Below, in pieces: positions 1-62,781 of a DNA stretch of 62,781 nucleotides. Below the pieces are notes generated by a model that did not search any database, had not been told where the DNA came from, and worked only from the letters and a program-made list of their open reading frames with translations. The first letter of the stretch is position 1. The number at the start of each line of letters is the position of its first letter. The position numbers were made by a program, and so were the translations under genes. The DNA is from a virus, in the IMG/VR virus record IMGVR_UViG_3300020171_000437, positions 1 through 62,781 of that record, one strand, 5' to 3'.

Positions 1-287
1 ACCAAGAATTAGTTGTTGGTGAAGCACGGATTATAGGCCTCAAGCTGACACGGACGATTGGAGAGAGCAAAACAGAGATCACTCCCGATTCGGCAACCAT
101 TGCAGCCGTCGATGCTGAGGCCGTTGTGGTCATTACAGAAAAGGCAGCATCAATTTCAGGCACTGGTGTCTATTCTCTGATTTCTGTAGCGGACATCACA
201 GAAGCAGCCGGAGTGTTTACAGTTACATGGAAAGTAACCTACGGCACTGAAATCATCATCGAGACACAGACCATTACGGTGACATGA
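1..287 (+). CDS. Small virion-type protein, 5'-truncated copy
   Basis: This is the C-terminal part of a 99-residue protein whose complete near-identical copy lies at 62191-62490. The first full codon is at base 3. The sequence is polar and beta-rich (TRTIGESKTEITPDSATIAA, then VTWKVTYGTEIIIETQTITV) and looks like a small beta-sandwich. Its stop overlaps the next start as ATGA, so the two are translationally coupled. No family was recognised. As first gene of the late region, a role in the virion or in attachment is inferred. One residue differs from the other copy (E instead of K). Confidence 0.75.
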   Translation, partial: QELVVGEARIIGLKLTRTIGESKTEITPDSATIAAVDAEAVVVITEKAASISGTGVYSLISVADITEAAGVFTVTWKVTYGTEIIIETQTITVT

Positions 288-551
288 ACTACATAGCGAC
301 CGATTTATATCCGAACTTTACATCGACCGACACTGCTGCGGCCTTTGAAGGCTTTGAATTCTGGTTCTACATCGAGACGCATGTTCATAGCGTGGTGATC
401 CCTACTGGCGCGATTGATGGCTCCAACACTTCGTACTCAGTCACAGCCGACCAGCTTGAGGTAATGATCAACGGCCTGCACGTGACGTTCACGAAGACAG
501 TAGGCGGGTTCACTCTTGATGAGGCCCCGACTGCTGGAGACATCTTGTGGT
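1..551. repeat. Left copy of a diverged terminal direct repeat
   Basis: This stretch is repeated at the right end of the window (62204 to the end). By eye the first ~310 bases differ at five positions, four of them synonymous. A middle stretch of roughly 130 bases is diverged and carries a 27-base length difference. The last ~106 bases (446-551) are identical to the window end. The simplest reading is one turn of a circular or permuted genome closing on a strain variant; a tandem duplication of a gene pair is the alternative. Confidence 0.9.
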
Positions 552-571
552 GTGAGGTGATTAACGAGTAA
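284..571 (+). CDS. Small beta-rich protein, variable paralogue B
   Basis: The 95-residue protein has no recognised family. Its C-terminal half (IPTGAIDGSNTSYSV, then VMINGLHVTFTK, then DEAPTAGDILWCEV) lines up with the next gene (ITPTGTVNGVNTVFTL, RYFVNGLEQLED, PPPETGDEHWILGEV), so they are paralogues of one small beta domain resembling fibre-associated domains with a VNG turn. A diverged allele starts at 62487 with an identical C-terminus but a different central segment (residues about 12-50) that is 9 residues longer. It overlaps both neighbours by 1-4 bases. A surface-exposed virion role is inferred. Confidence 0.75.
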   Translation: MNYIATDLYPNFTSTDTAAAFEGFEFWFYIETHVHSVVIPTGAIDGSNTSYSVTADQLEVMINGLHVTFTKTVGGFTLDEAPTAGDILWCEVINE

Positions 572-789
572 TGGCGCACTCGCACACCGATCCGATTACA
601 CCGACAGGGACAGTGAACGGAGTGAATACAGTGTTCACGTTGGCCACAACCTATGTTAAGGTGCGTTACTTCGTGAACGGACTAGAGCAGTTAGAGGACA
701 CGGACTACACGGTGGCAGGAACGGTCCTGACAGTAGATCCTCCGCCGGAAACAGGAGACGAGCATTGGATACTAGGGGAGGTTGCATGA
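571..789 (+). CDS. Small beta-rich protein, paralogue C
   Basis: The 72-residue protein starts in a TAATG overlap with the previous stop. It is a compact relative of the preceding gene, sharing the P-T-G-x-x-x-G-x-N-T start, the central VNGL turn and the P-x-x-GDxxW-x-x-EV end. This kind of short beta domain is common as a repeat in phage fibre and attachment proteins; here it is a free-standing gene. Translation continues into the acetyltransferase through an ATGA overlap. No enzymatic motif is present. Confidence 0.7.
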   Translation: MAHSHTDPITPTGTVNGVNTVFTLATTYVKVRYFVNGLEQLEDTDYTVAGTVLTVDPPPETGDEHWILGEVA

Positions 790-1274
790 TCCACAAGAGC
801 GCAGATGTGCATCCATCCGCCATTATCGGTGAAGGGACTCAGATTTGGAACAATGCGCAAGTGCGCGAAGGGGCCATCATTGGCTCCAATTGTCACATTG
901 GTTCAGGGGCGCACATCGGCAAGGGCGTTCTGATTGGTGACAACTGCAAGATTCTCAACAATGCCTGCCTGTTTGAAGGAGTGACGCTAGAAGATGGGGT
1001 GTTCGTTGGGCCCGGCTCGATATTTTGTAATGATTCTTACCCAAGGGCAGTTCATGAAGATGGCGCAATCATTGAGGCGGGAGAATGGCTCCCACAGCAT
1101 TCTTATGTCGCGAGCCAAGCATCAATCGGCGCGAACGCGACCATCCTGCCCGGAGTCTTTATTGGAATTGGTTCAATGATCGGCGCGGGGGCTGTAGTTA
1201 CGAAAGATACTCAGCCATGGCGCTTGTATGTAGGCAATCCAGCAAGGGAGATACGACAATGCCTAGTGACGTAA
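786..1274 (+). CDS. WbpD-like sugar N-acetyltransferase (left-handed beta-helix)
   Basis: A 162-residue hexapeptide-repeat acyltransferase: almost the whole protein is [LIV]-G-x4 turns (for example AIIGSNCHIGSGAHIGKGV), the left-handed beta-helix fold, with the usual GAGAVVTKD and VGNPAREI near the C-terminus. In the WbpD/WlbB family this enzyme N-acetylates the 3-amino group of a UDP-2-acetamido-3-amino-uronic acid using acetyl-CoA. The start was chosen for the upstream AGGGGAGG and the ATGA overlap with the preceding gene. It overlaps the aminotransferase by 16 bases, and the next two genes complete the WbpD-WbpE-WbpB set. Exact substrate is inferred from this trio. Confidence 0.9.
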   Translation: MIHKSADVHPSAIIGEGTQIWNNAQVREGAIIGSNCHIGSGAHIGKGVLIGDNCKILNNACLFEGVTLEDGVFVGPGSIFCNDSYPRAVHEDGAIIEAGEWLPQHSYVASQASIGANATILPGVFIGIGSMIGAGAVVTKDTQPWRLYVGNPAREIRQCLVT

Positions 1275-2323
1275 AGATTGCACAACCGATCATCGGAGAA
1301 GAAGAGAAGGCAGCCGTGATGGAAGTGCTTGAGTCTGGCAACATTGCTCAGGGAGAGAAGGTCGAAGAATTTGAAGCAGCGTTTGCCAAGTATGTAGGAG
1401 CACGACACGCCATTGCCGTTTCATCTGGGACAGCAGCCCTTCATCTGGCATTGCTTGCCAATGGGGTTGGTCCCCACACCGAAGTCATTACAACCCCCTT
1501 TAGCTTCATCTCAACAGCTAATGCCATCTTGCACTGTGATGCGACAGTAAAATTTGGCGATGTCAATCCTGTGTCGTTCAATCTGACTCCGGAATCTGCC
1601 GAAGCACAGATCGGCCCATCCACACGGGCGATCATGCCGGTGCATCTCTATGGCAACCCAGCCGATCTCGATGCGTTCAGGGCGCTAGGCAATAAGCATG
1701 GATTGATGATCATCGAGGATGCCTGCCAAGCGGTGGGGGCTGTCTACAAAGGGCAGAAGATTGGATCGATCAACACGACCTGTTTCTCTTTCTATCCCTC
1801 AAAAAATATGACCACTGCCGAGGGTGGCATGGTCACAACCCACGATGATGCCGTAGCCTGGAACGTTCGCAATATGAGACAGCACGGAATGGGCGGTAAA
1901 TCAGTTGGGTTCAATTATAGATTAACCGACATTCAGGCAGCAATAGGCATCGAACAGCTAAAGAAACTCGATGAGTTCAACTCAATCCGGCGCAAGAATG
2001 CCGAGATGCTGACTGCTGGCCTGTCTGAGATAGTTATATGCCCCGTGGGGGCCGAAGAGTCTACGCACTGCTGGCACCTATACACAATTCGTTTGAAACG
2101 AAGACGGCAAACAGTTCTCAAGGCCCTCCATGAGGCAGGTATTGATGCACGGGTGTATTACGAGAAGCCGATCCATCTCTGTCCTCCGTTTAACGGGAAG
2201 ACTATCTCTCGTCCGAATGCAGAGAAACTGTCGAATAACATTATCTCATTGCCGGTCCATCCTGGTGTGACAGAAGAAAACATCGCGACAATGATCGAGG
2301 TGATTACATGCGCATTGGCGTAA
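1259..2323 (+). CDS. WbpE-like DegT/DnrJ/EryC1 sugar aminotransferase
   Basis: A 354-residue PLP-dependent nucleotide-sugar aminotransferase of the DegT/DnrJ/EryC1/StrS family, close to family length. Visible marks are SSGTAALHLAL (about 55-65), the IIEDACQA segment with D154 facing the pyridine nitrogen, and the PLP-binding lysine K182 in FYPSKNMTTAEGG. The partner-subunit segment GFNYRLTDIQAAIG is also present. In WbpE it transfers an amino group from glutamate to C3 of a 3-keto UDP-uronic acid. It overlaps both neighbours by 16 bases, so it belongs to a tightly coupled cassette. Family certain; exact sugar inferred. Confidence 0.93.
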   Translation: MPSDVKIAQPIIGEEEKAAVMEVLESGNIAQGEKVEEFEAAFAKYVGARHAIAVSSGTAALHLALLANGVGPHTEVITTPFSFISTANAILHCDATVKFGDVNPVSFNLTPESAEAQIGPSTRAIMPVHLYGNPADLDAFRALGNKHGLMIIEDACQAVGAVYKGQKIGSINTTCFSFYPSKNMTTAEGGMVTTHDDAVAWNVRNMRQHGMGGKSVGFNYRLTDIQAAIGIEQLKKLDEFNSIRRKNAEMLTAGLSEIVICPVGAEESTHCWHLYTIRLKRRRQTVLKALHEAGIDARVYYEKPIHLCPPFNGKTISRPNAEKLSNNIISLPVHPGVTEENIATMIEVITCALA

Positions 2324-3270
2324 TCGGCCTAGGGAACATGGGGCGCAATCATGCTCGTGTTCTATCCGAGATTGCTGATCTTGTTGCCGTGTGTGACACA
2401 TGTGCCGCTGCATTAGCAACCTGGCACGGCTCAGGGACTAAGTTTCTTGATCCAATGAAGATGCTGAAAGATCCTGACATGGCTCTCGATGCTGTTGTGG
2501 TAGCTGTCCCGACATCTAGACACGCTGTGATAACGATGACTGCAATCGAGGCAGGCATCGATGTCCTAGTAGAGAAGCCATTGGCTGGTAATGTTGGAGA
2601 CGCGCAGGTGCTTGTAGAGACAGCGAAAGAGAAAGGCGTCTTCCTCGCCACTGGGCACATCGAGCGATTCAACCCAGCGATCGTCGCGCTGAAAGATCGT
2701 TGGTCGCAGCTTGGCGAAGTGCATGAGATTGGCTTTGAGCGACTAGGCCCGTTCCCGGAGCATGTGCGCGATACTGGAGTCATTTACGATCTTGCCACTC
2801 ATGACTTTGATTTGCTGCGATATCTTGCTAGTCATTCTCCGATCATATCATTAGAGAGCCGATTCGTGATAGATAAAGGGATGGATGTCTCTGTCGCAGC
2901 GATTGCTCTACTAAAGGATGGCGGGATTGCAACATTCAGAGAAAGCTGGACGACCCCTACTAAGATCAGGCGCGTGACGGTATGGGGCGAGCAAGGGATG
3001 TTTGTTGCCGACCTGTTGCGTCAAGAACTGATGTTCTATGAAAACAATTATATCCCTGTTGATTGGGGAGCTATGGAGCCGTTCTTCGGAGTATCGGAGG
3101 GCGATGTGACACGGTACAAGATCAAGAAACAAGAGCCGTTAAGGCTTGAGTTGCAAGCGTTTCTTGATGCTGCTAATGGGCGAGGGAGAGACTGCCCAAC
3201 CGGGGAAGATGGACTCGAAGCCGTAAGGCTGGCTGAATGGATGAAGGAGGCCGCTGGATATGAGGAATAG
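2308..3270 (+). CDS. WbpB-like Gfo/Idh/MocA oxidoreductase
   Basis: A 320-residue NAD(P)-dependent oxidoreductase. The N-terminal Rossmann motif IGVIGLGNMG, the conserved EKP triad (residues 89-91), GHIERFNPA (about 116-124) and IYDLATHDFDLL (about 159-170) with the usual catalytic Asp and His are visible. WbpB-type enzymes oxidise C3 of UDP-GlcNAc-uronic acid, feeding WbpE and WbpD, the two genes just upstream. No UDP-GlcNAc 6-dehydrogenase (WbpA) or WbpI epimerase was found, so the host must supply the uronic acid if this pathway is right. Confidence 0.9.
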   Translation: MRIGVIGLGNMGRNHARVLSEIADLVAVCDTCAAALATWHGSGTKFLDPMKMLKDPDMALDAVVVAVPTSRHAVITMTAIEAGIDVLVEKPLAGNVGDAQVLVETAKEKGVFLATGHIERFNPAIVALKDRWSQLGEVHEIGFERLGPFPEHVRDTGVIYDLATHDFDLLRYLASHSPIISLESRFVIDKGMDVSVAAIALLKDGGIATFRESWTTPTKIRRVTVWGEQGMFVADLLRQELMFYENNYIPVDWGAMEPFFGVSEGDVTRYKIKKQEPLRLELQAFLDAANGRGRDCPTGEDGLEAVRLAEWMKEAAGYEE

Positions 3271-3448
3271 AACGATGAAACGCAAGAAATTGCGCAACTA
3301 TCTGACAGAAAACTATGCAACCTTCATCACGTTCACGAAGAACCCAGAAAAAGGGCAAACTACGGCATATTACAAATGTCTTCGTGGTGCCCAAATGACG
3401 GAAGTTCTCGACAAGATTATGGAGATCTTCAGCGATGCAAAAAATTAG
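3260..3448 (+). CDS. Small basic protein of unknown function
   Basis: A 62-residue, lysine/arginine-rich protein with a helical C-terminus (MTEVLDKIMEIFSD). An AAGGAGG lies nine bases before this ATG inside the end of the oxidoreductase gene. A second ATG at 3275, preceded by GAGGAA, would give 57 residues. Translation couples to the sugar cassette by an 11-base overlap. No family was recognised. Confidence 0.6.
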   Translation: MRNRTMKRKKLRNYLTENYATFITFTKNPEKGQTTAYYKCLRGAQMTEVLDKIMEIFSDAKN

Positions 3449-3623
3449 AGCGAGTTCTCAGTTTAACGATGACGAATCGAGGCTACTTACTGATGACCAG
3501 AAAGCCTCTATTGCTGTGCTGATCACATCTGATCCTGCGGCTGGAGACTTCACAATAACTGAGATCTATCGGAATTCAAGTGGCCAGATCGTCGTTGTTT
3601 ATGATGACGTGGCTGTTTCATAA
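3435..3623 (+). CDS. Small virion-type protein, EIYRNSSGQIVVVYDD motif
   Basis: A 62-residue acidic protein. Its C-terminal part (DFTITEIYRNSSGQIVVVYDD) resembles the end of the next gene (EYPVKEIVMNATLDMIVTYDD), so both carry the same short beta-hairpin tail domain seen in small phage structural proteins. It overlaps the previous gene by 14 bases and precedes a strong AGGAGG ribosome site. A virion accessory role is inferred. Confidence 0.6.
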   Translation: MQKIRASSQFNDDESRLLTDDQKASIAVLITSDPAAGDFTITEIYRNSSGQIVVVYDDVAVS

Positions 3624-3639
3624 CAGGAGGTAGAAGAAA

Positions 3640-3996
3640 ATGGCACTAGCAAGTACAACGATGCCGACTTCAACAACGGTATCAACGGCTCAATCACACG
3701 CGCTTGTGGCGTCTTCGGCGGCGTCTCTCGCCACGATTGATGCGTCAGAAGCGTCCTCAATGGCATCATACGCATCAGTAAATGCGTCGATTGCTGACAG
3801 CATTGCAGATGACGCTATTATTGATGCGTCCGAGGCGAAGTCCACAGGCCTTGTCGATAGTTCGGCAGCCTCGGTAACGAAGTCGATGGCTGTCTACAGC
3901 GATCCAGGCGCTAACGAGTATCCGGTCAAAGAGATCGTTATGAACGCGACACTCGACATGATCGTTACCTATGACGACTCTTCGATCGCAGCATAG
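3640..3996 (+). CDS. Ser/Ala-rich helical protein with shared C-terminal beta motif
   Basis: A 118-residue protein, preceded by AGGAGG. Residues ~5-85 are nearly all Ala, Ser, Thr, Asp, Glu and Val in a heptad-like rhythm (SAASLATIDASEASSMAS), suggesting a fibrous or coiled-coil segment. Residues ~90-118 repeat the EI-V-N-x-IV-YDD module of the preceding gene. This design, a thin stalk plus small head, fits a capsid or tail fibre. A hairpin follows directly after the stop. Confidence 0.65.
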   Translation: MALASTTMPTSTTVSTAQSHALVASSAASLATIDASEASSMASYASVNASIADSIADDAIIDASEAKSTGLVDSSAASVTKSMAVYSDPGANEYPVKEIVMNATLDMIVTYDDSSIAA

Positions 3997-4005
3997 TGAA
4001 AATAT

Positions 4006-4027
4006 CGGGGGGCCTTCGGGCCTCCCG
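4006..4027 (+). terminator. GC-rich UUCG hairpin after the sugar/fibre block
   Basis: A nine-base-pair stem with one G-U pair closes a TTCG tetraloop. There is no T-run behind it, so it may be a weak terminator, a processing site or an mRNA stabiliser between the operon parts rather than a full intrinsic terminator. Confidence 0.6.
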
Positions 4028-4045
4028 GCTACTTAGGAGTTGAAT

Positions 4046-5101
4046 ATGAAGGCAGCGCATTTTTCGAGCTGGGCGCCCTCCAGAAGCGGGCTCTTCGAGG
4101 CAGCAAAAGATCTTGTTCTAGCCGAACGGGCTGCTGGCATTGACTCTATGTTCATCAATATGAGCGTGGCTGACCCTGAGAAGCATCTTGCTGAGTGCCC
4201 TGGCGGGAGACTGGACGAGGCAAACCTAAAACCCAGCACATGGGAAGAAGCCAAGGACGCTAAGATCTGGGTCGTCCATCGTGGCATTCCAGCAGAACTG
4301 GTAGAAGAGGCTAAGAAGCATTACACGATCATGGCCATTCACGGCTCTCCTGAACACGTCTTGATCAACGACATCGAGAACAGCGGGAACGTGCAGGGAT
4401 TCAATGATCACATCAACATGGTAAGGAACTACAGCAAGGCTGTGGCACTGAACGAGCACGACTTTCATATCTGGAAACTGTACGCCGATCCGGGGCAGGT
4501 TGTTCATATCGAAGACTCCATTGATGTCTCTCGCTACTCACCGGAAGGCTACGCATGGGAGTTCCACGGATTGCCAGCGATTCTCTATGCTGACGTGTGC
4601 CGCAACATCAAGTTGCCGTTCACGTTGTACTGGGCAATGGCTGGAATTCATGAGAAGTTACCTGAAGCAAGACTTGAGATGTACGGGCTGCCATTTGCCG
4701 AGATCAACACATTCAGAAACACAATGGTTAGGGCAAGCAACATCAATCTGTTGGGCACACTCGAATCTGTCCAGCTCATCACGTCTGATCTGAGGCCGAT
4801 GATGAGGGGGGCACACATTGGAGTGAATCCTAACCTTAGCGGTGTGAAGTCTAGGGTTACGATGGAAATGATGGCGTGCGGGCTTCCGGTTGTTGCTTCA
4901 AATGGTGACTACCCAATTCGGCAGTACCGCACTTATGACACGGTTGGACTCGAACGGGCGATCTGTGTGGCATGGGAAGATATCAAAAAGGACATTCCAG
5001 CCGCACGAGAGAAGGCCAGAGCATGGGCTGTTGAACATTGGGATGTTAAGAAAGCCGTAGAGACGGGATGGCTACCTCTCTACGAGGAGGCCATGAAGTA
5101 A
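4046..5101 (+). CDS. Glycosyltransferase, GT4-like (GT-B fold)
   Basis: A 351-residue protein with the C-terminal signature of GT-B retaining glycosyltransferases: a strand-loop ARLEMYGLP, then LLGTLESV, and the nucleotide-sugar region SGVKSRVTMEMMACGLPVVAS followed by an acidic Glu, as in the EX7E motif of family GT4. The N-terminal half is the less conserved acceptor domain. ATG 4046 has AGGAG six bases upstream; a TTG six bases earlier is less likely. It lies 0.8 kb after the WbpB/E/D-like cassette, so it may transfer that sugar to a virion or envelope acceptor. Donor and acceptor are inferred. Confidence 0.8.
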   Translation: MKAAHFSSWAPSRSGLFEAAKDLVLAERAAGIDSMFINMSVADPEKHLAECPGGRLDEANLKPSTWEEAKDAKIWVVHRGIPAELVEEAKKHYTIMAIHGSPEHVLINDIENSGNVQGFNDHINMVRNYSKAVALNEHDFHIWKLYADPGQVVHIEDSIDVSRYSPEGYAWEFHGLPAILYADVCRNIKLPFTLYWAMAGIHEKLPEARLEMYGLPFAEINTFRNTMVRASNINLLGTLESVQLITSDLRPMMRGAHIGVNPNLSGVKSRVTMEMMACGLPVVASNGDYPIRQYRTYDTVGLERAICVAWEDIKKDIPAAREKARAWAVEHWDVKKAVETGWLPLYEEAMK

Positions 5102-5976
5102 TGGCACTACAGACGATCAAGGTCCATGATCTTAGCGAGATGGCGCAAGAGCCAGGGGCTGACGATACCGGGAAAGGAATCAGCATCCTTGCAACCGTTG
5201 ATGCCAACGCAACCGGCATTGGGGCTGCAATGCACGAGGCTGCCGATGGTAATTGGGATGAGGCGGATGCCAGTGCCAGCACAACGGCACCATGCACCGG
5301 CCTTGCTCTCACAGCAGGAACTGGTGCCGGTAAAGAAATCTTGCTGGTCGGGCTTGTTCGCAATGATGGATGGGCGTGGACTACTGGCCCCGGCTCGGCT
5401 AGCCTCATCTATCTCAGTGCTACGACGGGCGCACTGACACAGACGGCCCCGACAACGCCAGATTTAGTCCAAGTTGTAGGCCACGCCATCACTGACGATG
5501 TGATGTTCTTCAATCCTCAATTGCAGTGGATAGAACTCGTCGGCGCGGCCCAAGGAACTGCGATCTTTAAGACGGCTGATGAGTCGGTTACAAGTTCAAC
5601 AACACTTCAGAATGATGATGAGTTGTTATGTTCTGTCGGCGCGAACGAGACAGTCATGATAGATATGTTTCTTTATATATATTCTACTTCTGCTACGCCA
5701 GACTGGAAGGGTGGATTCTCATTCCCGACTGGAGGAAGTATCTATTTTGCGCCATTAGCGGCGCTCGGCGGAATTGGAGTATCCGTAGCTTCTGGGGAAA
5801 CGATAGGAATTTTCGGTATGACTGCCGCCGCTGTAGGAATAGTAAACCTAAGAGGTATATACGTTGGCGGAGCAAATGCAGGCACACTTCAATTTATCTG
5901 GGCGCAGAACATCTCTGATGCGACAACTGTAACCGTGAAAAAGGCGTCTGTGATGCGTGTTTGGAGGGGAGCGTAA
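5101..5976 (+). CDS. Putative virion surface / fibre protein
   Basis: A 291-residue beta-rich protein starting in a TAATG overlap with the glycosyltransferase. Two parts are visible. Residues ~50-150 (GLALTAGTGAGKEILLVGLV through VQVVGHAITDDVMFFNPQ) resemble small capsid or tail decoration domains that bind a bead-like repeat. Residues ~160-291 begin with ESVTSSTTLQNDDEL and end MRVWRGA, a pattern common at the C-terminus of phage fibre or receptor-binding proteins. No enzyme motif. The coupling to a glycosyltransferase makes it a candidate glycan acceptor, which is inference only. Confidence 0.6.
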   Translation: MALQTIKVHDLSEMAQEPGADDTGKGISILATVDANATGIGAAMHEAADGNWDEADASASTTAPCTGLALTAGTGAGKEILLVGLVRNDGWAWTTGPGSASLIYLSATTGALTQTAPTTPDLVQVVGHAITDDVMFFNPQLQWIELVGAAQGTAIFKTADESVTSSTTLQNDDELLCSVGANETVMIDMFLYIYSTSATPDWKGGFSFPTGGSIYFAPLAALGGIGVSVASGETIGIFGMTAAAVGIVNLRGIYVGGANAGTLQFIWAQNISDATTVTVKKASVMRVWRGA

Positions 5977-6356
5977 TGCCATTGTTATTAACGTACGTAA
6001 ACAGGGAAGAGCGCAAGGCACATCTCGTGGCTCACTCAGACAAAGTAATGCTACATGACGATTACGATGCTGACTGGAAGCATGGTGATGAGATACATGG
6101 CGTTCTCACGCTTGCTTTGCCTGGCGAGATTGCTGCACGAGTTGTCACTGCGGATGAGATAGACAGCAATACAGAAGCAGCAATCAATATCAAGATTCAT
6201 CCAACTGCTCCGCTCGGAGAACAGATAGGCATCCTTCGCAGTCAGATTGTCCAGATGCTCAATGGTGATATGTCTGCCAGTGAGGAGTTCACACGGCTGA
6301 ACGAAATCGCGGCTACGGAGATTGAGAAATCAGCAGCAGAGAAGGCGGTGTTGTAA
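5976..6356 (+). CDS. Conserved-looking hypothetical protein
   Basis: A 126-residue acidic protein starting in a TAATG overlap with a GGAGGGG just upstream. The N-terminal half (MPLLLTYVNREERK) looks beta-rich and the C-terminal half helical (GEQIGILRSQIVQMLNGD and ASEEFTRLNEIAATEIEK). Lying between a fibre-type gene and the portal, it may be an assembly factor; nothing specific can be assigned. Confidence 0.55.
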   Translation: MPLLLTYVNREERKAHLVAHSDKVMLHDDYDADWKHGDEIHGVLTLALPGEIAARVVTADEIDSNTEAAINIKIHPTAPLGEQIGILRSQIVQMLNGDMSASEEFTRLNEIAATEIEKSAAEKAVL

Positions 6357-6514
6357 TGCCAAAGACAACCCGGATTGACGTGACGAAATCGGACAAGCGT
6401 AAAATGGCTATCGAATCCCTGAAAGCTCGCGGCCCAGCATCGAACGAGAACAGCGTGCCGCAGTTGAGAGAACGAGTCGCGTTGCTTGAAGAGATACTTG
6501 GGTTGGAGGGCTAA
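6356..6514 (+). CDS. Small helical protein (52 aa)
   Basis: A short gene linked by TAATG to the gene before and ending one base before the next ATG. It encodes 52 residues with a basic N-terminus and a leucine-rich helix (QLRERVALLEEILGL). The tight packing between two coupled genes is the main support. Function unknown. Confidence 0.55.
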   Translation: MPKTTRIDVTKSDKRKMAIESLKARGPASNENSVPQLRERVALLEEILGLEG

Positions 6515-6823
6515 ATGACACAGACAGTGATGCCAAGACGACTGCATGAGGCGGCGCTGGCAGCGATGAAACGGCTACTTGACCTTGGCGAACTTGCGTT
6601 TAGCAGTGGTGGTGGGCGCGAATCTGGTGCCTTCCGCAATTACAAGTTCCAGGTAATGCAACACATTGCCGACATGGAGCGAGAGCAGTTCGCGATCTTG
6701 AGTGATATTGGGCATGTAGAGCCATGTGAATGTGGCGACTCGCTAGTTGGTGGTCCGCGCTGGACAAGATGCGAGTTGTGTGCTGGAAGCGGATTCAAGC
6801 CTACAGGAGGCAAGAAGGAATGA
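6515..6823 (+). CDS. Small protein with C-terminal zinc ribbon
   Basis: A 102-residue protein: a helical N-terminal 70 residues followed by a four-cysteine cluster CECGDSLVGGPRWTRCELC that should bind zinc. It lies directly before the portal gene and overlaps it as ATGA. In many phages this slot holds a small terminase subunit, but no DNA-binding domain is evident, so only the zinc ribbon can be supported. Confidence 0.55.
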   Translation: MTQTVMPRRLHEAALAAMKRLLDLGELAFSSGGGRESGAFRNYKFQVMQHIADMEREQFAILSDIGHVEPCECGDSLVGGPRWTRCELCAGSGFKPTGGKKE

Positions 6824-8229
6824 AGACGATGGACAGATTAGCCGGGAGCCTTGGCGTCGTTGTCCCGCACGGGAAAGAGGCGGGCATTGCAAGGCCACGC
6901 GCACTTGATGATGGGTATAGCGACCGCGCATCCCGCGATTCCGATACATCTGATCTGATCTTTGCATATCGTTACCACTCGTGGGTATACAGCGCGGTGA
7001 GGGCTATTGCCGGGGCTTGTTCGTCTGTTCCGTTTGTTGTCATCAATTATCGTGGAACGGGGACGAGGAAGCCGCGACCTGTACGTGATTTTGCGATGAA
7101 GTATCGGTCAATTCAGGGATGGAATGAGATCCAGGATTGGGAGAAGCTCATGGACGCTTATCTCAAATCTGAGAACGCAGAGATCGTCACAGATCATGAA
7201 GTGCTTGATCTGCTTGCCCATCCTATGCCAGAAGCGGACAAGACGCGCACAGAGCTAATCCAGGCCATCGTAACAAACCTTGAACTAGACGGCAACGCAT
7301 ACGTTGAGAAGATTTGGAAGACGGGAAGAAGGGACGGAATCCCATCACAGCTTTGGGCAGAGATTGATCCCAGAAAGATCTACGTTATCCCGGGCAAAGG
7401 GGTTGTCTTCGGCGGCTTCATGTACGTTGGCGATACGGTCAAGTATTTCTTGCCGGAAGACATACTGGCATTCCGGTACTACAACCCATTGAATCCTTAT
7501 TATGGCCAATCTCCGACGCGGGTACTACGAACGGCGATTATCGGTGATGTTCGAGCTGTCGATTGGAACAGGATGTTCTTCGAGAACGATGCCACTCCGG
7601 GCGGGCTTATCTCTTCAAAAGAGAGGCTGACGCCTGATGACATCCGACTCATTGAGGACTCATGGAACAGCAAGAGGCGTGGTGCGGGGCGCTCTCACGG
7701 AATAGGGGTATTGGGTCTAGGGTCTACATTCCAGGCTCTCTCGCCAGCTCACAAAGATATGGGGTTTAAGGATTTGCGAGAGCTAACACAGCAAGAGGTA
7801 CAGGCAACATACGGCGTTCCTTCTGTTGTGCTAGGAAACTACAAGGATGCAAACCGTGCATCAGCAGTGACGCAGGCGCGGTTGTTTACTACCAACACGG
7901 TTCTACCGAGACTGGCAAAGATTGAATCTGTCCTTGATCGACACTTCTTCGGTGTTGATGGCAAGACGAAACTGATGTTTGACCTGTCGACGATTGAGGC
8001 GCTTCAAGAAGACATTCTCATTCGGGCACGAGCAGGAAGGTTGTTCACAGAGCAGCGATTCACTGTGAACGAGATCAGGGCGTTCAACAAACTGCCTCCG
8101 ATCTTGGGACAGTTTGCTGATGCTGTTCTCGTTCCGAACAACATGGTCGTCGCTGGCAGGATAGAAGGGTCTGAGGATGGACCAAATACAACGGCACCAG
8201 AAGAAGAAATAACGGAGGTGGAGACATAA
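6820..8229 (+). CDS. Phage portal protein (HK97 gp3-like)
   Basis: A 469-residue portal protein, family-typical in length. Recognisable are YHSWVYSAVRAIAGACSSVP near the N-terminus, NLELDGNAYVEK, YYGQSPTRVLRTAI, WNRMFFENDATPGGLIS and the C-terminal FKDLRELTQQEVQATYGVPS. Portal proteins form the dodecameric ring at one capsid vertex through which DNA passes. ATG 6820 has AGGAGG nine bases upstream and overlaps the previous stop. The protease and major capsid protein follow, but the large terminase is about 27 kb away, an unusual split. Confidence 0.93.
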   Translation: MKTMDRLAGSLGVVVPHGKEAGIARPRALDDGYSDRASRDSDTSDLIFAYRYHSWVYSAVRAIAGACSSVPFVVINYRGTGTRKPRPVRDFAMKYRSIQGWNEIQDWEKLMDAYLKSENAEIVTDHEVLDLLAHPMPEADKTRTELIQAIVTNLELDGNAYVEKIWKTGRRDGIPSQLWAEIDPRKIYVIPGKGVVFGGFMYVGDTVKYFLPEDILAFRYYNPLNPYYGQSPTRVLRTAIIGDVRAVDWNRMFFENDATPGGLISSKERLTPDDIRLIEDSWNSKRRGAGRSHGIGVLGLGSTFQALSPAHKDMGFKDLRELTQQEVQATYGVPSVVLGNYKDANRASAVTQARLFTTNTVLPRLAKIESVLDRHFFGVDGKTKLMFDLSTIEALQEDILIRARAGRLFTEQRFTVNEIRAFNKLPPILGQFADAVLVPNNMVVAGRIEGSEDGPNTTAPEEEITEVET

Positions 8230-10016
8230 TGAAACGAGTAGGCGCTTTTATAGCTTTACTCATGGTGGGCCTGATCTCGTTTGGTGGGATGGCAGCACTC
8301 GACTGGGAAACTTACATCGGGGGCGTCTATTTCCTCAATCTTGAACAGGCTGTGTTGACCGGGTTCACGTCAACGGGGATGTTTGATCTCATCGGCGGGG
8401 CACGGTTCGACAATGTGACGGCAGCTACGACACTCAGCATTACCGAAACGAACCTTGCATTCGCAGGGGTTACTACTTTCTATGGGGCAACGTTTAGCTT
8501 CGGATATGATGTCGGTGCAGCAATGACGTTCACGCCTACGGATGCAACAGGCGCAGTGGCGATCACACATGCTGGATCGGCCCCCGCGATCACATGGACA
8601 GCGGATTCGTTGGCTTTTACAGGAAACTTCAGTTCTGACGGGACAACGGCTGTTCTTGATGGCAGCACATCAGCCAGGATTCTCAGTGCGGGCTTTACGA
8701 GCTTAGAATCTGCGGCAAACCGTTTTGGCGTAAATGCGACAATCTATATGTCGGTCGCAACGACAGCGACAACTGGTATCACGACGATAACTCACACGGG
8801 TACGACCCCCACAGTAACTTGGACGGCGGACTCGTTTAGCTTCGTCGGTGCATTCAGTTCAGACAGCGCATCAACGGCTGTAGTCGATGGCGCAACATCA
8901 TTCCGTGGATTGAGTGCGGGATTCGTTAGCCTAGAATCTCCAGCGAATCGATTTGGCTTGAATGCCACCGAATACATACAGATTGCAACAACTATAACTA
9001 CTGGCATCACAACAATCACGCATACGGGATCAGCTCCTGCTGTAACGTGGACTGCTGACTCTCTGTCATTCGTTGGCAGTTTCGATACGAATGGCGCGAC
9101 GGTATCTCTAGACGGTAGTACATCGGTTCGTGCGATCAGTGCTGGCTTTAACAGTCTCGAATCTCCAGGAAACCGTTTCGGATCAGATGTAGCTGTCTAT
9201 ATGCAGATTGCGACGACTGCCACAACTGGAATCACTGCCATTACTCATACCGGATCAGCTGTTACTGTTACATGGACGGCCCCCGCATTTGACTTCGTTG
9301 GCACGATGGCGCTAGATGCCACAACGCTATCAGATGTGTTGACGTTCTCGGACGCAGGAACAATCGACAACACAGCAGCCGACACATTGACGATTACTGA
9401 AACCTACATCGCGCTTGCTGGAGAAGTGTCTATCAGCGGAGACCTCACGGTGACTGGTGGAGACATCATTGATGGCTCGGGTGGCGGCGCAACCGTAGCG
9501 AATAAGGGCACCTCCGTCGAAACGATGGGCGGGGCACAGAAGACCGTCATTACCTTCACATTGACTGGCGATCACGACATCGACACCCCTGATGGTGGAC
9601 AGTCTGCTGGCGTTCTGGTCTACGACTTCCCAGTGGGCTATATCCAAATCCTCGGTGCGTTGATTGATGCGTCGGTTGTGACGAATGCTGCCTACAACGC
9701 AACAGTAGCCGACCAATACTATATCAGTGTGGGAACTGTGGATGGTACGCAAGCAGCGAATGCCGATCTGACTGGCACCGAAGCTGACATCATCGCAAAG
9801 ACAACTCACGATACCGACTCAGGTGCCGGGGCAAACACACAACTCACGAATACGTGGCACGCTCAAGATTTGACCGCCGAGACGTTTGACGGAACGGGTA
9901 CAGCCATAGATCTCTTCGTGAACGTGGCTGTGCCGGATGCAAACAATACTGGCGCAACGACCCACGCGGTCACGGGAACCTTGACGATCTTCTGGATCAA
10001 CCATGGTGGGTACTAG
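8229..10016 (+). CDS. Repetitive fibre-like virion protein with signal-peptide-like start
   Basis: A 595-residue protein coupled to the portal by TAATG. Residues 1-22 look like a signal peptide or anchor: basic MKR, then a hydrophobic run ending FGGMA. Residues ~112-350 are three and a bit copies of a ~75-residue beta repeat (ITHTG..TVTWTADS..FVG ... AGF-SLES-ANRFG). Residues ~420-595 form a separate domain (VYDFPVGYIQILGALIDAS, LTGTEADIIAKTTHDTDSG) resembling C-terminal domains of capsid-associated proteins of marine phages. A head fibre or decoration is likely; the signal-like start is odd for a cytoplasmically assembled head. Confidence 0.7.
   Translation: MKRVGAFIALLMVGLISFGGMAALDWETYIGGVYFLNLEQAVLTGFTSTGMFDLIGGARFDNVTAATTLSITETNLAFAGVTTFYGATFSFGYDVGAAMTFTPTDATGAVAITHAGSAPAITWTADSLAFTGNFSSDGTTAVLDGSTSARILSAGFTSLESAANRFGVNATIYMSVATTATTGITTITHTGTTPTVTWTADSFSFVGAFSSDSASTAVVDGATSFRGLSAGFVSLESPANRFGLNATEYIQIATTITTGITTITHTGSAPAVTWTADSLSFVGSFDTNGATVSLDGSTSVRAISAGFNSLESPGNRFGSDVAVYMQIATTATTGITAITHTGSAVTVTWTAPAFDFVGTMALDATTLSDVLTFSDAGTIDNTAADTLTITETYIALAGEVSISGDLTVTGGDIIDGSGGGATVANKGTSVETMGGAQKTVITFTLTGDHDIDTPDGGQSAGVLVYDFPVGYIQILGALIDASVVTNAAYNATVADQYYISVGTVDGTQAANADLTGTEADIIAKTTHDTDSGAGANTQLTNTWHAQDLTAETFDGTGTAIDLFVNVAVPDANNTGATTHAVTGTLTIFWINHGGY
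8562..9300 (+). repeat. Coding tandem repeat, ~225 bp period
   Basis: Units begin with the codons for I-T-H at 8562, 8787, 9015 and 9240, so the spacing is 225, 228 and 225 bases; the fourth unit is partial. DNA identity between units is moderate while the protein pattern is well kept, so the duplication is old and under selection. Confidence 0.85.
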
Positions 10017-10018
10017 CC

Positions 10019-10126
10019 ATGAAGGTCAGAACGGTTCCTGGTAAGCGGGCCTGGGCGAGTGGTGGGCGTCCGAAGGGCGGGAATAAAGAGGGCGACCCTC
10101 TCCGTAAGGGGGTAGTGAAGAAATGA
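10019..10126 (+). CDS. Very short basic protein (35 aa)
   Basis: A 35-residue reading frame rich in Lys, Arg and Gly fills the gap between the fibre-like gene and the protease and overlaps the protease start as ATGA. No clear ribosome site precedes it. It may be a small assembly peptide or only a spacer that keeps ribosomes moving. Confidence 0.35.
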   Translation: MKVRTVPGKRAWASGGRPKGGNKEGDPLRKGVVKK

Positions 10127-11178
10127 CTATTAGCCAAGCGAACATGACCGAAGTTAGACTGGCAGGGAAGGAAGTGAACACGCTTCTTTCCGGCCAAGAT
10201 CTTCGGGACGCGCTCCAAGGCAAAGAGGTTGACGCTATCTACAAATATAGCGTTGCCGATCAAAGCCGTGGCGGCGAAGTCAAAGCAATTCACACGATGA
10301 AGGGCGAATACCTAACCGGGATGCGTCCTATTGGAAAGTCCGTGATTACGTCTGCAACGATTGACCGCGACAAAGACATTGTCTTCACGAGTGGCATGAA
10401 GCTGACAGATGGATACATGAAGAATCCAGTTGTGCTTCCGATGCACCTCTATCGGGAGTTTCCAATTGGGTTTACGAAGCAGATCACGCAGTATGCGAAT
10501 CATGTGACTGCGACATGGGAATGGCTGACAGACCAACCGTTGACCAAGGCTGCGGAATACTACCAGCTTTGGGCAGCATATGTTCTGAATGCCGTTTCAA
10601 TCGGCTTTGCCCCCGACGAGTGGGAATGGAACAAAGGCCGGAGCGGACTTGATTTCGTTACCTGGGAGTTATTGGAGCATAGCATTGTGACGATCCCGGC
10701 GAATCCTGACGCACAACGGAGCCTGGGCGCGAAGCAATACATCAAACTCGTTGGTGAAAAGCTCATTGAAATGTCTCCGATTGTGCGTCGGGGACTGGAG
10801 ATAGCATTAACAGATGGAACAACTGTCAGCGTCAATTTGCCTGACGGCATGAAGAACAATGTCTCTAAACCTGATAACGAAAATGTGACTGCTGATGGAA
10901 CAATCGAAGCCAAGACAGAGGTACTTAGCGATAAGGCAAACGAGCCTGTCGTAGAGGAGCCAGAAGCCGTCGAGGCAAGTGTTAGCGTAGAAGAGACAGA
11001 AGGGCAGAAGTCTTTTGATGAAATCCTGTTGGCGTATGCCGCTGGGGTGATGGAGAAAAGCGAAGTTTTAGGCGTTCTGAACAAAGTGTTCAGTGCGCTT
11101 GAGGCGGAGCGCGATCTCTACAAAGGACAACTTGTCAACATGGCTCTCTCGATCATTGCAACAAAATCGGAGGTGTAA
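10123..11178 (+). CDS. HK97-type prohead protease with scaffold-like C-terminus
   Basis: A 351-residue protein. The N-terminal ~200 residues are a caudoviral S78 maturation protease: the catalytic His lies in VLPMHLYREFPIGF and the Ser in LNAVSIGFAP, followed by TWELLEHSIVTIPANP. The remaining ~150 residues are acidic and helical (VVEEPEAVEASVSVEETEG, then a leucine-rich helix), like the fused scaffold domain of many such proteases. The major capsid gene begins two bases after the stop. It should cleave scaffold and capsid N-terminus during head maturation. Confidence 0.92.
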   Translation: MTISQANMTEVRLAGKEVNTLLSGQDLRDALQGKEVDAIYKYSVADQSRGGEVKAIHTMKGEYLTGMRPIGKSVITSATIDRDKDIVFTSGMKLTDGYMKNPVVLPMHLYREFPIGFTKQITQYANHVTATWEWLTDQPLTKAAEYYQLWAAYVLNAVSIGFAPDEWEWNKGRSGLDFVTWELLEHSIVTIPANPDAQRSLGAKQYIKLVGEKLIEMSPIVRRGLEIALTDGTTVSVNLPDGMKNNVSKPDNENVTADGTIEAKTEVLSDKANEPVVEEPEAVEASVSVEETEGQKSFDEILLAYAAGVMEKSEVLGVLNKVFSALEAERDLYKGQLVNMALSIIATKSEV

Positions 11179-11180
11179 GC

Positions 11181-12398
11181 ATGAAGCTGGAAGACCTTAC
11201 CAAAGAGCAGCTTCAGGGATTGGTGGACAAAGGCTCCGAGTATCTCGAAGCCATGAAGGCGGGGACTCCCGGTGAGACCAAGGTAATCCTTGACGGACCA
11301 GAGATGAAGAAGCCTGATGAACTCACGGCTATTGATCTCGACGCCGCACTCACTCGTGAACCCGAGACAGTCCTACGATCCACGAAGCAGAAGGATGATG
11401 AGCTGAAGAACTTCAGCATCACAAAGGGCGTACAATTCATTCTGACCGGCCAGCGCAAAGGAAACGAGCTGGAAGCAGACTGGATTCGTAGCCGTGATGG
11501 CTTCGCGCCATCAACAAATAAGGACATGACCCTTTACAGCGATATTGCTGGCGGATTCCTGGTTCCTACGGTTGTCATCAACGAACTGATCGATCTTCTG
11601 AAGGCAGAAACGATCATGCGTCGAGCTGGCGCAACGATCTTGACATCGAATGCAAAGACCGTTCAGGTGCCACGGAAGACTGGATCGACAAGTGCATACT
11701 GGGTTGCCGATGAAATTACTACGGACATCACCAAGTCTGCCCCGACGTTCGGAGACCTGAACTTGACACTCAGAAATCTGGCTGCGCGGGTGCAGGTTGC
11801 GCGGAATTTGATCAAGTACGCATCGTTGTCAGTAGAGACACTCATCCGGCAAGACATCATCGAACAGATGGCGCTTACGGAGGATCTGGCCTTCCTTCAG
11901 GGGACGGGCGGAACACAGCCTGTCGGCCTGAAGAACTGGCCCGGAGTCAACTCTACCAGTTCGATCGGTGCGCCGAACTTCGACGACCTTCTAGCATGTC
12001 TGACGACTCTCAAGGCCCGCAACGTGCGTGTCTCTGAGAAGCAGACGAGCTGGTGGATGCACCCGAACGTGCTTGGGTATCTACAGAAGCACAAGACTGG
12101 TACTGGTCAGTACGATTACGTTATCGACCTGACTCAGCGACCTCCAGACCGAATTCTCGGCCTGCCTGTCTACACCAGTTCGCAGATCCCGATTACCCTC
12201 GGTGCTGGTAGCGAGACCTACATGGTCTGTGGCAATGCCAACACCTACGCGATTGCGCAGGGTGGCGGCATCGAGATCTTGGTAGATCCATACACGTTGT
12301 CGGCTCAACTGAAGATCCAGATCGTCGCCGTGTTTGAAGTAGACGGTGGCCCTCGCCGGATCGACGAGTTCCAGGTTCTTACTGGAGTAACTTACTAG
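11181..12398 (+). CDS. Major capsid protein (HK97 fold)
   Basis: A 405-residue HK97-fold capsid protein. Residues 1-~110 are a helical, charged delta-domain (LTKEQLQGLVDKGSEYLEAM) expected to be cut off by the protease. The core shows GGFLVPTVVINELIDLL, PRKTGSTSAYWVADE, TFGDLNLTLRNLAARVQVAR, LIRQDIIEQMALTEDLAFLQG, and a C-terminal GGGIEILVDPYTL plus VFEVDGGPRR. A strong ribosome site for the next gene follows the stop. About 420 such subunits would build a T=7 shell, which is family knowledge. Confidence 0.95.
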   Translation: MKLEDLTKEQLQGLVDKGSEYLEAMKAGTPGETKVILDGPEMKKPDELTAIDLDAALTREPETVLRSTKQKDDELKNFSITKGVQFILTGQRKGNELEADWIRSRDGFAPSTNKDMTLYSDIAGGFLVPTVVINELIDLLKAETIMRRAGATILTSNAKTVQVPRKTGSTSAYWVADEITTDITKSAPTFGDLNLTLRNLAARVQVARNLIKYASLSVETLIRQDIIEQMALTEDLAFLQGTGGTQPVGLKNWPGVNSTSSIGAPNFDDLLACLTTLKARNVRVSEKQTSWWMHPNVLGYLQKHKTGTGQYDYVIDLTQRPPDRILGLPVYTSSQIPITLGAGSETYMVCGNANTYAIAQGGGIEILVDPYTLSAQLKIQIVAVFEVDGGPRRIDEFQVLTGVTY

Positions 12399-12408
12399 GA
12401 GGTGAAGA

Positions 12409-12798
12409 ATGGCTGGTTTGAATAGAGACCTAACTAACGTCCTTAATGTTGTTCGTCTGCTTGCCCCTGCGACTTATTCGGCGGCAGCAGAGCAGACGAC
12501 AGCCGCGATCGACACTGATTTTATGCGTGATGGCATTTTGGTGATCGACTGTGGCGTGATTGCAGCTACGTCAACGGTTGGAGTGCAACTCCAAACTTGC
12601 GACACATCTGACGGCACGTATGCCGATGTCATGGCAGCAGACGGAGCACTTACGGTAGCACACACGCTTACCGCTGTCTCTTACGCTGTCAAAGATCTGA
12701 AGCGATACGTGAAGTTCCAGTACGACGTTGATACAGACGTTGCGTTGTTCGGGGCTGTCCTTGTTGGGGCGCACCGACCGTTGAATCCTCCGTCCTAG
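12409..12798 (+). CDS. Putative head decoration / small capsid-associated protein
   Basis: A 129-residue beta-rich protein directly after the major capsid gene with AGGAGG upstream. The pattern (GILVIDCGVIAATSTVGVQL, then SDGTYADVMAADGAL and RYVKFQYDVDTDVALFGAVL) fits a small beta-sandwich that binds the outside of capsomers. A broken leftward gene at 37.0-37.4 kb has a similar small beta-sandwich look. The role is inferred from position and fold pattern. Confidence 0.55.
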   Translation: MAGLNRDLTNVLNVVRLLAPATYSAAAEQTTAAIDTDFMRDGILVIDCGVIAATSTVGVQLQTCDTSDGTYADVMAADGALTVAHTLTAVSYAVKDLKRYVKFQYDVDTDVALFGAVLVGAHRPLNPPS

Positions 12799-12811
12799 CG
12801 AGGTGATCTGA

Positions 12812-13444
12812 ATGGCATGGCCAACTGGCGCTGATGTGCAGCAAAGAACTGACATCACACTCACACTGACAGGAAGTGTCTATACAACTAGCTACGGACT
12901 GAGCGTGACAGAGATGATCAGCGATGCTATCGCTGCGGCTGCTTTGGAATGCCTCAGAGATCCCGAGTACGGTTTCGACGAAGCGGAAGTGACTGAAACA
13001 TTCGATGGGAGGAGTTGCCTCCAAGTGAGCCACCCTCCCATCTTGTCTGTTTCTTCTTTAACCAGCAACAGCGAAGAGATGGACGAGGATGACTACGTCA
13101 TTTATCCAAGAGACATCAAAATACTTGACGAAGACAGCAAGATCTTGCTGCAAAGCTACGCTCCGGTGCGCCCGACAAGGCAGCTTTACTCGCTGATTTA
13201 CACGGGTGGCTATTCTGATTCGGCGGTAGGGACACATAAAGCGATCCCACGCAGCCTCAAAGCAATCATCTTAGAGATGGTCGTCAGGGAATTGCTGCGG
13301 ATTGACCAACGATATCGTGTCTACGCTGGTGTTAGCGCAGCACAGATCGGATCAACGGACTACCGATTCACATCGGACAATGCTTTGCTGTCAGACCTTT
13401 ATCGAAGACTACGAGATGGCCCGTGGACGGTGATTGGAATTTGA
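12812..13444 (+). CDS. Head-tail connector (gp6/adaptor-like)
   Basis: A 210-residue protein with the phage head-tail connector layout: an N-terminal helical DNA-packaging-adaptor region (SVTEMISDAIAAAALECLRD), a beta core (PPILSVSSLTSNS) and a C-terminal helix bundle (PRSLKAIILEMVVRELLRI). Proteins of this type form a ring below the portal. It starts the connector series (adaptor, stopper, neck, terminator). Confidence 0.75.
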   Translation: MAWPTGADVQQRTDITLTLTGSVYTTSYGLSVTEMISDAIAAAALECLRDPEYGFDEAEVTETFDGRSCLQVSHPPILSVSSLTSNSEEMDEDDYVIYPRDIKILDEDSKILLQSYAPVRPTRQLYSLIYTGGYSDSAVGTHKAIPRSLKAIILEMVVRELLRIDQRYRVYAGVSAAQIGSTDYRFTSDNALLSDLYRRLRDGPWTVIGI

Positions 13445-13791
13445 TCGGACTAAACATCAAGGTGGACATCCATCGCAGAGCTGCAGCAGCGGCTTCTGGT
13501 TGGGGAGACACCAGCGACATGACTTGGGTTGCCATTCCGACATACAGGGATGTCAGGGCAAGGATTTCGACGCTTCGGGTAGAAGAGAGAGAAGCGTTGG
13601 CTAGTGCTGGCGGGAATATTGCCACCATTGCTGCGCATCGTATCTTCTTCAATCCTGAGACGGATGTTTTGATCGGAGACCACATTGTCTATGACGGAAA
13701 GACTTACGAGATGGTATCGATTGAAGACATGGACAAATCGGAGCAGCATCTAGAAGGCTTCATTGTCTTCTGGAAGGGGGTAGTTGCCTAA
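13423..13791 (+). CDS. Head-closure / head-tail joining protein (stopper)
   Basis: About 116-122 residues. The C-terminal beta barrel (HRIFFNPETDVLIGDHIVYDGKTYEM and a final FWKGVV) is typical of head-tail joining proteins such as SPP1 gp16 and HK97 gp7. No ATG is available: the start is GTG 13423 or TTG 13441, the latter in a TTGA overlap with the previous stop. It ends with TAATG coupling to the next gene. Confidence 0.75.
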   Translation: MDGDWNLIGLNIKVDIHRRAAAAASGWGDTSDMTWVAIPTYRDVRARISTLRVEEREALASAGGNIATIAAHRIFFNPETDVLIGDHIVYDGKTYEMVSIEDMDKSEQHLEGFIVFWKGVVA

Positions 13792-14309
13792 TGGCTTGGT
13801 ATGGCGGCGGTAAACTACAACAGTTTGGCCCTAATGGGTATATCTACGTTGATCTTAACCCAGGCCCACTATTTGCTGTTGTTGACGCAACCATCTACTC
13901 GCGCATGGAGGCGGCAATGAAACTGGCGGCTGAGACTGCCAGAGACAACATGCAGGACATGACTCCTCCCTCTGCTCCTTGGGACATGCCAGCGATCGAT
14001 TCTGGAACACTTAAAGAAAACATCGAGTACAAGATCTTCGACAGCCCGGATCGAATTATTGGGGCCTTTGGTGTCTTCAAAGAGTCTGCTACCAATAAGG
14101 CGACAGGGAAGGTCGTGGACATGATCTATGCCCTATATCTGGAGACCGGAACGTACAAGATGGACCCACGGCCCTGGTTGACACTCACTCTTGCCGAAGT
14201 TTGGGATCAGTGGAAGTCAATCTTCGGAGCTGGTGGTTCCGGCGCTGAGACTGTCGCTTCATTCTCGATGGGTGGCCGAGAAGACAATACGGCCCTGGAG
14301 CACGCATAA
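13791..14309 (+). CDS. Neck / tail completion protein (HK97 gp10-like)
   Basis: A 172-residue member of the HK97-gp10 family: IDSGTLKENIEYKI in the middle and YALYLETGTYKMDPRPWLTLTL near the end form the hallmark pattern. It connects the head-closure ring with the tail. Stop and next start overlap as TAATG. Confidence 0.85.
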   Translation: MAWYGGGKLQQFGPNGYIYVDLNPGPLFAVVDATIYSRMEAAMKLAAETARDNMQDMTPPSAPWDMPAIDSGTLKENIEYKIFDSPDRIIGAFGVFKESATNKATGKVVDMIYALYLETGTYKMDPRPWLTLTLAEVWDQWKSIFGAGGSGAETVASFSMGGREDNTALEHA

Positions 14310-14731
14310 TGCGAAACGATGTTGTAGTACCGTTCACGAAAGCGGTGATAGCCAAGTTGCTTGCTACAAGCGGCGTTACGGCAATTACTGGCACGAGGAT
14401 TGGTCCAGGGTCAGAGAATCAAACGATGCCGTTCATTGTTGTTGATCCATTGCCGGAGACCCCACATCACGGGATCGGCTTTAATGAACCTGCTTATGTA
14501 ACGGCACGCGCACAAATAGCTGGCTTTGTAAAGACGAAACATGGAAGTCTTGAGCTTGCTGGCGCAATTTCCAAGGCACTTGATGGAGAAACCTTAACCG
14601 TGAGCGGTTGGGGTTCAGGAAGGATGGTTGGCATTGGCATTACTCCGTTGCAAATAGATGTAAACGGTGTAACTGCCTATAAGGCCGCAAGGCGCATTAC
14701 TGTCAATCTTCCAAATCAAGATACACGATAG
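14309..14731 (+). CDS. Tail terminator protein
   Basis: A 140-residue alpha/beta protein in the fixed position between neck protein and tail tube. The pattern (DVVVPFTKAVIAKLLATSG, PFIVVDPLPETPHHG, ARAQIAGFVKTKHGSLELAG, ending ARRITVNLPNQD) fits tail-terminator proteins that cap the tube. Assignment is by synteny plus pattern. Confidence 0.7.
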   Translation: MRNDVVVPFTKAVIAKLLATSGVTAITGTRIGPGSENQTMPFIVVDPLPETPHHGIGFNEPAYVTARAQIAGFVKTKHGSLELAGAISKALDGETLTVSGWGSGRMVGIGITPLQIDVNGVTAYKAARRITVNLPNQDTR

Positions 14732-14747
14732 ACGGAGGTGTTAAAAG

Positions 14748-15164
14748 ATGGCAGATACGTTTACCCCTAAAGGGGGTCATCTGGCTAGTTTGAAATACAA
14801 CACAAAGGTAGTCAATGTTCGCGGCGAGGTCCGCGTGACAGCGGCACGGGCAGTTATCGATATTTCTTGTATTGGTGACACCTTTGTGCCGTTCCGGTCC
14901 TTTACGCTAGGAATGCACGATCAGATGTCGTTCACAGTGCCGGTTCCTTACGACCCTGCGAACGATGGAATCATAGCAATCTTGGCGGCATCTGTGGCGG
15001 GGACACCTACCAGTTTGATACTGCTTGACGTGCTTGCAGGCACGACGCTGCTTTCTGGCACCGCGCTTGCTTCTTACGAGTACGCATCAAGCATGGACGA
15101 TGTTCAGCTCTTGAACGTGACGTTTACGTTCACGGGGGCGTTGACTGGCAACTTGGTAGTGTAG
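14748..15164 (+). CDS. Tail tube protein, short paralogue
   Basis: A 138-residue beta-rich protein preceded by GGAGGTG. It begins MADTFTPKGGHLASLKYN and has a tube-like pattern (DISCIGDTFVPFRSFTLGMHDQMSFTVPVPY). The next gene begins with the same MADTFTP motif, so two tail-tube-type proteins lie in tandem. This is the better candidate for the main tube subunit by its size. Confidence 0.65.
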   Translation: MADTFTPKGGHLASLKYNTKVVNVRGEVRVTAARAVIDISCIGDTFVPFRSFTLGMHDQMSFTVPVPYDPANDGIIAILAASVAGTPTSLILLDVLAGTTLLSGTALASYEYASSMDDVQLLNVTFTFTGALTGNLVV

Positions 15165-15181
15165 GAGGAGGTGAATAGCTG

Positions 15182-16126
15182 ATGGCTGACACCTTTACCC
15201 CTATCAATGGGTTTCTGGCGGGGATATACAGATCCCCTGGAGTTCTAGTTGGTGCCGTAACGAAGCATCAGCTCCTTCTGAATCCATCGTTTGAAACAGG
15301 AGATCTGACGAGCTGGACTGACGACAGTGTGGCAACATCTACAGCTACAGCAACAGCCCTCAAAGGCTGGGAAGATCGTAGTTACGGTGTTGTCATGTCT
15401 GACAACGGCACGAATTTGTGCGGCATCTCTCAGATCACGACACTAGATGCAGCTTTATCTGCTGCGCAGGCGTTGACCCATAGGATCATCGCAAGCGTGT
15501 GGGTTAAGTTTGACTCCGCAAGCGATGATGCTGTATTGAAGGTCTCCGCGCTCGATGCGGCTGACGGCGTTCTTGGTACTGGCTCTGTGACGATGATCTC
15601 GTCCCATCCTTACTACGACGCTGCCGCTGCTGGATTTGGCGTGTGGAGCTACTTCAGTATTGCAATCAGTGCTGTTGAATTGACAAAGAAGGTGAAAGTC
15701 GAAATCTACTCTAATGCCGCAGCTGCGCAAGTGTGGAATATCGACAATCCTTCTGCAACCATCGTGGAGCAAGTTGCGGGCGCTTTCGGACAGGTCGTTA
15801 TGCCGATAGGCTACGACACCGAAGATGTCTCAACGTTTGCCACTGCCGGGACAGCCGGATGGCGATCAGTTGCCACGACATTGAAGAAGCAGAGCGCCAT
15901 AACGTTCCCCGAGTATTGGGTAAATTCTGAAGTGATGGCGGCTGAGAAGGCCGCTGTTACTAAGGTTTACATCATCTTGTGGACGCAAAAGGCGACGAAA
16001 ACTCAGGACCGATTTGAGTTCTGGGCATTGGTCAACGGGATTGAGTGGGCCGCGCCTGTTGGTGAAGTACAAAAGGGATCAGTAATGATCACTGCAACCG
16101 GCCATATTGGATACGCACACATTTAG
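15182..16126 (+). CDS. Tail tube-like protein with inserted carbohydrate-binding-like domain
   Basis: A 314-residue protein. Residues 1-28 match the start of the shorter tube protein. Residues ~30-195 look inserted: LLLNPSFETGDLTSWTDD is the classic opening of a CBM4/9-type jelly roll, followed by beta strands (RIIASVWVKFDSASDDAVL) and the closing VWNIDNPSATIVE. Residues ~200-314 return to a tube-like fold. It may project sugar-binding domains from the tail surface. Fold by pattern; ligand unknown. Confidence 0.7.
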   Translation: MADTFTPINGFLAGIYRSPGVLVGAVTKHQLLLNPSFETGDLTSWTDDSVATSTATATALKGWEDRSYGVVMSDNGTNLCGISQITTLDAALSAAQALTHRIIASVWVKFDSASDDAVLKVSALDAADGVLGTGSVTMISSHPYYDAAAAGFGVWSYFSIAISAVELTKKVKVEIYSNAAAAQVWNIDNPSATIVEQVAGAFGQVVMPIGYDTEDVSTFATAGTAGWRSVATTLKKQSAITFPEYWVNSEVMAAEKAAVTKVYIILWTQKATKTQDRFEFWALVNGIEWAAPVGEVQKGSVMITATGHIGYAHI

Positions 16127-16133
16127 GAGAACG

Positions 16134-16847
16134 ATGAAATCTGAACTGCTAAAGACTTTTGAACTTGCATCCAAGACTACTCACGAACGAACCTTTCATT
16201 TTGATCTTGGGGAGGGGGTAGACCTAGTCTGCCCCCGCCTCAGCTTGAACGGGTGTGCAGCATTTGAACGACGTATGGTGGCAAAGCCAGGATCGAAGGG
16301 CTTCAGTCTGTCAATGCTGAAGAATACGGCGGCGATGAGAATGGCAGAGTGTAGTGGTGCCGTCCTAGAGGAGCTTCGGAAAGAAGGCGCACCAAGTGCA
16401 TTCAAAGACGAAGCCGATGCTCGTATGTGGGCGACTCAATTCCAGGCGAATCTGGTATCGAAGTTTGCACCATATTCTGAAAAGCTACTTGGGGACTTCC
16501 ACAAGGATGACCAGATCTTTGCCGTCACGTTGGCGCTGAAAGAGAAGTATGGCGACAGCGAGACGACAACAAAGGGCAAGGGCGAATCGAGGATAGAGGA
16601 AGAAGTCATCTTCGACGAGAAATTCATTCGTGTAATCTTTGATGCCGCGCCAGACATGCTTGATGCTATGTTCTTGTGGACAATTGGATTGGTGGATATC
16701 CCTGACGGGACAAGCCAAGAAGACATTGCAAAAGGATTGGATGACTTGGCCGCTTCGGTCGGTGGTTCGGGAAACGTAGTAAAACCGAGTCCGACGAAGA
16801 AATCAGTTACAGGAAAGAGGTCAACTACAAAGAATACGTCCCAATAA
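16134..16847 (+). CDS. Tail assembly chaperone G
   Basis: A 237-residue mainly helical protein between tail tube and tape measure, the position of lambda gpG. TAGGAG precedes the ATG. The C-terminus is low-complexity Lys/Ser/Thr-rich. The slippery heptamer GGGAAAC lies in its 3' part, exactly in the frame needed for a -1 shift into the overlapping frame. Chaperones of this kind coat the tape measure before the tube polymerises. Confidence 0.8.
   Translation: MKSELLKTFELASKTTHERTFHFDLGEGVDLVCPRLSLNGCAAFERRMVAKPGSKGFSLSMLKNTAAMRMAECSGAVLEELRKEGAPSAFKDEADARMWATQFQANLVSKFAPYSEKLLGDFHKDDQIFAVTLALKEKYGDSETTTKGKGESRIEEEVIFDEKFIRVIFDAAPDMLDAMFLWTIGLVDIPDGTSQEDIAKGLDDLAASVGGSGNVVKPSPTKKSVTGKRSTTKNTSQ
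16769..16775 (+). promoter_or_regulatory. Programmed -1 frameshift slippery site GGGAAAC
   Basis: In the zero frame of gene G the bases read G-GGA-AAC, the canonical X-XXY-YYZ form and one base different from lambda GGGAAAG. The -1 frame is open from upstream of this site to the stop at 17099-17101. Confidence 0.88.
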
Positions 16848-17101
16848 TACTGCACCACTATCCTCAATATGACCTTGAATCTGTCTTTGACCTTGATGAC
16901 CTTCAGTTCGCTTTTCTGATTAACGGACTGGACGCGATACATAGACTTGAACGTGCAAACACCCTACCGGGGATGGTAGACAACGACGGCATGAAGGCAA
17001 CGGTTGCTGCGGCTCCGAGGCCTAGAGTAGACAGCGAAAGTACGTTTGGCTGGCTACAAGAGCAATGTGAAGCAAAAGGGCTGACGCCCCCGGCGAGGTA
17101 A
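16775..17101 (+). CDS. T extension of the G-T tail chaperone, expressed by -1 frameshift
   Basis: The -1 frame adds 108 residues to the first 214 of G, giving a fusion of about 322 residues. The extension has no own start or ribosome site. It contains YPQYDLESVFDLDDLQFAFL and ESTFGWLQEQCEAKG, the short acidic helical type found in gpT domains that recruit tube subunits. It ends three bases before the tape measure ATG, as expected for lambda-like G-GT pairs. Confidence 0.85.
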   Translation, partial: RSKTESDEEISYRKEVNYKEYVPIILHHYPQYDLESVFDLDDLQFAFLINGLDAIHRLERANTLPGMVDNDGMKATVAAAPRPRVDSESTFGWLQEQCEAKGLTPPAR

Positions 17102-17104
17102 AAC

Positions 17105-20100
17105 ATGGCAGAAGGTACAAGTCTAGGTACTGCGTACATCACGCTGATGCTTGACAAGGCTGGGTTCCAGTCACAAGTGACTGGTCTTGGCCGGACATTG
17201 ACTGGCTCTCTCGGCGGGATTGTCGGCATGACTGCGAAACTAGCTGGTGTTGGCGCTGGCCTCTATGCCGTTAAGAGAGCCATCGGATATGTCAATGATG
17301 CCTTCCTAGAGTTCGACCAACAGATGCACAACGTCTGGACGCTGACAGACCAGACCGGCGATGAAATAGTCAAGCTATCCTCTGATCTCAGAGATCTTGC
17401 ATGGCAATACAATATCACAAGCACACAGGCCGCTAAGGCCATGTACCAGATCTACTCGGCAACCTTCTATGGCGCAGACGCCATGAAGATTCTTGAAGCA
17501 TCTACCCGTGCTGCTGCGGCAGGGCTGACTGACGTATTTACTGCTGCAAACATGGGGACTACTGTTCTAAATGCCTATGGTATGGCAGCAGAAGAGATAA
17601 CTCGTGTAAATGATTTGCTCTTCACTTCAATACGGTTTGGGAAGTGCGTCACCGGAGACACCCGTGTCTTGCTGGCCGATGGTCGCTACAAGCGAATCGA
17701 CGAACTAGAAGGCGGGGCTAAGGTCGTTTCTTACGATGGCAGATCGTTCTTGCCGATGGATGCCACATGGGTAGACCAAGGGACAAAGCCAACCGTCCGG
17801 CTGGAGACACATCTTGGCCGAGAAATCAAGACAACATGGAACCATCCTTATCTCACAGATGACGGATGGAAGAAGGTATCAGAGCTAAAGATTGGTGACC
17901 AGATTGCCATTCCTTCATCTCTTCCATTCTTCGGAGATAGACATGTTCACAAAAGCAGGGCGGCATTCTTGGGCCTATGGCTTGCTGAGGGAACTGGAGG
18001 TGCTTACTCGCCAGAGATAACGACAGACACATATGGGGCGCAAGTAACTGAGTGGGCAGAAGAATTTGGATGTAGTGTGTCGCGCAAGACAACAAGCACA
18101 GCAAGATGCCCCACATATCTTATGACTAGCGGGAGAGGAAATAGCGTTAATCCCGCGATGACTTTTCTCCGCGAGTTGGGGTTAGAGGGATGTCGCGCGG
18201 GAACAAAACACATCCCAGAAGAAGTCTTCTCTTGGGATCGAGAGTCAATTGCAACGATGTTGCATTGGTACTTCAATGGAGATGGATGGCTTGCTGACAG
18301 TAGGAAATATGAAAGTGGGGCTGGCTTCCATCTAGGATTTGCATCTAGTTCGAAGCAATTAGTCAAAGACATCTCGCACTTGCTTCTCCGATTTGGAATC
18401 ATGGGAAGAATCAGACGGAGACAAGAGACAAATTCATGGACTTGGGAGAGCAACCGATACAACGAAGTCAGACGATTTGTAGACATGATCGGGATTGATA
18501 GACCGATGAATGCCTTGGTCCCGACGCATGAGCCGAAGAAAACGCGGAAACGATATGGAGTAATCGATTATGACAAGATCGTCGTCATCGAGGCCCAAGA
18601 AGAGGAGCGCGTTTACGACCTATGTGTCCCCCATCTACACAACTTTGTAGCTGAAGATATCCTTGCTCATAATACAACCTACGGAGAACTCGCAGATCAA
18701 TTCGGTCGTTTGGCAGGAATTGCAGCCCCTGTTGGTGCGAGCATTGACGAGATGGCTGCCGCTATCGCAACACTCACCCGCCAGGGGATCACAACTGACT
18801 GGGCAGTCACTTCGTTGCGACAAACCCTGATGAAGATGCTACAACCCACCAAAGATCTTGAGAAGGCAATCAATGATCTTGGATTTGCATCTGGTGGTAC
18901 GATGGTCCGCACTCTCGGATTTGCCAAGTCACTTGGTGAGATCAAGAAGTGGGCAGACCAGAATGGCGTGGCGCTGGACAGGATGTTTACCAACGTCCGT
19001 GCTGTTACTGCTGTCCTGCCTCTTGCTACCACAGCCGCTAAAGGCTTCGCACTCGACCTTCAAAGGATGGCCGACTCTGCCGGGGCATCTGATGTAGCAT
19101 TTGGCAAACAGACACAATCATGGGCATATCAGATGTCGATTTTGAAATCTCGGCTAAATGACGTTGGCATTTCTCTAGGGAAAGTTGTCACGCCAGCTAT
19201 TTACGGATTCACAAAGGGCGTTTTGGCCTTGCTCAAACCTCTCGGTGGCATGTCCGAGTTGTTGAATACAATGGGAGTTCCGTTTCTTCTTAAATGGGCA
19301 GCGACTCTCGGCACAGTTGTCATAGGGCTAACTGTTCTGACCAAGGCATTTCGTGCTCTTAACGTTGCTATGCTTGCTTCTCAGGCTTTTATGTTCTCCA
19401 CGCTTGGCGTTGGTGGAGGATTGTCTGGGGCGATAATGAAGGGTATGTTCACAGCCGGTGGTGGATCAATGCTGGCTGGTCTCGGGATTGGGGCCGCCGG
19501 TCTTGTAGCAACGTCAATTGGGCTTAAAGGTCTTGTAGAACTTGAATTGGTGGCAGGGCAAATAGTCGGCGGCGAAGAAGTTAAGGGGGCAATGAAGGCG
19601 TCGCTGATGAGCATCTTCGGGAGTGTGGTCGGTGGGGCCATCTTCGGGAAGATGTTCCTTGGAGGACTGGTTGGATCTGGAGTTGGAGCGGCTATCGGTG
19701 CCGGAATAGCTGCGGCGGCGACAGCCTCAATCTTTGTCTACCATATCATCAAGAAGGCAGCCGAAACACACGAAGAACGTGTTTCTGTCGTTAGCGACAC
19801 GATGAGAGCATGGGGCGCATTACCTTACGAACTAGAATCTGGCCCAGAATCAATTACTGAATTGAGAGATACGTTGTCGCGTCTTAACCCAGAGATAGAA
19901 AGAACAACTGCGTTTTTTAATGCAGTTCAAAGTGCAGTTGAAGATTTATACAAGATGCGATTTGATTCTCTCTTCGAGCCTGGGAAATGGGAACTAGAAG
20001 ATAAATACCGCGGAGTCAGAACTCTTGCAGACATAACCGGCATTGCATTCCCTACGGAGGATGTAACCCGCGTCGCGCAAATGTGGAAGAAATCATTGTC

Positions 20101-23100
20101 TGACGCAAATCTAGAGGCATTGGCTGGATTGTCTGATGCCATTCTGTCTAATTTGGAAGATGAAACCAGAGAGATCATTATCGGGATGCAAGATGTCGCA
20201 TTGGAGGAACTCAGCAGAACAGAATGGGGAGATTTCAGTGAGTTTATCGTTAAAACGATGACAGAGTGGGCAGAGAGTGTCGGGGCCGTTCTTGAACAAG
20301 GTGACATTATTGAACATGCAAATATGTTAGCAAATGCTCTTTTCGCACTCAAAAAGGTTCCCGCAGGAGACGTTGAGGCAGCAGAGGAAGCAGCCGCTGG
20401 ATATCTGAAGGTGAAGGAATCATTTGCTGAACTGATGAAGGGGCTCGACGATGAAGAGCGCATTGCAGCGATGTTCCAAGTTATCCCCATCGCGCTAGAA
20501 GCAAGCATGGGCGAATTAGTTGATGTCATGGGCATATCTACAGCCGATCTTATTGCGCGAGTTTTAGCGGAGATCGAAGCTGCAACGCAGCCTCCAATCC
20601 CGTCTACACCTATTCCTGCCGTACAGGAGCAAGTAGACAGAGCGAGAAAAGAATTTGACGAGCTATTTGCATCCCTAGAATCTGGCGACTTCATGCTAGG
20701 GCAGGCGACTACAATGTTCGATGACTTGTCTGCAATGGCAGCAGAATGGACAAAGAATGCAGACATAGCCGAGATCACAGGCAGGGCTTATGCCGAAATG
20801 CTGCAAGTGCTTGCCGACTACATGAATGAAATGATCTCTTCTTCCGTCCTGTCTGCTATTCAAGAACTAATCAAGAGTTACGAAGAGGCAAAGGCCGCGT
20901 ATCTTGATTCCGCAGAAGCGACACTTGAGCGGGCGATGGCAGAAAAAGATTTGACTGGCATCTCAGAGAAACTTGCTGGTTATCAAGAACTTCTAGGGCT
21001 TTCGGCAGAAGACCTTACAGGCGACTGGAAAGAGATGGTTGATTGGCTAGAGTCTGTCGGGATAGCGATCAACAAGATTACTGTCTTGCCCTTTGCAAAA
21101 CAGATAGAGGTATACCAGGCGGCGCTGGCAAGGGCGTTAGAGGCGGGCAACATTGCAGCATCAGTCACAGCCTTGTCTGGTTTGAGCGGGATATACAACA
21201 CGATGGTAGCGAGTGTCGATTTGCTGACAGCTGCTGGCCTGGAAGGATCAGGAGCTCTCAACGTATTGATACTAGGCTTAGAGAAGCTGTATGGATTCAC
21301 AAGGGATGCAGCAGATGGAATAGGGAAACTTAGCGACGAAATCAACAATATGCTAGGGGCAATCTCTGGAGCTATCGGGGAAATGTCATCCGCCGTAGGA
21401 TTAAGATCACCAGAGATTGCCTCATTGCTGAATGTAGTGCCAGCCTTGCTATCGGCAGGAGACGCGCTTTGGAAGGTGTTCGGTCCTGACGGGTTGTATG
21501 AAAAGAGCCTTGAGAAAGCAGCGTCGGCAGGTGCTGCTGCAAGGGCATCAGAAATTACGAACAAAATTCTATCAGCAGGAATGGCTATGTGGTCTAAGAT
21601 GCCCGGTGCTGGCGGGGCAGACCAGATTGCTGCTGCATCTGCCGCAACAGTGGATGTGAAACTTGCTGCTGATGCGGCAGCAGAATCAGCCATTGCTTCA
21701 ACAGTCGCAGCGATTGCTGGCGTAGCTACAGGGCTTGGCGCTGTCTTTGCGATTGTAGGGGCAGTAATACAAGTGTTTGATGTGTTTGCTGCGGCGAGGA
21801 AGAGACGAGAGGAAGAGCTGGCCGCGGCAGCAGAGGAACTGAAACAGAATTTTCTTAATCTCGCAGATGCCGCCATTACAGCAGCCTCTTCTCTGTGGGA
21901 TTTGGCACAACAGGCAGAGAGCCTTCAGGCATTACAGTCCGGGTGGATGGAAGTTCAGGGAGCGATCATCACGGCGCTGCTTGGATTCCTGTGGCCGATT
22001 GCTGGCATATTTGAACTGATAATGGACTCTCTTGAGGATAGCGTTGACGCCATAGAGGAAGAGGCAGAGGCCCGACGAGCAAGCCTGAACGTGCCAACTG
22101 GATACAAGGTGCGTCGTGCTGAGTGGATGGCGGCGATGCCAGGACAGCCAGGAGACCTGATAGATGATTCGACGGTGCGAGACGATATTGAAGAGACGCT
22201 GACATGGTGGCAAGAGATTGTGCGGTCATTTGGAGCAGAGCTAGATAATGCCATTGCCCCAATACGTAACTTCATCGACAGGATGAACGACCTTTGGAAG
22301 AAGTTGGCACCGGCGATCATCAATGCCGTTATCCCAATGCTCAACACGTTTGGCTGGACTCTTGGCGAGATCGCAACGTGGATGGAGACAGTGTTTGCAC
22401 CAGACCTAGAGAAGTTTTCTGCAGGATTCAGACGATTCTGGGAAGAGAAGGTTGATCCATTCTGGAAAGAGGATATGGGGCCGCAGATCGCAGTGTGGCT
22501 TCAGAGAGTCTATGACTGGTTCGCGCCGGTTCTTACATTCATGGAGAACAAGGTGTGGCCATGGCTTGTAAATGATGTGTGGCCAGCGATCAAGCCGTAT
22601 GTGGAAAGCATTCTTGGTATGCTGGAAGACTGGGCGCGATGGATTGACGCGAACTGGGACACCATCAAAGTCAATTTGCTAGAAAATCTGACGACATGGC
22701 TTGGCAATCTTGGCGAGTCAATCAGGCGAGCGGCTGAATATATTCTTGATCTGCTAGGAATAGCATCACCATGGACAGGAACAACGACGCAAGTTCCTGC
22801 ATCTGGCGGAGTGTACCAGACACCATCTGGCCCTGGCCCATCTGAAACGATGTGGGAGCAAGTTCTGACGCCTGGGCCGAATCAAGGGACGTATGTAGTG
22901 CCTGCTCCGACGACTAGCCAATCAGACGCTGCAATCATTGCGGCACATGGTGGATTTGGCGGCGTTATGGGATCAACTGGACAATGGGTTCCTTATTCAA
23001 CATGGAATGGAGTTCCTGTATCTCAACTAGCCAGGGGGGGCAAGCTGCTGACTGATGGCCTTGTGTTTGGGCATCAGAATGAGATTATGGTTCCTGCCAG

Positions 23101-23278
23101 CGTGTCTCCCCTGCCATCTTCTATCGGCCTGAACAATTCTACAGAGATGGTCAATCACGTTATCGTGACGCTTGACGGGCGTGTGTTGACCAAGCAGATC
23201 ACTCGTGAAAAGAGACATAGCGAGAAACTGATGACTGGCTCTCCAAACGGACGGCGCTGGGAGCGGGTGGGCGCATGA
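17105..23278 (+). CDS. Tape measure protein, interrupted by an intein
   Basis: The largest gene: 2057 codons, about 1714 residues after removal of the intein (residues 181-523). The N-terminus is helical with GGIVGMTAKLAGVGAGLYAV; the conserved tape-measure block (SIRFGK joined to TTYGELADQFGRLAGIAAPV and EMAAAIATLTRQG) spans the splice point. Hydrophobic stretches occur around residues 720-880, long helices fill the centre, and there is a Pro/Thr/Gly-rich tail end. It sets tail length, by the usual ~0.15 nm per residue roughly 250 nm, and is probably injected with the DNA. It follows the G/GT chaperones and overlaps the next gene as ATGA. Confidence 0.93.
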   Translation: MAEGTSLGTAYITLMLDKAGFQSQVTGLGRTLTGSLGGIVGMTAKLAGVGAGLYAVKRAIGYVNDAFLEFDQQMHNVWTLTDQTGDEIVKLSSDLRDLAWQYNITSTQAAKAMYQIYSATFYGADAMKILEASTRAAAAGLTDVFTAANMGTTVLNAYGMAAEEITRVNDLLFTSIRFGKCVTGDTRVLLADGRYKRIDELEGGAKVVSYDGRSFLPMDATWVDQGTKPTVRLETHLGREIKTTWNHPYLTDDGWKKVSELKIGDQIAIPSSLPFFGDRHVHKSRAAFLGLWLAEGTGGAYSPEITTDTYGAQVTEWAEEFGCSVSRKTTSTARCPTYLMTSGRGNSVNPAMTFLRELGLEGCRAGTKHIPEEVFSWDRESIATMLHWYFNGDGWLADSRKYESGAGFHLGFASSSKQLVKDISHLLLRFGIMGRIRRRQETNSWTWESNRYNEVRRFVDMIGIDRPMNALVPTHEPKKTRKRYGVIDYDKIVVIEAQEEERVYDLCVPHLHNFVAEDILAHNTTYGELADQFGRLAGIAAPVGASIDEMAAAIATLTRQGITTDWAVTSLRQTLMKMLQPTKDLEKAINDLGFASGGTMVRTLGFAKSLGEIKKWADQNGVALDRMFTNVRAVTAVLPLATTAAKGFALDLQRMADSAGASDVAFGKQTQSWAYQMSILKSRLNDVGISLGKVVTPAIYGFTKGVLALLKPLGGMSELLNTMGVPFLLKWAATLGTVVIGLTVLTKAFRALNVAMLASQAFMFSTLGVGGGLSGAIMKGMFTAGGGSMLAGLGIGAAGLVATSIGLKGLVELELVAGQIVGGEEVKGAMKASLMSIFGSVVGGAIFGKMFLGGLVGSGVGAAIGAGIAAAATASIFVYHIIKKAAETHEERVSVVSDTMRAWGALPYELESGPESITELRDTLSRLNPEIERTTAFFNAVQSAVEDLYKMRFDSLFEPGKWELEDKYRGVRTLADITGIAFPTEDVTRVAQMWKKSLSDANLEALAGLSDAILSNLEDETREIIIGMQDVALEELSRTEWGDFSEFIVKTMTEWAESVGAVLEQGDIIEHANMLANALFALKKVPAGDVEAAEEAAAGYLKVKESFAELMKGLDDEERIAAMFQVIPIALEASMGELVDVMGISTADLIARVLAEIEAATQPPIPSTPIPAVQEQVDRARKEFDELFASLESGDFMLGQATTMFDDLSAMAAEWTKNADIAEITGRAYAEMLQVLADYMNEMISSSVLSAIQELIKSYEEAKAAYLDSAEATLERAMAEKDLTGISEKLAGYQELLGLSAEDLTGDWKEMVDWLESVGIAINKITVLPFAKQIEVYQAALARALEAGNIAASVTALSGLSGIYNTMVASVDLLTAAGLEGSGALNVLILGLEKLYGFTRDAADGIGKLSDEINNMLGAISGAIGEMSSAVGLRSPEIASLLNVVPALLSAGDALWKVFGPDGLYEKSLEKAASAGAAARASEITNKILSAGMAMWSKMPGAGGADQIAAASAATVDVKLAADAAAESAIASTVAAIAGVATGLGAVFAIVGAVIQVFDVFAAARKRREEELAAAAEELKQNFLNLADAAITAASSLWDLAQQAESLQALQSGWMEVQGAIITALLGFLWPIAGIFELIMDSLEDSVDAIEEEAEARRASLNVPTGYKVRRAEWMAAMPGQPGDLIDDSTVRDDIEETLTWWQEIVRSFGAELDNAIAPIRNFIDRMNDLWKKLAPAIINAVIPMLNTFGWTLGEIATWMETVFAPDLEKFSAGFRRFWEEKVDPFWKEDMGPQIAVWLQRVYDWFAPVLTFMENKVWPWLVNDVWPAIKPYVESILGMLEDWARWIDANWDTIKVNLLENLTTWLGNLGESIRRAAEYILDLLGIASPWTGTTTQVPASGGVYQTPSGPGPSETMWEQVLTPGPNQGTYVVPAPTTSQSDAAIIAAHGGFGGVMGSTGQWVPYSTWNGVPVSQLARGGKLLTDGLVFGHQNEIMVPASVSPLPSSIGLNNSTEMVNHVIVTLDGRVLTKQITREKRHSEKLMTGSPNGRRWERVGA
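17645..18673 (+). mobile_element. Intein with LAGLIDADG homing endonuclease
   Basis: A 343-residue in-frame insertion in the tape measure gene. It starts with Cys1 in CVTGDTRVLLADGRYKRIDE (splicing block A) and has TTWNHPYLT (block B, with the structural His). It ends with DLCVPHLHNFVAEDILAHN, the terminal His-Asn of blocks F and G, followed by Thr as +1 extein residue. The centre holds two LAGLIDADG-like helices, FLGLWLAEGTGG and LHWYFNGDGWLA, so it is a homing-competent type if active. Removal restores the motif FGK-TTYGELA. Confidence 0.95.
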
Positions 23279-24816
23279 GAACAATAGTTGGTGCGACAGA
23301 TAAAGCGGCAGCGAGCATCCGCATGACAGTGAAGGACCATGCTGATTCTTGGCGAGACATCAGTGCTCGTGTCCGCAGCATGACTTATTCTGACGACGTA
23401 GAATCAGATTCGTGTGCAATCACCATCCAGTTGAGAAATTCCTGGTGGGCCTATGTCAATGTCACGCCGAACGTAAATCTTGATCCATTAGATCAGGCAT
23501 CTGACTTCAATCTAATCAGTGCCGTCTACTACCCTCTTCTTGCGCGTTACAACGAGATCAAGATCGAGATAACTAAGAATGCTGGCGTGAATTGGTATGA
23601 GATATTCAGGGGATATGTTGGTCCGGGGAGTGTGACGGTTGACACAGACATAGAGGGTGAAGACATGATCTCTGTGAAGCCGGTTGACATCTCATTCCCA
23701 TACAAGGAATTCTATTTCTACGACCCGCTTATCTACACGAATGCTGATGCTGTCTCAATTATGGGGCAGATGTTTGCAGATCATCGGTTCACGCAGACGA
23801 TCGTCGAGACTGACGCGCCAGGATTTCATGTCGAGGAGTACAAGACAGGGCAGATCAATCTTTGGGATTCACAGCAGAGCCTTCTTGAGCCGACCGGATT
23901 TATCTATCGGATCAGATGGGATTCAGGAACATCGTCTTTCAAGCCGACAGTCTACGATCCTGTGAGGACGAATACGACGCCCGATTGGACATGCGATGGA
24001 GACTTCTCGCATAGAAGGCTTGACTTAGACGAGTATGATGTCAGAACAGAGGTTGTGATCTTCTATCGTCTGAGAGACGTTGGGACACTGAAGACATTCC
24101 AGCTCTCAAATGATGCTGCAAGATTGAAGTATGGCATACCGGATGGGAATGGCGGGCGGCTTCACAAGACGATGTGGTACGTCACTAAGGGCATCGGCGC
24201 ACGGCATTCGATGATAGACATGGTTAGCGAGGCACAGACACTTGGCGAGTACATGCTGCACGACCTTGAAGAGCCAGCACCAGACATCGAGATTCAACTT
24301 CCTTACATACATCCAGGCATTGAGACGCACGATCTTATCAGTTTCGTGGGGAGAGATTACACGGTCCTGGTTGGCGTTATGAGCGTTGACTGGAGCATAG
24401 ATGTCAACAACATGATAGGGACTACGACTATCAGAGGAACTGCTGACAGAGTGATCGGACAGTATCGTAGATGGACCGCAAGAGATGCCAGATCTTCTGA
24501 GGTCAGGGACGAACAACTGCTGGCAGATCTCCAGGGCGACGGATTGCGGCCTCCAAGACCGTTGAACTGCACAGGACGTTCCTATATGGGTAAGGACGCT
24601 TCGACGGGCAAAGAGACCACAATCACGCTGTTCCAAGTTTCGGATGTAGAAGTTTGGGATAGAGGTGGCTATATGTGGAAGTGGTGGCTGTCCGGCGAGA
24701 ACAAAGTGACAACTGTTTACACGGCAGACCCGAAGCTGATCTTGCAAGGATTGCCGTCTGGAGAAACTGCGAAAGCTGAATGCTACGTTTACGATTGGAG
24801 CCACACCGGAGGGTGA
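23275..24816 (+). CDS. Distal tail / baseplate hub protein
   Basis: A 513-residue protein directly after the tape measure. N-terminal beta strands (VKDHADSWRDISARVRSM, SCAITIQLRNSWW), a middle region with an aromatic beta pattern (YNEIKIEITKNAGVNWYEIFRGYV) and a C-terminal part with PYIHPGIETHDLISFVGRDY fit hub or distal tail proteins that attach fibres. No peptidase or lysozyme motif was found in it. Confidence 0.65.
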   Translation: MRTIVGATDKAAASIRMTVKDHADSWRDISARVRSMTYSDDVESDSCAITIQLRNSWWAYVNVTPNVNLDPLDQASDFNLISAVYYPLLARYNEIKIEITKNAGVNWYEIFRGYVGPGSVTVDTDIEGEDMISVKPVDISFPYKEFYFYDPLIYTNADAVSIMGQMFADHRFTQTIVETDAPGFHVEEYKTGQINLWDSQQSLLEPTGFIYRIRWDSGTSSFKPTVYDPVRTNTTPDWTCDGDFSHRRLDLDEYDVRTEVVIFYRLRDVGTLKTFQLSNDAARLKYGIPDGNGGRLHKTMWYVTKGIGARHSMIDMVSEAQTLGEYMLHDLEEPAPDIEIQLPYIHPGIETHDLISFVGRDYTVLVGVMSVDWSIDVNNMIGTTTIRGTADRVIGQYRRWTARDARSSEVRDEQLLADLQGDGLRPPRPLNCTGRSYMGKDASTGKETTITLFQVSDVEVWDRGGYMWKWWLSGENKVTTVYTADPKLILQGLPSGETAKAECYVYDWSHTGG

Positions 24817-24817
24817 T

Positions 24818-25213
24818 ATGGACAAGACTGTTGAAACGATTCTAACACACGCATCATTGGCACAAGGAGTGGCGACGGCGCTTACGGACTGTGACGAGCA
24901 CACCGATCTTTCGAGAATGATTGCCTTCACTCTTCGGGTTCAGATGACGTTTGCAGCGGCTGTAAGTGCAGACCCAACTGTGGCAATCTGGGCATCTGAT
25001 GCGGCGGTTAATGCAAGTTACGACACCACTGCCTGGAAGACATGGACGTTCCCAAGATCTGTTGGCAATACCGTTACATTGCACTGGCCTGCCTCTGATG
25101 AGATCAAGCCTTTACCCAAGTACATCAAGGTGATTGTGACGAACAACTCTGGCGCTGGCGCGAATACTGGCATCACAAACATCACTGTAAAGAAAGTGCC
25201 TCTAGCCATTTAG
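24818..25213 (+). CDS. Tail protein, beta domain duplicated in the receptor-binding gene
   Basis: A 131-residue protein whose whole length resembles the last ~130 residues of the gene at 25486: both have ALTDCDEH-DLSR, AVSADPT, AWKTWTFPRS-GNT-LHWP, DEI-PLPKYIK and NNSGAGANT-IT-IT-KKV. The same beta-sandwich is thus used once alone and once as a C-terminal module. ATG follows GGAGGGTGAT. Probably a baseplate or fibre tip component. Confidence 0.7.
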   Translation: MDKTVETILTHASLAQGVATALTDCDEHTDLSRMIAFTLRVQMTFAAAVSADPTVAIWASDAAVNASYDTTAWKTWTFPRSVGNTVTLHWPASDEIKPLPKYIKVIVTNNSGAGANTGITNITVKKVPLAI

Positions 25214-25220
25214 GAGAACT

Positions 25221-25493
25221 ATGCGATGGGAAATTGAACCTTCAGGATGCTGCGAACGCAAAGGAATGCGTCAAGTTAGGTTGTGTTTTTATTTAGAGCC
25301 AGGCGATGAGCGATACCACGAACATCATGTAAAGGTTCAAGAGAAGTGGCAGACGAATCCATTTCATAACCACTTTATCATGGTGCCTCTAGGAACGACA
25401 GATGACCAGATTGAGGATGAGGCGAAGAAGCTACTCGATCACTTCTACGGGAAATGGAGTAAGAGAGAGAGGCTCGGTGTGACTGATGGCTAG
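25221..25493 (+). CDS. Small tail-region protein
   Basis: A 90-residue polar protein with several His and Cys (GCCERKG, RYHEHHVKVQEKW, NPFHNHFIMVPLG). It lies between the free beta-domain gene and the large receptor-binding gene, with TAGGAG before the start. No family recognised; a role in tail tip assembly is inferred. Confidence 0.55.
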   Translation: MRWEIEPSGCCERKGMRQVRLCFYLEPGDERYHEHHVKVQEKWQTNPFHNHFIMVPLGTTDDQIEDEAKKLLDHFYGKWSKRERLGVTDG

Positions 25494-27456
25494 TATTGAC
25501 ATTGGAATGGCGGCGATCGATAGGACTGGAAGTGCTTCTGATGGCTTCACTCGCATTGCATTAGGAAATCCCGCGAACGTTGGTGGGAGCCTAGATACCG
25601 TAGAGATATATCTTGGAGTTGGCGGCGCGAATGTCAAGGTTGGAACATTTTATGGGGGCACAGCCACTAAAACTAACCGAGATTACGAAACGATTGGAAC
25701 TGTTACAGGTTATTCAAAACAGACGTTTTCCGGCCTGTCAATTGGTGTAGAGGCTGACGACTGTATTGGTTTCTATGGAACCGCTGGCGAAATGAAGTTT
25801 TCAGACTATGGCAGCGGGTTATTGCAGAAAAGCGGAGATCAGTTTGATGCTGGCGAGCAGGCATATACATTGACCGGCAGCCAGGAGATGAGTCTATATG
25901 CATCTGGCTCCACGGTTGCCCCAACAGTTACAACTCAAGCTGTGTCTGATATTGCTTATAGCAGCGGGACGGGAAACGGAAACATAATAAGCATTGGCGG
26001 AGAGACTGTTACAAGAAGGGGCTTCTGCTATATGGTCGGCGTGGCAGGAGATCCGACTACGGCAAACAGCGTGGCTTATGATGATGGATCGTTTGGCACG
26101 GGTGCGTACACAAAAGCCATTACTGGTCTCACGCCGGAAGAGAGCTATCGAGTCAGGGCTTATGCCATCAACCCCGTTGGCACAAGTTATGGGTCCACGG
26201 TTCAAATGCTTACAAAGGTTGCTGCTCCAACAGACGTAGCCGCAACTGACGGTGCGCACACTGACAAAGTTACAGTTACTTGGACAAAATCAACTGGTGC
26301 TACCGGGTACCAGATCTACCGTGATGGCACTCCTTTAGGCTGGCTAGGAGATGTGGCTACTGGAGATGACTCAGGGGCAGACGCGCCTGTCATCACGCCA
26401 GGAACAGCTGTGGCAACAGACGGCGAATCTTCTGCCCATGTTGCTCTATCTCTATCTGGCGAGAGTGTAGCCAGCGGAACAACCCATTCTTACGTCGTAA
26501 GGGCCAAGACAGCTACAGATGAGAGCGCGGACAGTTCAGCGGACAATGGATACATAGGAGTGGGGGCATTAACGTATCAGTGGCAACGAAGTGCTGCTGA
26601 TAGCGATGCTAACTACTCGAATATAAACGGGGCTACTACAGAGGCATACAATGACACAGAGGCACCAGTTAATGGTGATGGACGGTATTTTAAGTGTGTG
26701 CTTGACGCTACTGGTGCTGCACAGCAGACATCTACTCCTGACAGAGGATATATTGCCGTCGCTCCGTCAGTAACGACTCAGGCAGTAGCAGACATTACAG
26801 ATACCAATGCGACATTGAATGGCAACATCACTGACGAGGGGACTAAAGATGTCACGCGGCGAGGATTCTGTTACTTCGAGGGAACATCAGGCGATCCAGA
26901 CACGACCGACAGCACATCCTATGACGATGGATCATTCGATACCGGCGCATACACAAAAGCCATCACGGTGCTATCAGCCGGAACATACTATCGAGTTAGG
27001 GCTTATGCTGTAAATCTGGAAGGAACTGGGTATGGTACGACTGTTCAGATGCTTACCACTGGCAGTGCAACCGTCGAAATTATCCTAGAACATGCGACAT
27101 TGTTGCAGGGCGCAGAAACGGCACTAACAGATTGTGATGAACACATAGATCTATCTAGAGTTGCACGCATCTCCTTCTTCGTCGAAATGACTTTCGAGGC
27201 TGCTGTGAGCGCAGACCCAACCATTTCTATCTTCGCATCCCCAGAGAATGACGACGATGAATATGATACATCTGCATGGAAAACTTGGACATTCCCAAGG
27301 TCCGCAGGGAATACTATATCTCTGCACTGGCCCTACACAGATGAGATTAGGCCTTTGCCAAAGTACATCAAGACGAAGGTGAAGAACAACAGCGGGGCTG
27401 GCGCGAACACATCCATTACGTCGATAACGATTAAGAAGGTGATCCTTGGATTATGA
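25486..27456 (+). CDS. Multi-domain fibronectin/Ig-like receptor-binding protein
   Basis: A 656-residue beta protein. Residues 1-~140 form an N-terminal domain. Two copies of a ~90-residue unit (VTTQAV-DI ... RRGFCY ... YDDGSF-TGAYTKAIT-L ... YRVRAYA-N-GT-YG-TVQMLT) lie at about 145-245 and 425-525. Between them are a fibronectin-III-like domain (VAATDGAHTDKVTVTWTKST) and an Ig-like segment (YQWQRSAADSDANYSNI). The last ~130 residues copy the protein encoded at 24818. Such chains typically form tail fibres or host-recognition spikes. Confidence 0.75.
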   Translation: MASIDIGMAAIDRTGSASDGFTRIALGNPANVGGSLDTVEIYLGVGGANVKVGTFYGGTATKTNRDYETIGTVTGYSKQTFSGLSIGVEADDCIGFYGTAGEMKFSDYGSGLLQKSGDQFDAGEQAYTLTGSQEMSLYASGSTVAPTVTTQAVSDIAYSSGTGNGNIISIGGETVTRRGFCYMVGVAGDPTTANSVAYDDGSFGTGAYTKAITGLTPEESYRVRAYAINPVGTSYGSTVQMLTKVAAPTDVAATDGAHTDKVTVTWTKSTGATGYQIYRDGTPLGWLGDVATGDDSGADAPVITPGTAVATDGESSAHVALSLSGESVASGTTHSYVVRAKTATDESADSSADNGYIGVGALTYQWQRSAADSDANYSNINGATTEAYNDTEAPVNGDGRYFKCVLDATGAAQQTSTPDRGYIAVAPSVTTQAVADITDTNATLNGNITDEGTKDVTRRGFCYFEGTSGDPDTTDSTSYDDGSFDTGAYTKAITVLSAGTYYRVRAYAVNLEGTGYGTTVQMLTTGSATVEIILEHATLLQGAETALTDCDEHIDLSRVARISFFVEMTFEAAVSADPTISIFASPENDDDEYDTSAWKTWTFPRSAGNTISLHWPYTDEIRPLPKYIKTKVKNNSGAGANTSITSITIKKVILGL

Positions 27457-28916
27457 TTGAACTTCAAGATTGGGCAGTGATTGACAAAAACGTTATGGAT
27501 GTGGCCAGGACTGGGATGTCAGATCCAAGCGAGTTCGGTTCGATTGTTGTTGCCTCAGACACAATCGCACCATCCGCGCCAACGTTCTCCATCGTTGCAG
27601 CGGCTGGGCAATTGGTTCTAACAATAGTCAGGCCGACAACGAGAGCGAATGGCGAGCCTCTGAACAACTTCAGAGAGTTTGCGATCTACCATTCGACGGC
27701 GGCGGCGATAGACATTTCTAATCCTGCAACATACGACGGGATCATCTATTCATCCAGCACTGAAGTTCCATATCCATGCACAGTTAAGACGTACTTCGTG
27801 ATAACGGCACTCAACACATTCAGCGTTGAGTCTTTGCCATCAGCAGAAGATAGCAAAACACCATTAGGGCTTGATGCTCTCGTAACAAACATTCCAGACG
27901 GCGCGACCAATCTAGTCTTCGATGATGCGGTGTCAGCAGACGGCATTGTCCTGGGTGACGGCATCATCGGCATTGCCTTCAAGCAGCCTGGTGTAGCGTG
28001 GGTCAACTTCGATAGATACCGGCTTGAATATGCGGTTAATACTGGCGCTGGATTCGGGGCATGGATAGCAATATCGAATGATTCAAGAACGGGGTATGTC
28101 CACAAGAACCTCAGCACTGCCTATGCCTACAAGTACCGTGCCTACATCGTTGCTACCGACGGAACAGAAAGTACGACACCTGACGTTGAGGACAACGCAA
28201 CGGCTGGCTTCACGCCAAACCAAGCCGACAATTCTGCCATCGTTGCCGTTCTTGTCCTGGCAGAGAACATCATTGCGACGAATGAGATTCGTGGAGAGCA
28301 TATCAAAGCAACTTCAACCATTACAGCCGGATCAGGCACTGATGTTGGAGTGCTAAATGGAGCGGACGCTACCTACAGAATTTATGCTGGCCACTCTACA
28401 CCTGCGTCCGCTCCATTCCGGGTGACAAAGGCGGGCAAACTGTATTGCACGGGAGCGGACATCAGAGGCACTTTGGTTGCCGATGATATCACATCTGGAA
28501 CGATGAACTTCGCAAGGATCTCAGCAGCATCTGTCTCAATAATTTCAGCCATGATGGCTAACAACTCAGTCGATAGGCCTGCGGTTGTAAATGGCGCGAT
28601 AAACGTGTCGAAGCTATACATAGACGGCGGGCTCGACATGGCGGCTGGAGGCGGGGTCAATGAAGTGTTCCATTGCAGTGCTGTCAGGGCAGACGGATTG
28701 GGCGGAACATTGAATGCCAACATTTTATTGGCAGCAACTGGCCTTTACTTACAATCTGGAACACAGGCAGGGAATGACGTTTACATAGCCTCTGTCGATG
28801 ACGTTTTTCTGGACGCTACCGGCCAGGTCAAAATCGTATCAATCCCCACGTCAGATCCAGGGGAAGCCGGTGCTTTGTGGAGCTACAACAGCTATGTGCG
28901 CATATCTGCAGGGTAG
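27453..28916 (+). CDS. Central tail fibre protein (J/DUF1983-like C-terminus)
   Basis: A 487-residue protein coupled by ATGA. N-terminal fibronectin-like strands (APSAPTFSIVAAAGQLVLTI, YRLEYAVNTGAGFGAWI) are followed by IIATNEIRGEHIKATSTI, a trimerising region of the kind seen at the end of lambda J-like proteins, and a beta-helical stretch of GLYLQSG and VDDVFLDATGQV type. It is the last evident tail gene and probably contacts the receptor. Confidence 0.7.
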   Translation: MIELQDWAVIDKNVMDVARTGMSDPSEFGSIVVASDTIAPSAPTFSIVAAAGQLVLTIVRPTTRANGEPLNNFREFAIYHSTAAAIDISNPATYDGIIYSSSTEVPYPCTVKTYFVITALNTFSVESLPSAEDSKTPLGLDALVTNIPDGATNLVFDDAVSADGIVLGDGIIGIAFKQPGVAWVNFDRYRLEYAVNTGAGFGAWIAISNDSRTGYVHKNLSTAYAYKYRAYIVATDGTESTTPDVEDNATAGFTPNQADNSAIVAVLVLAENIIATNEIRGEHIKATSTITAGSGTDVGVLNGADATYRIYAGHSTPASAPFRVTKAGKLYCTGADIRGTLVADDITSGTMNFARISAASVSIISAMMANNSVDRPAVVNGAINVSKLYIDGGLDMAAGGGVNEVFHCSAVRADGLGGTLNANILLAATGLYLQSGTQAGNDVYIASVDDVFLDATGQVKIVSIPTSDPGEAGALWSYNSYVRISAG

Positions 28917-28930
28917 GAGTTGGTGACAAA

Positions 28931-29404
28931 ATGAGCATACACGGATCATTACTTAGTGTCTCTTCGTTGGCAATCCTGCTCTTCTTCTTCTTTGCTGGTG
29001 CAGACATCGTACTCGACGACATCGAAATCGGAGTGTTCGTGGGCAGAGACAGCGTTTCTATCGGCATTCATCCTGAATTTCTTGTGTGGACAGACTCTAT
29101 GTGGTTTCGTAAGAATCTTGGTATGGGGGTAGCGCACGGGAACGTTGCTGTCTTATCGTCTCTTGCGAAGGACGAACTAGAAAGCTGGGACATGAGCTTC
29201 GATTGCGTCGTGGAGCATGAAAAGAGGCATCTTGAGCAATTCAGGGCGCTTGGTGAGTTTGCATGGCCAGCGCAATACATCCTGCCGATTGAACCAAAGA
29301 ACCGCGACTGGGATGACCCATCTGTCGAGCTTGCTGAAATGTGGTCTCCGCCAAAATGGTGGCCATTCTGGTGGACGTTTGTGATGCTTGAGATCAATAC
29401 TTGA
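28931..29404 (+). CDS. Membrane-anchored HEXXH protein, putative zinc hydrolase
   Basis: A 157-residue protein with an N-terminal hydrophobic segment (about 7-22, LSVSSLAILLFFFFAGAD) and a C-terminal Trp-rich end. The central VVEHEKRHLEQFRALGE carries HEKRH, an HEXXH zinc-binding motif, with a possible third ligand Glu in VELAEMW about 36 residues later. Such motifs mark zincin peptidases. It lies between the tail genes and the holin candidates, so a role in degrading host envelope at exit or entry is possible; no classical endolysin was found anywhere. AGGAG precedes the ATG. Confidence 0.55.
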   Translation: MSIHGSLLSVSSLAILLFFFFAGADIVLDDIEIGVFVGRDSVSIGIHPEFLVWTDSMWFRKNLGMGVAHGNVAVLSSLAKDELESWDMSFDCVVEHEKRHLEQFRALGEFAWPAQYILPIEPKNRDWDDPSVELAEMWSPPKWWPFWWTFVMLEINT

Positions 29405-29413
29405 AGGAGAGAC

Positions 29414-29746
29414 ATGCCTGAAGGAAAACTGACTGAACTTGAACACTACAAACTGACTTCACGCGAGATGGAGCTTTCTGCGATGGCCGAGAAAGAGGCG
29501 CGGATGATGGAATTGCAACGGAATGCGAATCTTACGATTGAACTCGCAGAGAGAGAGATTCTATCCCTGAAATCCGAGAGGGCGAATGCGATCCTTCGTA
29601 AGTCGTCATTGTTCAAAGAGATCGGGCAGCGACTTGAAGCTGTGGGCGATGTTGATAGCTGGGATGCCAGACTAGATCCCAAAAATCCAGAGAAAAGCAT
29701 TCTTATTTGGAAAGAAGCATTGAATGACGGATTGGCCTCTAATTAG
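29414..29746 (+). CDS. Coiled-coil protein in the lysis region
   Basis: A 110-residue, highly charged helical protein (LTSREMELSAMAEKEARMME, LAEREILSLKSERANAIL) with long heptads. No signal peptide or membrane segment. It could be a fibre-assembly helper or a cytoplasmic lysis factor; there is no specific evidence. GGAG precedes the start. Confidence 0.55.
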   Translation: MPEGKLTELEHYKLTSREMELSAMAEKEARMMELQRNANLTIELAEREILSLKSERANAILRKSSLFKEIGQRLEAVGDVDSWDARLDPKNPEKSILIWKEALNDGLASN

Positions 29747-29796
29747 AGATGATGCCGTGGAGACCCTGAACGAGGGGAGAGGAAGGTGCGGCAAGG

Positions 29797-30093
29797 ATGA
29801 TTAGTGCATGGTGGATAATTTTGGCGTTTGGCGGCGGGTTTATGATCGGGCTTCCTGTTGGTGCGTGTGTGAAGTTTCTGAGCACGAAAGAAACAATTCA
29901 GGGAGCATTTGCGTGGCTGATCTTGGCCGTTTGGGTTTGCAGCTTTACGGCGGCGGTTGTCATTGAAGAGTACCGGACACCGTTTGAGATTCATGCAGCA
30001 CTGGGGATGGTTGGCGGCTGGTTGTTTGGCCAAGGTCTAATTAGTGGGATAGTACGTCGAAACGGGGGGAAAAAAGATGAGGACAAGATTTGA
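29797..30093 (+). CDS. Three-segment membrane protein, holin candidate
   Basis: A 98-residue protein with hydrophobic segments at about 4-25 (WWIILAFGGGFMIGLPVGA), 36-56 (GAFAWLILAVWVCSFTAAVV) and 68-85, and a charged C-terminal tail (RRNGGKKDEDK). This is the layout of class I holins, which form the lesions that time lysis. GGATGA at the start has AAGG before it. It overlaps the next gene by 17 bases. Confidence 0.55.
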   Translation: MISAWWIILAFGGGFMIGLPVGACVKFLSTKETIQGAFAWLILAVWVCSFTAAVVIEEYRTPFEIHAALGMVGGWLFGQGLISGIVRRNGGKKDEDKI

Positions 30094-30544
30094 GCGGGTG
30101 AAGTATGGGCTCTTATTTGCTGCGCTGTTTGGTCTACTGTTCCCGGCGATTGCGTACGTAGTTGAGTTTTTGCCAGAATATGCTGATCGTCGGGCACCGG
30201 CATCTGATTGGATTCAGGTAATTGGTGCTAGGATTCTTTCGTATGACGAGGAGACGAGCATTGCGTGGTATCAGTGGCACAGACGGGCGGTGATGCCTCT
30301 AACGGTGCATGTGTATATTGATCTGATCAATGTTGTCGGCTCTGACAGTCAGTTGTGGTCTGTAGTCTACAAGGACGTTTACTACCAGGAAGGCGAGTAC
30401 AACTTTATGAACTTCCGGTTTGAGAACTTTCCTAATTTGCCACCAGGGGAATATCGGCTTTTGGGCCTTCTGTGTTTCAAGACTGAACGTGGAGTGGCCA
30501 AGCAGTTGACGTTCGAGTTTGATCCCTATATCGTGGAGGAATAA
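30077..30544 (+). CDS. Anchored periplasmic beta-domain protein
   Basis: A 155-residue protein: basic N-terminus, one membrane segment (about 10-30, LLFAALFGLLFPAIAYVV), then a ~120-residue extracytoplasmic beta-rich domain (RRAVMPLTVHVYIDLINVVG, PGEYRLLGLLCF). It lies between two holin candidates. A lysis regulator or superinfection-exclusion function is possible; not shown by sequence. Confidence 0.5.
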   Translation: MRTRFERVKYGLLFAALFGLLFPAIAYVVEFLPEYADRRAPASDWIQVIGARILSYDEETSIAWYQWHRRAVMPLTVHVYIDLINVVGSDSQLWSVVYKDVYYQEGEYNFMNFRFENFPNLPPGEYRLLGLLCFKTERGVAKQLTFEFDPYIVEE

Positions 30545-30834
30545 TGGACGAAAATATTGTGAAGAAACTCATCGGTGATGCCCTTAGTGGCATCGCGGGC
30601 GCGTGGAAAGTGAAGCTGGGGTCTCGCAAGTTCATCGCGTACATTGCTGCCAACGTTCTGCTGATGGTGGCTGGATTTGCGAAACTCGTATCGTCAGATG
30701 ATTTTGCTGGCATCTTCAAGATCGTCACAATCGGCTATTGGGGGACTCAGGGCGGCATCGACGCCATCAAAGAACTTGGCAACATCCTGCAGAAGAAACG
30801 CAATGGAAACGGGGGGACTGTTATTGGGCAATAA
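30544..30834 (+). CDS. Small membrane protein, second holin candidate
   Basis: A 96-residue protein starting in TAATG overlap. One clear hydrophobic segment (about 29-49, KFIAYIAANVLLMVAGFAKL) and a weaker second one (about 55-75), then a basic tail KKRNGNGG. Phage holins often begin with a helical N-terminus followed by an SRKF-type start of the first membrane helix, as here. Confidence 0.55.
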   Translation: MDENIVKKLIGDALSGIAGAWKVKLGSRKFIAYIAANVLLMVAGFAKLVSSDDFAGIFKIVTIGYWGTQGGIDAIKELGNILQKKRNGNGGTVIGQ

Positions 30835-30837
30835 ACC

Positions 30838-30846
30838 TGCTATAAT
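30838..30846 (+). promoter_or_regulatory. Extended -10 promoter
   Basis: TGCTATAAT is a perfect extended -10 element in the gap after the holin candidate. The -35 region is weak. It would start a transcript about 25 bases before the next gene, which has an exceptionally strong GGAGGAGGTGA ribosome site. Confidence 0.6.
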
Positions 30847-30872
30847 GTATCGAATCGTGGAGGAGGTGAACC

Positions 30873-31139
30873 GTGAAGATGTTAAGTTGGATACCTGACG
30901 CACTGAAACTGTTGGGGGCACTTGCGCCATTCATTCGGGGACTCATCGAGTCTTTTGAAAGTCCTGGCCTTGGGCCGGAGAAGAAACAAATGGTTCTGGA
31001 GGCCGTCAAGGAATCTCTTGATAAACTAGAAATTCCAGCGGTAGTTCAGACGTTCATCATGTGGTTTGCAGATTGGCTTATAGACCGGATTGTCGAGCAA
31101 CTCAACAAGTCCGGAGTTTTCAAACACCAGGAGGTGTAG
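30873..31139 (+). CDS. Small amphipathic-helix protein
   Basis: An 88-residue protein. GTG 30873 fits the GGAGGAGGTGA spacing best; ATG 30879 is the alternative. Amphipathic helices at both ends (LKLLGALAPFIRGLIESF and VVQTFIMWFADWLIDRIVEQ) could lie on or cross the membrane. It is the first gene after an extended -10 promoter in the lysis cluster. Confidence 0.5.
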   Translation: MKMLSWIPDALKLLGALAPFIRGLIESFESPGLGPEKKQMVLEAVKESLDKLEIPAVVQTFIMWFADWLIDRIVEQLNKSGVFKHQEV

Positions 31140-31143
31140 CAGT

Positions 31144-31611
31144 ATGAAACGAGCATTAGTTCTATCCCTGATTTACCTGTTTGGGCTGTCATTGACAGCA
31201 TTTGGTTTCTTCGGATTCGGATACACGCACGCAATTCCCGACAACGATGCAAAGCTGTTTGCTGGGTTTGATTTCGGGCCTGACAACTCGCAGTTCAACA
31301 TCGACGGCTATCTTGGCGATATTTGGGGGACTGGCGGCGGCGGCAATTCTTTGATGTTCCTCGGCCTCAACGCATTCTACATTGGCGAATCAGAGCCTTT
31401 CGACATTGAAGTTGGCGCATACATGGAGTCAACAAAGCTCGTAGACTGGCCCGCTGTCACCTTAGCAGACGCAGGATTCTACGGAGATATGACGATACAT
31501 GTCCTCGACAACGAAACACTTAAATGGGACTTGTTCGCATCCTTGAATCTTGACGTAACTGGCGGGAACCTTGGCCTCGGCGCTGAGTTCGGGTTTGAAG
31601 TCAATCTTTGA
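31144..31611 (+). CDS. Secreted beta-rich protein, possible outer-membrane type
   Basis: A 155-residue protein with a signal peptide (MKRALVLSLIYLFGLSLTAFG) and alternating-strand sequence (AKLFAGFDFGPDNSQFNI, FDIEVGAYMEST, LKWDLFASLNLDVTGGNLGL, ending EFGFEVNL). The amphipathic strands and exported start look like a small outer-membrane barrel or surface layer. A phage-coded host-surface protein could block reinfection. Followed by an intrinsic terminator. Confidence 0.55.
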   Translation: MKRALVLSLIYLFGLSLTAFGFFGFGYTHAIPDNDAKLFAGFDFGPDNSQFNIDGYLGDIWGTGGGGNSLMFLGLNAFYIGESEPFDIEVGAYMESTKLVDWPAVTLADAGFYGDMTIHVLDNETLKWDLFASLNLDVTGGNLGLGAEFGFEVNL

Positions 31612-31683
31612 CTAGCCCCGGCACCGACAGGAACGATTGTCGGCGACGTGCGATACCCGTAGAGCAGGACTGATCGACAATAA

Positions 31684-31710
31684 GGGGCCTCTTCGGGGGC
31701 CCCATTTTCT
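31684..31710 (+). terminator. Intrinsic terminator
   Basis: GGGGCCT and GGGCCCC form a 7-bp stem (one T-G pair) with a short loop, followed by ATTTTCT. A second small hairpin (CCGACA / TGTCGG) precedes it near 31624-31643. It separates the lysis-region genes from the lipoprotein genes. Confidence 0.75.
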
Positions 31711-31720
31711 AGGAGGACCA

Positions 31721-32164
31721 ATGAAATTAACTAAACTAGCTGCACTTGGAATTATGGCGGTGGTGGCACTCGCACTCGCGGGATGCTTCCCTCCAACCAT
31801 AGTGCCCCCTGGCGATCCAGTCCCACCCGTTCTCACCCTTCCAGTAGCGGCGTTTTCCTACTCCGCGCTAGAGAGTCCTATCCAGACAGATTCGTTAGTG
31901 AGATTCAACGGATCAGCGTCTTACGCCCCTGATGGAGAGATCATGTGGGGGCGTTGGGATTTTGATGATGACACAGTCATTGAAGGCCAGTGGACGAAGA
32001 TGGTTTCTCGGTGGGAGAACGGCAAAGAAGTGTGGGAGAAGGAGTCTGTCCGAAGAGAAGTGACTCATGCCTACGACACAATTGGAACCTATGCAGTCAT
32101 GCTGACCGTATGGGATGGAGAAGGGAATCAATCATCGAAGACCCGCAACGTCCGTGTGAGATAG
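31721..32164 (+). CDS. PKD-domain lipoprotein
   Basis: A 147-residue protein with a lipoprotein signal (MKLTKLAALGIMAVVALALAGC; lipobox LALAGC) followed by a Pro-rich linker. Residues ~50-147 form a PKD-like beta-sandwich: VRFNGSASYAPDGEIMWGRW, WDFDDD, then THAYDTIGTYAVMLTVWDG. PKD domains act in extracellular protein or sugar contacts. With TAGGAGG before the ATG. It may be a superinfection-exclusion or adhesion lipoprotein placed in the host envelope. Confidence 0.8.
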   Translation: MKLTKLAALGIMAVVALALAGCFPPTIVPPGDPVPPVLTLPVAAFSYSALESPIQTDSLVRFNGSASYAPDGEIMWGRWDFDDDTVIEGQWTKMVSRWENGKEVWEKESVRREVTHAYDTIGTYAVMLTVWDGEGNQSSKTRNVRVR

Positions 32165-32186
32165 AGGACGACATTGGAGGGGAATC

Positions 32187-33083
32187 ATGAAGCTGAAACT
32201 GCTTGCTTTGCTTTGCTGTATGGCGGTCCTCGGAGGATGTTCTTTCTTCGACGACCCTATTGAACTTGTTGTAACTGCTGAGAGGCTGGCTGCTCACCCG
32301 CCAGCGACTATTGCTATCCGAGCCGACCTGCTTCCAGGTTGGCATTTTGTATTTAAGACAGATGTGAGAACGTTTGAGCCGGGGACCAATGAACAGATCA
32401 TCACGTTCTATATGTTGCCTGCTATTGTGACCGTCACGGCATCCAAGGCTGGAGAAGTTGATAGAAAAGGCGAGGTGTTCATCGACCTGATAAACAGTCC
32501 GGTGAACATGGACGACAGGCCGTTCGTGGCCAGCTATGGGTATATTCAGGGGGGGACTCTCCCAAACGCATTTAAGAGCCTTCTCAGCCCATTACACGCC
32601 AGTCCTTCGGGAGATCACTTCCTCTCTCCGCTCTCTTACGAAGTGTTCTTCTGTGAAAGAGATGAGGGCGAGCCGTTCTGGCCTGGGGACATCTCTCTTG
32701 ACTGGGGATTCTACGATCCTGACGGCGATGACTGGAAGATCGTTGAGGTTGTGGCTTGGTATGAAGCCGCTGGAATCAACGGAGCCGACGCAGTGTTTGC
32801 GTCAGTCCCTTACAGAGGCGCAGGCTTCTACGAGTTCAAGGGCCATGACGATGCGTTCCTGATCATCCCAAGCTGGCCTCAGATCATCGACACGGAGACC
32901 TATCTGTACAAGGCTCCTCCGGGTGGAGTGCCGGGATATCCTAGCGTCTGTCATGAATATGATTGCAGCGTTAGTCCCTATCCTGAGCAAGACTACTTTG
33001 TGCGGATCACGACCGAGGACGCGTTTGGGGCAAGGAATACCAAGACGTTCAAGTATCGGTTGTTGCCGACTGGGTGTTACTAA
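32187..33083 (+). CDS. Large lipoprotein of unknown function
   Basis: A 298-residue protein with a lipoprotein signal (lipobox VLGGC, Cys18) and a beta-rich mature part with paired cysteines near the C-terminus (PSVCHEYDCSVSPYP). The C-terminal portion (YFVRITTEDAFGARNTKTFKYR) looks PKD/Ig-like, so it may be a distant partner of the preceding lipoprotein. Both share one transcript after the terminator. Coupled to the next gene by TAATG. Confidence 0.75.
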   Translation: MKLKLLALLCCMAVLGGCSFFDDPIELVVTAERLAAHPPATIAIRADLLPGWHFVFKTDVRTFEPGTNEQIITFYMLPAIVTVTASKAGEVDRKGEVFIDLINSPVNMDDRPFVASYGYIQGGTLPNAFKSLLSPLHASPSGDHFLSPLSYEVFFCERDEGEPFWPGDISLDWGFYDPDGDDWKIVEVVAWYEAAGINGADAVFASVPYRGAGFYEFKGHDDAFLIIPSWPQIIDTETYLYKAPPGGVPGYPSVCHEYDCSVSPYPEQDYFVRITTEDAFGARNTKTFKYRLLPTGCY

Positions 33084-33286
33084 TGAAAAACATGGGCTTC
33101 ATCACATCAAAAGAGTGTCTGTCTCCTGAGCAAGCTGACGAAATCATGGCTGCGTGGGGGGCTGGTCGTGTCGGATTGCGAAAACGATCGTTGTTGAGGA
33201 AGCTGTTGGATCGGCGCAGACGAAAGAGATACAAGCTCTGTCGGAAGGAAATGGTCAACTGGAATAAACTGTTCTACGAGAATTGA
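33083..33286 (+). CDS. Small basic protein
   Basis: A 67-residue, strongly basic protein (LRKRSLLRKLLDRRRRKRYKL) with a helical N-terminus, starting in a TAATG overlap with the lipoprotein gene. The basic helix could bind nucleic acid. No family recognised. Confidence 0.55.
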   Translation: MKNMGFITSKECLSPEQADEIMAAWGAGRVGLRKRSLLRKLLDRRRRKRYKLCRKEMVNWNKLFYEN

Positions 33287-33294
33287 GGACTATG

Positions 33295-33666
33295 ATGCCA
33301 AAGAAGAAGCAAGAGAAATGGCAATTACTTCGTCACGATAACATCTCGTATGCGAACATCAAACGGTCGCGGGTGCAAGGACTGATCCTCAAAGGGCCAC
33401 TCAATCGAAGCGAGTTGCTGCTTGCCGGACATGAGGCACTTGCCTTTGCGGCAACGTATATGCCGGATGTTCAAGGCATCGCTTTGTTCCTCTGGACCGA
33501 CCGCAAAAAGGTTGGCAAGGAGGAGGCAGTTGCTTCCGTACATTGGTGCCCTCATGGCCATTGGGAATGGCTGGGGCAGTATCCAGTGACGGACAACATA
33601 TTTGAAGTGGAATTTGACAGGCAGAGCGAGGAGGAGAGTGATGCCGAAAGGAGTATATCCACATAA
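33295..33666 (+). CDS. Hypothetical protein
   Basis: A 123-residue protein. ATG codons at 33292 and 33295 follow GAGG; the second has better spacing. It looks alpha/beta (HDNISYANIKRSRVQGLILK, QGIALFLWTDRKKVG) with an acidic end. It overlaps the HNH gene by 26 bases. Function unknown. Confidence 0.5.
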   Translation: MPKKKQEKWQLLRHDNISYANIKRSRVQGLILKGPLNRSELLLAGHEALAFAATYMPDVQGIALFLWTDRKKVGKEEAVASVHWCPHGHWEWLGQYPVTDNIFEVEFDRQSEEESDAERSIST

Positions 33667-34129
33667 ACGAAGACCTTTAGCTAATAAATTTTGGGAAAAG
33701 GTTGACAAGAAAGGCCCAAATGACTGTTGGGAATGGACAGGCAGTAAAATCCTGGCTGGCTATGGGAAGATTAATGTGAGCGGTAAAACTGTCAGTGCTC
33801 ATCGCATTTCTTGGGAGATGGCTAACGATCCTATTCCAAAAGGAATGTGTGTTCTGCATCACTGTGACAATAAGGCTTGCGTGAATCCTGCGCATCTTTT
33901 CCTCGGCACGAACGCAGATAATAGCCGTGATATGACAGAAAAGGAGCGTCAAGCTCGTGGCGAGGCAAACGGAGAATCTAAACTCACAGAACAAGACATT
34001 CACGAGATCCGTGTTTTCTTAGATGCTGGATATATTCAAAGTGAAATCGCAGAGGGGTATGGGGTGGGCCATGTGGCAATTCACTATATCAAGACAGGCT
34101 ATAGATGGGGCTGGCTTACGGAGGGATAA
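33641..34129 (+). CDS. HNH homing endonuclease with C-terminal HTH
   Basis: A 162-residue protein. The HNH_3-type nuclease core is CVLHHCDNKACVNPAHLFLG followed by TNADNSRDM, preceded by a substrate strand region (DCWEWTGSKILAGYGKINV and AHRISWEM). The C-terminus, KLTEQDIHEIRVFLDAGYIQ to HVAIHYIKTGYRW, is a helix-turn-helix used for DNA recognition in these free-standing homing enzymes. AGGAGG precedes the ATG. Its place two genes before the large terminase is a common site for such insertions. Confidence 0.85.
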   Translation: MPKGVYPHKRRPLANKFWEKVDKKGPNDCWEWTGSKILAGYGKINVSGKTVSAHRISWEMANDPIPKGMCVLHHCDNKACVNPAHLFLGTNADNSRDMTEKERQARGEANGESKLTEQDIHEIRVFLDAGYIQSEIAEGYGVGHVAIHYIKTGYRWGWLTEG

Positions 34130-34368
34130 TGGAAAAACTACTGATAGAAATGCCAGAAGAAGATGGTTTGCCGCAAATTCAACTTAATGGTAAAAACATT
34201 ACTCAAACAGTTGCTGCGATCATAATAAAAATGAAGCCTGGTGATTGCTCTATTCTTATCCATCTTCAGGCTGATCCAGACAATTCCAACTCACCGTCTG
34301 CAATGTTAGGAGCGCGATTTAAGGGGACGATCAACCTTGAGCTCAACGACTTCCCAATCAGGCACTAG
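34129..34368 (+). CDS. Small protein before the terminase
   Basis: A 79-residue acidic alpha/beta protein (LPQIQLNGKNITQTVAAIII, DCSILIHLQADPD) coupled by TAATG to the HNH gene and overlapping the terminase start by 32 bases. It has no DNA-binding look, so it is not an obvious small terminase subunit. Confidence 0.5.
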   Translation: MEKLLIEMPEEDGLPQIQLNGKNITQTVAAIIIKMKPGDCSILIHLQADPDNSNSPSAMLGARFKGTINLELNDFPIRH

Positions 34369-36070
34369 CCTCCCAGAATTGCTGGCACGGGTGCGCGGAC
34401 AAGCTGGGCGCGGGCCGTATCAATTTGCTCGCGCCTTTCGTGTCTTCCCCGGAGGATTGAGCTACGGCATCTTCCACAAGCCTCGTTTCTATCCATTCTT
34501 GTGGGAAGTGTATGAGGCATTACGCAATCTTCCTCAGTCTGGATCAGTTGTGGTGATGAAGTGCGCACAGACTGGATGGACTGAGACGGCACTGAATCTT
34601 GCTCTGTGGTTTATGGCGTTCAGGCGTGAAGGCGTTCTCTATATGCTGCCTACTGAGTCTCAGCTTTCCGACTTTTCTCAAGCTCGCATCACACCAATCA
34701 TTGCTCTGTCTCCAGTGTTCAGGGACGCATTCAGTAGTGCTGACAACGTTGGTCTAAAGCTAGCATTTGGATTTCCAATATATCTGCGTGGTGCGCGGTC
34801 TACAGACAAGCTAAGAGAGATCCCGGTTGGGCTTGTTATCCGTGATGAGTATGACGTAATGGACAAAGGAGGGGCAGCACAGGCACTCAGCAGATTGGGA
34901 GCCAGCCAGAACAAGTGGGTATACGACATCAGTAACCCAACATTTCCAACAGAGACTGGTATCTTCGGTCGCTACATGGCTGGCACTCAAGAAGAGTTTG
35001 TCATCAAGTGCCCACGATGTGATCTCATAGCCGCACCGACATGGCCGGATAGCTACAACGAGAAGATGCCATACTCGATTGTCTGTCCTGATTGTAAGAC
35101 GCTACTGAATCTTGAAGAACGTTGGGCAAAGAAGGCTGCGTATTGGCAGGCGAACAATCCAACGGCTAGATATAGATCGTTCCATATGAACCAACTCATC
35201 TCACCAACTGTACAGCCTTGGGAAATCATGCAGCAATGGGAAGAAGCACAAGGCGAGATTGGGAAGATGCAGACCTTCTATAACATGACACTGGGCCTTC
35301 CTTATGCTCCAGCCGGATCACGCATCACGGCAGACATCATTCGGCAATTGCCGCGTGGTGAGAGCATGTTGCCGGGGAGTCCTGGCCCTTGTTGCATGGG
35401 CGTCGATGTCGGCGGCAAGTTACATGCGGTTGTCAGGCGAATGGATGGCGGCATCGTGTGGGTAGGTGCCTGCACATGGGAGATCATGGCAAGGCTCATG
35501 CACTCCTACAACGTCACCCACTGTGGCATCGACATTGCGCCAGAGACAAGAAAGGCAAAAGAGTTTGCAACCTTCTTCCCAGGCAGAGTGACACTGATTC
35601 GGTACAAACCGAGTTCGACTGCCACGGGCCAGGACGAAGCCGAGGAAGAGGGGCTTCGCAAGATCAACATCTCGCGCACAGAGGCGCTGGATAAAGGGAT
35701 GTCCCGTTTCCTCGCTCTCGAAGAGACGGTGCCTACTAATTTGCCAGAAGAGTTCTGGCGGCATATCATGGCATTGACGCGAGTAATCATTGAAGATGGA
35801 GATAAGGTCTACGCAGCATGGGAGAAGGATGGGCCGGATCACTATGCACACGCATTTGCGTATTCGGAAATTGTAAGAAAATCAGGTGGGGTATATGCAA
35901 CATCACAGATCTTCCCGCCAGGAGCAAGTAGGAGGAAAGAAAATGTCGGAGAACACCCCGGAGACATATCAAGGAACAAAGAAGGCGTCCTTATGGAAAG
36001 TCTCGATTTCGGACAAGAGCGGATTGACCAGCTCGGAGGGCCTCGCCGTCCTGGCAGATTCCAAGGTTGA
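34337..36070 (+). CDS. terL: Terminase large subunit (lambda A-like)
   Basis: A 577-residue packaging motor and nuclease of the lambda gpA family. The ATPase has MKCAQTGWTE (about 74-83; Walker A variant), MLPTESQLSDFSQARI and VGLVIRDEYDVMD (Walker B, D170 and E171). A four-Cys zinc site follows (C225, C228, C250, C253). The nuclease half begins at GVDVGGK with later CGIDIAPE and DHYAHAFAYSEI. No ATG fits; TTG 34337 preceded by GGGGA is the likely start. It sits at the distal end of the late genes, far from the portal. Confidence 0.92.
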   Translation: MSSTTSQSGTSLPELLARVRGQAGRGPYQFARAFRVFPGGLSYGIFHKPRFYPFLWEVYEALRNLPQSGSVVVMKCAQTGWTETALNLALWFMAFRREGVLYMLPTESQLSDFSQARITPIIALSPVFRDAFSSADNVGLKLAFGFPIYLRGARSTDKLREIPVGLVIRDEYDVMDKGGAAQALSRLGASQNKWVYDISNPTFPTETGIFGRYMAGTQEEFVIKCPRCDLIAAPTWPDSYNEKMPYSIVCPDCKTLLNLEERWAKKAAYWQANNPTARYRSFHMNQLISPTVQPWEIMQQWEEAQGEIGKMQTFYNMTLGLPYAPAGSRITADIIRQLPRGESMLPGSPGPCCMGVDVGGKLHAVVRRMDGGIVWVGACTWEIMARLMHSYNVTHCGIDIAPETRKAKEFATFFPGRVTLIRYKPSSTATGQDEAEEEGLRKINISRTEALDKGMSRFLALEETVPTNLPEEFWRHIMALTRVIIEDGDKVYAAWEKDGPDHYAHAFAYSEIVRKSGGVYATSQIFPPGASRRKENVGEHPGDISRNKEGVLMESLDFGQERIDQLGGPRRPGRFQG

Positions 36071-36170
36071 AGCAAAGAAAGACGTGCGGGTGCTGGCAGA
36101 GATGACCAGAATGGGTCTCACATCGAAGACAGCAAAGATCGTCATTGAAGAAGTCTGCCCTGTCTTGTAA
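35943..36170 (+). CDS. Small protein overlapping the terminase end
   Basis: A 75-residue protein read in another frame over the last 128 bases of the terminase gene, with a good AGGAGG ribosome site. It is helical and polar (SSEGLAVLADSKVEAKKDVR, LAEMTRMGLTSKTAKIVIEE). A long overlap with a strong ribosome site suggests it is real. Function unknown. Confidence 0.5.
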   Translation: MSENTPETYQGTKKASLWKVSISDKSGLTSSEGLAVLADSKVEAKKDVRVLAEMTRMGLTSKTAKIVIEEVCPVL

Positions 36171-36176
36171 TGGGGA

Positions 36177-36206
36177 TTGGCATAACGCAACGGTTTGTGG
36201 TACACT
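36177..36206 (+). promoter_or_regulatory. Sigma70-like promoter before the RHH gene
   Basis: TTGGCA, an 18-base spacer and TACACT, about 28 bases before the ATG of the ribbon-helix-helix gene. Confidence 0.6.
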
Positions 36207-36233
36207 GACGGGGATATTTACCGGAGGTGTTAT

Positions 36234-36431
36234 ATGCCACAGAAGAATGAAGATGCGATTAGCATTTACGTGAGCCAGGAGAAGCAAGAGAAGAAGATTG
36301 TTCCACGACTGAACGCACTGGCGAAGGCACAGAAGCGGACGGCCAACTGGCTAGTGAACGAAGCGATCGAGCAATATCTTGAGCGCGAGGAACGGAGGAT
36401 AGAGGACAGCGCAGTCAGGATTAGGGGGTGA
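36234..36431 (+). CDS. Ribbon-helix-helix (CopG-like) regulator
   Basis: A 65-residue protein with the RHH pattern: strand DAISIYVSQEKQEK, helix PRLNALAKAQKRT and helix NWLVNEAIEQYLERE. Such dimers bind DNA with the N-terminal ribbon. CGGAGG precedes the ATG. It has its own promoter and is followed five bases later by another small gene and then a terminator. Possibly a regulator of the convergent operons. Confidence 0.75.
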   Translation: MPQKNEDAISIYVSQEKQEKKIVPRLNALAKAQKRTANWLVNEAIEQYLEREERRIEDSAVRIRG

Positions 36432-36435
36432 CGGA

Positions 36436-36627
36436 ATGGCATGGGATCAAGCGAAGGTTGAGGCAGCGTTCTCAACATTAAGCGATTCTCTTGGTTGCAA
36501 TTACTCTGTGTCTATCGAAACCAACGCTGACACGGAAGAACTAGAACCAGTTGATGGATTTAGGAGTTACAAGATTGTACCAGATAGCCATAAGGCGATC
36601 ATCACGATCACCAAGAAAGAAGGATAG
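36436..36627 (+). CDS. Small hypothetical protein
   Basis: A 63-residue acidic protein (AFSTLSDSLGCNYSVSIETN) forming a short transcript with the RHH gene between a promoter and a bidirectional terminator. No family recognised. Confidence 0.5.
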   Translation: MAWDQAKVEAAFSTLSDSLGCNYSVSIETNADTEELEPVDGFRSYKIVPDSHKAIITITKKEG

Positions 36628-36650
36628 CCGAACGTTCGGCTTGTGTTTTA
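36626..36650 (+). terminator. Bidirectional terminator between convergent operons
   Basis: A perfect 16-base palindrome (AGCCGAACGTTCGGCT) followed by TGTGTTTTA on the plus strand and a pyrimidine-rich run on the minus strand. It lies in the 20-base gap where rightward late genes meet the leftward early genes. Confidence 0.75.
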
Positions 36651-37016
36651 CCCTTTTCCATGCGAATCGAGGGCAGCGAACCCTGGCTGTCCTCTTCGCT
36701 TTAGAAGTTCGTTGATTTGTTCCATGCAGGCCATCGGATCTTTCTTGAGCATCCCGTCGGTGTAGCGAAGAACAACCCATCCCATCGAAGATGCCATGTT
36801 GTATTTCTCGCAGTCTTTCTCGAAGCCTACGCCACGAACATGTCTGCCACTAGAATGCACAGCCCCTTCTAATTCAACACAAACCAACTGTTCGGGCCAT
36901 GCTGCGTCCATCCGCCACTTTCTTGTAGAATGAAACCTATACTCGCACTCCCAAGGAGGTAGCTTGGCAATGCGAGCATAGTGTTCAAATGTTCTTTCCA
37001 GATCTGATTTTGCCAT
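36648..37016 (-). CDS. VSR/DUF559-like endonuclease
   Basis: A 122-residue protein. EYRFHSTRKWRMDAAWPEQL, then VCVELEGAVHSSGRHVRG and WVVLRYTDGML form the PD-(D/E)XK fold pattern of very-short-patch-repair-like and DUF559 nucleases; acidic residues of RMDAAWPE and ELEG fit the active site. It is the last gene of the leftward operon and starts in a TAATG overlap. Phage versions may resolve or nick branched DNA; this is inferred. Confidence 0.8.
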   Translation of the reverse strand: MAKSDLERTFEHYARIAKLPPWECEYRFHSTRKWRMDAAWPEQLVCVELEGAVHSSGRHVRGVGFEKDCEKYNMASSMGWVVLRYTDGMLKKDPMACMEQINELLKRRGQPGFAALDSHGKG

Positions 37017-37416
37017 TACGCAGTCATACTTGCCGCGTAGATTGTAACTGTGCTCCCGTTTGGTGTTGCGCCAAACTTAGACCTGATTATAAAATATGGG
37101 AACCTGTGTGTTGTTACAGCATAGGCTGAAGCCCCTGCTGTTACTGTCGTCCCTACAATCTCTATCGGAACACTCCTGCGTCTGTTGCCACATCAAGCCC
37201 AGACTCAAACGCACCGTACAACGTGATGACCATATCCTTGTCACTGAGGTTAGTTGCACCATAAAGGATTCCTCCGCCAGCAGGAATACTTACCTCCATC
37301 GCATGATAGTCTTGATCGTCAGCAACGAATGTTCCTGTCAGAAACCGGGCTTCACGCGATTGCAGATTGGCGAGGTCTTTGCTCAACGCCTCTGCGGTGA
37401 TTGCTACATCAGCCAT
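37016..37416 (-). pseudogene. Frameshifted small beta-rich protein
   Basis: From a good AGGAGG and ATG, 84 residues are read (MADVAITAEALSKDLANLQS ...) until a stop at 37162. The -1 frame then continues with a coherent beta-rich 50-residue end (EIVGTTVTAGASAYAVTTHR, ATPNGSTVTIYAASM) whose stop overlaps the nuclease start as TAATG. Together they make a ~135-residue small beta-sandwich of the kind found in capsid accessory proteins. No slippery heptamer lies in the short window where both frames are open (about 37165-37190). Either a real mutation or a sequencing error. Confidence 0.6.
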
Positions 37417-37458
37417 AACTACCTCCTTGTTTCAAGATCAGTATACAGCAGAGGCGCA

Positions 37459-37797
37459 TCAAATGTCGCGTTCGTCATCCTCCTTCGTCTCTTCGTCGAT
37501 TCCGAGTAAAGAGAGTGCTCCCTTACGGGATAGCCAGTCGAACCCGCTCTCTATGTCCGCAAATGGGATGCCCTGCTCATTGACCACTAGGCCGATGTAG
37601 TTCTCGCAGAGAATCTCCGTGATGTCCTTATCCCATACGAATCTCAACGTGGTATTAAAGAAGCCGAGATTTGTGAAGAGCCTCCAGTACCACGGAGCCT
37701 CGGTCCTGAGCCAGCGATTGTGAGCCCGTCGTGCTGCGGTCTCCATCAGATAAATGCGTCCTTCCGACCAAGATACCAATCTTGCCTTGCTCATCAT
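37459..37797 (-). CDS. Hypothetical protein of the early operon
   Basis: About 112 residues. Three consecutive ATG codons follow AAGGAG; the middle one is used here. It has an aromatic helical middle (NRWLRTEAPWYWRLFTNLGF) and an acidic tail (DEETKEDDERD). It overlaps nothing and follows the ThyX-like gene. Function unknown. Confidence 0.55.
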   Translation of the reverse strand: MMSKARLVSWSEGRIYLMETAARRAHNRWLRTEAPWYWRLFTNLGFFNTTLRFVWDKDITEILCENYIGLVVNEQGIPFADIESGFDWLSRKGALSLLGIDEETKEDDERDI

Positions 37798-37854
37798 CAT
37801 CTCTCCTTCGGCCCAATCCTCAACGGCTACCCTTCTTTTCAAGAAACAGGTCGG

Positions 37855-38382
37855 TTAGTTTGGCCCCTTTATCAGTTCTGGGCGTTCGATGTCTGCAAGA
37901 ACCGCACCAAGAAATTCCTGCCACTCAGGCAACTTGTGTTTGATTCTCTGGCTGTAGATGTTTGAGAGACACTTGTAGTTCATGCAGACAATTCTTCGTT
38001 GTAGAAATCCTTCCGGCAGCAAGCCTTTTGCAGCCACTAATTGTTTTGACCGTATCCGCAGGTTGATCGTGTTGATGATCCCAAGTGGAAGCGGAACGCA
38101 GAAGTCGTCCTGAGTAACTGGACGCGCCAGCAGCGTGTGCATCGTTGACGCAGACTGAGATGATATTCCAGTTCTATATGTTGCAAACTGTGCCCACCAA
38201 AACCGGGGCGCTGTTACATCAAGCCAGACAACAATACTTTCTAGGAACTTTGCATGGCTGCCTCCTTTTTTGACCAGTGTTTTGGCAACTTCAGGCATAT
38301 CTACAACATACTTGTTGTAGCTAAGAGACAAGCCCAGCATTGCTTCATCATGTCCAGTCTCATTTAGAACAAATACTTTCAT
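37855..38382 (-). CDS. ThyX-like protein (degenerate)
   Basis: A 175-residue protein with the sequence order of flavin-dependent thymidylate synthases: a helical N-terminus, GGSHAKFLESIVVWLDVTAP, then RFWWAQFATYRTGISSQSAS in the position of the ThyX RHRxxS block, here not conserved as RHR. It is shorter than true ThyX. It may be a non-catalytic or altered-substrate relative. Lies among replication genes with ATGA-type overlap to its upstream neighbour. Confidence 0.4.
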   Translation of the reverse strand: MKVFVLNETGHDEAMLGLSLSYNKYVVDMPEVAKTLVKKGGSHAKFLESIVVWLDVTAPRFWWAQFATYRTGISSQSASTMHTLLARPVTQDDFCVPLPLGIINTINLRIRSKQLVAAKGLLPEGFLQRRIVCMNYKCLSNIYSQRIKHKLPEWQEFLGAVLADIERPELIKGPN

Positions 38383-38591
38383 TTTGTATCCTTCAGATCA
38401 TCGATATAGATAATCCCTATATTCCTGTCATACACGGCGTTCGCAATCATGCAGCCAACATGCACCGGCTTTGCTTGCATAATGTTGCCTTTATCAGACC
38501 CAAAGATTGGGACCAAACAACACTCTTCGTCGCGATTAGTCCCGCATATTGGACAGATGGCGGCATCTGGGAAGTTCGGGAATTTGTTCAT
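38379..38591 (-). CDS. Small zinc-finger protein
   Basis: A 70-residue protein with CPICGTNRDEECC near the N-terminus and a further Cys in HVGCMIANAV, so one zinc site is likely. AAGGAG precedes the ATG and the stop overlaps the next start. Typical of small phage regulatory or nucleic-acid-binding proteins. Confidence 0.6.
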   Translation of the reverse strand: MNKFPNFPDAAICPICGTNRDEECCLVPIFGSDKGNIMQAKPVHVGCMIANAVYDRNIGIIYIDDLKDTK

Positions 38592-38603
38592 TTTGTCTCC
38601 TTT

Positions 38604-38873
38604 TCAAACATCATGGCTGGCAAACATAGATATCTTGGCATGGTCATCCTCATATTTATCCTTTTGCATCCGGGCGATTCTCCACTTGCCGTCCCTCTCC
38701 TCAAATTCGAGGGAAGAAGACTTCTTCATGAATGCCATTACTTCTGCAAATTCTTCGTGCGTATACATATCTGCTATTAGCATCAAGTCTGCCTCATGTG
38801 CCCATTTGTTGTTGTGACGCATATTGGCGATCACTTTCGATGCTCTCATTGCCGTTTCTTTGTTCATTGGCAT
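38604..38873 (-). CDS. Hypothetical helical protein
   Basis: An 89-residue protein, helical and charged (ETAMRASKVIANMRHNNKWA, THEEFAEVMAFMKKS). The ribosome site is weak; the second Met (residue 3) is an alternative start. Function unknown. Confidence 0.5.
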   Translation of the reverse strand: MPMNKETAMRASKVIANMRHNNKWAHEADLMLIADMYTHEEFAEVMAFMKKSSSLEFEERDGKWRIARMQKDKYEDDHAKISMFASHDV

Positions 38874-38946
38874 ATTTGTGCCACCAAGGCGGGCAAGGCG
38901 AAAGAAATAGCCTCTCGCTTCATTGTAGGGCGTCGCCAGCCAACGA

Positions 38947-39975
38947 TCACAGCCACGATATGCCTACCAATTCTTCGGCTTCCATATCCTCGTCTGTCCA
39001 GAATGGTATCTCTTGCCCACGGTTGTCGTAGACACAGAACGCATTCTTCCCGCGCTTGACGGTGAATCCATGTGCGAATTTCTGGACAGATATGACCATT
39101 GGACCTGTCTTTGACGTTTCATCCGTCATCGGGCTTTGACGGCCAGCCACCTTCGTAATCAGCATTTCCAGATCTGAAATCCTGGCAAGCGTCTTCTCGC
39201 CAGATCCCCACATCAGCACATACATCCTCGGTTGTTCTATCTTCACGCCAAGTTCTGCCAGCGCCCTGGCAATGTCCGACTTCGATTGGTCAACCGCAGC
39301 ATACAGCATTGCCTGGATTGTCTCTTTGCTGCACAGGGTCCACAGCCTGCGCTGTGACGCACTGACAAACTTGTTGACCTTGCTCACGACCAAGCCTCTT
39401 GGCCATTCAAGATCGTGTTGTTCTATCCATTCAGCCGCCTGAATCTGCTTCATTGCCACTTCAGAATCAAAGCCTTCCGACGAAAGCATCTGCTCTGGTG
39501 ACGCGGCATCTGGGGCAAGTAAATCATAATCTTCGTACAATTCAAGCATGGCTTTGGCCCTGTCTGCTTCAAACATCCGGTCTCCACGCACTGCTGTCAG
39601 TAGCTCACCAAGATGTTCTTTGACTAACCGCGCATGAAGCCAGATGTCTCTGTGCGAGATATCAATTCCGTTGTGATCTACGATATCCAGCACTGGATAC
39701 GGGACGCCAGCCTCGCAGTAGTCGGGGTCCATCTCGACGATCCGGTATGCCTTGGTCGGGTGATGAAGGAGATTATGACAGTTCCTACAAGCATAGAGGA
39801 GGTTCTTCTTGTCGTTCGTCCAGTGTTCGTCGGACTGCCCTCCCATGCCGGAATGAATCCGGTGGACAATATCCATCGGGTTGCCATCCTCTCCCATGTA
39901 GTTCGTTCTATGAAAGAGTTGACAACATTGATCTGCTCTAGCTTTTACGAACTCTCGTGTTGCATCATTGATCAT
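38947..39975 (-). CDS. HNH-domain protein with long helical C-terminus
   Basis: A 342-residue protein. Residues 1-~90 form an HNH module: CCQLFHRT, IVHRIHSGMGG, then NLLYACRNCHNLLHHP. Residues ~130-260 are helical and the end is a beta-rich ~60-residue part (VISVQKFAHGFTVKRGKNAF). It overlaps the DnaC-like gene by four bases and precedes the small proteins. Unlike free-standing homing enzymes it is part of the replication operon, so a structure-specific nuclease in DNA processing is possible. Confidence 0.7.
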   Translation of the reverse strand: MINDATREFVKARADQCCQLFHRTNYMGEDGNPMDIVHRIHSGMGGQSDEHWTNDKKNLLYACRNCHNLLHHPTKAYRIVEMDPDYCEAGVPYPVLDIVDHNGIDISHRDIWLHARLVKEHLGELLTAVRGDRMFEADRAKAMLELYEDYDLLAPDAASPEQMLSSEGFDSEVAMKQIQAAEWIEQHDLEWPRGLVVSKVNKFVSASQRRLWTLCSKETIQAMLYAAVDQSKSDIARALAELGVKIEQPRMYVLMWGSGEKTLARISDLEMLITKVAGRQSPMTDETSKTGPMVISVQKFAHGFTVKRGKNAFCVYDNRGQEIPFWTDEDMEAEELVGISWL

Positions 39976-40550
39976 GAAATCACCTTCCTTCGGTCGTCAC
40001 CCTTCAGTTGCAGCATCTTGCACTGCCCTCGCCATCTCGACATCACCCGGTCCCCATACCGTCTAGCCATGTCTTCTGACGAAAGGTTTGTTGTCACCAC
40101 AATCGGTAACTCGTTCTCCCATCGCGCATCAAAGATAGCCTGGAATGACGAAAAGATGAAGTCTCCTTTGCCGTCATATTCTGCACCAAGATCATCAAGC
40201 AAGAGCAGATGGGCCTTCTTGCAGAGAGTAACTTGATCGTACTCTCCATCTCGCAATTTCGATGCCAAGTCAGGCGACTTCCAGTATGCGAACGTCTTCG
40301 CTATTGTGAATCCCTCAATGCCGTTTACGACCTTCTCAACAGGTATGTTTGCGGCCTCAATGTCGTTTAGGATCGAGATAAGGATGTGTGTCTTGCCGGT
40401 TCCGACAGGCCCCTGCAAGATGAGTCCAGTCATCGTTCCTTCAACGATCTTCTTCGCAAACTCAATGGCTTTCTTGTTGTTTGCATCGACGATGCAAGTC
40501 GCAAGAGATGCGGCCTTAAACCTAGTCCCTATCTGCGATCCGTAGATCAT
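39972..40550 (-). CDS. DnaC/IstB-like helicase loader ATPase
   Basis: A 192-residue AAA+ protein. Walker A is GPVGTGKTH (residues 47-55), Walker B LLLLDDLGAE (about 115-124), sensor region PIVVTTNLSSEDMARRYGDR and the arginine-rich box 2 end VMSRWRGQC. Proteins of this type load the host DnaB helicase onto the phage origin. It is in one operon with the initiator gene, with only two small genes between. Coupled to both neighbours by short overlaps. Confidence 0.9.
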   Translation of the reverse strand: MIYGSQIGTRFKAASLATCIVDANNKKAIEFAKKIVEGTMTGLILQGPVGTGKTHILISILNDIEAANIPVEKVVNGIEGFTIAKTFAYWKSPDLASKLRDGEYDQVTLCKKAHLLLLDDLGAEYDGKGDFIFSSFQAIFDARWENELPIVVTTNLSSEDMARRYGDRVMSRWRGQCKMLQLKGDDRRKVIS

Positions 40551-40987
40551 GCCACGATCACGTATCCTCGGATGTCTGCTGCATCTTCGATCAATGCAAG
40601 CATGTTGTCAGCAGCGTCGGCCTTCTCTCCAGGCGATTCTGCGTTGCACCACAACTCAAACGGGGACATCTCTCCTGAACAGGTGTCGTGAGGAGGGGAT
40701 TGAGATCTAGGCCACTCGATTAGGCATTTACCACAAGCCTTCTCTTCGGCCTCGGAGTCTATTCCCCATCTAAAGCCAGCATTCCAGCAACATGGGCACT
40801 GAAGTGGAATTTTAGGCACATCTCCGCCATTCTCTTTCCATCGTGGCCATTCTGCCTTGTCTCGGCTACGCCCTTGTCTCGCTTCGTCCCTCATCCACAG
40901 CCACAGCTCGTAACACAGCGCAAGAACGTGGCCTTTGCTGTCTCGTCGATATCTGATTTTCACAAATGGGATTTCTAGTCTAAGCAT
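40547..40987 (-). CDS. Cys-rich protein between initiator and helicase loader
   Basis: A 146-residue protein with CPCCWNAGFRWG and ACGKCLIEWP, together a four-Cys zinc site, and a helical C-terminus. GGAGGAG precedes the ATG. Possibly part of the primosome; no family recognised. Confidence 0.6.
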   Translation of the reverse strand: MLRLEIPFVKIRYRRDSKGHVLALCYELWLWMRDEARQGRSRDKAEWPRWKENGGDVPKIPLQCPCCWNAGFRWGIDSEAEEKACGKCLIEWPRSQSPPHDTCSGEMSPFELWCNAESPGEKADAADNMLALIEDAADIRGYVIVA

Positions 40988-41198
40988 GGTTCTCCTCCTC
41001 GGACAGCATGGCTATGGCCGCTTCGTATTTCTCAATCATGTCTACTGCCGACATTGTTTGTTCGTCCCACATCATCAGCAAGGCATCTCTCACTAGGCCT
41101 AGCTTCGCGGCGACGATGGATTCTACTGCGCACAATTCCTCGCTAGTCATCAGCCCTTCTTTGTATATATCGTCAGCAATCTGTTTCGCTAATTTCAT
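40980..41198 (-). CDS. Small helical protein
   Basis: A 72-residue protein starting six bases after AGGAGG (an earlier ATG lies directly on that site). All-helical (MKLAKQIADDIYKEG, ELCAVESIVAAKLGLV). It overlaps the initiator end by 26 bases. Function unknown. Confidence 0.6.
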   Translation of the reverse strand: MKLAKQIADDIYKEGLMTSEELCAVESIVAAKLGLVRDALLMMWDEQTMSAVDMIEKYEAAIAMLSEEENHA

Positions 41199-42012
41199 CT
41201 TCATCCTCCTCAAATAGTCCGGCAAACTCTTTTGGATCTCTCGTAAGCGATCTGTTCGGCGTTCCGTTCGTGCTCTTGCGGCCACCAGCGTCCCATCTCT
41301 TAGCGGCGTTTACGTTGTTCTCAAACTTCGTTGGTCGGAATAGTGTTTCCGGCGTCAAGTATTTCTCCATCTCCGGATTGCCAAGCCAATCTGCAACCTT
41401 GAAGTCGATCATCAGCTTACAATCATCAAATGAGAACTTCTCAGCAAGTCGTGCGTGAATGTTCTCTCTGGATGCTTTGCTATGACGATAGGCAGCTTTT
41501 GATTTCGTGTTCAGATAGTCAATGATTGAATCAGTTTCGGCGAAGTCGACAGAAGTTTCCTGATCCTGATCCTGTTCCTTTCTCTGATCCTGTTCCTGTT
41601 CCTTGTCGTATACGGTATCGATAGGGTATCGATAGGGTATATCTAATTCGGAGTAGCGTTCGAGAAACTGCCCTATTAAAGGGCTTTTGTGCAATCCTTC
41701 TAAATGTGTCCCGATGTTTTTCAGCAATTTCCTGGAATGGCTCTGATAACGGAACATATTTACTACCCAAATTAGGTTGGATATGGTATCGATACGCACC
41801 AGATACCCTATCGATAGGGTATCAATCCCTTTGAGAACATCTGCTGTTTTTAGCCCTGTTTCGTGTGAAATGGTAGATGTCGGCACATAATATAGCCCCG
41901 AAAAATGTGCGTGAGGCGACGTGATGAAATAGAGAAAGAGGAGTTTATTCTCTGGCGATAGTTGTTTTACTTTGGGGTCTGTCCAGAATCTTGCGTCTAT
42001 AGTTCGGTACAT
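41173..42012 (-). CDS. Replication initiator / replisome organiser
   Basis: A 279-residue protein. The N-terminal ~100 residues (FWTDPKVKQLSPENKLLFLY, VLKGIDTLSIGYLVRID) resemble the winged-helix domain of phage replication organisers. A Gln/Glu/Asp-rich linker (~135-155) follows. Residues ~165-240, IIDYLNTKSKAAYRHSKASR to EKYLTPETLFRPTKFENN, match the conserved phage C-terminal domain of DnaD/replisome-type proteins. Iteron-like DNA repeats lie within the gene, as in lambda O. Works with the DnaC-like loader downstream. Confidence 0.85.
   Translation of the reverse strand: MYRTIDARFWTDPKVKQLSPENKLLFLYFITSPHAHFSGLYYVPTSTISHETGLKTADVLKGIDTLSIGYLVRIDTISNLIWVVNMFRYQSHSRKLLKNIGTHLEGLHKSPLIGQFLERYSELDIPYRYPIDTVYDKEQEQDQRKEQDQDQETSVDFAETDSIIDYLNTKSKAAYRHSKASRENIHARLAEKFSFDDCKLMIDFKVADWLGNPEMEKYLTPETLFRPTKFENNVNAAKRWDAGGRKSTNGTPNRSLTRDPKEFAGLFEEDEDEISETDC
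41614..41823 (-). repeat. Iteron-like repeats inside the initiator gene, candidate origin
   Basis: TATCGATA occurs four times (41616, 41627, 41787, 41809). Two copies lie in a direct repeat of TATCGATAGGG, and one forms the centre of a perfect 22-base palindrome (GATACCCTATCGATAGGGTATC, 41802-41823). Such repeats inside an initiator gene are the pattern of lambdoid and related origins. Confidence 0.65.
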
Positions 42013-42290
42013 TGCCCATCACCTATCTTCTCAAGCAAGCAGTCGTGGAAGAAATCTGCACCAATATGTTTGTATGCAAATTTAGATGACTCTCTGTTGC
42101 ATAGCGAGTGTAGTTGCCGATGGCACGATGGGCACAATCCAAGCAGGTTGTCTCTGTCGTCACCTCCGCCAACATTGCGAGGAACAATATGATGCAACAG
42201 ATCCATATCTGCTGTTTTGCATATCGCGCATTTTCCATTCTGTTCTTTGAGGATTAACAGGTATCTTTTTACTCGTTTGCTGTAAGGCAC
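41997..42290 (-). CDS. HNH endonuclease
   Basis: A 97-residue protein that is little more than an HNH fold: CAICKTADMDLLHHIVPRNV, then DNLLGLCPSCHRQLH. A GTG start eight bases after GGAGG is used. It overlaps the initiator by 16 bases. In this operon position it could be a homing enzyme or a nicking nuclease for replication or packaging. Confidence 0.8.
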   Translation of the reverse strand: MPYSKRVKRYLLILKEQNGKCAICKTADMDLLHHIVPRNVGGGDDRDNLLGLCPSCHRQLHSLCNRESSKFAYKHIGADFFHDCLLEKIGDGQCTEL

Positions 42291-42319
42291 TATGTCTACC
42301 TCCTACAGTAGGTTAGCGA

Positions 42320-42376
42320 ACGGCCCGCACCGTCTGTAGGACGGGCGAGACAGCGTCAGCCCACGGGTTGGGCCGT
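42320..42376 (-). other. Structured intergenic element before the HNH gene
   Basis: In the 95-base gap between two leftward genes, ACGGCCC and GGGCCGT can pair over 43 bases. Inside are a CCGTC/GACGG hairpin and a short CCCA/TGGG hairpin, giving a possible three-way junction in the RNA leader. It may be an attenuator, processing site or small RNA. Confidence 0.45.
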
Positions 42377-42385
42377 CCACAAACC

Positions 42386-42658
42386 TTATTCTATCACATC
42401 CTGTGGATCAGGGACAACTACCCTATGCTGCACTGGGGAGAAGTCTGAACAACATGTTTTGTCCGCCGTGAAACATCTTTCTGGATCATTGATCCGTCCG
42501 CGTTTTTTGCAAAACTGGACCATTCTCGGATCATCTTCGTAGAGAACATCCCTCATCCAGAACACGCGGTCGCCGCTGAGAAGTTGCTTCCGGGCAGTAA
42601 AGTGATCTTCATAGTTCAGATGTTTACAACCGCTGAACGTTACTGTTACAGAATTCAT
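42386..42658 (-). CDS. Cys-rich small protein
   Basis: A 90-residue protein with scattered Cys and His (GCKHLNYEDHFTAR, FCKKRG, CFTADKTCC) that could hold one zinc. AGGAGG precedes the ATG. Function unknown. Confidence 0.55.
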   Translation of the reverse strand: MNSVTVTFSGCKHLNYEDHFTARKQLLSGDRVFWMRDVLYEDDPRMVQFCKKRGRINDPERCFTADKTCCSDFSPVQHRVVVPDPQDVIE

Positions 42659-42873
42659 CACTCCTCCTTGTCCAACTCAACCTCTTGAAGCTCGACTACC
42701 GGCGCACCTTCTGCAAACCGTTCGGCCTCCTCGAGTGTGGCAAACACCGGCAACGCCCCTACCTGTCCATCACACCACTTCAGCTTGAGAAAAGGCAGCT
42801 TGAACGGCAGATTGCTCTCGACTTCCATCTCTGTCCTAATCGTGCCGACAGCGTAGAATACTCGTCGCTCCAT
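42658..42873 (-). CDS. Small hypothetical protein
   Basis: A 71-residue beta-alpha protein (RRVFYAVGTIRTEMEVESN, GALPVFATLEEAERFAEG) with a strong AGGAGG upstream and one-base overlap with both neighbours. The pattern resembles small DUF-type phage proteins with a YkuJ-like layout, but this is not firm. Confidence 0.55.
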   Translation of the reverse strand: MERRVFYAVGTIRTEMEVESNLPFKLPFLKLKWCDGQVGALPVFATLEEAERFAEGAPVVELQEVELDKEE

Positions 42874-43037
42874 CACTCCTCCTTCTTCCCTATCTTCGGC
42901 ACAGCACACACCGCGACGATTGCGAAGATGCCGAAGAAGCAGCCCAGCAGAAACCATCCACCGCCACTACGGCCCTTCTCACTTGCGATGTACGCACACA
43001 GCGCCCCTGACAGCAACCAAATGAATAGAAAGGCCAT
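42873..43037 (-). CDS. Small two-segment membrane protein (54 aa)
   Basis: Encodes 54 residues: MAFLFIWLLSGALCAYIA, then GGGWFLLGCFFGIFAIVAVC and a KKEE tail, i.e. two membrane helices in a hairpin. TAATG and TGATG overlaps connect it to both neighbours, which supports it despite its size. Function unknown. Confidence 0.6.
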   Translation of the reverse strand: MAFLFIWLLSGALCAYIASEKGRSGGGWFLLGCFFGIFAIVAVCAVPKIGKKEE

Positions 43038-43198
43038 TACTCATCACTCTCCTTCTTCTCCTCAAAGTCATGCTCCCCGCCAGCGGAACAGTTATTCGCA
43101 GAAGGGATTACAGTAGCCCCGGCGTCCTGTAGCATCGCGAGAAGCATCAGCCTTTTCAGAGATTTGCCACACTTGTTGCAGCATTTCGTATCTGACAT
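43037..43198 (-). CDS. Small zinc-ribbon protein (53 aa)
   Basis: Encodes 53 residues with CCNKCGKSLKRL at the N-terminus, half of a zinc ribbon, a further Cys in NNCSAGGEH and an acidic end. Its start overlaps the stop of the Cas4-like gene by one base. Function unknown. Confidence 0.6.
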   Translation of the reverse strand: MSDTKCCNKCGKSLKRLMLLAMLQDAGATVIPSANNCSAGGEHDFEEKKESDE

Positions 43199-44181
43199 CA
43201 CTCATCCCCTCCTTGCAACCGGCTGATCGTGCGCTTCATGTACGAAGACGCGGCCACTGTGAACTCCTTCTTCTGGACGAGCTTGCCCTCTACAAACCAA
43301 TCGCCGCAAATGAAGACCTCGGGCAGTTCCTTAATCATGTCCTTGACCTTTTTGTCGGCCTGGTTGTAGAGCTTGCTGGCTTCTGCGTTTTGATCCCTGA
43401 TTTCGAGCAACTCTTCAAGTTCAGGATTTTCGAAGATTTCGGCCCCCGTTCCCGTGGTGATGAGAGGCTGGCAGATGACGTTAAAGGGGCATTCTCGGCA
43501 GTATCCAGTCTCAAGCCTATCAGGAGCCGCATCTTTGGCGATTGCCTTATTCACGGCACTGGCCTTGTCAAGCATCTGGTTTGCCAAGTCGTAATCGAGA
43601 GGCACCCAAATGTCCTTGATTCGGTATGTCGTCTTGTTCTTCAAGATGAGCAGACCAACCGGCTTCTCGATGCCCAACAGGTAGATCTGTAGCTGCCCTG
43701 GGTACTTCTTGATCCAGTGCTTGTCGGACGCGATGATGTCCTCATACGAGTTGATCGAATCCCAGATCCAGGGAGACATCGACTTGATTTCTGTCGGCAC
43801 CCACATTGGCTTGCCGTTATCTTCGAGTGGCCAGTCCGGCCATTCGTTGATGTTGATCGGGACAGTGTTGCCGTCGATCGATCCACTGATTTCGTAGTGG
43901 GCGAGGTCGATAGCCCGCTGTTGCTGGTTCAGTTGTAGGCCAAACCGGCGCAGCATCTCTTCTGTGTTGCGTTCTTGAACTTTACCTTCTTCAAAGATCT
44001 CAAGTAGTCCGACATCTGGCAGCGGACGCTGGTTCCAAGCCGTCCGCATGTAATACAAATATCTAACGCATGGATGCCCCATTTCAGAGGCGCGGTTTGA
44101 TCGGACTGGCCATTCTTCTCGTTGAGAGAGGATTCCAGCCCTGATCTTCTCAGCTATCATTCCGTTCTGTGGCAAGTTCAT
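43198..44181 (-). CDS. Cas4/AddB-like PD-(D/E)XK exonuclease with Fe-S motif
   Basis: A 327-residue nuclease. C38 in MGHPCVRYLYYM and C228, C231, C237 in GYCRECPFNVIC form the four-Cys iron-sulphur pattern of Cas4 and AddB C-termini. Active-site residues are D103 in GSIDGN, E131 and K133 in TEIKSMSPW, and Q163/Q165 in GQLQIYLLG. Such phage enzymes resect DNA ends for recombination. Its operon neighbour 0.75 kb upstream may be the annealing partner. Confidence 0.88.
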   Translation of the reverse strand: MNLPQNGMIAEKIRAGILSQREEWPVRSNRASEMGHPCVRYLYYMRTAWNQRPLPDVGLLEIFEEGKVQERNTEEMLRRFGLQLNQQQRAIDLAHYEISGSIDGNTVPININEWPDWPLEDNGKPMWVPTEIKSMSPWIWDSINSYEDIIASDKHWIKKYPGQLQIYLLGIEKPVGLLILKNKTTYRIKDIWVPLDYDLANQMLDKASAVNKAIAKDAAPDRLETGYCRECPFNVICQPLITTGTGAEIFENPELEELLEIRDQNAEASKLYNQADKKVKDMIKELPEVFICGDWFVEGKLVQKKEFTVAASSYMKRTISRLQGGDE

Positions 44182-44440
44182 TGCGGTCCTCCTTCACGTC
44201 GTGCTTGATCTGGGCGATCATGGCAGACATGTTTGCGAAGTTTTCCAGGTAGTACCATTCGCACGGCTGGGATATGTATCCACCGATCGTGAACTGCGGT
44301 TCATCTCCAAGACTGCGGTATGTATCCTGTTGAACCTCGACAGCCGTATGGTGGTAAGTACCATCAAAGAGCTTGTCGAGTTCCCTCTCCAACCTGCTGA
44401 TGCGCTTCATGTTCTTCTTCAAGAACTGTTCTAGGTTCAT
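44150..44440 (-). CDS. Coiled-coil protein
   Basis: A 96-residue protein, start chosen after AGGAGAG. N-terminal heptads (LEQFLKKNMKRISRLERELD) then a mixed region (DEPQFTIGGYISQPCEWYYL). Overlaps the Cas4-like gene by 32 bases. Function unknown. Confidence 0.55.
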   Translation of the reverse strand: MNLEQFLKKNMKRISRLERELDKLFDGTYHHTAVEVQQDTYRSLGDEPQFTIGGYISQPCEWYYLENFANMSAMIAQIKHDVKEDRNELATERNDS

Positions 44441-44442
44441 GT

Positions 44443-44769
44443 TTACTCTCCTGGAAAGACTCCAACGCATTCAAGCAGTTGGAGGATGAGGTCTTCTGCC
44501 GTGGGGGCAGAGACAGGGGGCTTCTCGTCTATGGCGCACCAAGGCAACAGCCCGTGGTCAACCAGCACTTGCCGTTCGAGGTAGACGGTCTCCCTCTTTA
44601 TACCGGCACCTGCCGTGGAGTCTCTTCCGTCCTCTTCTACCTTGCTGATTGCCAGCGAAACGGCCCACAGCCGAGGGTTCGGTTCACCATCATGGCGAGG
44701 GAACTCATACGTCTTCCTTCTCAGTCCTTCAGTTCCCGTCGTCGTTATCCGCACTATCGTCTCTTTCAT
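44443..44769 (-). CDS. Hypothetical protein
   Basis: A 108-residue protein with a beta-rich N-terminus (ETIVRITTTGTEGLRRKTYE), a middle acidic helix and a C-terminal helix (TAEDLILQLLECVGVF). Overlaps the gene upstream by 41 bases. Function unknown. Confidence 0.5.
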   Translation of the reverse strand: MKETIVRITTTGTEGLRRKTYEFPRHDGEPNPRLWAVSLAISKVEEDGRDSTAGAGIKRETVYLERQVLVDHGLLPWCAIDEKPPVSAPTAEDLILQLLECVGVFPGE

Positions 44770-44935
44770 GTTCGGCCTCCTCCTCGTGAATCGTCATCAT
44801 CATGGCCTGGCAGACCATCCCCGCGAAAGGGAATGGCCCGCCGATTAGAGTATCATCGCTGTCGAGGCGGGAGTTGACCCACGAAGACAGGCCCTCGGTA
44901 GTTGTCTCTGTAAGGATTGTATAGACCTTATCCAT
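44729..44935 (-). CDS. Small hypothetical protein
   Basis: A 68-residue protein (MDKVYTILTETTTEGLSSWV) with Met-rich middle (GMVCQAMMMTIHEEE) and acidic end. Start chosen after AGGGGG; it overlaps the stop of the gene upstream by 8 bases. Function unknown. Confidence 0.5.
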   Translation of the reverse strand: MDKVYTILTETTTEGLSSWVNSRLDSDDTLIGGPFPFAGMVCQAMMMTIHEEEAEHERDDSADNDDGN

Positions 44936-45830
44936 CTTCAAACCCCCTGAACGGAAGTGGCTGTTCTTCGTCGTTATCCCCACCGCCATCCTGTTGCATG
45001 TCGGACATGAAGATCTTGTACATATCTCTGATCTTCCCGAGGTTGACATCGAGCCGCTTGCCGTTGAGCTTGGTCATCGGGACGCCAGGAACCATCGTTC
45101 CGTCCTTGCCCTCGAACGCGGATGTTTGAAGCAGCAACGCATTTGCCGCCTTTGTGTCTCCACCGGAAATCTCTACAAGCATGTTCCAGAGTTCCGTCTT
45201 CTTCTCTAGGTCTCCTTCGGTCGGTGCTGTTTGAGAAGTGCGGCTGATCTTGGCTACCTTGCCCTTCTCGATGCCGTGCTTCTCCAGGTCTTCCCACGTC
45301 AAGTTCCGAAGTCCAAGGATAATCTGGACGCCACGGGCGAGAGCATTAGTGTAACTTGACTTGCGGACAGATGCCTCATCGATCTGGTCAATCGGGATTG
45401 CCTGTCCGCCACGAATGCCAAAGAACGGGTCTTTCGAGCTTCTGGTGCCCAAGATGTCGATGACTCGGCCCATTCTTGGAGCAGAGATTCGGAGCGTGGT
45501 GAGCCAGATGTAGGAATCGTCCTTGATGGTCTTCTCTTGCTTGATAATCTGCCACGAGATCCCCCAGAGGGCGGCAGTTTTCTCACTACCGGAACTCTGT
45601 AGGTAAGGCTTGCCGCTCTGGTCAACCCAATCCTGGGGATTGGTGGCACTCAGGCTCGCAAGCTGAATCTGCCGCATAGCCTTGGCGATTGCAGGAGCCT
45701 GCTCGGCCATCTTAATCAATGTGTCGAACGAGTATCCGGTCAAGGACATCTCGTTTACGATCTGGACATCACCTACATCTGCGAAATCTGTATCTTCGTC
45801 GATGATTCTTAGACCTGTGTTGTGTTCCAT
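44928..45830 (-). CDS. Putative recombination/annealing-associated protein
   Basis: A 300-residue protein. Key stretches are SLTGYSFDTLIKMAEQAPAI, DWVDQSGKPYLQSSGSEKTA, LWGISWQIIKQEKTIKDDSY and SSYTNALARGVQIILGLRNL, a pattern seen in phage proteins next to Cas4-like nucleases; an Erf/RecT-like ssDNA-annealing job is inferred from that pairing. C-terminus is acidic (DNDEEQPLPFRGFEDG), as in ssDNA-handling proteins. AAGGAGG precedes the ATG. Not confirmed by a catalytic motif. Confidence 0.5.
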   Translation of the reverse strand: MEHNTGLRIIDEDTDFADVGDVQIVNEMSLTGYSFDTLIKMAEQAPAIAKAMRQIQLASLSATNPQDWVDQSGKPYLQSSGSEKTAALWGISWQIIKQEKTIKDDSYIWLTTLRISAPRMGRVIDILGTRSSKDPFFGIRGGQAIPIDQIDEASVRKSSYTNALARGVQIILGLRNLTWEDLEKHGIEKGKVAKISRTSQTAPTEGDLEKKTELWNMLVEISGGDTKAANALLLQTSAFEGKDGTMVPGVPMTKLNGKRLDVNLGKIRDMYKIFMSDMQQDGGGDNDEEQPLPFRGFEDG

Positions 45831-45994
45831 TTGGATTCCTCCTTTTGCGCGTTCAGCGCCTCTTCCCACAGCAACCCTTTGGTTGCTAGATCCCTGATCC
45901 GTTCTGACATTGCGCCTTTGTGGCAGGCTTCTGCCTCCTCGATCAAGGTGTCGTCCTTGCCCTGTGTGAGTGTTACTCCGATAACCATCTTCAT
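45809..45994 (-). CDS. First gene of the leftward early operon (61 aa)
   Basis: A 61-residue protein (MKMVIGVTLTQGKDD, then a helix MSERIRDLATKGLLWEEALN). AGGAGGGG precedes the ATG and the promoter ends about 22 bases upstream, so it is the first gene transcribed leftward. It overlaps the next gene by 22 bases. Possibly an early takeover protein; no family recognised. Confidence 0.6.
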   Translation of the reverse strand: MKMVIGVTLTQGKDDTLIEEAEACHKGAMSERIRDLATKGLLWEEALNAQKEESKWNTTQV

Positions 45995-46022
45995 GATTCC
46001 CCTCCTAACGATTGAATGATGG

Positions 46023-46051
46023 ATTGTAGCACGAATACCATACGTTGTCAA
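46023..46051 (-). promoter_or_regulatory. Leftward early promoter, consensus
   Basis: On the minus strand: TTGACA, exactly 17 bases, TACAAT, with TGC before the -10. A near-perfect sigma70 promoter that should start the leftward replication operon. Confidence 0.85.
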
Positions 46052-46068
46052 GAGGCTATCAAAAAGAC

Positions 46069-46097
46069 TTGTATTCCTTGACCCAATCTGCTATACT
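46069..46097 (+). promoter_or_regulatory. Rightward early promoter
   Basis: TTGTAT, 17 bases, TATACT with TGC before the -10. It lies back to back with the leftward promoter, 18 bases apart, so the two may be co-regulated. Confidence 0.8.
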
Positions 46098-46133
46098 CGT
46101 TCTACCTCTATCTCTAGTGAAAGGCGATAGAAT

Positions 46134-46174
46134 GGGGTCGAGATCTATACTAAGCATGTGCCGATCTCGGCCCC
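46134..46174 (+). promoter_or_regulatory. Leader hairpin in the rightward early transcript
   Basis: A 12-base-pair stem (GGGGTCGAGATC with GATCTCGGCCCC, one T-G pair) with a 17-base loop, between promoter and the AAAGGAGG site of the nuclease gene. No T-run follows, so it is more likely an mRNA stabiliser, RNase III site or regulatory leader than a terminator. Confidence 0.6.
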
Positions 46175-46196
46175 GACCCTAAAGGAGGAATGAGGG

Positions 46197-46595
46197 ATGG
46201 AAACCGAACGATGGGGAGATTATGCAATCTACAGCTATCACGCGAAGGTTCTTAAGATTGTTGATGGGGACACGCTGCGTCTAGATGTCGATCTTGGAAT
46301 GTATGTTCATATTGTAGAAACCGTTCGTCTTCTTGGCGTGAACACACCCGAAACCTACGGCGTAAAAAAGGACTCCGAGGAATACGCGAAGGGGATGGTG
46401 GCGAAGGCATGGCTAATCGGACAACTCGAAACAAACCCAATGATTGATGACGATGAGTTTGTTCCTGTGCGGATTCGGACACACAAGGATGCGAAAGGAA
46501 AGTACGGGCGCTATCTAGTCGAACTCTATGTTGGCGACGATCCTGAGTCGATCAACACGAAGCTAATCCACATGGGATACGGAGCTGAGTACTGA
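46197..46595 (+). CDS. Staphylococcal-nuclease-like nuclease (TNase)
   Basis: A 132-residue protein with the SNase core: VLKIVDGDTLRLDVDLG (D23, D25), VRLLGVNTPE (R44, E52) and GKYGRYLVELYVG (second catalytic Arg). These calcium-dependent enzymes cut DNA and RNA. No signal peptide, so it acts in the cytoplasm, perhaps on host nucleic acid. First gene of the rightward early unit, with AAAGGAGG at the start. Confidence 0.9.
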   Translation: METERWGDYAIYSYHAKVLKIVDGDTLRLDVDLGMYVHIVETVRLLGVNTPETYGVKKDSEEYAKGMVAKAWLIGQLETNPMIDDDEFVPVRIRTHKDAKGKYGRYLVELYVGDDPESINTKLIHMGYGAEY

Positions 46596-46672
46596 TGATA
46601 TTCTGGCTCATTTGGACGATAGTGATTACCTTGATGATCGTCATGATGTCGGTTGAGATAATCAATTTGTAA
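46595..46672 (+). CDS. Tiny single-helix membrane protein (25 aa)
   Basis: Encodes 25 residues of almost pure hydrophobic helix (MIFWLIWTIVITLMIVMMSV). Start overlaps the nuclease stop as TGATG. Three more such small membrane proteins follow in this operon. Confidence 0.45.
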   Translation: MIFWLIWTIVITLMIVMMSVEIINL

Positions 46673-46683
46673 GGAGCGTGAAC

Positions 46684-47277
46684 ATGCCATTGAGTGACAA
46701 GCAAATCAAGAAACTGTGTCCCGGCGGCAGCGGAATGCCAAAGATGGTTTCACCATTCATCAGGACCCAAGAAGGCTTCCCAAGCTACGGTCTTGGCCCG
46801 TTTGGATACGACATTCGGCTTGGCAATACAATCCGAATCTTCAAGGACAACGTGCTTATTGATCCAAGCGCAGATGTTTCAGCCCTGGAAAACACAAACG
46901 AGATGCACGTCTTCAACGTGCCTATTGGCCAACAGTTTGTTGTCCATCCACATACAACGGTGATAGTTGAGAGCCTTGAGCAATTCAGGATGCCTGACGA
47001 CGTAATGGGATGGATTGTTGGCAAGTCCACATACACACGGCTGGGGCTGATCCTTAGCGCGACAGTGATTGAACCTGGATGGCGCGGACGGCTGAAGTTT
47101 GCTGTCATCAATCCTACTGCCGCACGGATCAAGCTGAATTCGGGGGCAGGAATTGCTCAAGTCATCTTTGACAACGGCGAGAAGCCTGAGCTGTCCTACT
47201 CTGGGCGATACCAGGACCAAGGTATCAATGTCGACGAGCCTACTTCGGACAATGAAGAGGATGAGGGGGAGGAATGA
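46684..47277 (+). CDS. dcd: dCTP deaminase-like enzyme (Dcd family)
   Basis: A 197-residue protein with the dCTP deaminase/dUTPase trimer fold: GPFGYDIRLGN near the start, the active-site block GKSTYTRLGLILSATVIEPGWRG with the catalytic Glu, then INPTAARIKLNSGAGIAQVIF and SYSGRYQDQ. It would make dUTP (or dUMP) for pyrimidine supply. The final ~15 residues are very acidic. AAGGAG precedes the ATG. Confidence 0.85.
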   Translation: MPLSDKQIKKLCPGGSGMPKMVSPFIRTQEGFPSYGLGPFGYDIRLGNTIRIFKDNVLIDPSADVSALENTNEMHVFNVPIGQQFVVHPHTTVIVESLEQFRMPDDVMGWIVGKSTYTRLGLILSATVIEPGWRGRLKFAVINPTAARIKLNSGAGIAQVIFDNGEKPELSYSGRYQDQGINVDEPTSDNEEDEGEE

Positions 47278-47387
47278 ACGTAAGTCCTGGAGAGGTGGCG
47301 GCATGGCTTGGCGTGGCAATACTGTGGGTGCTAACGGTGTCGATTATTTCTTCTGTGCTCATCAATCTATTCAGGCGAAGAAAATGA
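47274..47387 (+). CDS. Small membrane protein (37 aa)
   Basis: Encodes 37 residues with one hydrophobic helix (VAAWLGVAILWVLTVSIISS) and an RRRK end. ATGA overlaps on both sides tie it to the operon. Function unknown. Confidence 0.5.
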   Translation: MNVSPGEVAAWLGVAILWVLTVSIISSVLINLFRRRK

Positions 47388-47464
47388 ACCCAGCAGCGAT
47401 TGTTGTTGTGTTTGTCATACTAGGAATGATCGCAACCGCGATTGCGGGGAGAACAGGGCGATGA
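47384..47464 (+). CDS. Tiny membrane protein (26 aa)
   Basis: Encodes 26 residues, a single hydrophobic helix (AAIVVVFVILGMIATAIA) plus GRTGR. Starts and ends in ATGA overlaps. Likely made only as part of the coupled row of small membrane proteins. Confidence 0.45.
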   Translation: MNPAAIVVVFVILGMIATAIAGRTGR

Positions 47465-47874
47465 TCCGGCTCGAATTGCTAACAATCTTATTCGACGGCA
47501 TCGCAGACGGAATTGCGAAGATTGAACAAGCAATGAACGAGATCAACGAACAAATGGGGGTGAAGATGCGACTGAGAGCACGAGTTCTGAGGCTTGAATG
47601 TGAACTGGAAGCAGAGAAGGAATCCCTTAGCAAGCTAGTTACGCAATTTAACCAATTGGTATGCGAACATGAACCCGAGATCAGACCTGTCACTTATAGC
47701 ACATATTATGAACGGTTGGGATTCGTCTGCAGCAAATGCGACAAGGTGCTGAATGCCCACCCATCCGAAAAGGAACGGGCTGAGTTCAGATTGGAGCAGG
47801 CACAGGCGGAAGTAGCCAAGAACAAAGCGACATTGGCTAGGATGAAGAAGGGAGAGAGGGGCAATGGTTCGTAG
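47461..47874 (+). CDS. Coiled-coil protein with zinc motif
   Basis: A 137-residue protein: helical heptads (VLRLECELEAEKESLSKLVT), a short zinc-like centre (CEHEP and CSKCDKVLNAHP) and a second coiled coil. Overlaps the next gene by 11 bases. Function unknown. Confidence 0.6.
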   Translation: MIRLELLTILFDGIADGIAKIEQAMNEINEQMGVKMRLRARVLRLECELEAEKESLSKLVTQFNQLVCEHEPEIRPVTYSTYYERLGFVCSKCDKVLNAHPSEKERAEFRLEQAQAEVAKNKATLARMKKGERGNGS

Positions 47875-48223
47875 AAATGGCAAATTCGTCTTCTGGTCAC
47901 TGATCTTTGCTCTCACAGTTTTCGTGTGCTGCAAAGCATTCGCACAAGAGACAGCAACCGAGGTCTTTCAATTAAGCCAGAATGAAGGCTACGACTTTGT
48001 TACAAAGGACGACAAGCAAGACTGGATGGCGTTCTGGCTCTGCCGAGAACTAGACTCACTCCGTGAACTAATAACAGCAAATTCAGAGGCACGCAGAGAA
48101 GATGACAAAGAACTCCGAGCACAGCTCTGGAAACTAGCCCTCATTGTCGGCGGAGGAAGCGCAATCGGCGGAGTTGGCGGAGCTGCTGCAATCAAGCGGA
48201 AGAAAAACGGAGGATCGAAATGA
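47864..48223 (+). CDS. Exported or anchored small protein with C-terminal membrane segment
   Basis: A 119-residue protein with a signal peptide (VFWSLIFALTVFVCCKAFA), a helical middle (DSLRELITANSEARREDDKE) and a C-terminal hydrophobic, Gly-rich segment (LIVGGGSAIGGVGGAAAI) ending KRKKNGG. Two membrane spans with an outside helix resemble a spanin or an exclusion protein. In the early unit, so exclusion is the better guess. Confidence 0.55.
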   Translation: MVRRNGKFVFWSLIFALTVFVCCKAFAQETATEVFQLSQNEGYDFVTKDDKQDWMAFWLCRELDSLRELITANSEARREDDKELRAQLWKLALIVGGGSAIGGVGGAAAIKRKKNGGSK

Positions 48224-48441
48224 ACAATGCCGGAAAATGCTGCGACTGTAAATGGTGGAGCGGACAAAGCGATCGTGTCTGCATAGCCATATGCTTGTTG
48301 TGGAGCCACCGTGGCCCCAATCGCAAACTACGCATAAAGACGATATTTGACCATGTCGGAATCCCAGCATGGATAGAAACAGAACCATCCTTCGGTTGTA
48401 TCTGCATGGACCCCCGAGAGGCAACACGAAATGAGGGATAG
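48220..48441 (+). CDS. Cys-rich small protein
   Basis: A 73-residue protein with CCDCKWW, CIAIC and CICM, seven Cys in total, coupled by ATGA. It resembles small phage proteins of the CxxCxxW type that bind zinc. Function unknown. Confidence 0.55.
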   Translation: MNNAGKCCDCKWWSGQSDRVCIAICLLWSHRGPNRKLRIKTIFDHVGIPAWIETEPSFGCICMDPREATRNEG

Positions 48442-48447
48442 AAAAAT

Positions 48448-48609
48448 ATGAACTGGCCTATAATCCACGGAATGCTCCTGCTCTCCATCCTCATCGCCTC
48501 CGGATGGTTCTGCGCCGCCCTAGATGGCCACAAAGAAGATCTCAATATCCAAGCCTCCATCGACCAAATACGTAAATGCGCGGAGAAAGATAATGTCTCG
48601 CCATTCTAA
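48448..48609 (+). CDS. Small anchored protein (53 aa)
   Basis: Encodes 53 residues: a hydrophobic start (GMLLLSILIASGWFCAAL) and a polar helix. The ribosome site is poor (GAGGGATAG). From here to ~49300 the coding strand turns C-rich, unlike its neighbours. Confidence 0.45.
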   Translation: MNWPIIHGMLLLSILIASGWFCAALDGHKEDLNIQASIDQIRKCAEKDNVSPF

Positions 48610-48895
48610 CCCCCTCCTAGCAGCCCTTAAACTAAGACAAACATCCTTAAACCATAGGAAATGCCCAGTGGCTCTACATAAACCCCCCCACTACCAAAAC
48701 TATATAGCCCTACCAAAACTATATAGTTTTCTGGAATCTATGGAGTTTTGGGGGGCGAAGACACTCTGCACTCCCTATCTTGCAGCGCAAATCGGCAGAC
48801 CCTCTAATATCTCGTACCTGCCTCTGCAATCTTCGCCCCCCTCCCCTTTTTCAAGCCTCTCAGCTTCCACCTCCCCCCCACTAAAGGAGTAATCT
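48610..48895 (+). other. Intergenic stretch with operator-like repeats
   Basis: C- and A-rich sequence. It contains the repeats described separately and the AAAGGAG of the next gene. A 99-codon frame from 48593 crosses it, but its composition (Pro/Ser/Leu-rich, low-complexity end) and the repeats inside argue that this is regulatory DNA. Confidence 0.5.
48691..48750 (+). repeat. CTACCAAAACTATATAG repeats, left arm of an inverted pair
   Basis: CTACCAAAACTATATAG occurs twice, 19 bases apart, and the second continues into the perfect palindrome AAAACTATATAGTTTT (48715-48730), then CTGGAATCTATGGAG. The same order recurs in reverse orientation at 50093-50147, upstream of the leftward regulator. 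Confidence 0.8.
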
Positions 48896-49510
48896 ATGTC
48901 CCGCTACCTCTCCAAAGAACAATGGCTCCAAGCCGAAGAACGCTTCGTCTACGGTGACTCCATCACCCACGCCGAACTCGCCGCCCTAATCGGCGTCTCC
49001 GATACCACAGTCTCTAAACATGCCTCACCCAAAGACGGTAACTGGCTCTATAAACGTAACGTCGCCCAAAAAGAACTTCGCCTCGACGCCAAGGCCCGCC
49101 TCATTAAGGATAATCAAGAGCTGAACCTCGTCCGTGAACAATCTTTCGAGGATCGCTTCGAGCAATCTAGTAGTAAAATGAACGACCTCCTCGATCTACT
49201 CCTCGATTATTTCGTCCCAAGTCCCGACGCTTCCCATGAGCAAATTAAAGCCTGTAAAGAACAGCTCGACCTCCTCTCCTCTAACCAGAAGGCCACTCTC
49301 GTCGTACGCTGCGTTGAACGATTGTCAGGTGTTGCAAAGACTAAGCAATTGCTCTCTGGTGGGGAAACAGAGCGCCTCCTGATTGATCTTCGCGGTGGTG
49401 CTGATGTGAGTCTTGATGCGCAAACAGAGGCCCTGATTGAAGAAGTGCTACAGAAGGCTAGGGATAGCAGGGCATCAAGCGACGCAAGTGAGTGGGAAAG
49501 CGCCAGATAA
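48896..49510 (+). CDS. HTH protein, terminase small subunit-like or regulator
   Basis: A 204-residue protein. Residues ~8-50 form a helix-turn-helix (SITHAELAALIGVSDTTVSK) followed by a basic KDGNWLYKR, as in many small terminase subunits; the rest is helical (MNDLLDLLLDYF) with a C-terminal acidic helix. It is about 12.8 kb from the large terminase, so a transcriptional role is equally possible. Codons in the first ~130 positions are C-ending and unlike the rest of the genome, then change at ~49300. AAAGGAG lies before the ATG. Confidence 0.6.
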   Translation: MSRYLSKEQWLQAEERFVYGDSITHAELAALIGVSDTTVSKHASPKDGNWLYKRNVAQKELRLDAKARLIKDNQELNLVREQSFEDRFEQSSSKMNDLLDLLLDYFVPSPDASHEQIKACKEQLDLLSSNQKATLVVRCVERLSGVAKTKQLLSGGETERLLIDLRGGADVSLDAQTEALIEEVLQKARDSRASSDASEWESAR

Positions 49511-49519
49511 TCGCCCGAT

Positions 49520-49554
49520 CGCGTGTATACTCGTAGGGGACAAGTATACACGCG
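49520..49554. terminator. Bidirectional terminator / GTATAC inverted repeat
   Basis: CGCGTGTATACT and AGTATACACGCG pair perfectly over 12 bases with an 11-base loop, followed by CTTTTGCTT on the plus strand. It sits where the HTH gene meets the leftward regulator. It also carries the same GTATACT core as the regulator's operator sites, so it may be a binding site as well. Confidence 0.75.
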
Positions 49555-49571
49555 CTTTTGCTTAGTGGGTG

Positions 49572-49985
49572 TTAGGCGAGGGAATCTTCGAGAAGCGCCC
49601 GCAGGAACTCAGTTTTGGATATGTTGGTCTGTTGCAGGCGGATGTTGAGTTTGTTTTCGAGGAACGGGCTGATTCTGAATGACACGAGGATTGATTTCGC
49701 TCGATCGCTGTTCAGGTCGGGGGAAGAGAGATCGTCTGGTGTTGTATACTCGATGGTGTCAAGGTTTCGCCCAGAATCGCTGTTCTGATCGAGTATACAT
49801 GCTTGTGTGATGGGACGTATACTTGATGGGGGCTTGGTTTTCGCCGGGGGTTTTGTTGAAACTGTCTGAACGATCTTGGTGGCTATCTCCATTCGGCCCT
49901 TCCTGAAGCAAGAGGTGCATGTGTTGTATTCTTTCTCGATTGCAGACAGGATGGGCATTCCGCATGTTTTGCAGTGTTGAGGCAT
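49572..49985 (-). CDS. RHH regulator with N-terminal zinc ribbon
   Basis: A 137-residue protein. Residues 5-26 have CKTCGMPILS and CTSCF, a zinc ribbon. A Pro/Thr/Ser linker follows. Residues ~97-137, ILVSFRISPFLENKLNIRLQ then SKTEFLRALLEDSLA, form a ribbon-helix-helix DNA-binding domain. AAAGGAG precedes the ATG. Its promoter overlaps an inverted repeat TGTATACTTGAT-ATCGAGTATACA, and more such half sites lie inside the gene, so autoregulation is likely. Confidence 0.75.
   Translation of the reverse strand: MPQHCKTCGMPILSAIEKEYNTCTSCFRKGRMEIATKIVQTVSTKPPAKTKPPSSIRPITQACILDQNSDSGRNLDTIEYTTPDDLSSPDLNSDRAKSILVSFRISPFLENKLNIRLQQTNISKTEFLRALLEDSLA
49743..49827 (-). repeat. Internal GTATACT(C/T)GAT sites in the RHH gene
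   Basis: TGTATACTCGAT (49743-49754) and its exact reverse complement (49788-49799) are 33 bases apart, and a third copy GTATACTTGAT is at 49817-49827. All match the operator upstream of the gene. Confidence 0.75.
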
Positions 49986-50002
49986 GATAGACTCTCCTTT
50001 GA

Positions 50003-50050
50003 TGTATACTTGATGGGATCGAGTATACACGGAGTTTCGCCCTGAATCAA
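50003..50050 (-). promoter_or_regulatory. Promoter with overlapping operator for the RHH gene
   Basis: On the minus strand TTGATT, 17 bases, TATACT. The -10 lies inside the inverted repeat TGTATACTTGAT-GGG-ATCGAGTATACA (50003-50029), placed just upstream of the ribosome site. Binding there would block RNA polymerase. Confidence 0.78.
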
Positions 50051-50210
50051 TAAGCGCCCGATTTTCGCCGTTTCGCCCAATAAACGCCCAATCTCCATAG
50101 ATCGCCAGGAACTATATAGATTTCCAAAAACTATATAGTTTTGGTAGAACTCCGAAGAGAGGGCGGACTTTCGCCCGCCCGAGAATCGCCCAGTTATCGC
50201 CCAAGATCCT
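50035..50210. repeat. Cluster of TCGCCC motifs
   Basis: About ten copies of TCGCC or CGCCC(A/G) in 175 bases, several spaced 9-12 bases. Related copies occur near 49510, 49765, 49845 and 51745-51765. They may be iterons or only a composition effect. Confidence 0.5.
50093..50147 (-). repeat. Right arm of the CTACCAAAACTATATAG inverted pair
   Basis: Read on the minus strand it is CTACCAAAACTATATAGTTTT, then a second ATCTATATAG, CTGG and ATCTATGGAG, matching 48710-48750 with small insertions. The palindrome AAAACTATATAGTTTT is at 50127-50142. Both arms lie upstream of, and point toward, the genes between them. Confidence 0.75.
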
Positions 50211-50478
50211 CCTCCCTTGATACCTCGTTCACTCCGAAGAATTTGCGCAGTTCTTGATCCGCCGCATAAGACGTTGCGGCCCATCGTCCGATTCTGCACT
50301 CGCCATCGAATGCGTTTGAGACTGGGGCACACCATAGCTCGCCGTGTTGATCTTGATATACCTCAAAGGGCCTGTTCCCGTTGCCGGGGAGGTGTGCTTG
50401 GTATTGTCCGGCGATCTTTACGGGATCGATGAATCCGAGGTGGCCTTTGCTCTTCCGAATCGCTTGTGTCGTCTCCAT
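50194..50478 (-). CDS. Small protein with beta core
   Basis: A 94-residue protein (YQDQHGELWCAPVSNAFDGE) starting after GGGAGGACTA. Basic N-terminus, one zinc-unlikely Cys pair, helical acidic end. Function unknown. Confidence 0.55.
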   Translation of the reverse strand: METTQAIRKSKGHLGFIDPVKIAGQYQAHLPGNGNRPFEVYQDQHGELWCAPVSNAFDGECRIGRWAATSYAADQELRKFFGVNEVSREEDLGR

Positions 50479-50514
50479 TAGTCCTCCCTTATAGCTCATC
50501 AGTAGTGAGCCTAG

Positions 50515-50532
50515 ACGCCCCCGGAGGGGCGT
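50515..50532 (-). terminator. GC-rich hairpin between leftward genes
   Basis: ACGCCCC and GGGGCGT form a 7-bp stem with a CGGA loop. There is no T-run on the minus strand, so it may attenuate or stabilise rather than terminate. Confidence 0.45.
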
Positions 50533-50536
50533 TTCG

Positions 50537-50689
50537 CTACAAGGGGTTATTCTGTAGCGCACAGTAGAATTCCGGTCCGTCGTAGAAGAAGACCGAAGTT
50601 TCATCCATCTGGTCAATACACGTTGCGCACGGTTCACTCTCCGGGTTCTTCTCAATGTTTGCACACCCTTCACAAAAGTCTGGTCTCAT
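50537..50689 (-). CDS. Small zinc-finger protein (50 aa)
   Basis: Encodes 50 residues with CEGCANIEKNPESEPCATC, a four-Cys zinc site, then a beta end (TSVFFYDGPEFYCAL). Its start overlaps the upstream stop as ATGA. Likely a small nucleic-acid-binding protein. Confidence 0.55.
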   Translation of the reverse strand: MRPDFCEGCANIEKNPESEPCATCIDQMDETSVFFYDGPEFYCALQNNPL

Positions 50690-50919
50690 GCTTCAGCCCT
50701 CCTAGGAACTAAGCAGAGGCGCGGCCTTTCGATTTCCATAGGACAGACGGCCAACTTAGCGCAGTTGATCACTGCGGGCCATTCAGGGCCACCGGACCAA
50801 TGGATTTCTATATCGTCTCGCCATTCTTCAGCGTGTCTCAGGACCAACAAGAAGCGGACGCCCGGGAAGGCATCCGCTAGTTTTGATTGAATCTTGTCCA
50901 TCGTTTCTTGGCGTGTCAT
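50686..50919 (-). CDS. Small hypothetical protein
   Basis: A 77-residue protein (KIQSKLADAFPGVRFLLVLR, EEWRDDIEIHWSGGPEWPAV) of alpha/beta type with GGGGGGAG before the ATG. The first part resembles small DUF-type phage proteins with a metal-free core. Function unknown. Confidence 0.55.
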   Translation of the reverse strand: MTRQETMDKIQSKLADAFPGVRFLLVLRHAEEWRDDIEIHWSGGPEWPAVINCAKLAVCPMEIERPRLCLVPRRAEA

Positions 50920-50928
50920 GCTCCCCCC

Positions 50929-51117
50929 TTACAGACCGTGGCTAATCATCAAATCAGACAGACAGAGAACTTTCCCGGCCTTGGCATCTTCCGAGAATTG
51001 TTCCCGTTGTGCGGCTAACTTTGCCTGCCGGGCTGGGTCATCCTTTTTGATGTGCTCGTATCGGATCACGTCTTCGTCAGTCCCGGTGAATTTCTTCTTG
51101 TTGGTTGCTTCACTCAT
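50929..51117 (-). CDS. Small helical protein
   Basis: A 62-residue charged protein (KFTGTDEDVIRYEHIKKDDP, RQAKLAAQREQFSEDAKAGK). GGGGAGG precedes the chosen ATG. It overlaps the stop of the upstream gene by 8 bases. Function unknown. Confidence 0.55.
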   Translation of the reverse strand: MSEATNKKKFTGTDEDVIRYEHIKKDDPARQAKLAAQREQFSEDAKAGKVLCLSDLMISHGL

Positions 51118-51649
51118 AGCTACAGACCTCCCCTTGGGGCGTTGCAATCTCGCCCATATAGATCCATGGACCTTCCTTCTCGAATCGTTGCAACGTTGAG
51201 AACGTCGGCCTCCCCGTCTTTGGATCGTGGCCCGCCGCTTCGCCTACCTGAATGCACTTTCCTGACCATGTAGCGGGCGGGAGTACACAATACCACCACT
51301 CCCGGAGTTCATCGTCTACAGTGTCTCCGATGTTCAGGTAAGTACTGATACAAAGATGCGACAAGTGCCACTCCTCTTTGGTGGCGTGCTTTTGTGGTGG
51401 GTTGTATGCCTTCCCGCGCAACACCTCATGAAAGTCTGGCGCGTGGCCTTGAACCTGGTAGCCTGTGTCGTTAATGGGGATTGCGTCCCAGGCCCAACCA
51501 TCATCGAGCTTCGCCGCGTATTCATCGAGCGTAGCGCGGGCGTGCTGTTCGCATACCGCCGCCCCAGGCACGCGCTCATAGTTGAATCGCGTCCAGTATT
51601 GTGCCATTTTGTGGCATCGTTTCCCGTTGTCATACGCTGTGCATAACAT
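51110..51649 (-). CDS. Hypothetical protein, first gene of a leftward unit
   Basis: A 179-residue protein with Cys/His at the start (CTAYDNGKRCHKMAQYW) and a Trp-rich middle (DELREWWYCVLPPATW). GGGAGG precedes the ATG, and a consensus leftward promoter is about 35 bases upstream. Function unknown. Confidence 0.6.
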   Translation of the reverse strand: MLCTAYDNGKRCHKMAQYWTRFNYERVPGAAVCEQHARATLDEYAAKLDDGWAWDAIPINDTGYQVQGHAPDFHEVLRGKAYNPPQKHATKEEWHLSHLCISTYLNIGDTVDDELREWWYCVLPPATWSGKCIQVGEAAGHDPKTGRPTFSTLQRFEKEGPWIYMGEIATPQGEVCSYE

Positions 51650-51681
51650 TTGGAACCTCCCTTATAGCTGTTGATTGATTG

Positions 51682-51710
51682 ATCCTATCACGATCCGCCC
51701 ACGATGTCAA
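51682..51710 (-). promoter_or_regulatory. Leftward promoter
   Basis: On the minus strand TTGACA, 17 bases, TAGGAT with TGA before the -10. It drives the group 51649 to about 50194. Confidence 0.78.
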
Positions 51711-51924
51711 GATCCGCCCATGAATAACGCCCTTTTTTCGCCAGATTTTCGCCGTTATGGCGTCAAACCGGCCCAAGCTCGATTTGGTACATTCGGTACA
51801 TTGTGCCATGTGTGCCAATCCAGATCCGGCACATTGGCACACGTGTGCCAGTGTACCATAGTCTAAGGGACAACTGTCACCACAAGATAGTGGACAAAGT
51901 TGCTGTTAGAATAGGTCACAGGAC
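51711..51924. other. Divergent control region without genes
   Basis: Between divergent promoters: first TCGCC-type repeats and a T-run (51740-51775), then nested inverted repeats (listed separately), then an A-rich stretch. No reading frame with a ribosome site is seen. Confidence 0.65.
51785..51858. repeat. Nested inverted repeats, operator or origin candidate
   Basis: Contains a perfect 16-base palindrome TGGCACACGTGTGCCA (51835-51850), an inverted pair TGTGCCAAT/ATTGGCACA (51811 and 51833) and an outer pair TGGTACA/TGTACCA (51785 and 51852). GTGCCA appears three times and GGTACATT twice. It is centred between divergent promoters. Confidence 0.75.
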
Positions 51925-51952
51925 TTGACTTGGCTACCAGCTAGATTATACT
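51925..51952 (+). promoter_or_regulatory. Rightward promoter
   Basis: TTGACT, 16 bases, TATACT, 50 bases before the first gene of the right accessory region. A small hairpin (GAATCA/TGATTC) is in the leader. Confidence 0.75.
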
Positions 51953-52001
51953 GAAGACGTGAATCAGTGAATGATTCAACACCAAGGCGAAAGGGGAAAA
52001 C

Positions 52002-52220
52002 ATGAGAACGATCGAAGTCACGGAAAGGGAAGCAAGCGACATCATGTTTGGAATGGACAACATAGGGTACTGCCTATCTTGTGGGGAAGAGGCGTACGGA
52101 TGCGAGCCGGATGCTCGCAACTACACGTGCGAATCTTGTGGAGAGCGGCAGGTGTTCGGGTTTGAGGAATGCCTGATTATGGGCAACGTCACAATTATAG
52201 AGAGTGATTCTGAATGCTAA
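52002..52220 (+). CDS. Zinc-ribbon protein
   Basis: A 72-residue protein with CLSCGEEAYGCEPDARNYTC and CESCGERQVFGFEEC: a common phage zinc-ribbon with two CxxC knuckles. N-terminal helix VTEREASDIMFGMD. First gene after the promoter. Possibly a transcription or nuclease cofactor; function unknown. Confidence 0.7.
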   Translation: MRTIEVTEREASDIMFGMDNIGYCLSCGEEAYGCEPDARNYTCESCGERQVFGFEECLIMGNVTIIESDSEC

Positions 52221-52462
52221 GGCTCTATACTGAGGATACTACACTTGTCCGAAAACAAGTCTTGCAAGCGATGCGGAAGGGTCTTAACTGCACTCAGTAC
52301 GTTGGGCAAGGCAGTTGGAAGGGGATTCCCGAGAACAGCCTTGTAGTCGAGTCAACTGATGACTCCCTCCCTACATTGCGTGAACTATCGAAGGCGATCA
52401 TTGAAAAGGCAAACCAGACAGCTACTCTACTGGTTAAACTACAATCGGAAGTGATATCATGA
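52214..52462 (+). CDS. Small hypothetical protein
   Basis: An 82-residue alpha/beta protein (LVRKQVLQAMRKGLNCTQYV, LRELSKAIIEKANQTATLLV) overlapping the previous gene by 7 bases. Function unknown. Confidence 0.55.
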   Translation: MLRLYTEDTTLVRKQVLQAMRKGLNCTQYVGQGSWKGIPENSLVVESTDDSLPTLRELSKAIIEKANQTATLLVKLQSEVIS

Positions 52463-52563
52463 TATGCAAGCATTGCGATTGCGTGCGGATCAATGGGACA
52501 ATTTGTCACGAGTTTGGGTGTCCGAACAAACATGGAGAATTAGAAAAGGGGAAGGGGAAGTGA
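52459..52563 (+). CDS. Tiny zinc-finger protein (34 aa)
   Basis: Encodes 34 residues, CKHCDC ... CHEFGC, a compact zinc finger with a Lys/Gly-rich end. ATGA and GTGA overlaps link it to both neighbours. Confidence 0.5.
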   Translation: MICKHCDCVRINGTICHEFGCPNKHGELEKGKGK

Positions 52564-52670
52564 ACTTTGCTAGTGTGCTCGTTGGCAGTGGTGGCACACT
52601 ACCATTGACAGCGTGGTTAGTGCTAGGCCTAATTGTGGTACTAGTGTGGGGATTGAAAGGGAGGAAATGA
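52560..52670 (+). CDS. Tiny membrane protein (36 aa)
   Basis: GTG start overlapping the previous stop. Encodes 36 residues with one hydrophobic helix (TAWLVLGLIVVLVWGL) and a KGRK end. GGGGAAGGGG lies upstream. A longer frame starting at 52464 exists but lacks a ribosome site. Confidence 0.45.
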   Translation: MNFASVLVGSGGTLPLTAWLVLGLIVVLVWGLKGRK

Positions 52671-52671
52671 C

Positions 52672-52944
52672 ATGTTTATAGTGCGATGTCCTGGCGAATT
52701 GCAAGCAACGTTGCTTGATATAGCAGAGAGTAGGCCTGAGCTGCTCCCGCAGCTTGTGCACGCGTTGGCAAGGCTTATCGGCAAGTGCCTTGACGAGAAA
52801 GGGTACGACGTGAATACAGTTGAACTATACTCAGACAGGGGGCAATGGTGTTTCGGTTGGGTCTTGACTTATCATGATGGGGGACAACTTGTAGGTGGCC
52901 TGAATTATCATGCAAGCGATGGTAGCTGGAGTCTGAATACCTAA
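52672..52944 (+). CDS. Small hypothetical protein
   Basis: A 90-residue protein with helical start (LQATLLDIAESRPELLPQLV) and a beta-rich, aromatic end (QWCFGWVLTYHDGGQLVGGL). GGGAGG precedes the ATG. Followed by a strong terminator. Confidence 0.55.
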   Translation: MFIVRCPGELQATLLDIAESRPELLPQLVHALARLIGKCLDEKGYDVNTVELYSDRGQWCFGWVLTYHDGGQLVGGLNYHASDGSWSLNT

Positions 52945-52955
52945 GCGGAAACTCT

Positions 52956-52986
52956 AAGGGTCCGGACCCCCCGGACCCTTTTCTCT
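52956..52986 (+). terminator. Strong intrinsic terminator
   Basis: AAGGGTCCGG and CCGGACCCTT form a perfect 10-bp stem with a five-base loop, followed by TTCTCTT. Confidence 0.88.
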
Positions 52987-53282
52987 TGCCTATTCACACA
53001 CTATAAAGCGAATACATTATAGTATAAAATGGGACCCTAAAGTCCAAACGACCCCCCCCAGCGCTTCGCGCATCAACTTCTCCGCGCAGATGAGTCCCGA
53101 TGTTTCCCTTAGTTTACCTTTCAGCGAGAGGCGCATGATATTATGTAGTTTCATTTAGGGGTGGGGGTGGGGGCATAATGCGGGGATGATTTTCATGGTG
53201 GGTGGGGGGGTGGGTGTGGCAAGTTTGACGTTTACCCGAGTTTCTGATACACTATTGTTATGGAGGGTGGGGGGTGGGAGAC
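52987..53282 (+). other. Non-coding stretch with G-tracts
   Basis: AT-rich start (ATACATTATAGTATAAAATG), then C- and T-rich parts, then three groups of G-runs on the plus strand (around 53157-53175, 53200-53215 and 53262-53279) that could form G-quadruplexes. A promoter at 53225-53253 lies between the second and third group. No gene seen. Confidence 0.6.
53225..53253 (+). promoter_or_regulatory. Rightward promoter in G-rich region
   Basis: TTGACG, 17 bases, TACACT with TGA before the -10. Confidence 0.72.
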
Positions 53283-53471
53283 ATGAACTCAACAGATCTT
53301 TTAGTGGGGGTTTACAAGGCTTACAATTTTGTTCCTAAGACGCGGATGGAGTTATGGGAGGATTGGTTGGAGGAGTGCGACAGGCGGATGGAGACTGGTG
53401 ATGGGGTGTTACGTCCTAGGATGCCATTTGACGAAGATTGGGACACGATGAGGGGGATGTGGGGGGATTGA
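53283..53471 (+). CDS. Small acidic protein
   Basis: A 62-residue protein (TDLLVGVYKAYNFVPKTRME, LEECDRRMETGDGV) with Trp-rich, helical sequence. GGTGGGAG lies before the ATG. Function unknown. Confidence 0.55.
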   Translation: MNSTDLLVGVYKAYNFVPKTRMELWEDWLEECDRRMETGDGVLRPRMPFDEDWDTMRGMWGD

Positions 53472-53498
53472 TTGCTGAGGGGTGGTTGGTGATTGCCC

Positions 53499-53560
53499 TT
53501 GACATTGGTTAGTGGATGACGTATGTTATTATTGAAATGAGAAACCAAAGAGATTATACT
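53499..53560 (+). promoter_or_regulatory. Tandem promoters before a candidate structured RNA
   Basis: First TTGACA, 17 bases, TATGTT (53499-53527). Then TTGAAA, 17 bases, TATACT (53532-53560). The second should start transcription near 53567. No ribosome site or plausible gene start follows for ~490 bases. Confidence 0.75.
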
Positions 53561-53566
53561 CAGAAC

Positions 53567-54050
53567 ATCCGCGCAGTCCGGCGAGACCCATCAGCGGTCG
53601 AATCTTTCTCATTTCACGCCGGGCTGCCGTCTGTTTTGAGCAGCGACAAATCCAGTCTAGTAGGTGAGGTTATGACCCCGCCTTGCAAAGCAGACGCTGT
53701 GGGGCGTTCTTTGCTAACACGACGTGAAGAAACTGGGCAACGAAGGTTCTTTTCTACGTTCAACCTCAAAATGAACGCACCGGTTAAGCCGGACCATATT
53801 CAAGATGGTGGTAACGGAAGATTCTGTTCACGCGAATACTTTCCCACCCAGACGAGGGCCGTGCGTTGTGTAACAACACAGAAGCGGATGGTCGATAACA
53901 GCTTACTAGATTCCCACACTGCGAAGAAACTAACCGACGCCCCAATCTAAATCCAAGGCTTGGGTTAATTCAAGAGCTCTCCGCAGGTTTCCACGGGGTC
54001 CAGGGGTCTAAGTAATTTACTACTAGAAGTAGAGGCAAGCGTATAGGTTT
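53567..54050 (+). ncRNA. Candidate large structured non-coding RNA
   Basis: About 480 bases after tandem promoters. Helices visible by eye: 53573-53583 with 53617-53627 (11 bp, one U-G) enclosing GACC/GGTC; a hairpin 53685-53714 (GCAAAG/CTTTGC plus GACGC/GCGTT); ACGT-GAA-GAA with TTC-TTC-ACGT (53722-53759, bulged); CCGG-TTAAG-CCGG at 53780-53792; GTTGT/ACAAC at 53865-53877; CCCAA/TTGGG at 53941-53964. A 144-codon frame crosses it but starts before the transcription start and has no ribosome site. Could be a GOLLD- or ROOL-like phage RNA or a new class. Ends are approximate. Confidence 0.45.
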
Positions 54051-54058
54051 GGAGATGA

Positions 54059-54172
54059 ATGATGAAGAAACCTGAGCGCAAAGCCATGAAGAAAGAACAA
54101 AGAGGGCGATGTTTTTATTGCGGGACGAAGCTCATAGATGATTCCCATTTGGTAAATGTTTCCGTTATTTGA
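54059..54172 (+). CDS. Small basic protein with CxxC (37 aa)
   Basis: Encodes 37 residues: Lys/Arg-rich start (MMKKPERKAMKKEQRGR), then CFYCGTKLIDDSH, half of a zinc ribbon, and an abrupt end. GGAG lies before it. It may be a truncated zinc-finger gene. Confidence 0.45.
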   Translation: MMKKPERKAMKKEQRGRCFYCGTKLIDDSHLVNVSVI

Positions 54173-54197
54173 CACTCCCCCCATTTTCTGATATACT
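54169..54197 (+). promoter_or_regulatory. Consensus rightward promoter
   Basis: TTGACA, 17 bases, TATACT with TGA before the -10, about 26 bases before the next gene. The -35 overlaps the stop of the preceding small gene. Confidence 0.88.
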
Positions 54198-54223
54198 CAG
54201 CAGCAGATTGAAGGAGGATGACG

Positions 54224-54694
54224 ATGAAGACTGAGGCGATTAAGGCAATCTTGTCCGCATTACAGGAATACGCTGGGCCGTTAGAGGAGCAAGAGGAAGA
54301 AGTGCTCGTAGCACTTGCCGAACTCGCCGCCCTTGAGAAGCAGGTCGGGTGGCTGAGACAGGCGCTAGAGTTCTGTTCGGCGCATCTAACAAACGATCCA
54401 TTGGCCGCGCATGAGAGAATCAGGGCAGTCCTTTTTACTGCGCCTAGCGGGAAGGCGCTGAAGGATATAAGGATTACCGATGGCGGCAAGGAAACTACTA
54501 ACGTGCTGGTCGATATCGAGAAGCTACGTGAAGCGTGTACAAGTCTTGAAATGGCACCAGCAGGCCCAAACGAGATCTATCGATGTCTTCTGTGCGACCA
54601 CCATTCTCTGCGTCGTGATGGAATTCGACACGCTGACAACTGCTGGCTTGGCAACATTCTGAAGACGGCGAGGGAAGGGGGAGAGAATGTCTGA
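54224..54694 (+). CDS. Coiled-coil protein with C-terminal zinc motif
   Basis: A 156-residue protein: acidic leucine-rich N-terminal helix (GPLEEQEEEVLVALAELAAL), middle helix, and CLLCDHHSLRRDGIRHADNC, which fits a Cys2-His-Cys zinc site. ATG six bases after AAGGAGG. Overlaps the Lar-like gene by 8 bases. Confidence 0.6.
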   Translation: MKTEAIKAILSALQEYAGPLEEQEEEVLVALAELAALEKQVGWLRQALEFCSAHLTNDPLAAHERIRAVLFTAPSGKALKDIRITDGGKETTNVLVDIEKLREACTSLEMAPAGPNEIYRCLLCDHHSLRRDGIRHADNCWLGNILKTAREGGENV

Positions 54695-55157
54695 GTTGAA
54701 GTCGTGCCCGTTTTGTGGGGATAAAGATCCACTCGTCGAGGCAGACGAAGTTGACGACGGTATGTCCGTGGTGCGTTGTATCGGGGTCCGATGTGGAATC
54801 CGTGTCGGCTTTTTCATGTCTGAAGATGAAGCTATCACCGCCTGGAACACCCGCGCCGATGAAGCCCAGGTCCGCAGAGAGACAATAGAGAAGTGTATCA
54901 CAATCATCTCGCAGAACACACCGATGGAAGGATGCTATGGGTGTGAAACTAATTTATACGAGAAGCTCCGCGCGCTCGCCCCCGACAGCGGCAAGGTGAT
55001 TGATGCAACAGTTTACTACCCTGGCAAATATGGGGCTCACAAGCCTGTAGAGGCCGCCGAAGAAAACGCCGAATTCTTAGCACATTTCAATGCTGCTTCA
55101 CCTCATTTGGTCAATGAGCTGAGAGAGGCGTTAGGTTTAATCAAGCTGCCAGAATAG
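54687..55157 (+). CDS. Lar-like restriction alleviation protein, N-terminal zinc ribbon
   Basis: A 156-residue protein. Residues 1-55 match the Lar family pattern: ELKSCPFCGDKDP, a CIGVRCGIRVGF pair, EDEAITAWNTRADEA. Lar proteins of Rac prophage modify type I restriction; phage members may protect incoming DNA. The C-terminal ~100 residues are an extension with CYGCETNLYEKL and DATVYYPGKYGAH. A second Lar-like gene is 0.4 kb downstream. Confidence 0.75.
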   Translation: MSELKSCPFCGDKDPLVEADEVDDGMSVVRCIGVRCGIRVGFFMSEDEAITAWNTRADEAQVRRETIEKCITIISQNTPMEGCYGCETNLYEKLRALAPDSGKVIDATVYYPGKYGAHKPVEAAEENAEFLAHFNAASPHLVNELREALGLIKLPE

Positions 55158-55163
55158 TGGATC

Positions 55164-55550
55164 ATGCCGGCACTGAACTACCAACAATGGAAGGCTGAGA
55201 AGGTCAAGTCTGGCGAGTGCGTGCAGACGATCCGGGCGCAGCGCAAGCGTCCATTTCAAGTTGGGGATCGATTGTACCACTACACCGGGATGAGGACGAA
55301 GGAGTGCAGGAAGCTACTCGAAAACGAGTGTCTCCAGGCACTAGACATCATGATCGACGGCGTTTGTGTGGTGATCGACCACGGAATTCCTTTGGATGCT
55401 GACCAACGGGAAATGCTGGCACAGGCTGACGGGTTCGCTTCTTACGACGACATGGAAGCATGGTTCGGTGAATCTCACGGGTTCCCGTTCAACGGACAAC
55501 TCATCCTGTGGGAGTTCACAAGTGAAGGAGGAGTGAAATGCCTGAGTTGA
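55164..55550 (+). CDS. ASCH-domain-like protein
   Basis: A 128-residue protein. The stretch GECVQTIRAQRKRPFQVGDR followed by LYHYTGMRTKECRKL is the conserved face of phage ASCH/PUA-like proteins, which bind RNA or modified bases. The rest is alpha/beta with an acidic helix. Sits between two Lar-like genes. Confidence 0.75.
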   Translation: MPALNYQQWKAEKVKSGECVQTIRAQRKRPFQVGDRLYHYTGMRTKECRKLLENECLQALDIMIDGVCVVIDHGIPLDADQREMLAQADGFASYDDMEAWFGESHGFPFNGQLILWEFTSEGGVKCLS

Positions 55551-55855
55551 AACCATGCCCGTTCTGCGATGCCGATTCATACTCTATCCGAGTTGAGACG
55601 TTCGGCATCAAGAACCAGCTACATCGGGCTGGGTGCGGGTCTTGCCTTGCTGAGGGGCCGCTATGTGAGAGCGAAGAAAAGGCGATTATTGCCTGGAACG
55701 TCCGTCCTGACGAAGCCCGTGTTCGCCGTGAGACAATCAAGGAGTGTGCCTCAGTATTGACAGAGAGCGCGAACCCCTTCACGGGAATAAATGCTTCTGT
55801 TGTCGGGGCGTTATATGCAGCGGCGAGAGAGTTGCTTGATATGATTGAGGTGTGA
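55538..55855 (+). CDS. Second Lar-like protein
   Basis: A 105-residue paralogue of the Lar-like gene upstream: ELKPCPFCDADSYS, CGSCLAEGPLCESEE, IIAWNVRPDEARVRRETI. The WN-R-DEA-VRRETI-EC stretch is shared almost word for word, so one arose by duplication. AAGGAGGAG precedes the ATG. Confidence 0.78.
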   Translation: MPELKPCPFCDADSYSIRVETFGIKNQLHRAGCGSCLAEGPLCESEEKAIIAWNVRPDEARVRRETIKECASVLTESANPFTGINASVVGALYAAARELLDMIEV

Positions 55856-55868
55856 AGATGAATCTCTC

Positions 55869-55897
55869 TTCACAACAAGACATGATTGTGCTATAAT
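55869..55897 (+). promoter_or_regulatory. Promoter of a small RNA candidate
   Basis: TTCACA, 17 bases, TATAAT with TGC before the -10: five of six plus six of six matches to consensus. Confidence 0.85.
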
Positions 55898-55903
55898 CTT
55901 TGC

Positions 55904-55980
55904 GTTGCCCTAGTTGTCCTATTGGCGACCTCCTTTTCAGTCCGACGACCGCCCCATGACAAGAGGGGCGGTTGTCTTTA
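55904..55980 (+). ncRNA. Candidate small RNA with anti-Shine-Dalgarno linker
   Basis: About 75 nt from promoter to terminator. A first hairpin pairs GTTGCC (55904-55909) with GGCGAC (55924-55929). The linker reads CTCCTTTTCAGTCCG, which is complementary to AAAAGGAG ribosome sites. The terminator is an 11-bp stem (55945-55955 with 55965-55975, one G-U) followed by CTTTA. No reading frame with a ribosome site lies inside. Confidence 0.6.
55945..55980 (+). terminator. Intrinsic terminator of the small RNA candidate
   Basis: ACGACCGCCCC and GGGGCGGTTGT pair over 11 bp around a nine-base loop, followed by CTTTA. Confidence 0.8.
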
Positions 55981-56056
55981 TGGGTCCAGAAATCTGTTAG
56001 TAATCGCATTTCTTCAATTCCAGTCTATATCCGGAGTGTATATTTCTAAATGCCCC

Positions 56057-56085
56057 TTGTATTCCCCCACGTCATTCGCTATACT
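56057..56085 (+). promoter_or_regulatory. Rightward promoter before RHH gene
   Basis: TTGTAT, 17 bases, TATACT, some 24 bases before the RHH gene; the same -35 and -10 hexamers as the promoter at 46069. Confidence 0.8.
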
Positions 56086-56109
56086 ATTACAACTATGAAG
56101 GAGGAACGG

Positions 56110-56277
56110 ATGGAAAGACCAGGAAAGACGGTCGTTCGGTCATTCTCGATCCCTGTTGGGCTGTCAATAAAGCTCGATGAGAGGGCCGAGAAGGAGCGGC
56201 GTCCAAGATCGTGGATTGTTGTTGCGGCGTTGGGGCAATATCTTGGCACAAGGAAGAGATTTGGGAGGATAAAGTGA
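56110..56277 (+). CDS. Ribbon-helix-helix protein (55 aa)
   Basis: A 55-residue protein with strand TVVRSFSIPVGLSIKLDERA and helix RPRSWIVVAALGQYL, the RHH pattern. AAGGAGG precedes the ATG. First gene after its own promoter, so it may autoregulate the unit that runs to 57.9 kb. Confidence 0.7.
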   Translation: MERPGKTVVRSFSIPVGLSIKLDERAEKERRPRSWIVVAALGQYLGTRKRFGRIK

Positions 56278-56492
56278 ATCCAGACCTGAAACAGGCAATC
56301 CTCGAATGCCTTACGTGGTATTACGATCAGATCTACGACGGCGGCATAGAGCCGTTCTGGGTGGACCAGATGATCGAACGGTACTGTGCAGACGATGGGA
56401 TCACAGATTTCCGTGATGCTCTAGATCACTTTGAAAACGAGATGGGCAAATACCGGCAAGAGATGAAGGGCCATAAGGAGGCCAAAGAATGA
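56274..56492 (+). CDS. Small acidic protein
   Basis: A 72-residue protein with GTG start in a GTGA overlap. Helical and aromatic (LECLTWYYDQIYDGGIEPFW). Coupled to both neighbours. Function unknown. Confidence 0.55.
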   Translation: MNPDLKQAILECLTWYYDQIYDGGIEPFWVDQMIERYCADDGITDFRDALDHFENEMGKYRQEMKGHKEAKE

Positions 56493-56677
56493 ACGACAAG
56501 ACGCTAGATCTGGCGCTTGAAGAAGTTGAGCGGTTTCTCATAAAAGCTCATGTCTACAAGGAAGCCATCAAGGGGGCGAAATTTCCAGAGCTTGATTTTG
56601 GCAAACAACGATCTGCCATGAAGCGGTCCAGCATGGATCTATCTCGCGTGCTGGCCGATCTGAGACAAGGAAGATAA
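56489..56677 (+). CDS. Small helical protein
   Basis: A 62-residue helical protein (LDLALEEVERFLIKAHVYKE) coupled by ATGA, AAGGAGG upstream. Function unknown. Confidence 0.55.
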   Translation: MNDKTLDLALEEVERFLIKAHVYKEAIKGAKFPELDFGKQRSAMKRSSMDLSRVLADLRQGR

Positions 56678-56687
56678 GGAGGCTGAA

Positions 56688-57089
56688 ATGGAATTTGCAG
56701 GCAAGATGTACTTGGTGTGTTTGGGACTGGCGGTGCTGATCTTTGCGATCTTCCCCGCACAGGACACGTACTACGTGTCGCCAGTGGAAATTATCGAACG
56801 ACCAATCGAGGTGCGCGAGATTCAGTCAGTTGAGACGCAGGTGGTTGTTGATGTTGATATTCGGCAGCAGACGCTGGCTAACACAGCATTGATTGCGGCG
56901 ATGCAAGCCACTGTCAATAAGTTATCCGTTAAGACCACAGCCATTGATGTGCAAATTGATGCAGCCAGAACGGGGATGGTATCGTGGCATGAACTCTTAG
57001 TGGCCGGGTATGTTGTCCTGGGCCTATTGGCCATGCTTCTCATTTACAAGATTGCAAAATGGAGGCGCAATGCCTTATCACGCCACTAA
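56688..57089 (+). CDS. Membrane protein with two spans and an outside helix
   Basis: A 133-residue protein: membrane segment at ~6-23 (KMYLVCLGLAVLIFAIFP), an exposed region with beta and helical parts (VEIIERPIEVREIQSVETQV), and a second segment at ~103-122 (LLVAGYVVLGLLAMLLIYKI) followed by KWRRN. Function unknown; phage exclusion or envelope stress protein possible. Confidence 0.6.
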   Translation: MEFAGKMYLVCLGLAVLIFAIFPAQDTYYVSPVEIIERPIEVREIQSVETQVVVDVDIRQQTLANTALIAAMQATVNKLSVKTTAIDVQIDAARTGMVSWHELLVAGYVVLGLLAMLLIYKIAKWRRNALSRH

Positions 57090-57432
57090 GGTCAATGAGT
57101 ACGTTGCCAACAGACAGGTTCTCATTCGGACCATCCCGCGAGGAGACCCGCTAGTTGTTATACGGGCAGACAACCAGGATTTACTCAGCATCGATCTGAA
57201 ACAGCTTGTAGAGGCAGCAGTGGAGATCGGTGCGATTGAGGCGGTCGTTCGAGAAGTCGAACCTGATTGTGTGGAAGAAATAGCAGAAGCAATCCGTGAC
57301 CACATGGCGGACCAGCCTGAGTCAATTGTGTGTTCTAGCTGCGGAGAAGACCTTAACTACGATGCTGTACTGCACTATAGGGGCAGCCTAGACATCAAGG
57401 TTGATCCATGTAGCTGTGTGAAGGAGGACTAA
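57070..57432 (+). CDS. Protein with C-terminal zinc site
   Basis: A 120-residue protein: N-terminal beta part (RQVLIRTIPRGDPLVVIRAD), a helical middle rich in Val and Glu, and CSSCGEDLNYDAVL with CSC near the end. GGAGG precedes the ATG. Overlaps the membrane gene by 20 bases. Confidence 0.6.
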   Translation: MPYHATKVNEYVANRQVLIRTIPRGDPLVVIRADNQDLLSIDLKQLVEAAVEIGAIEAVVREVEPDCVEEIAEAIRDHMADQPESIVCSSCGEDLNYDAVLHYRGSLDIKVDPCSCVKED

Positions 57433-57608
57433 TGAACAACGCAAGGAAGCTGACGCTACTGGAGAAGGCGATCGATCTGATGGCTGCGGAGATTGTTCGG
57501 GGAGAGGGCAAGGGCACTGAATTCCAAGCTACGGTGAAGCGAGAGTTATTGATGGACCTCTGCCAGTGGCGCATCAACCTGAACAGCTCACCAGATCAGG
57601 AGGACTAA
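57432..57608 (+). CDS. Small helical protein (58 aa)
   Basis: Encodes 58 residues (RKLTLLEKAIDLMAAEIVRG) with TAATG overlaps at both ends and AAGGAGG upstream. All-helical, charged. Function unknown. Confidence 0.55.
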   Translation: MNNARKLTLLEKAIDLMAAEIVRGEGKGTEFQATVKRELLMDLCQWRINLNSSPDQED

Positions 57609-57895
57609 TGACACCAGCGGCCCTAAAAGCAGAACTGTCAGCGTTGATGGCGAAGGCCGTCATGAGCTTCCCTTTCCCAGGAGAGGGACCTGCGTTGGAT
57701 ATGCTGGTTGAACACGCGGCACGACTGCCAATAGGCCAACAAATGATGGCGAGGATGTTGTTCGATCAAGGGATGCAGGAATGGCATCAATCATTGATGA
57801 AGGTGGCAACTGGATACGGGACGCTTGGAATCGAGTTTGAGTTGGTGCCGATTGAACAATCAACGTTCTTGGATAAGTTGTTCTCTTCCGAATGA
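57608..57895 (+). CDS. Small helical protein (95 aa)
   Basis: Encodes 95 residues (ALKAELSALMAKAVMSFPFP, GMQEWHQSLMKVATGYGTLG). CAGGAGG precedes the ATG, which overlaps the previous stop. Last gene before the next promoter. Function unknown. Confidence 0.55.
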   Translation: MTPAALKAELSALMAKAVMSFPFPGEGPALDMLVEHAARLPIGQQMMARMLFDQGMQEWHQSLMKVATGYGTLGIEFELVPIEQSTFLDKLFSSE

Positions 57896-57896
57896 C

Positions 57897-57925
57897 TTAA
57901 CATTTTTGCCGATTCGTGATATGAT
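57897..57925 (+). promoter_or_regulatory. Promoter of a second small RNA candidate
   Basis: TTAACA, 17 bases, TATGAT with TGA before the -10, directly at the previous stop codon. Confidence 0.75.
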
Positions 57926-57931
57926 GTTGTT

Positions 57932-58010
57932 CCTCGTATCCTCTTTGAGACGAGCAAGACGTCCAGAATCTACCTGTTCCCTCCAGGCAAACAGGCTGGG
58001 CGTCTTCTCA
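57932..58010 (+). ncRNA. Candidate small RNA with nested hairpin
   Basis: About 75 nt between a promoter and a strong stem. A first hairpin CTCGT/ACGAG (57933-57955 region), then an 11-bp stem (57956-57966 with 57996-58006, one U-G) that encloses CCTGTT/AACAGG with a loop CCCTCCAGGCA. The loop is C-rich and could pair with GGAGGG ribosome sites. Ends CTTCTC with few T. No gene inside. Confidence 0.5.
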
Positions 58011-58042
58011 TTGGATGACAAGATGCAGTCCCTGTCGCAAAG

Positions 58043-58071
58043 TTGACTATGTATACACATTGTGGTATAGT
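58043..58071 (+). promoter_or_regulatory. Rightward promoter with GTATAC in the spacer
   Basis: TTGACT, 17 bases, TATAGT. The spacer holds ATGTATACACAT, the same core as the operator sites of the RHH regulator at 49.6-50.0 kb, so this promoter may belong to its regulon. Confidence 0.75.
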
Positions 58072-58091
58072 GACCAGAAAGGAGTGTGAAC

Positions 58092-58526
58092 ATGAAACTG
58101 CGCTACACAAGTTACCTCTTCAAGGAGCATGTCGATGCTCTCAAGGCAATGGCCGAGAAGACTCAGATGCCGGTTAGCTCGTTGATCGGGCTTGCCCTAG
58201 ATGGATTCTTGCATCCTCTTGGGTGGATCAATGTCAAGTACGAGGCCCCATACGAGCAGTTGTTTCTCATGAAGAACCAAGGAGCGGCGTCAGACATCCG
58301 ATATGTCGGGGCGTCAGGTTCGGCCACAATCGTCCCTATAGGCAAGGCGTTTGCTGTCAAGATCACACTGCATGGCAAGACAACGAAACTTTGTCCGCTG
58401 GCGGAAGGCGTTCGGTGTGTGAACATCAAGAGCGTTGTTGCGGAGGGGATTACGATTGGAATGGGGGCCTCGAAGGCGTGTGAGAACGAGCAGTTCTTGG
58501 CGTGGGAGGAGCATGATGAACAATAA
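58092..58526 (+). CDS. RHH-like N-terminus with beta domain
   Basis: A 144-residue protein: residues 1-~38 look like an RHH unit (RYTSYLFKEHVDALKAMAEK, SSLIGLALDGFL). The rest is a beta-rich domain (SATIVPIGKAFAVKITLHGK). GGAG precedes the ATG. Possibly a small regulator with a ligand domain. Confidence 0.55.
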   Translation: MKLRYTSYLFKEHVDALKAMAEKTQMPVSSLIGLALDGFLHPLGWINVKYEAPYEQLFLMKNQGAASDIRYVGASGSATIVPIGKAFAVKITLHGKTTKLCPLAEGVRCVNIKSVVAEGITIGMGASKACENEQFLAWEEHDEQ

Positions 58527-58725
58527 GATCAGAGAAGTAATGGAAAACTCTGAACAAGCGGTTGGTGCGATGATTCTTGCAGTTGAGGAGGTCGATTACG
58601 ATGATGACAATTCAGCGGAGTGGATGGCATACGAGATCGCAATCCACACCGATCGTGGCATTCTGCGAATTACTGGATGCCATGATTTGGGGCCGGACTT
58701 GAAGTGGGAGGAAGCAAATGTTTGA
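58513..58725 (+). CDS. Small acidic protein
   Basis: A 70-residue protein (EVDYDDDNSAEWMAYEIAIH, GILRITGCHDLG) of alpha/beta type. GGGAGGAG is before the ATG pair. Function unknown. Confidence 0.55.
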   Translation: MMNNKIREVMENSEQAVGAMILAVEEVDYDDDNSAEWMAYEIAIHTDRGILRITGCHDLGPDLKWEEANV

Positions 58726-59512
58726 GTCGCTGAGATCGAAACTGAAACTGGAATGTCCGATTGTATTCCTAGATCTGGAAACGACGGGCACTGATGTTGC
58801 AAATGACCGAATCGTTGAACTTGCATATCTTGAAATCCGGCCTCATGCAGTTGGCGAACTCGGATTCTTAAAGGAAGAGTACAAGATCAATCCAGGCATC
58901 CCAATCCCCGTGAGTTCTACTGCCATTCACGGGATCACGGACGCAGATGTGGCCGACTGTCCAACATTCCAATACATTTCTGCAGAGATTCATGACGTAT
59001 TGAAGGGCAGTGTCCTTTGCGGCCACAACATCAACGGATTCGACATCCCGATGTTGGCGAATGAATTTGAACGTGCTGGATCAGTGATGCCTCCGTATGA
59101 CTGCTCTGTCGATACATACGAGATCTTCAGATCATACTTCAATCACTCGTTGGAGGCTGCCCATCGTGTCTACTTAGGATTTGAGATGGAAGGGAATCAT
59201 CGGGCGCTGGCAGACGTATACGCAACGGCCAATGTCTTTGAACGGATGATCACGCTTCACAAGCTCAATCCAAATCCGTCTATCCTTGGTGCTACACCGA
59301 TCGACCCAACATGGATTGACCGTGGTGGCAAGTTCAGATGGAAAGACGGCGAAGCGGTGTTTACGTTTGGGAAGGTAGCCGGTCGTTCTCTCCGGGATGT
59401 TACCAAGAAAGATGAGGGGTTCTTGAGATGGATGCTCGGCAAGAACTTCAGCGATGAAGTCAAAGACATTGTTTGCGATGCACTGAAAGGAAACTTCCAT
59501 GACAAAGTGTAA
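58718..59512 (+). CDS. DnaQ-like 3'-5' exonuclease
   Basis: A 264-residue DEDDh exonuclease. IVFLDLETTGTD (D19, E21), GHNINGFDIPML (D109) and GNHRALADVYAT (H161, D166) give the four acidic residues and the His. The C-terminal ~65 residues (FTFGKVAGRSLRDV, FLRWMLGKNFSDEV) are an added module common in phage and DnaQ-family enzymes. Proofreading, RNA primer or DNA end trimming are possible roles. Coupled to neighbours by 8- and 14-base overlaps. Confidence 0.9.
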   Translation: MFESLRSKLKLECPIVFLDLETTGTDVANDRIVELAYLEIRPHAVGELGFLKEEYKINPGIPIPVSSTAIHGITDADVADCPTFQYISAEIHDVLKGSVLCGHNINGFDIPMLANEFERAGSVMPPYDCSVDTYEIFRSYFNHSLEAAHRVYLGFEMEGNHRALADVYATANVFERMITLHKLNPNPSILGATPIDPTWIDRGGKFRWKDGEAVFTFGKVAGRSLRDVTKKDEGFLRWMLGKNFSDEVKDIVCDALKGNFHDKV

Positions 59513-59699
59513 TGTGCCTCAAGAATACTGGATTAAGCCATTCAAGTTTGAGACTGAAAACAGCCAGATTCCATCCTCGCATCACGTTTCGATGTCAAAA
59601 TGGGGAAATCCTGCAAGGGCGGTACGCGGGAACAAGGGCCACGGCAAGAGCCTCAACACAAGGAAAAGGAGGGAGAATGCCGATCAAATGCCTGGTTGA
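59499..59699 (+). CDS. Small basic protein
   Basis: A 66-residue, Lys/Arg/Asn-rich protein (NKGHGKSLNTRKRRENADQM). GAAAGGA before the ATG; overlaps the exonuclease by 14 and the next gene by 23 bases. Function unknown, possibly nucleic-acid binding. Confidence 0.45.
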   Translation: MTKCNVPQEYWIKPFKFETENSQIPSSHHVSMSKWGNPARAVRGNKGHGKSLNTRKRRENADQMPG

Positions 59700-60237
59700 T
59701 CTCGTAACTGCCATTGATGACACCCCGGCTCCGCCATTATCAGATGAAGAACTTGCCAGCTGGGTGAATAAGTGGCGCAAGAAAGAAACCGCGCTTTACG
59801 AAAACCATGACGAAGGGGAACGATGTGCAAATCTGAACATCAACGCACAACTAATTGCCTGCATCGTCGAATTGATCCCAATTCGGAAAGAAAGTAGACA
59901 ATTAGGGCATCCACGGCAGGCATATCCAGGCAGGCGGCACAAGTTGGGGCGATGTAATCAAGCAAAGGATCATGCCCTATCCATTGGCGTCTCTTCTGTC
60001 GAGAAATGGGGACTGCGTAAATTTGCCTCATGCGATGCCTCTCCTGGCAAGGAAGGGCTTCTTATCGTATTCAGAGAGGACGGGGGAGGAGAACACGCCG
60101 TTAATCTTGGGAAACGACCGCCATATTATATCTGGTTCAAGCGCAAAATGGATGCAATGGAATATGGAGATGGTAACTACATGTTGTTGCCTGTTGATGT
60201 AGCTTCCGGTAGCTTTATATTGACACCAAGAGACTAA
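59677..60237 (+). CDS. Hypothetical protein (186 aa)
   Basis: Starts after AAGGAGGGAG. N-terminal helix (LVTAIDDTPAPPLSDEELAS), a basic middle (RQAYPGRRHKLGRCNQAKDH) and a beta-rich C-terminus (GLLIVFREDGGGEHAVNLGK, YYIWFKRKMDAMEYG). No family recognised; followed by a promoter. Confidence 0.5.
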   Translation: MPIKCLVDLVTAIDDTPAPPLSDEELASWVNKWRKKETALYENHDEGERCANLNINAQLIACIVELIPIRKESRQLGHPRQAYPGRRHKLGRCNQAKDHALSIGVSSVEKWGLRKFASCDASPGKEGLLIVFREDGGGEHAVNLGKRPPYYIWFKRKMDAMEYGDGNYMLLPVDVASGSFILTPRD

Positions 60238-60249
60238 ATACTAGGCTAC

Positions 60250-60278
60250 TTGCCATTATCGGGACAATCTGCTATTCT
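60250..60278 (+). promoter_or_regulatory. Rightward promoter
   Basis: TTGCCA, 17 bases, TATTCT with TGC before the -10. Transcription would start about 11 bases before the next ATG. Confidence 0.72.
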
Positions 60279-60295
60279 GTGGGCGGGTGATAGTG

Positions 60296-60670
60296 ATGGC
60301 ATTCGATGTGGTTAAGAAGAGAATTATCTCGAAGAATCCACAGATTCAAATCTACACGCGGGGGACGATCCATTTCAACATCGTGGCAATGAATATGATG
60401 GCAGGATGGCGGCATGTCCTCTTGTTATTTGACAAAGAAACTCGTAGGCTGCGGATGGTCCGTGATGTCTCTTTAGAAGACGAACGAGGGCGGCATTCAC
60501 GCAATGTTATAAAGAGCGGAAAGACGATCTGTATAATGGCAGCAAGGCTTTTGCGTGACTTTAATGTTGTCGAGCAGCACGACGTTCAATGTACTGACCA
60601 TGGGCTGAACTTCATCGAGTTTGGTCCGATTCGGTTGAAGGGAGATCCAGATGGCCCAAGTGATAGCTAA
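60296..60670 (+). CDS. Hypothetical protein (124 aa)
   Basis: A 124-residue, basic alpha/beta protein (VVKKRIISKNPQIQIYTRGT, GWRHVLLLFDKETRRLRMVR). The leader is very short and only GGGTGA precedes the start. The stretch with INFNIVA-like beta strands resembles DUF-type phage early proteins. Function unknown. Confidence 0.55.
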   Translation: MAFDVVKKRIISKNPQIQIYTRGTIHFNIVAMNMMAGWRHVLLLFDKETRRLRMVRDVSLEDERGRHSRNVIKSGKTICIMAARLLRDFNVVEQHDVQCTDHGLNFIEFGPIRLKGDPDGPSDS

Positions 60671-60872
60671 CATTGCCGTTGGTTGGTCTGTTGTAGTGGC
60701 GCTACTTGGCCTAAGCGGGAGCGTATTCGTGTTTGTCTACACGCAGCGCATGACTCCGCAACTGCTGAGAGAACAGTCCAGGACAACGTTGATGATAAGA
60801 AAAGTTGGCATCGGAGCCGTGGTCGCAAGTTTCATCGTTCTTTGCATCGTGGTTGGCAGCGCAATTCTGTAA
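60651..60872 (+). CDS. Small membrane protein, two spans
   Basis: A 73-residue protein with segments at ~8-30 (AVGWSVVVALLGLSGSVFVF) and ~50-72 (KVGIGAVVASFIVLCIVVGS) and a basic loop between. GGGAG precedes the ATG. Function unknown. Confidence 0.6.
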   Translation: MAQVIANIAVGWSVVVALLGLSGSVFVFVYTQRMTPQLLREQSRTTLMIRKVGIGAVVASFIVLCIVVGSAIL

Positions 60873-60881
60873 GGAGATCTG

Positions 60882-61289
60882 ATGGCAAAAGAGATGACGG
60901 AAGTTCAACGTAAGGCCCATCATCAGGGAGCCGTCGAGGCGACAAAGGCTTTCTTTGAGGCGCTGCAAAAGAATGAAGACTGGAGACCGTTCGCACAAAA
61001 GCATTATGCCAAGTGGGATCTGGCAGCACGCCCTCTCATCATGGCATTCGATGGATTCGAGGTGCAATATGCTGGCAAGGGCAAGGGCATGAACCACGAC
61101 GTTGGTGTGTCTGTCTGTGTTAGCCTGCGGGTGGCACAGATTGGCGGATCATTGTCACAACGGCGGATGGTCGGACGCATTGCCGTGTGGTGTGAAGAGG
61201 GGCCAATGAAGCCATCTGTCAATGGGACATGGGGAGTGGCCCCCCAATCGTTCCAGGTGAATGAAGGGATGGACAATCTTGACGTATGA
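60882..61289 (+). CDS. Hypothetical protein (135 aa)
   Basis: A 135-residue protein: helical start (VQRKAHHQGAVEATKAFFEA) and beta-rich second half (GVSVCVSLRVAQIGGSLSQR). AAGGAG precedes the ATG. Function unknown. Confidence 0.55.
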   Translation: MAKEMTEVQRKAHHQGAVEATKAFFEALQKNEDWRPFAQKHYAKWDLAARPLIMAFDGFEVQYAGKGKGMNHDVGVSVCVSLRVAQIGGSLSQRRMVGRIAVWCEEGPMKPSVNGTWGVAPQSFQVNEGMDNLDV

Positions 61290-61290
61290 A

Positions 61291-61473
61291 ATGATGGTTA
61301 AGTCTACTCTTGAGACTATAGAGCACTTTCTCATGTCTGGCGCAACTGGGGCATTAACAGTGGACGTTAAGCCAATGACAGACATTACGATAAAGGTGAG
61401 CGGAATCGTAATTGCTAAAAACGGCTTACCGCAGCACTGCATAGTTCCAAGTGTAGGATATTCAAGGGACTAG
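61291..61473 (+). CDS. Small beta-alpha protein (60 aa)
   Basis: A 60-residue protein (MMVKSTLETIEHFLMSGATG, MTDITIKVSGIVIAKNG). No good ribosome site at this ATG; an earlier in-frame ATG at 61261 is also possible. Function unknown. Confidence 0.45.
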   Translation: MMVKSTLETIEHFLMSGATGALTVDVKPMTDITIKVSGIVIAKNGLPQHCIVPSVGYSRD

Positions 61474-61487
61474 AGTGAGGGATCACA

Positions 61488-62081
61488 GTGCCTTATAAGA
61501 ATCGTGAAGATCAACGCGCATGGGCTGCAGCCTATTATGCCACTAACCGCAAGAAGATACGAGCCAGTCAAGCAGTGTATGAAGCATCGCGCAAGGAAGA
61601 GAAAGCGACCTATGATGTAGCCTACGCTGCCGCACATAAAGATCAGAGGATGGCTTATCGTGCCGAGAACTCCGAGAAGTTCCGCGCCTACGCTGTCGCC
61701 TATCGAGCGGCTAATTCTGAGAAGGTACTAGCCAGTCAAGCAGCCTACCGTTCATCTCATAAGGACGAGAAGGAAGCATACCGGTCCGCACATAGACCAG
61801 AACAGGCAGCGGGCTGCGCTATACGCAGGGCTAAGATACGCGGCTCGACCATCGGTGATCATGCAGAGATCGCGGAGATTTACAGGAAGTCCTCTGAAGA
61901 ACCGAACATCCGGTGCTACATCTGTAACAAGTTGATCCCTTTCGGCGAGCGCCATGTGGATCATATCATGCCTTTGGCTCAAAATGGACAGCATCGGCCA
62001 TCTAATTTGGCCGTCGCGTGCAGCCACTGCAATCTCATCAAGAGCGCAAAACATCCCAACGAACTAGGGATTCTGATATGA
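61488..62081 (+). CDS. HNH endonuclease with helical tandem repeats
   Basis: A 197-residue protein, GTG start. Residues ~10-110 are six or seven ~14-residue helical repeats (AAYRSSHKDEKEAYR and RAANSEKVLASQAA types) rich in Ala, Tyr, Lys, Glu. Residues ~138-190 are the HNH nuclease: IRCYICNKLIPFGERHVDHI, then AQNGQHRPSNLAVACSHCNL. Phage HNH proteins with such repeat stalks are known as homing or packaging nucleases. Last gene before the late promoter. Confidence 0.85.
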   Translation: MPYKNREDQRAWAAAYYATNRKKIRASQAVYEASRKEEKATYDVAYAAAHKDQRMAYRAENSEKFRAYAVAYRAANSEKVLASQAAYRSSHKDEKEAYRSAHRPEQAAGCAIRRAKIRGSTIGDHAEIAEIYRKSSEEPNIRCYICNKLIPFGERHVDHIMPLAQNGQHRPSNLAVACSHCNLIKSAKHPNELGILI

Positions 62082-62083
62082 GT

Positions 62084-62112
62084 TTGTAAATTGGATAGAT
62101 TCGTGCTAAACT
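62084..62112 (+). promoter_or_regulatory. Candidate late-operon promoter
   Basis: TTGTAA, 17 bases, TAAACT with TGC before the -10. It is the only clear promoter ahead of the structural genes that continue across the window junction. Confidence 0.7.
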
Positions 62113-62129
62113 ACTGGTAGATAAGGAAG

Positions 62130-62179
62130 AACGGCTATAAGAAGCCGCCCTTTGCCTTTTGGCGAAGGGCGTTTACTTT
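62130..62179 (+). terminator. Leader attenuator hairpins
   Basis: A small hairpin (CGGCT/AGCCG) is followed by a stem CGCCCTT/AAGGGCG with inner GCC/GGC and a TTTT loop (62146-62171), then TTTACTTTG. Promoter and terminator-like hairpin before the first late gene suggest attenuation or antitermination control of the late operon. Confidence 0.6.
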
Positions 62180-62190
62180 GTGGAGGCGTG

Positions 62191-62490
62191 ATGGCCCTAA
62201 GAGACCAAGAATTAGTTGTTGGTGAAGCACGGATTATAGGCCTCAAGCTGACACGGACGATTGGAGAGAGCAAAACAGAGATCACTCCCGATTCGGCAAC
62301 CATTGCAGCCGTCGATGCTGAGGCCGTTGTAGTCATTACAGAAAAGGCAGCATCAATTTCAGGCACTGGTGTCTATTCTCTGATCTCTGTAGCGGACATC
62401 ACAAAAGCAGCCGGAGTGTTTACAGTTACCTGGAAAGTAACCTACGGCACTGAAATCATCATCGAGACACAGACCATTACGGTGACATGA
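62191..62490 (+). CDS. Small virion-type protein, complete copy
   Basis: The complete 99-residue form (MALRDQELVVGEARIIGLKL ...) of the truncated gene at the start of the window. TGGAGGCG precedes the ATG. Small beta-sandwich-like, no enzyme motif. First gene after the candidate late promoter, coupled by ATGA to the next. Confidence 0.75.
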   Translation: MALRDQELVVGEARIIGLKLTRTIGESKTEITPDSATIAAVDAEAVVVITEKAASISGTGVYSLISVADITKAAGVFTVTWKVTYGTEIIIETQTITVT

Positions 62491-62781
62491 ACTACATAGC
62501 GACAGATTTATATCCGAACTTTACCATCTTTGATGCCTCCTCTCTGTTTGTCGCGACTGACACTACTGCTGAATTTGATGGATTTGCATTCTGGTATGAG
62601 ATCGACACCCATGTCCATAGTGCAGTGATCCCAATTGGCGCAATTAACGGAGTGAATACAACGTATTCGATTACTGCCGACCAGCTTGAGGTAATGATCA
62701 ACGGCCTGCACGTGACGTTCACGAAGACAGTAGGCGGGTTCACTCTTGATGAGGCCCCGACTGCTGGAGACATCTTGTGGT
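62204..62781. repeat. Right copy of the diverged terminal direct repeat
   Basis: Corresponds to bases 1-551 with an offset of 62203 at its left end and 62230 at its right end, the difference being a 27-base insertion in the variable segment. Confidence 0.9.
62487..62781 (+). CDS. Variable paralogue B, second allele, truncated at the window end
   Basis: Starts MNYIATDLYPNFTIFDAS, then a segment different from the copy at 284-571 and 9 residues longer (SSLFVATDTTAEFDGFAFW), then the common HVHS-VIP-GAI-G-NT-YS-TADQ and a C-terminal part identical at the DNA level to the first copy as far as the window goes. Confidence 0.75.
   Translation, partial: MNYIATDLYPNFTIFDASSLFVATDTTAEFDGFAFWYEIDTHVHSAVIPIGAINGVNTTYSITADQLEVMINGLHVTFTKTVGGFTLDEAPTAGDILW

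Follow-up and report, generated by a model that had tools for sequence, protein, structure and literature searches.

We propose that a stretch of an uncultured phage genome is transcribed into a structured noncoding RNA of about 400 nt, read from the plus strand behind tandem sigma70-type promoters and belonging to no known family, and we put the probability of this reading at a little over one half. The proposed transcript (53534–53945, plus strand) is delimited by promoters and fold, and its 3' end is uncertain. According to the folding predictions, the first ~110 nt are the sole well-supported module and the body is uncertain. The features of the stretch are read from its sequence, and from them we infer its transcription, fold, stability and function. 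The preliminary description had suggested a large structured noncoding RNA; the noncoding character and a structured 5' end hold up on codon statistics, strand-specific folding, a potential pseudoknot and promoter placement, whereas the word "large" is weakly supported, the 3' three quarters folding little better than shuffled sequence. Counted against the noncoding RNA reading are the lack of a homologue, the weak folding of the 3' part, the lack of a terminator and the presence of mutually exclusive helices.

The window, by which we mean the whole 62,781-base stretch of DNA analysed, is a complete IMG/VR virus record and, judged by its genes, appears to come from an uncultured tailed phage. 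The candidate is located in an accessory arm made up of small genes; its upstream neighbour is a gene of 62–65 codons (53274/53283–53471), and downstream an operon runs from 54224, preceded by the promoter (54169) that scores highest in the contig. The cassette at 54224–55855 consists of small genes (158 aa, a Lar-like zinc protein, 128 aa and 105 aa), contains internal duplications and recurs in rearranged form, next to other genes, in two phages from sample 3300020171 (L002 and L003); we read it as a shuffled accessory module. At the contig's left end (765–3270) there are sugar-modification genes, named by eye as acetyltransferase-like, DegT-like aminotransferase and Gfo/Idh-like dehydrogenase, and the 2057-aa tape-measure-like protein encoded at 17105–23278 has in its first quarter what by eye resembles an intein segment (CVTGDTRVLLADG ... 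HN).

The two tandem promoters with consensus spacing that had been claimed are both found, with 10/12 matches each: P1 (53499–53527, plus strand) reads TTGACA-17-TATGTT, and P2 (53532–53560, plus strand) reads TTGAAA-17-TATACT. A weighted promoter scan of the whole contig, both strands included, places P1 11th and P2 5th. If transcription is taken to begin 7 nt past the -10 hexamer, P1 would start (~53534) at the 5' strand of a 12-bp stem and P2 (~53567) just before an 11-bp stem; that sigma70-type transcription takes place from either is something we infer from these motifs only. No intrinsic terminator is predicted near 53950–54060. Two other promoters of the region, at 53224–53253 and 54168–54197, have a longer block in common (TTTGAC...TTTCTGATAYACT, 77% across 30 nt), which suggests that they are coordinated.

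The strongest evidence for structure comes from the 5' end. The 11-bp helix described earlier is present with its arms at 53573–53583, just after the predicted P2 start, and 53617–53627; it contains one G.U pair and has a pairing probability of 0.99. It is part of a complete 82-nt hairpin (53559–53640, plus strand) of 9 + 2 + 11 bp with a further 4-bp hairpin inside, whose free energy of -39.0 kcal/mol compares with -20.7 (sd 3.2) for dinucleotide shuffles (z -5.73, 0/200 shuffles as low). Among 5973 84-nt windows in the contig it is the lowest, in a comparison where the hairpin's offset was fitted and the other windows were taken at grid positions. The earlier note missed a further element, first described here: a perfect inverted repeat of 12 nt with its 5' arm at 53533–53544, at the predicted P1 start, and its 3' arm at 53605–53616 on the plus strand. 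The 12-bp helix it could form crosses the 11-bp helix, and zero bases separate their 3' arms, creating a potential coaxial pseudoknot. In a comparison of all crossing pairs within 130 nt, these two helices make the strongest coaxial pair on the plus strand (-43.2), the best such pair in 24 shuffled genomes reaching -41.9 (gap ≤2). The two can coexist, with pseudoknot loops of 28 and 21 nt; judging from the geometry, formation of the 12-bp stem probably excludes or strains the lower 9 bp of the hairpin, because just 14 nt are left to bridge the stack.

Evidence for the rest of the stretch is less compelling. The fold of 53533–53960 has a z of -2.63, with 2/100 shuffles as low, and -4.1 was obtained when 25 shuffles were run separately; folding over the whole stretch is strand-specific, with z from -2.6 to -4.1 on the plus strand vs -0.1 on the minus strand, as an RNA transcribed from the plus strand should show. 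The 3' part (53641–53945) reaches only -1.81 with 6/100 shuffles as low, and in a 380-nt scan the region ranks 17th among the 267 windows scored (496 in the contig), 16 of the 266 others being better; because of these two results, we regard a large ornate RNA as weakly supported and not established. A long-range helix between 53654–53681 and 53884–53912 on the plus strand, which is a single-sequence prediction only, has a probability of 0.77–0.88 in the transcript starting at P2 and competes with a pairing of 53656–53663 and 54020–54027. The bulged hairpin that had been described at 53685–53714 (plus strand) is found at that place with 6+6 bp, a 2-nt bulge and a probability of ~0.77; it competes with the pairings 53628–53638/53686–53696 and 53700–53708/53936–53944. 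Several strong helices of the model are thus mutually exclusive, and the predicted fold is ambiguous from a single sequence. Beyond it, 54000–54060 is unstructured (z 0.52).

Other parts of the contig also attracted attention. The second most stable hairpin region, 51760–51860 (z -6.45), lies between divergent genes, is built from TGTGCCA/GGTACA repeats and is probably an operator or origin-like site. The noncoding region 48650–48893, with direct copies of CTATATAGTTTTGGTAG and runs of G, is self-complementary on both strands (z ~-6) and, because of this symmetry, likely a DNA-level element. On the minus strand, GC-rich stem-loops at 42295–42400, without an Rfam match, lie just upstream of a small gene for an HNH-like endonuclease (41997–42290). 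Crossing helices at 42290–43045 were considered as a further RNA candidate and rejected, as that stretch is a row of small genes.

The stretch carries no protein-coding signature by codon score, period-3 signal, family matches or relatives. The 144-codon frame crossing it (53516–53950, plus strand) had been noticed earlier as starting upstream of the start site of the second promoter; it does cross the stretch, and in fact begins upstream of the predicted starts of both promoters. Its mean codon log-ratio of 0.007 is below the lowest of 54 real genes (0.042; mean 0.143, sd 0.046) and within the range of spurious frames (-0.031, sd 0.080), and among windows of 144 codons taken from real genes just 0.3% have a lower score. 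Its period-3 value is 0.9 vs a gene median of 3.84, 1 of 30 genes being about as low. It has zero family matches in Pfam, PHROG and NCBIfam, and no relatives of it were found in viral or genome contigs; its single-sequence fold has a pLDDT of 31.9 vs 45.9 for a neighbouring orphan gene, which is weak evidence. Spurious frames of about this length are numerous in the contig and such a length is not rare by chance, and we judge the frame to be spurious. Genes in the other frames of the stretch were considered and dropped.

Searches for known RNA classes were negative. Kinship with GOLLD and ROOL had been hinted at, and found no support: the covariance-model search against all Rfam families, these two included, gave zero matches at E≤5 in the region and none at gathering score in the contig. 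The ROOL model (RF03087) had no match at E≤10, in a search in which no positive control matched either. GOLLD and ROOL are often located near phage tRNA islands; the 62.8-kb contig contains no tRNA genes. ROOL is a phage-encoded noncoding RNA of several hundred nucleotides with pseudoknots that assembles into a homo-oligomeric nanocage (PMC12286853). The candidate resembles it in being phage-encoded, noncoding, several hundred nucleotides long and potentially pseudoknotted, but differs in lacking a model match and a tRNA island and in having significant structure only in its first ~110 nt. GOLLD members are often >800 nt long and have a conserved 3' region (PMC12286853); the candidate is likewise phage-encoded, noncoding and large, yet at ~400 nt it falls short of that length and is without an Rfam match. 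There is some likeness to the msr-msd RNA of retrons with an HNH partner, as the frame following the candidate is weakly similar to a retron-associated HNH family; a retron RNA was nevertheless dropped as a reading, given the absence of a reverse transcriptase (RVT_1) from the contig, in a search where control genomes matched, and the lack of an Rfam retron match. That the stretch is a divergent member of a known large class (ROOL, GOLLD, group I/II intron, retron RNA or HEARO/omega RNA) beyond the reach of its model is therefore very improbable on these negative results, even if in size, phage context and pseudoknot it broadly resembles such RNAs.

Relatives of the stretch itself were equally elusive. 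Searching it with blastn against phages and plasmids gave no homologue. The one of the weak hits that was followed, a 21-nt match in a Bradyrhizobium phage, was rejected, as it lies in what by eye is a zinc-finger-like stretch and the sequence on either side of it gives no better alignment than shuffled sequence. Nothing was found when viral contigs were scanned for peptide patterns from two frames of the RNA, or genome contigs for those from the 144-codon frame; no relative emerged from an exact 29-mer of the stretch, from peptide-pattern scans with the neighbouring genes or from a terminase scan of genome contigs, and a paralogue elsewhere in the contig was considered and dropped. Among the relatives of the phage that were found via the 158-aa gene and terminase, none carries the RNA according to DNA and covariance searches. 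The L002 and L003 phages share the downstream operon (71% and 44% protein identity) and are without a detectable copy; the two nearest relatives are fragments of 21.8 and 15.8 kb with ~65–80% DNA identity over structural or replication genes, and their homology to the window stops before the position of the RNA. The lineage of this phage is rare, and the RNA is a single-sequence candidate.

Two alternatives involve the frames of the region. The stretch could be a long structured 5' leader acting in cis, as an attenuator, a riboswitch-like element or a translational control, with a ~38-codon frame at 54059–54175 (plus strand) as its first target. This is the next frame in the same direction and the first after the RNA, and as no terminator is predicted in between, transcripts from P1 and P2 would run into it; its start (RCFYCG) is HNH/zinc-ribbon-like and resembles HNH proteins (TIGR02646, E 0.008–0.025). 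The order of promoter, structured untranslated stretch and frame is that of structured leaders and riboswitches, but no known riboswitch matched and the structure lies at the transcript start, ~100–500 nt from the start codon and separated from it by the unstructured 54000–54060. Moreover, the similarity of the frame is weak and below all curated family cut-offs, its codon score is noncoding-like, it looks truncated, and the next real operon has its own promoter at 54169; on balance, we find a leader rather unlikely. We consider it improbable that the stretch is an orphan protein gene with unusual codon usage and partly accidental structure, most likely the 92-codon frame from the ATG at 53672 (53672–53950, plus strand). 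Contrary to the earlier claim that the ~490 bases after the promoters lack any gene start with a ribosome site, this ATG is preceded by AGGTGA at standard spacing, as good as in ~2.4% of the contig's ATGs, and an open frame extends across most of the stretch. However, with a codon score of -0.019 and a period-3 value of 0.34, the frame is worse than the 144-codon one on both measures, and only 0.6% of equal-length windows of real genes score as low; it has no family and no relative, and the low pLDDT of the 144-codon frame adds weak evidence against it.

The remaining alternative places the function in the DNA: the 12-nt repeat flanking P2 could provide repressor half-sites, the hairpin being a by-product, or the locus could be a replication or recombination site. 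One repeat arm shares bases with the P2 -35 hexamer, the centres of the two arms are separated by 72 bp, a spacing like that of looping operators, and the 82-nt hairpin is also stable alone on the minus strand (z -3.57). Against this, further copies of the 12-mer in the contig do not exceed chance, both wobble pairs of the hairpin, G.U on the plus strand, would be mismatches as DNA or on the minus strand, and the crossing helices make one gapless pseudoknot. We hold a DNA element to be unlikely.

If the stretch is indeed a structured noncoding RNA, the stable hairpin and the extreme 5' end of P1 transcripts could join in a coaxial pseudoknot, and transcripts from either start, P1 or P2, would have their 5' end held in a helix with no free 5' tail. 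In bacterial RNA decay, a helix-bound 5' end protects from 5'-end-dependent decay (RppH/RNase E); the RNA should be stable because both predicted starts sit at the 5' base of a stem. The 12-bp stem would form only in P1 transcripts, straining or excluding the lower 9 bp of the hairpin, and which of two folds arises could thus depend on the promoter used. The most likely role of such a stable RNA, and this is a guess, would be in trans, as a scaffold, sponge or regulator. The bolder claim that it represents a new class of large structured phage RNA (~400 nt), unrelated to ROOL and GOLLD, with its 5' end in a coaxial 12+11-bp pseudoknot and two promoters giving alternative folds, is possible but doubtful.

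To our knowledge, few large structured phage RNAs are known, and their functions are open. For now, the candidate is chiefly useful as something to look for by RNA-seq and, through homologue searches, in larger sets of metagenomes. If the reading is true, a further, unrelated large phage RNA with its starts at the bases of stems would provide a compact system for probing the function of such molecules.
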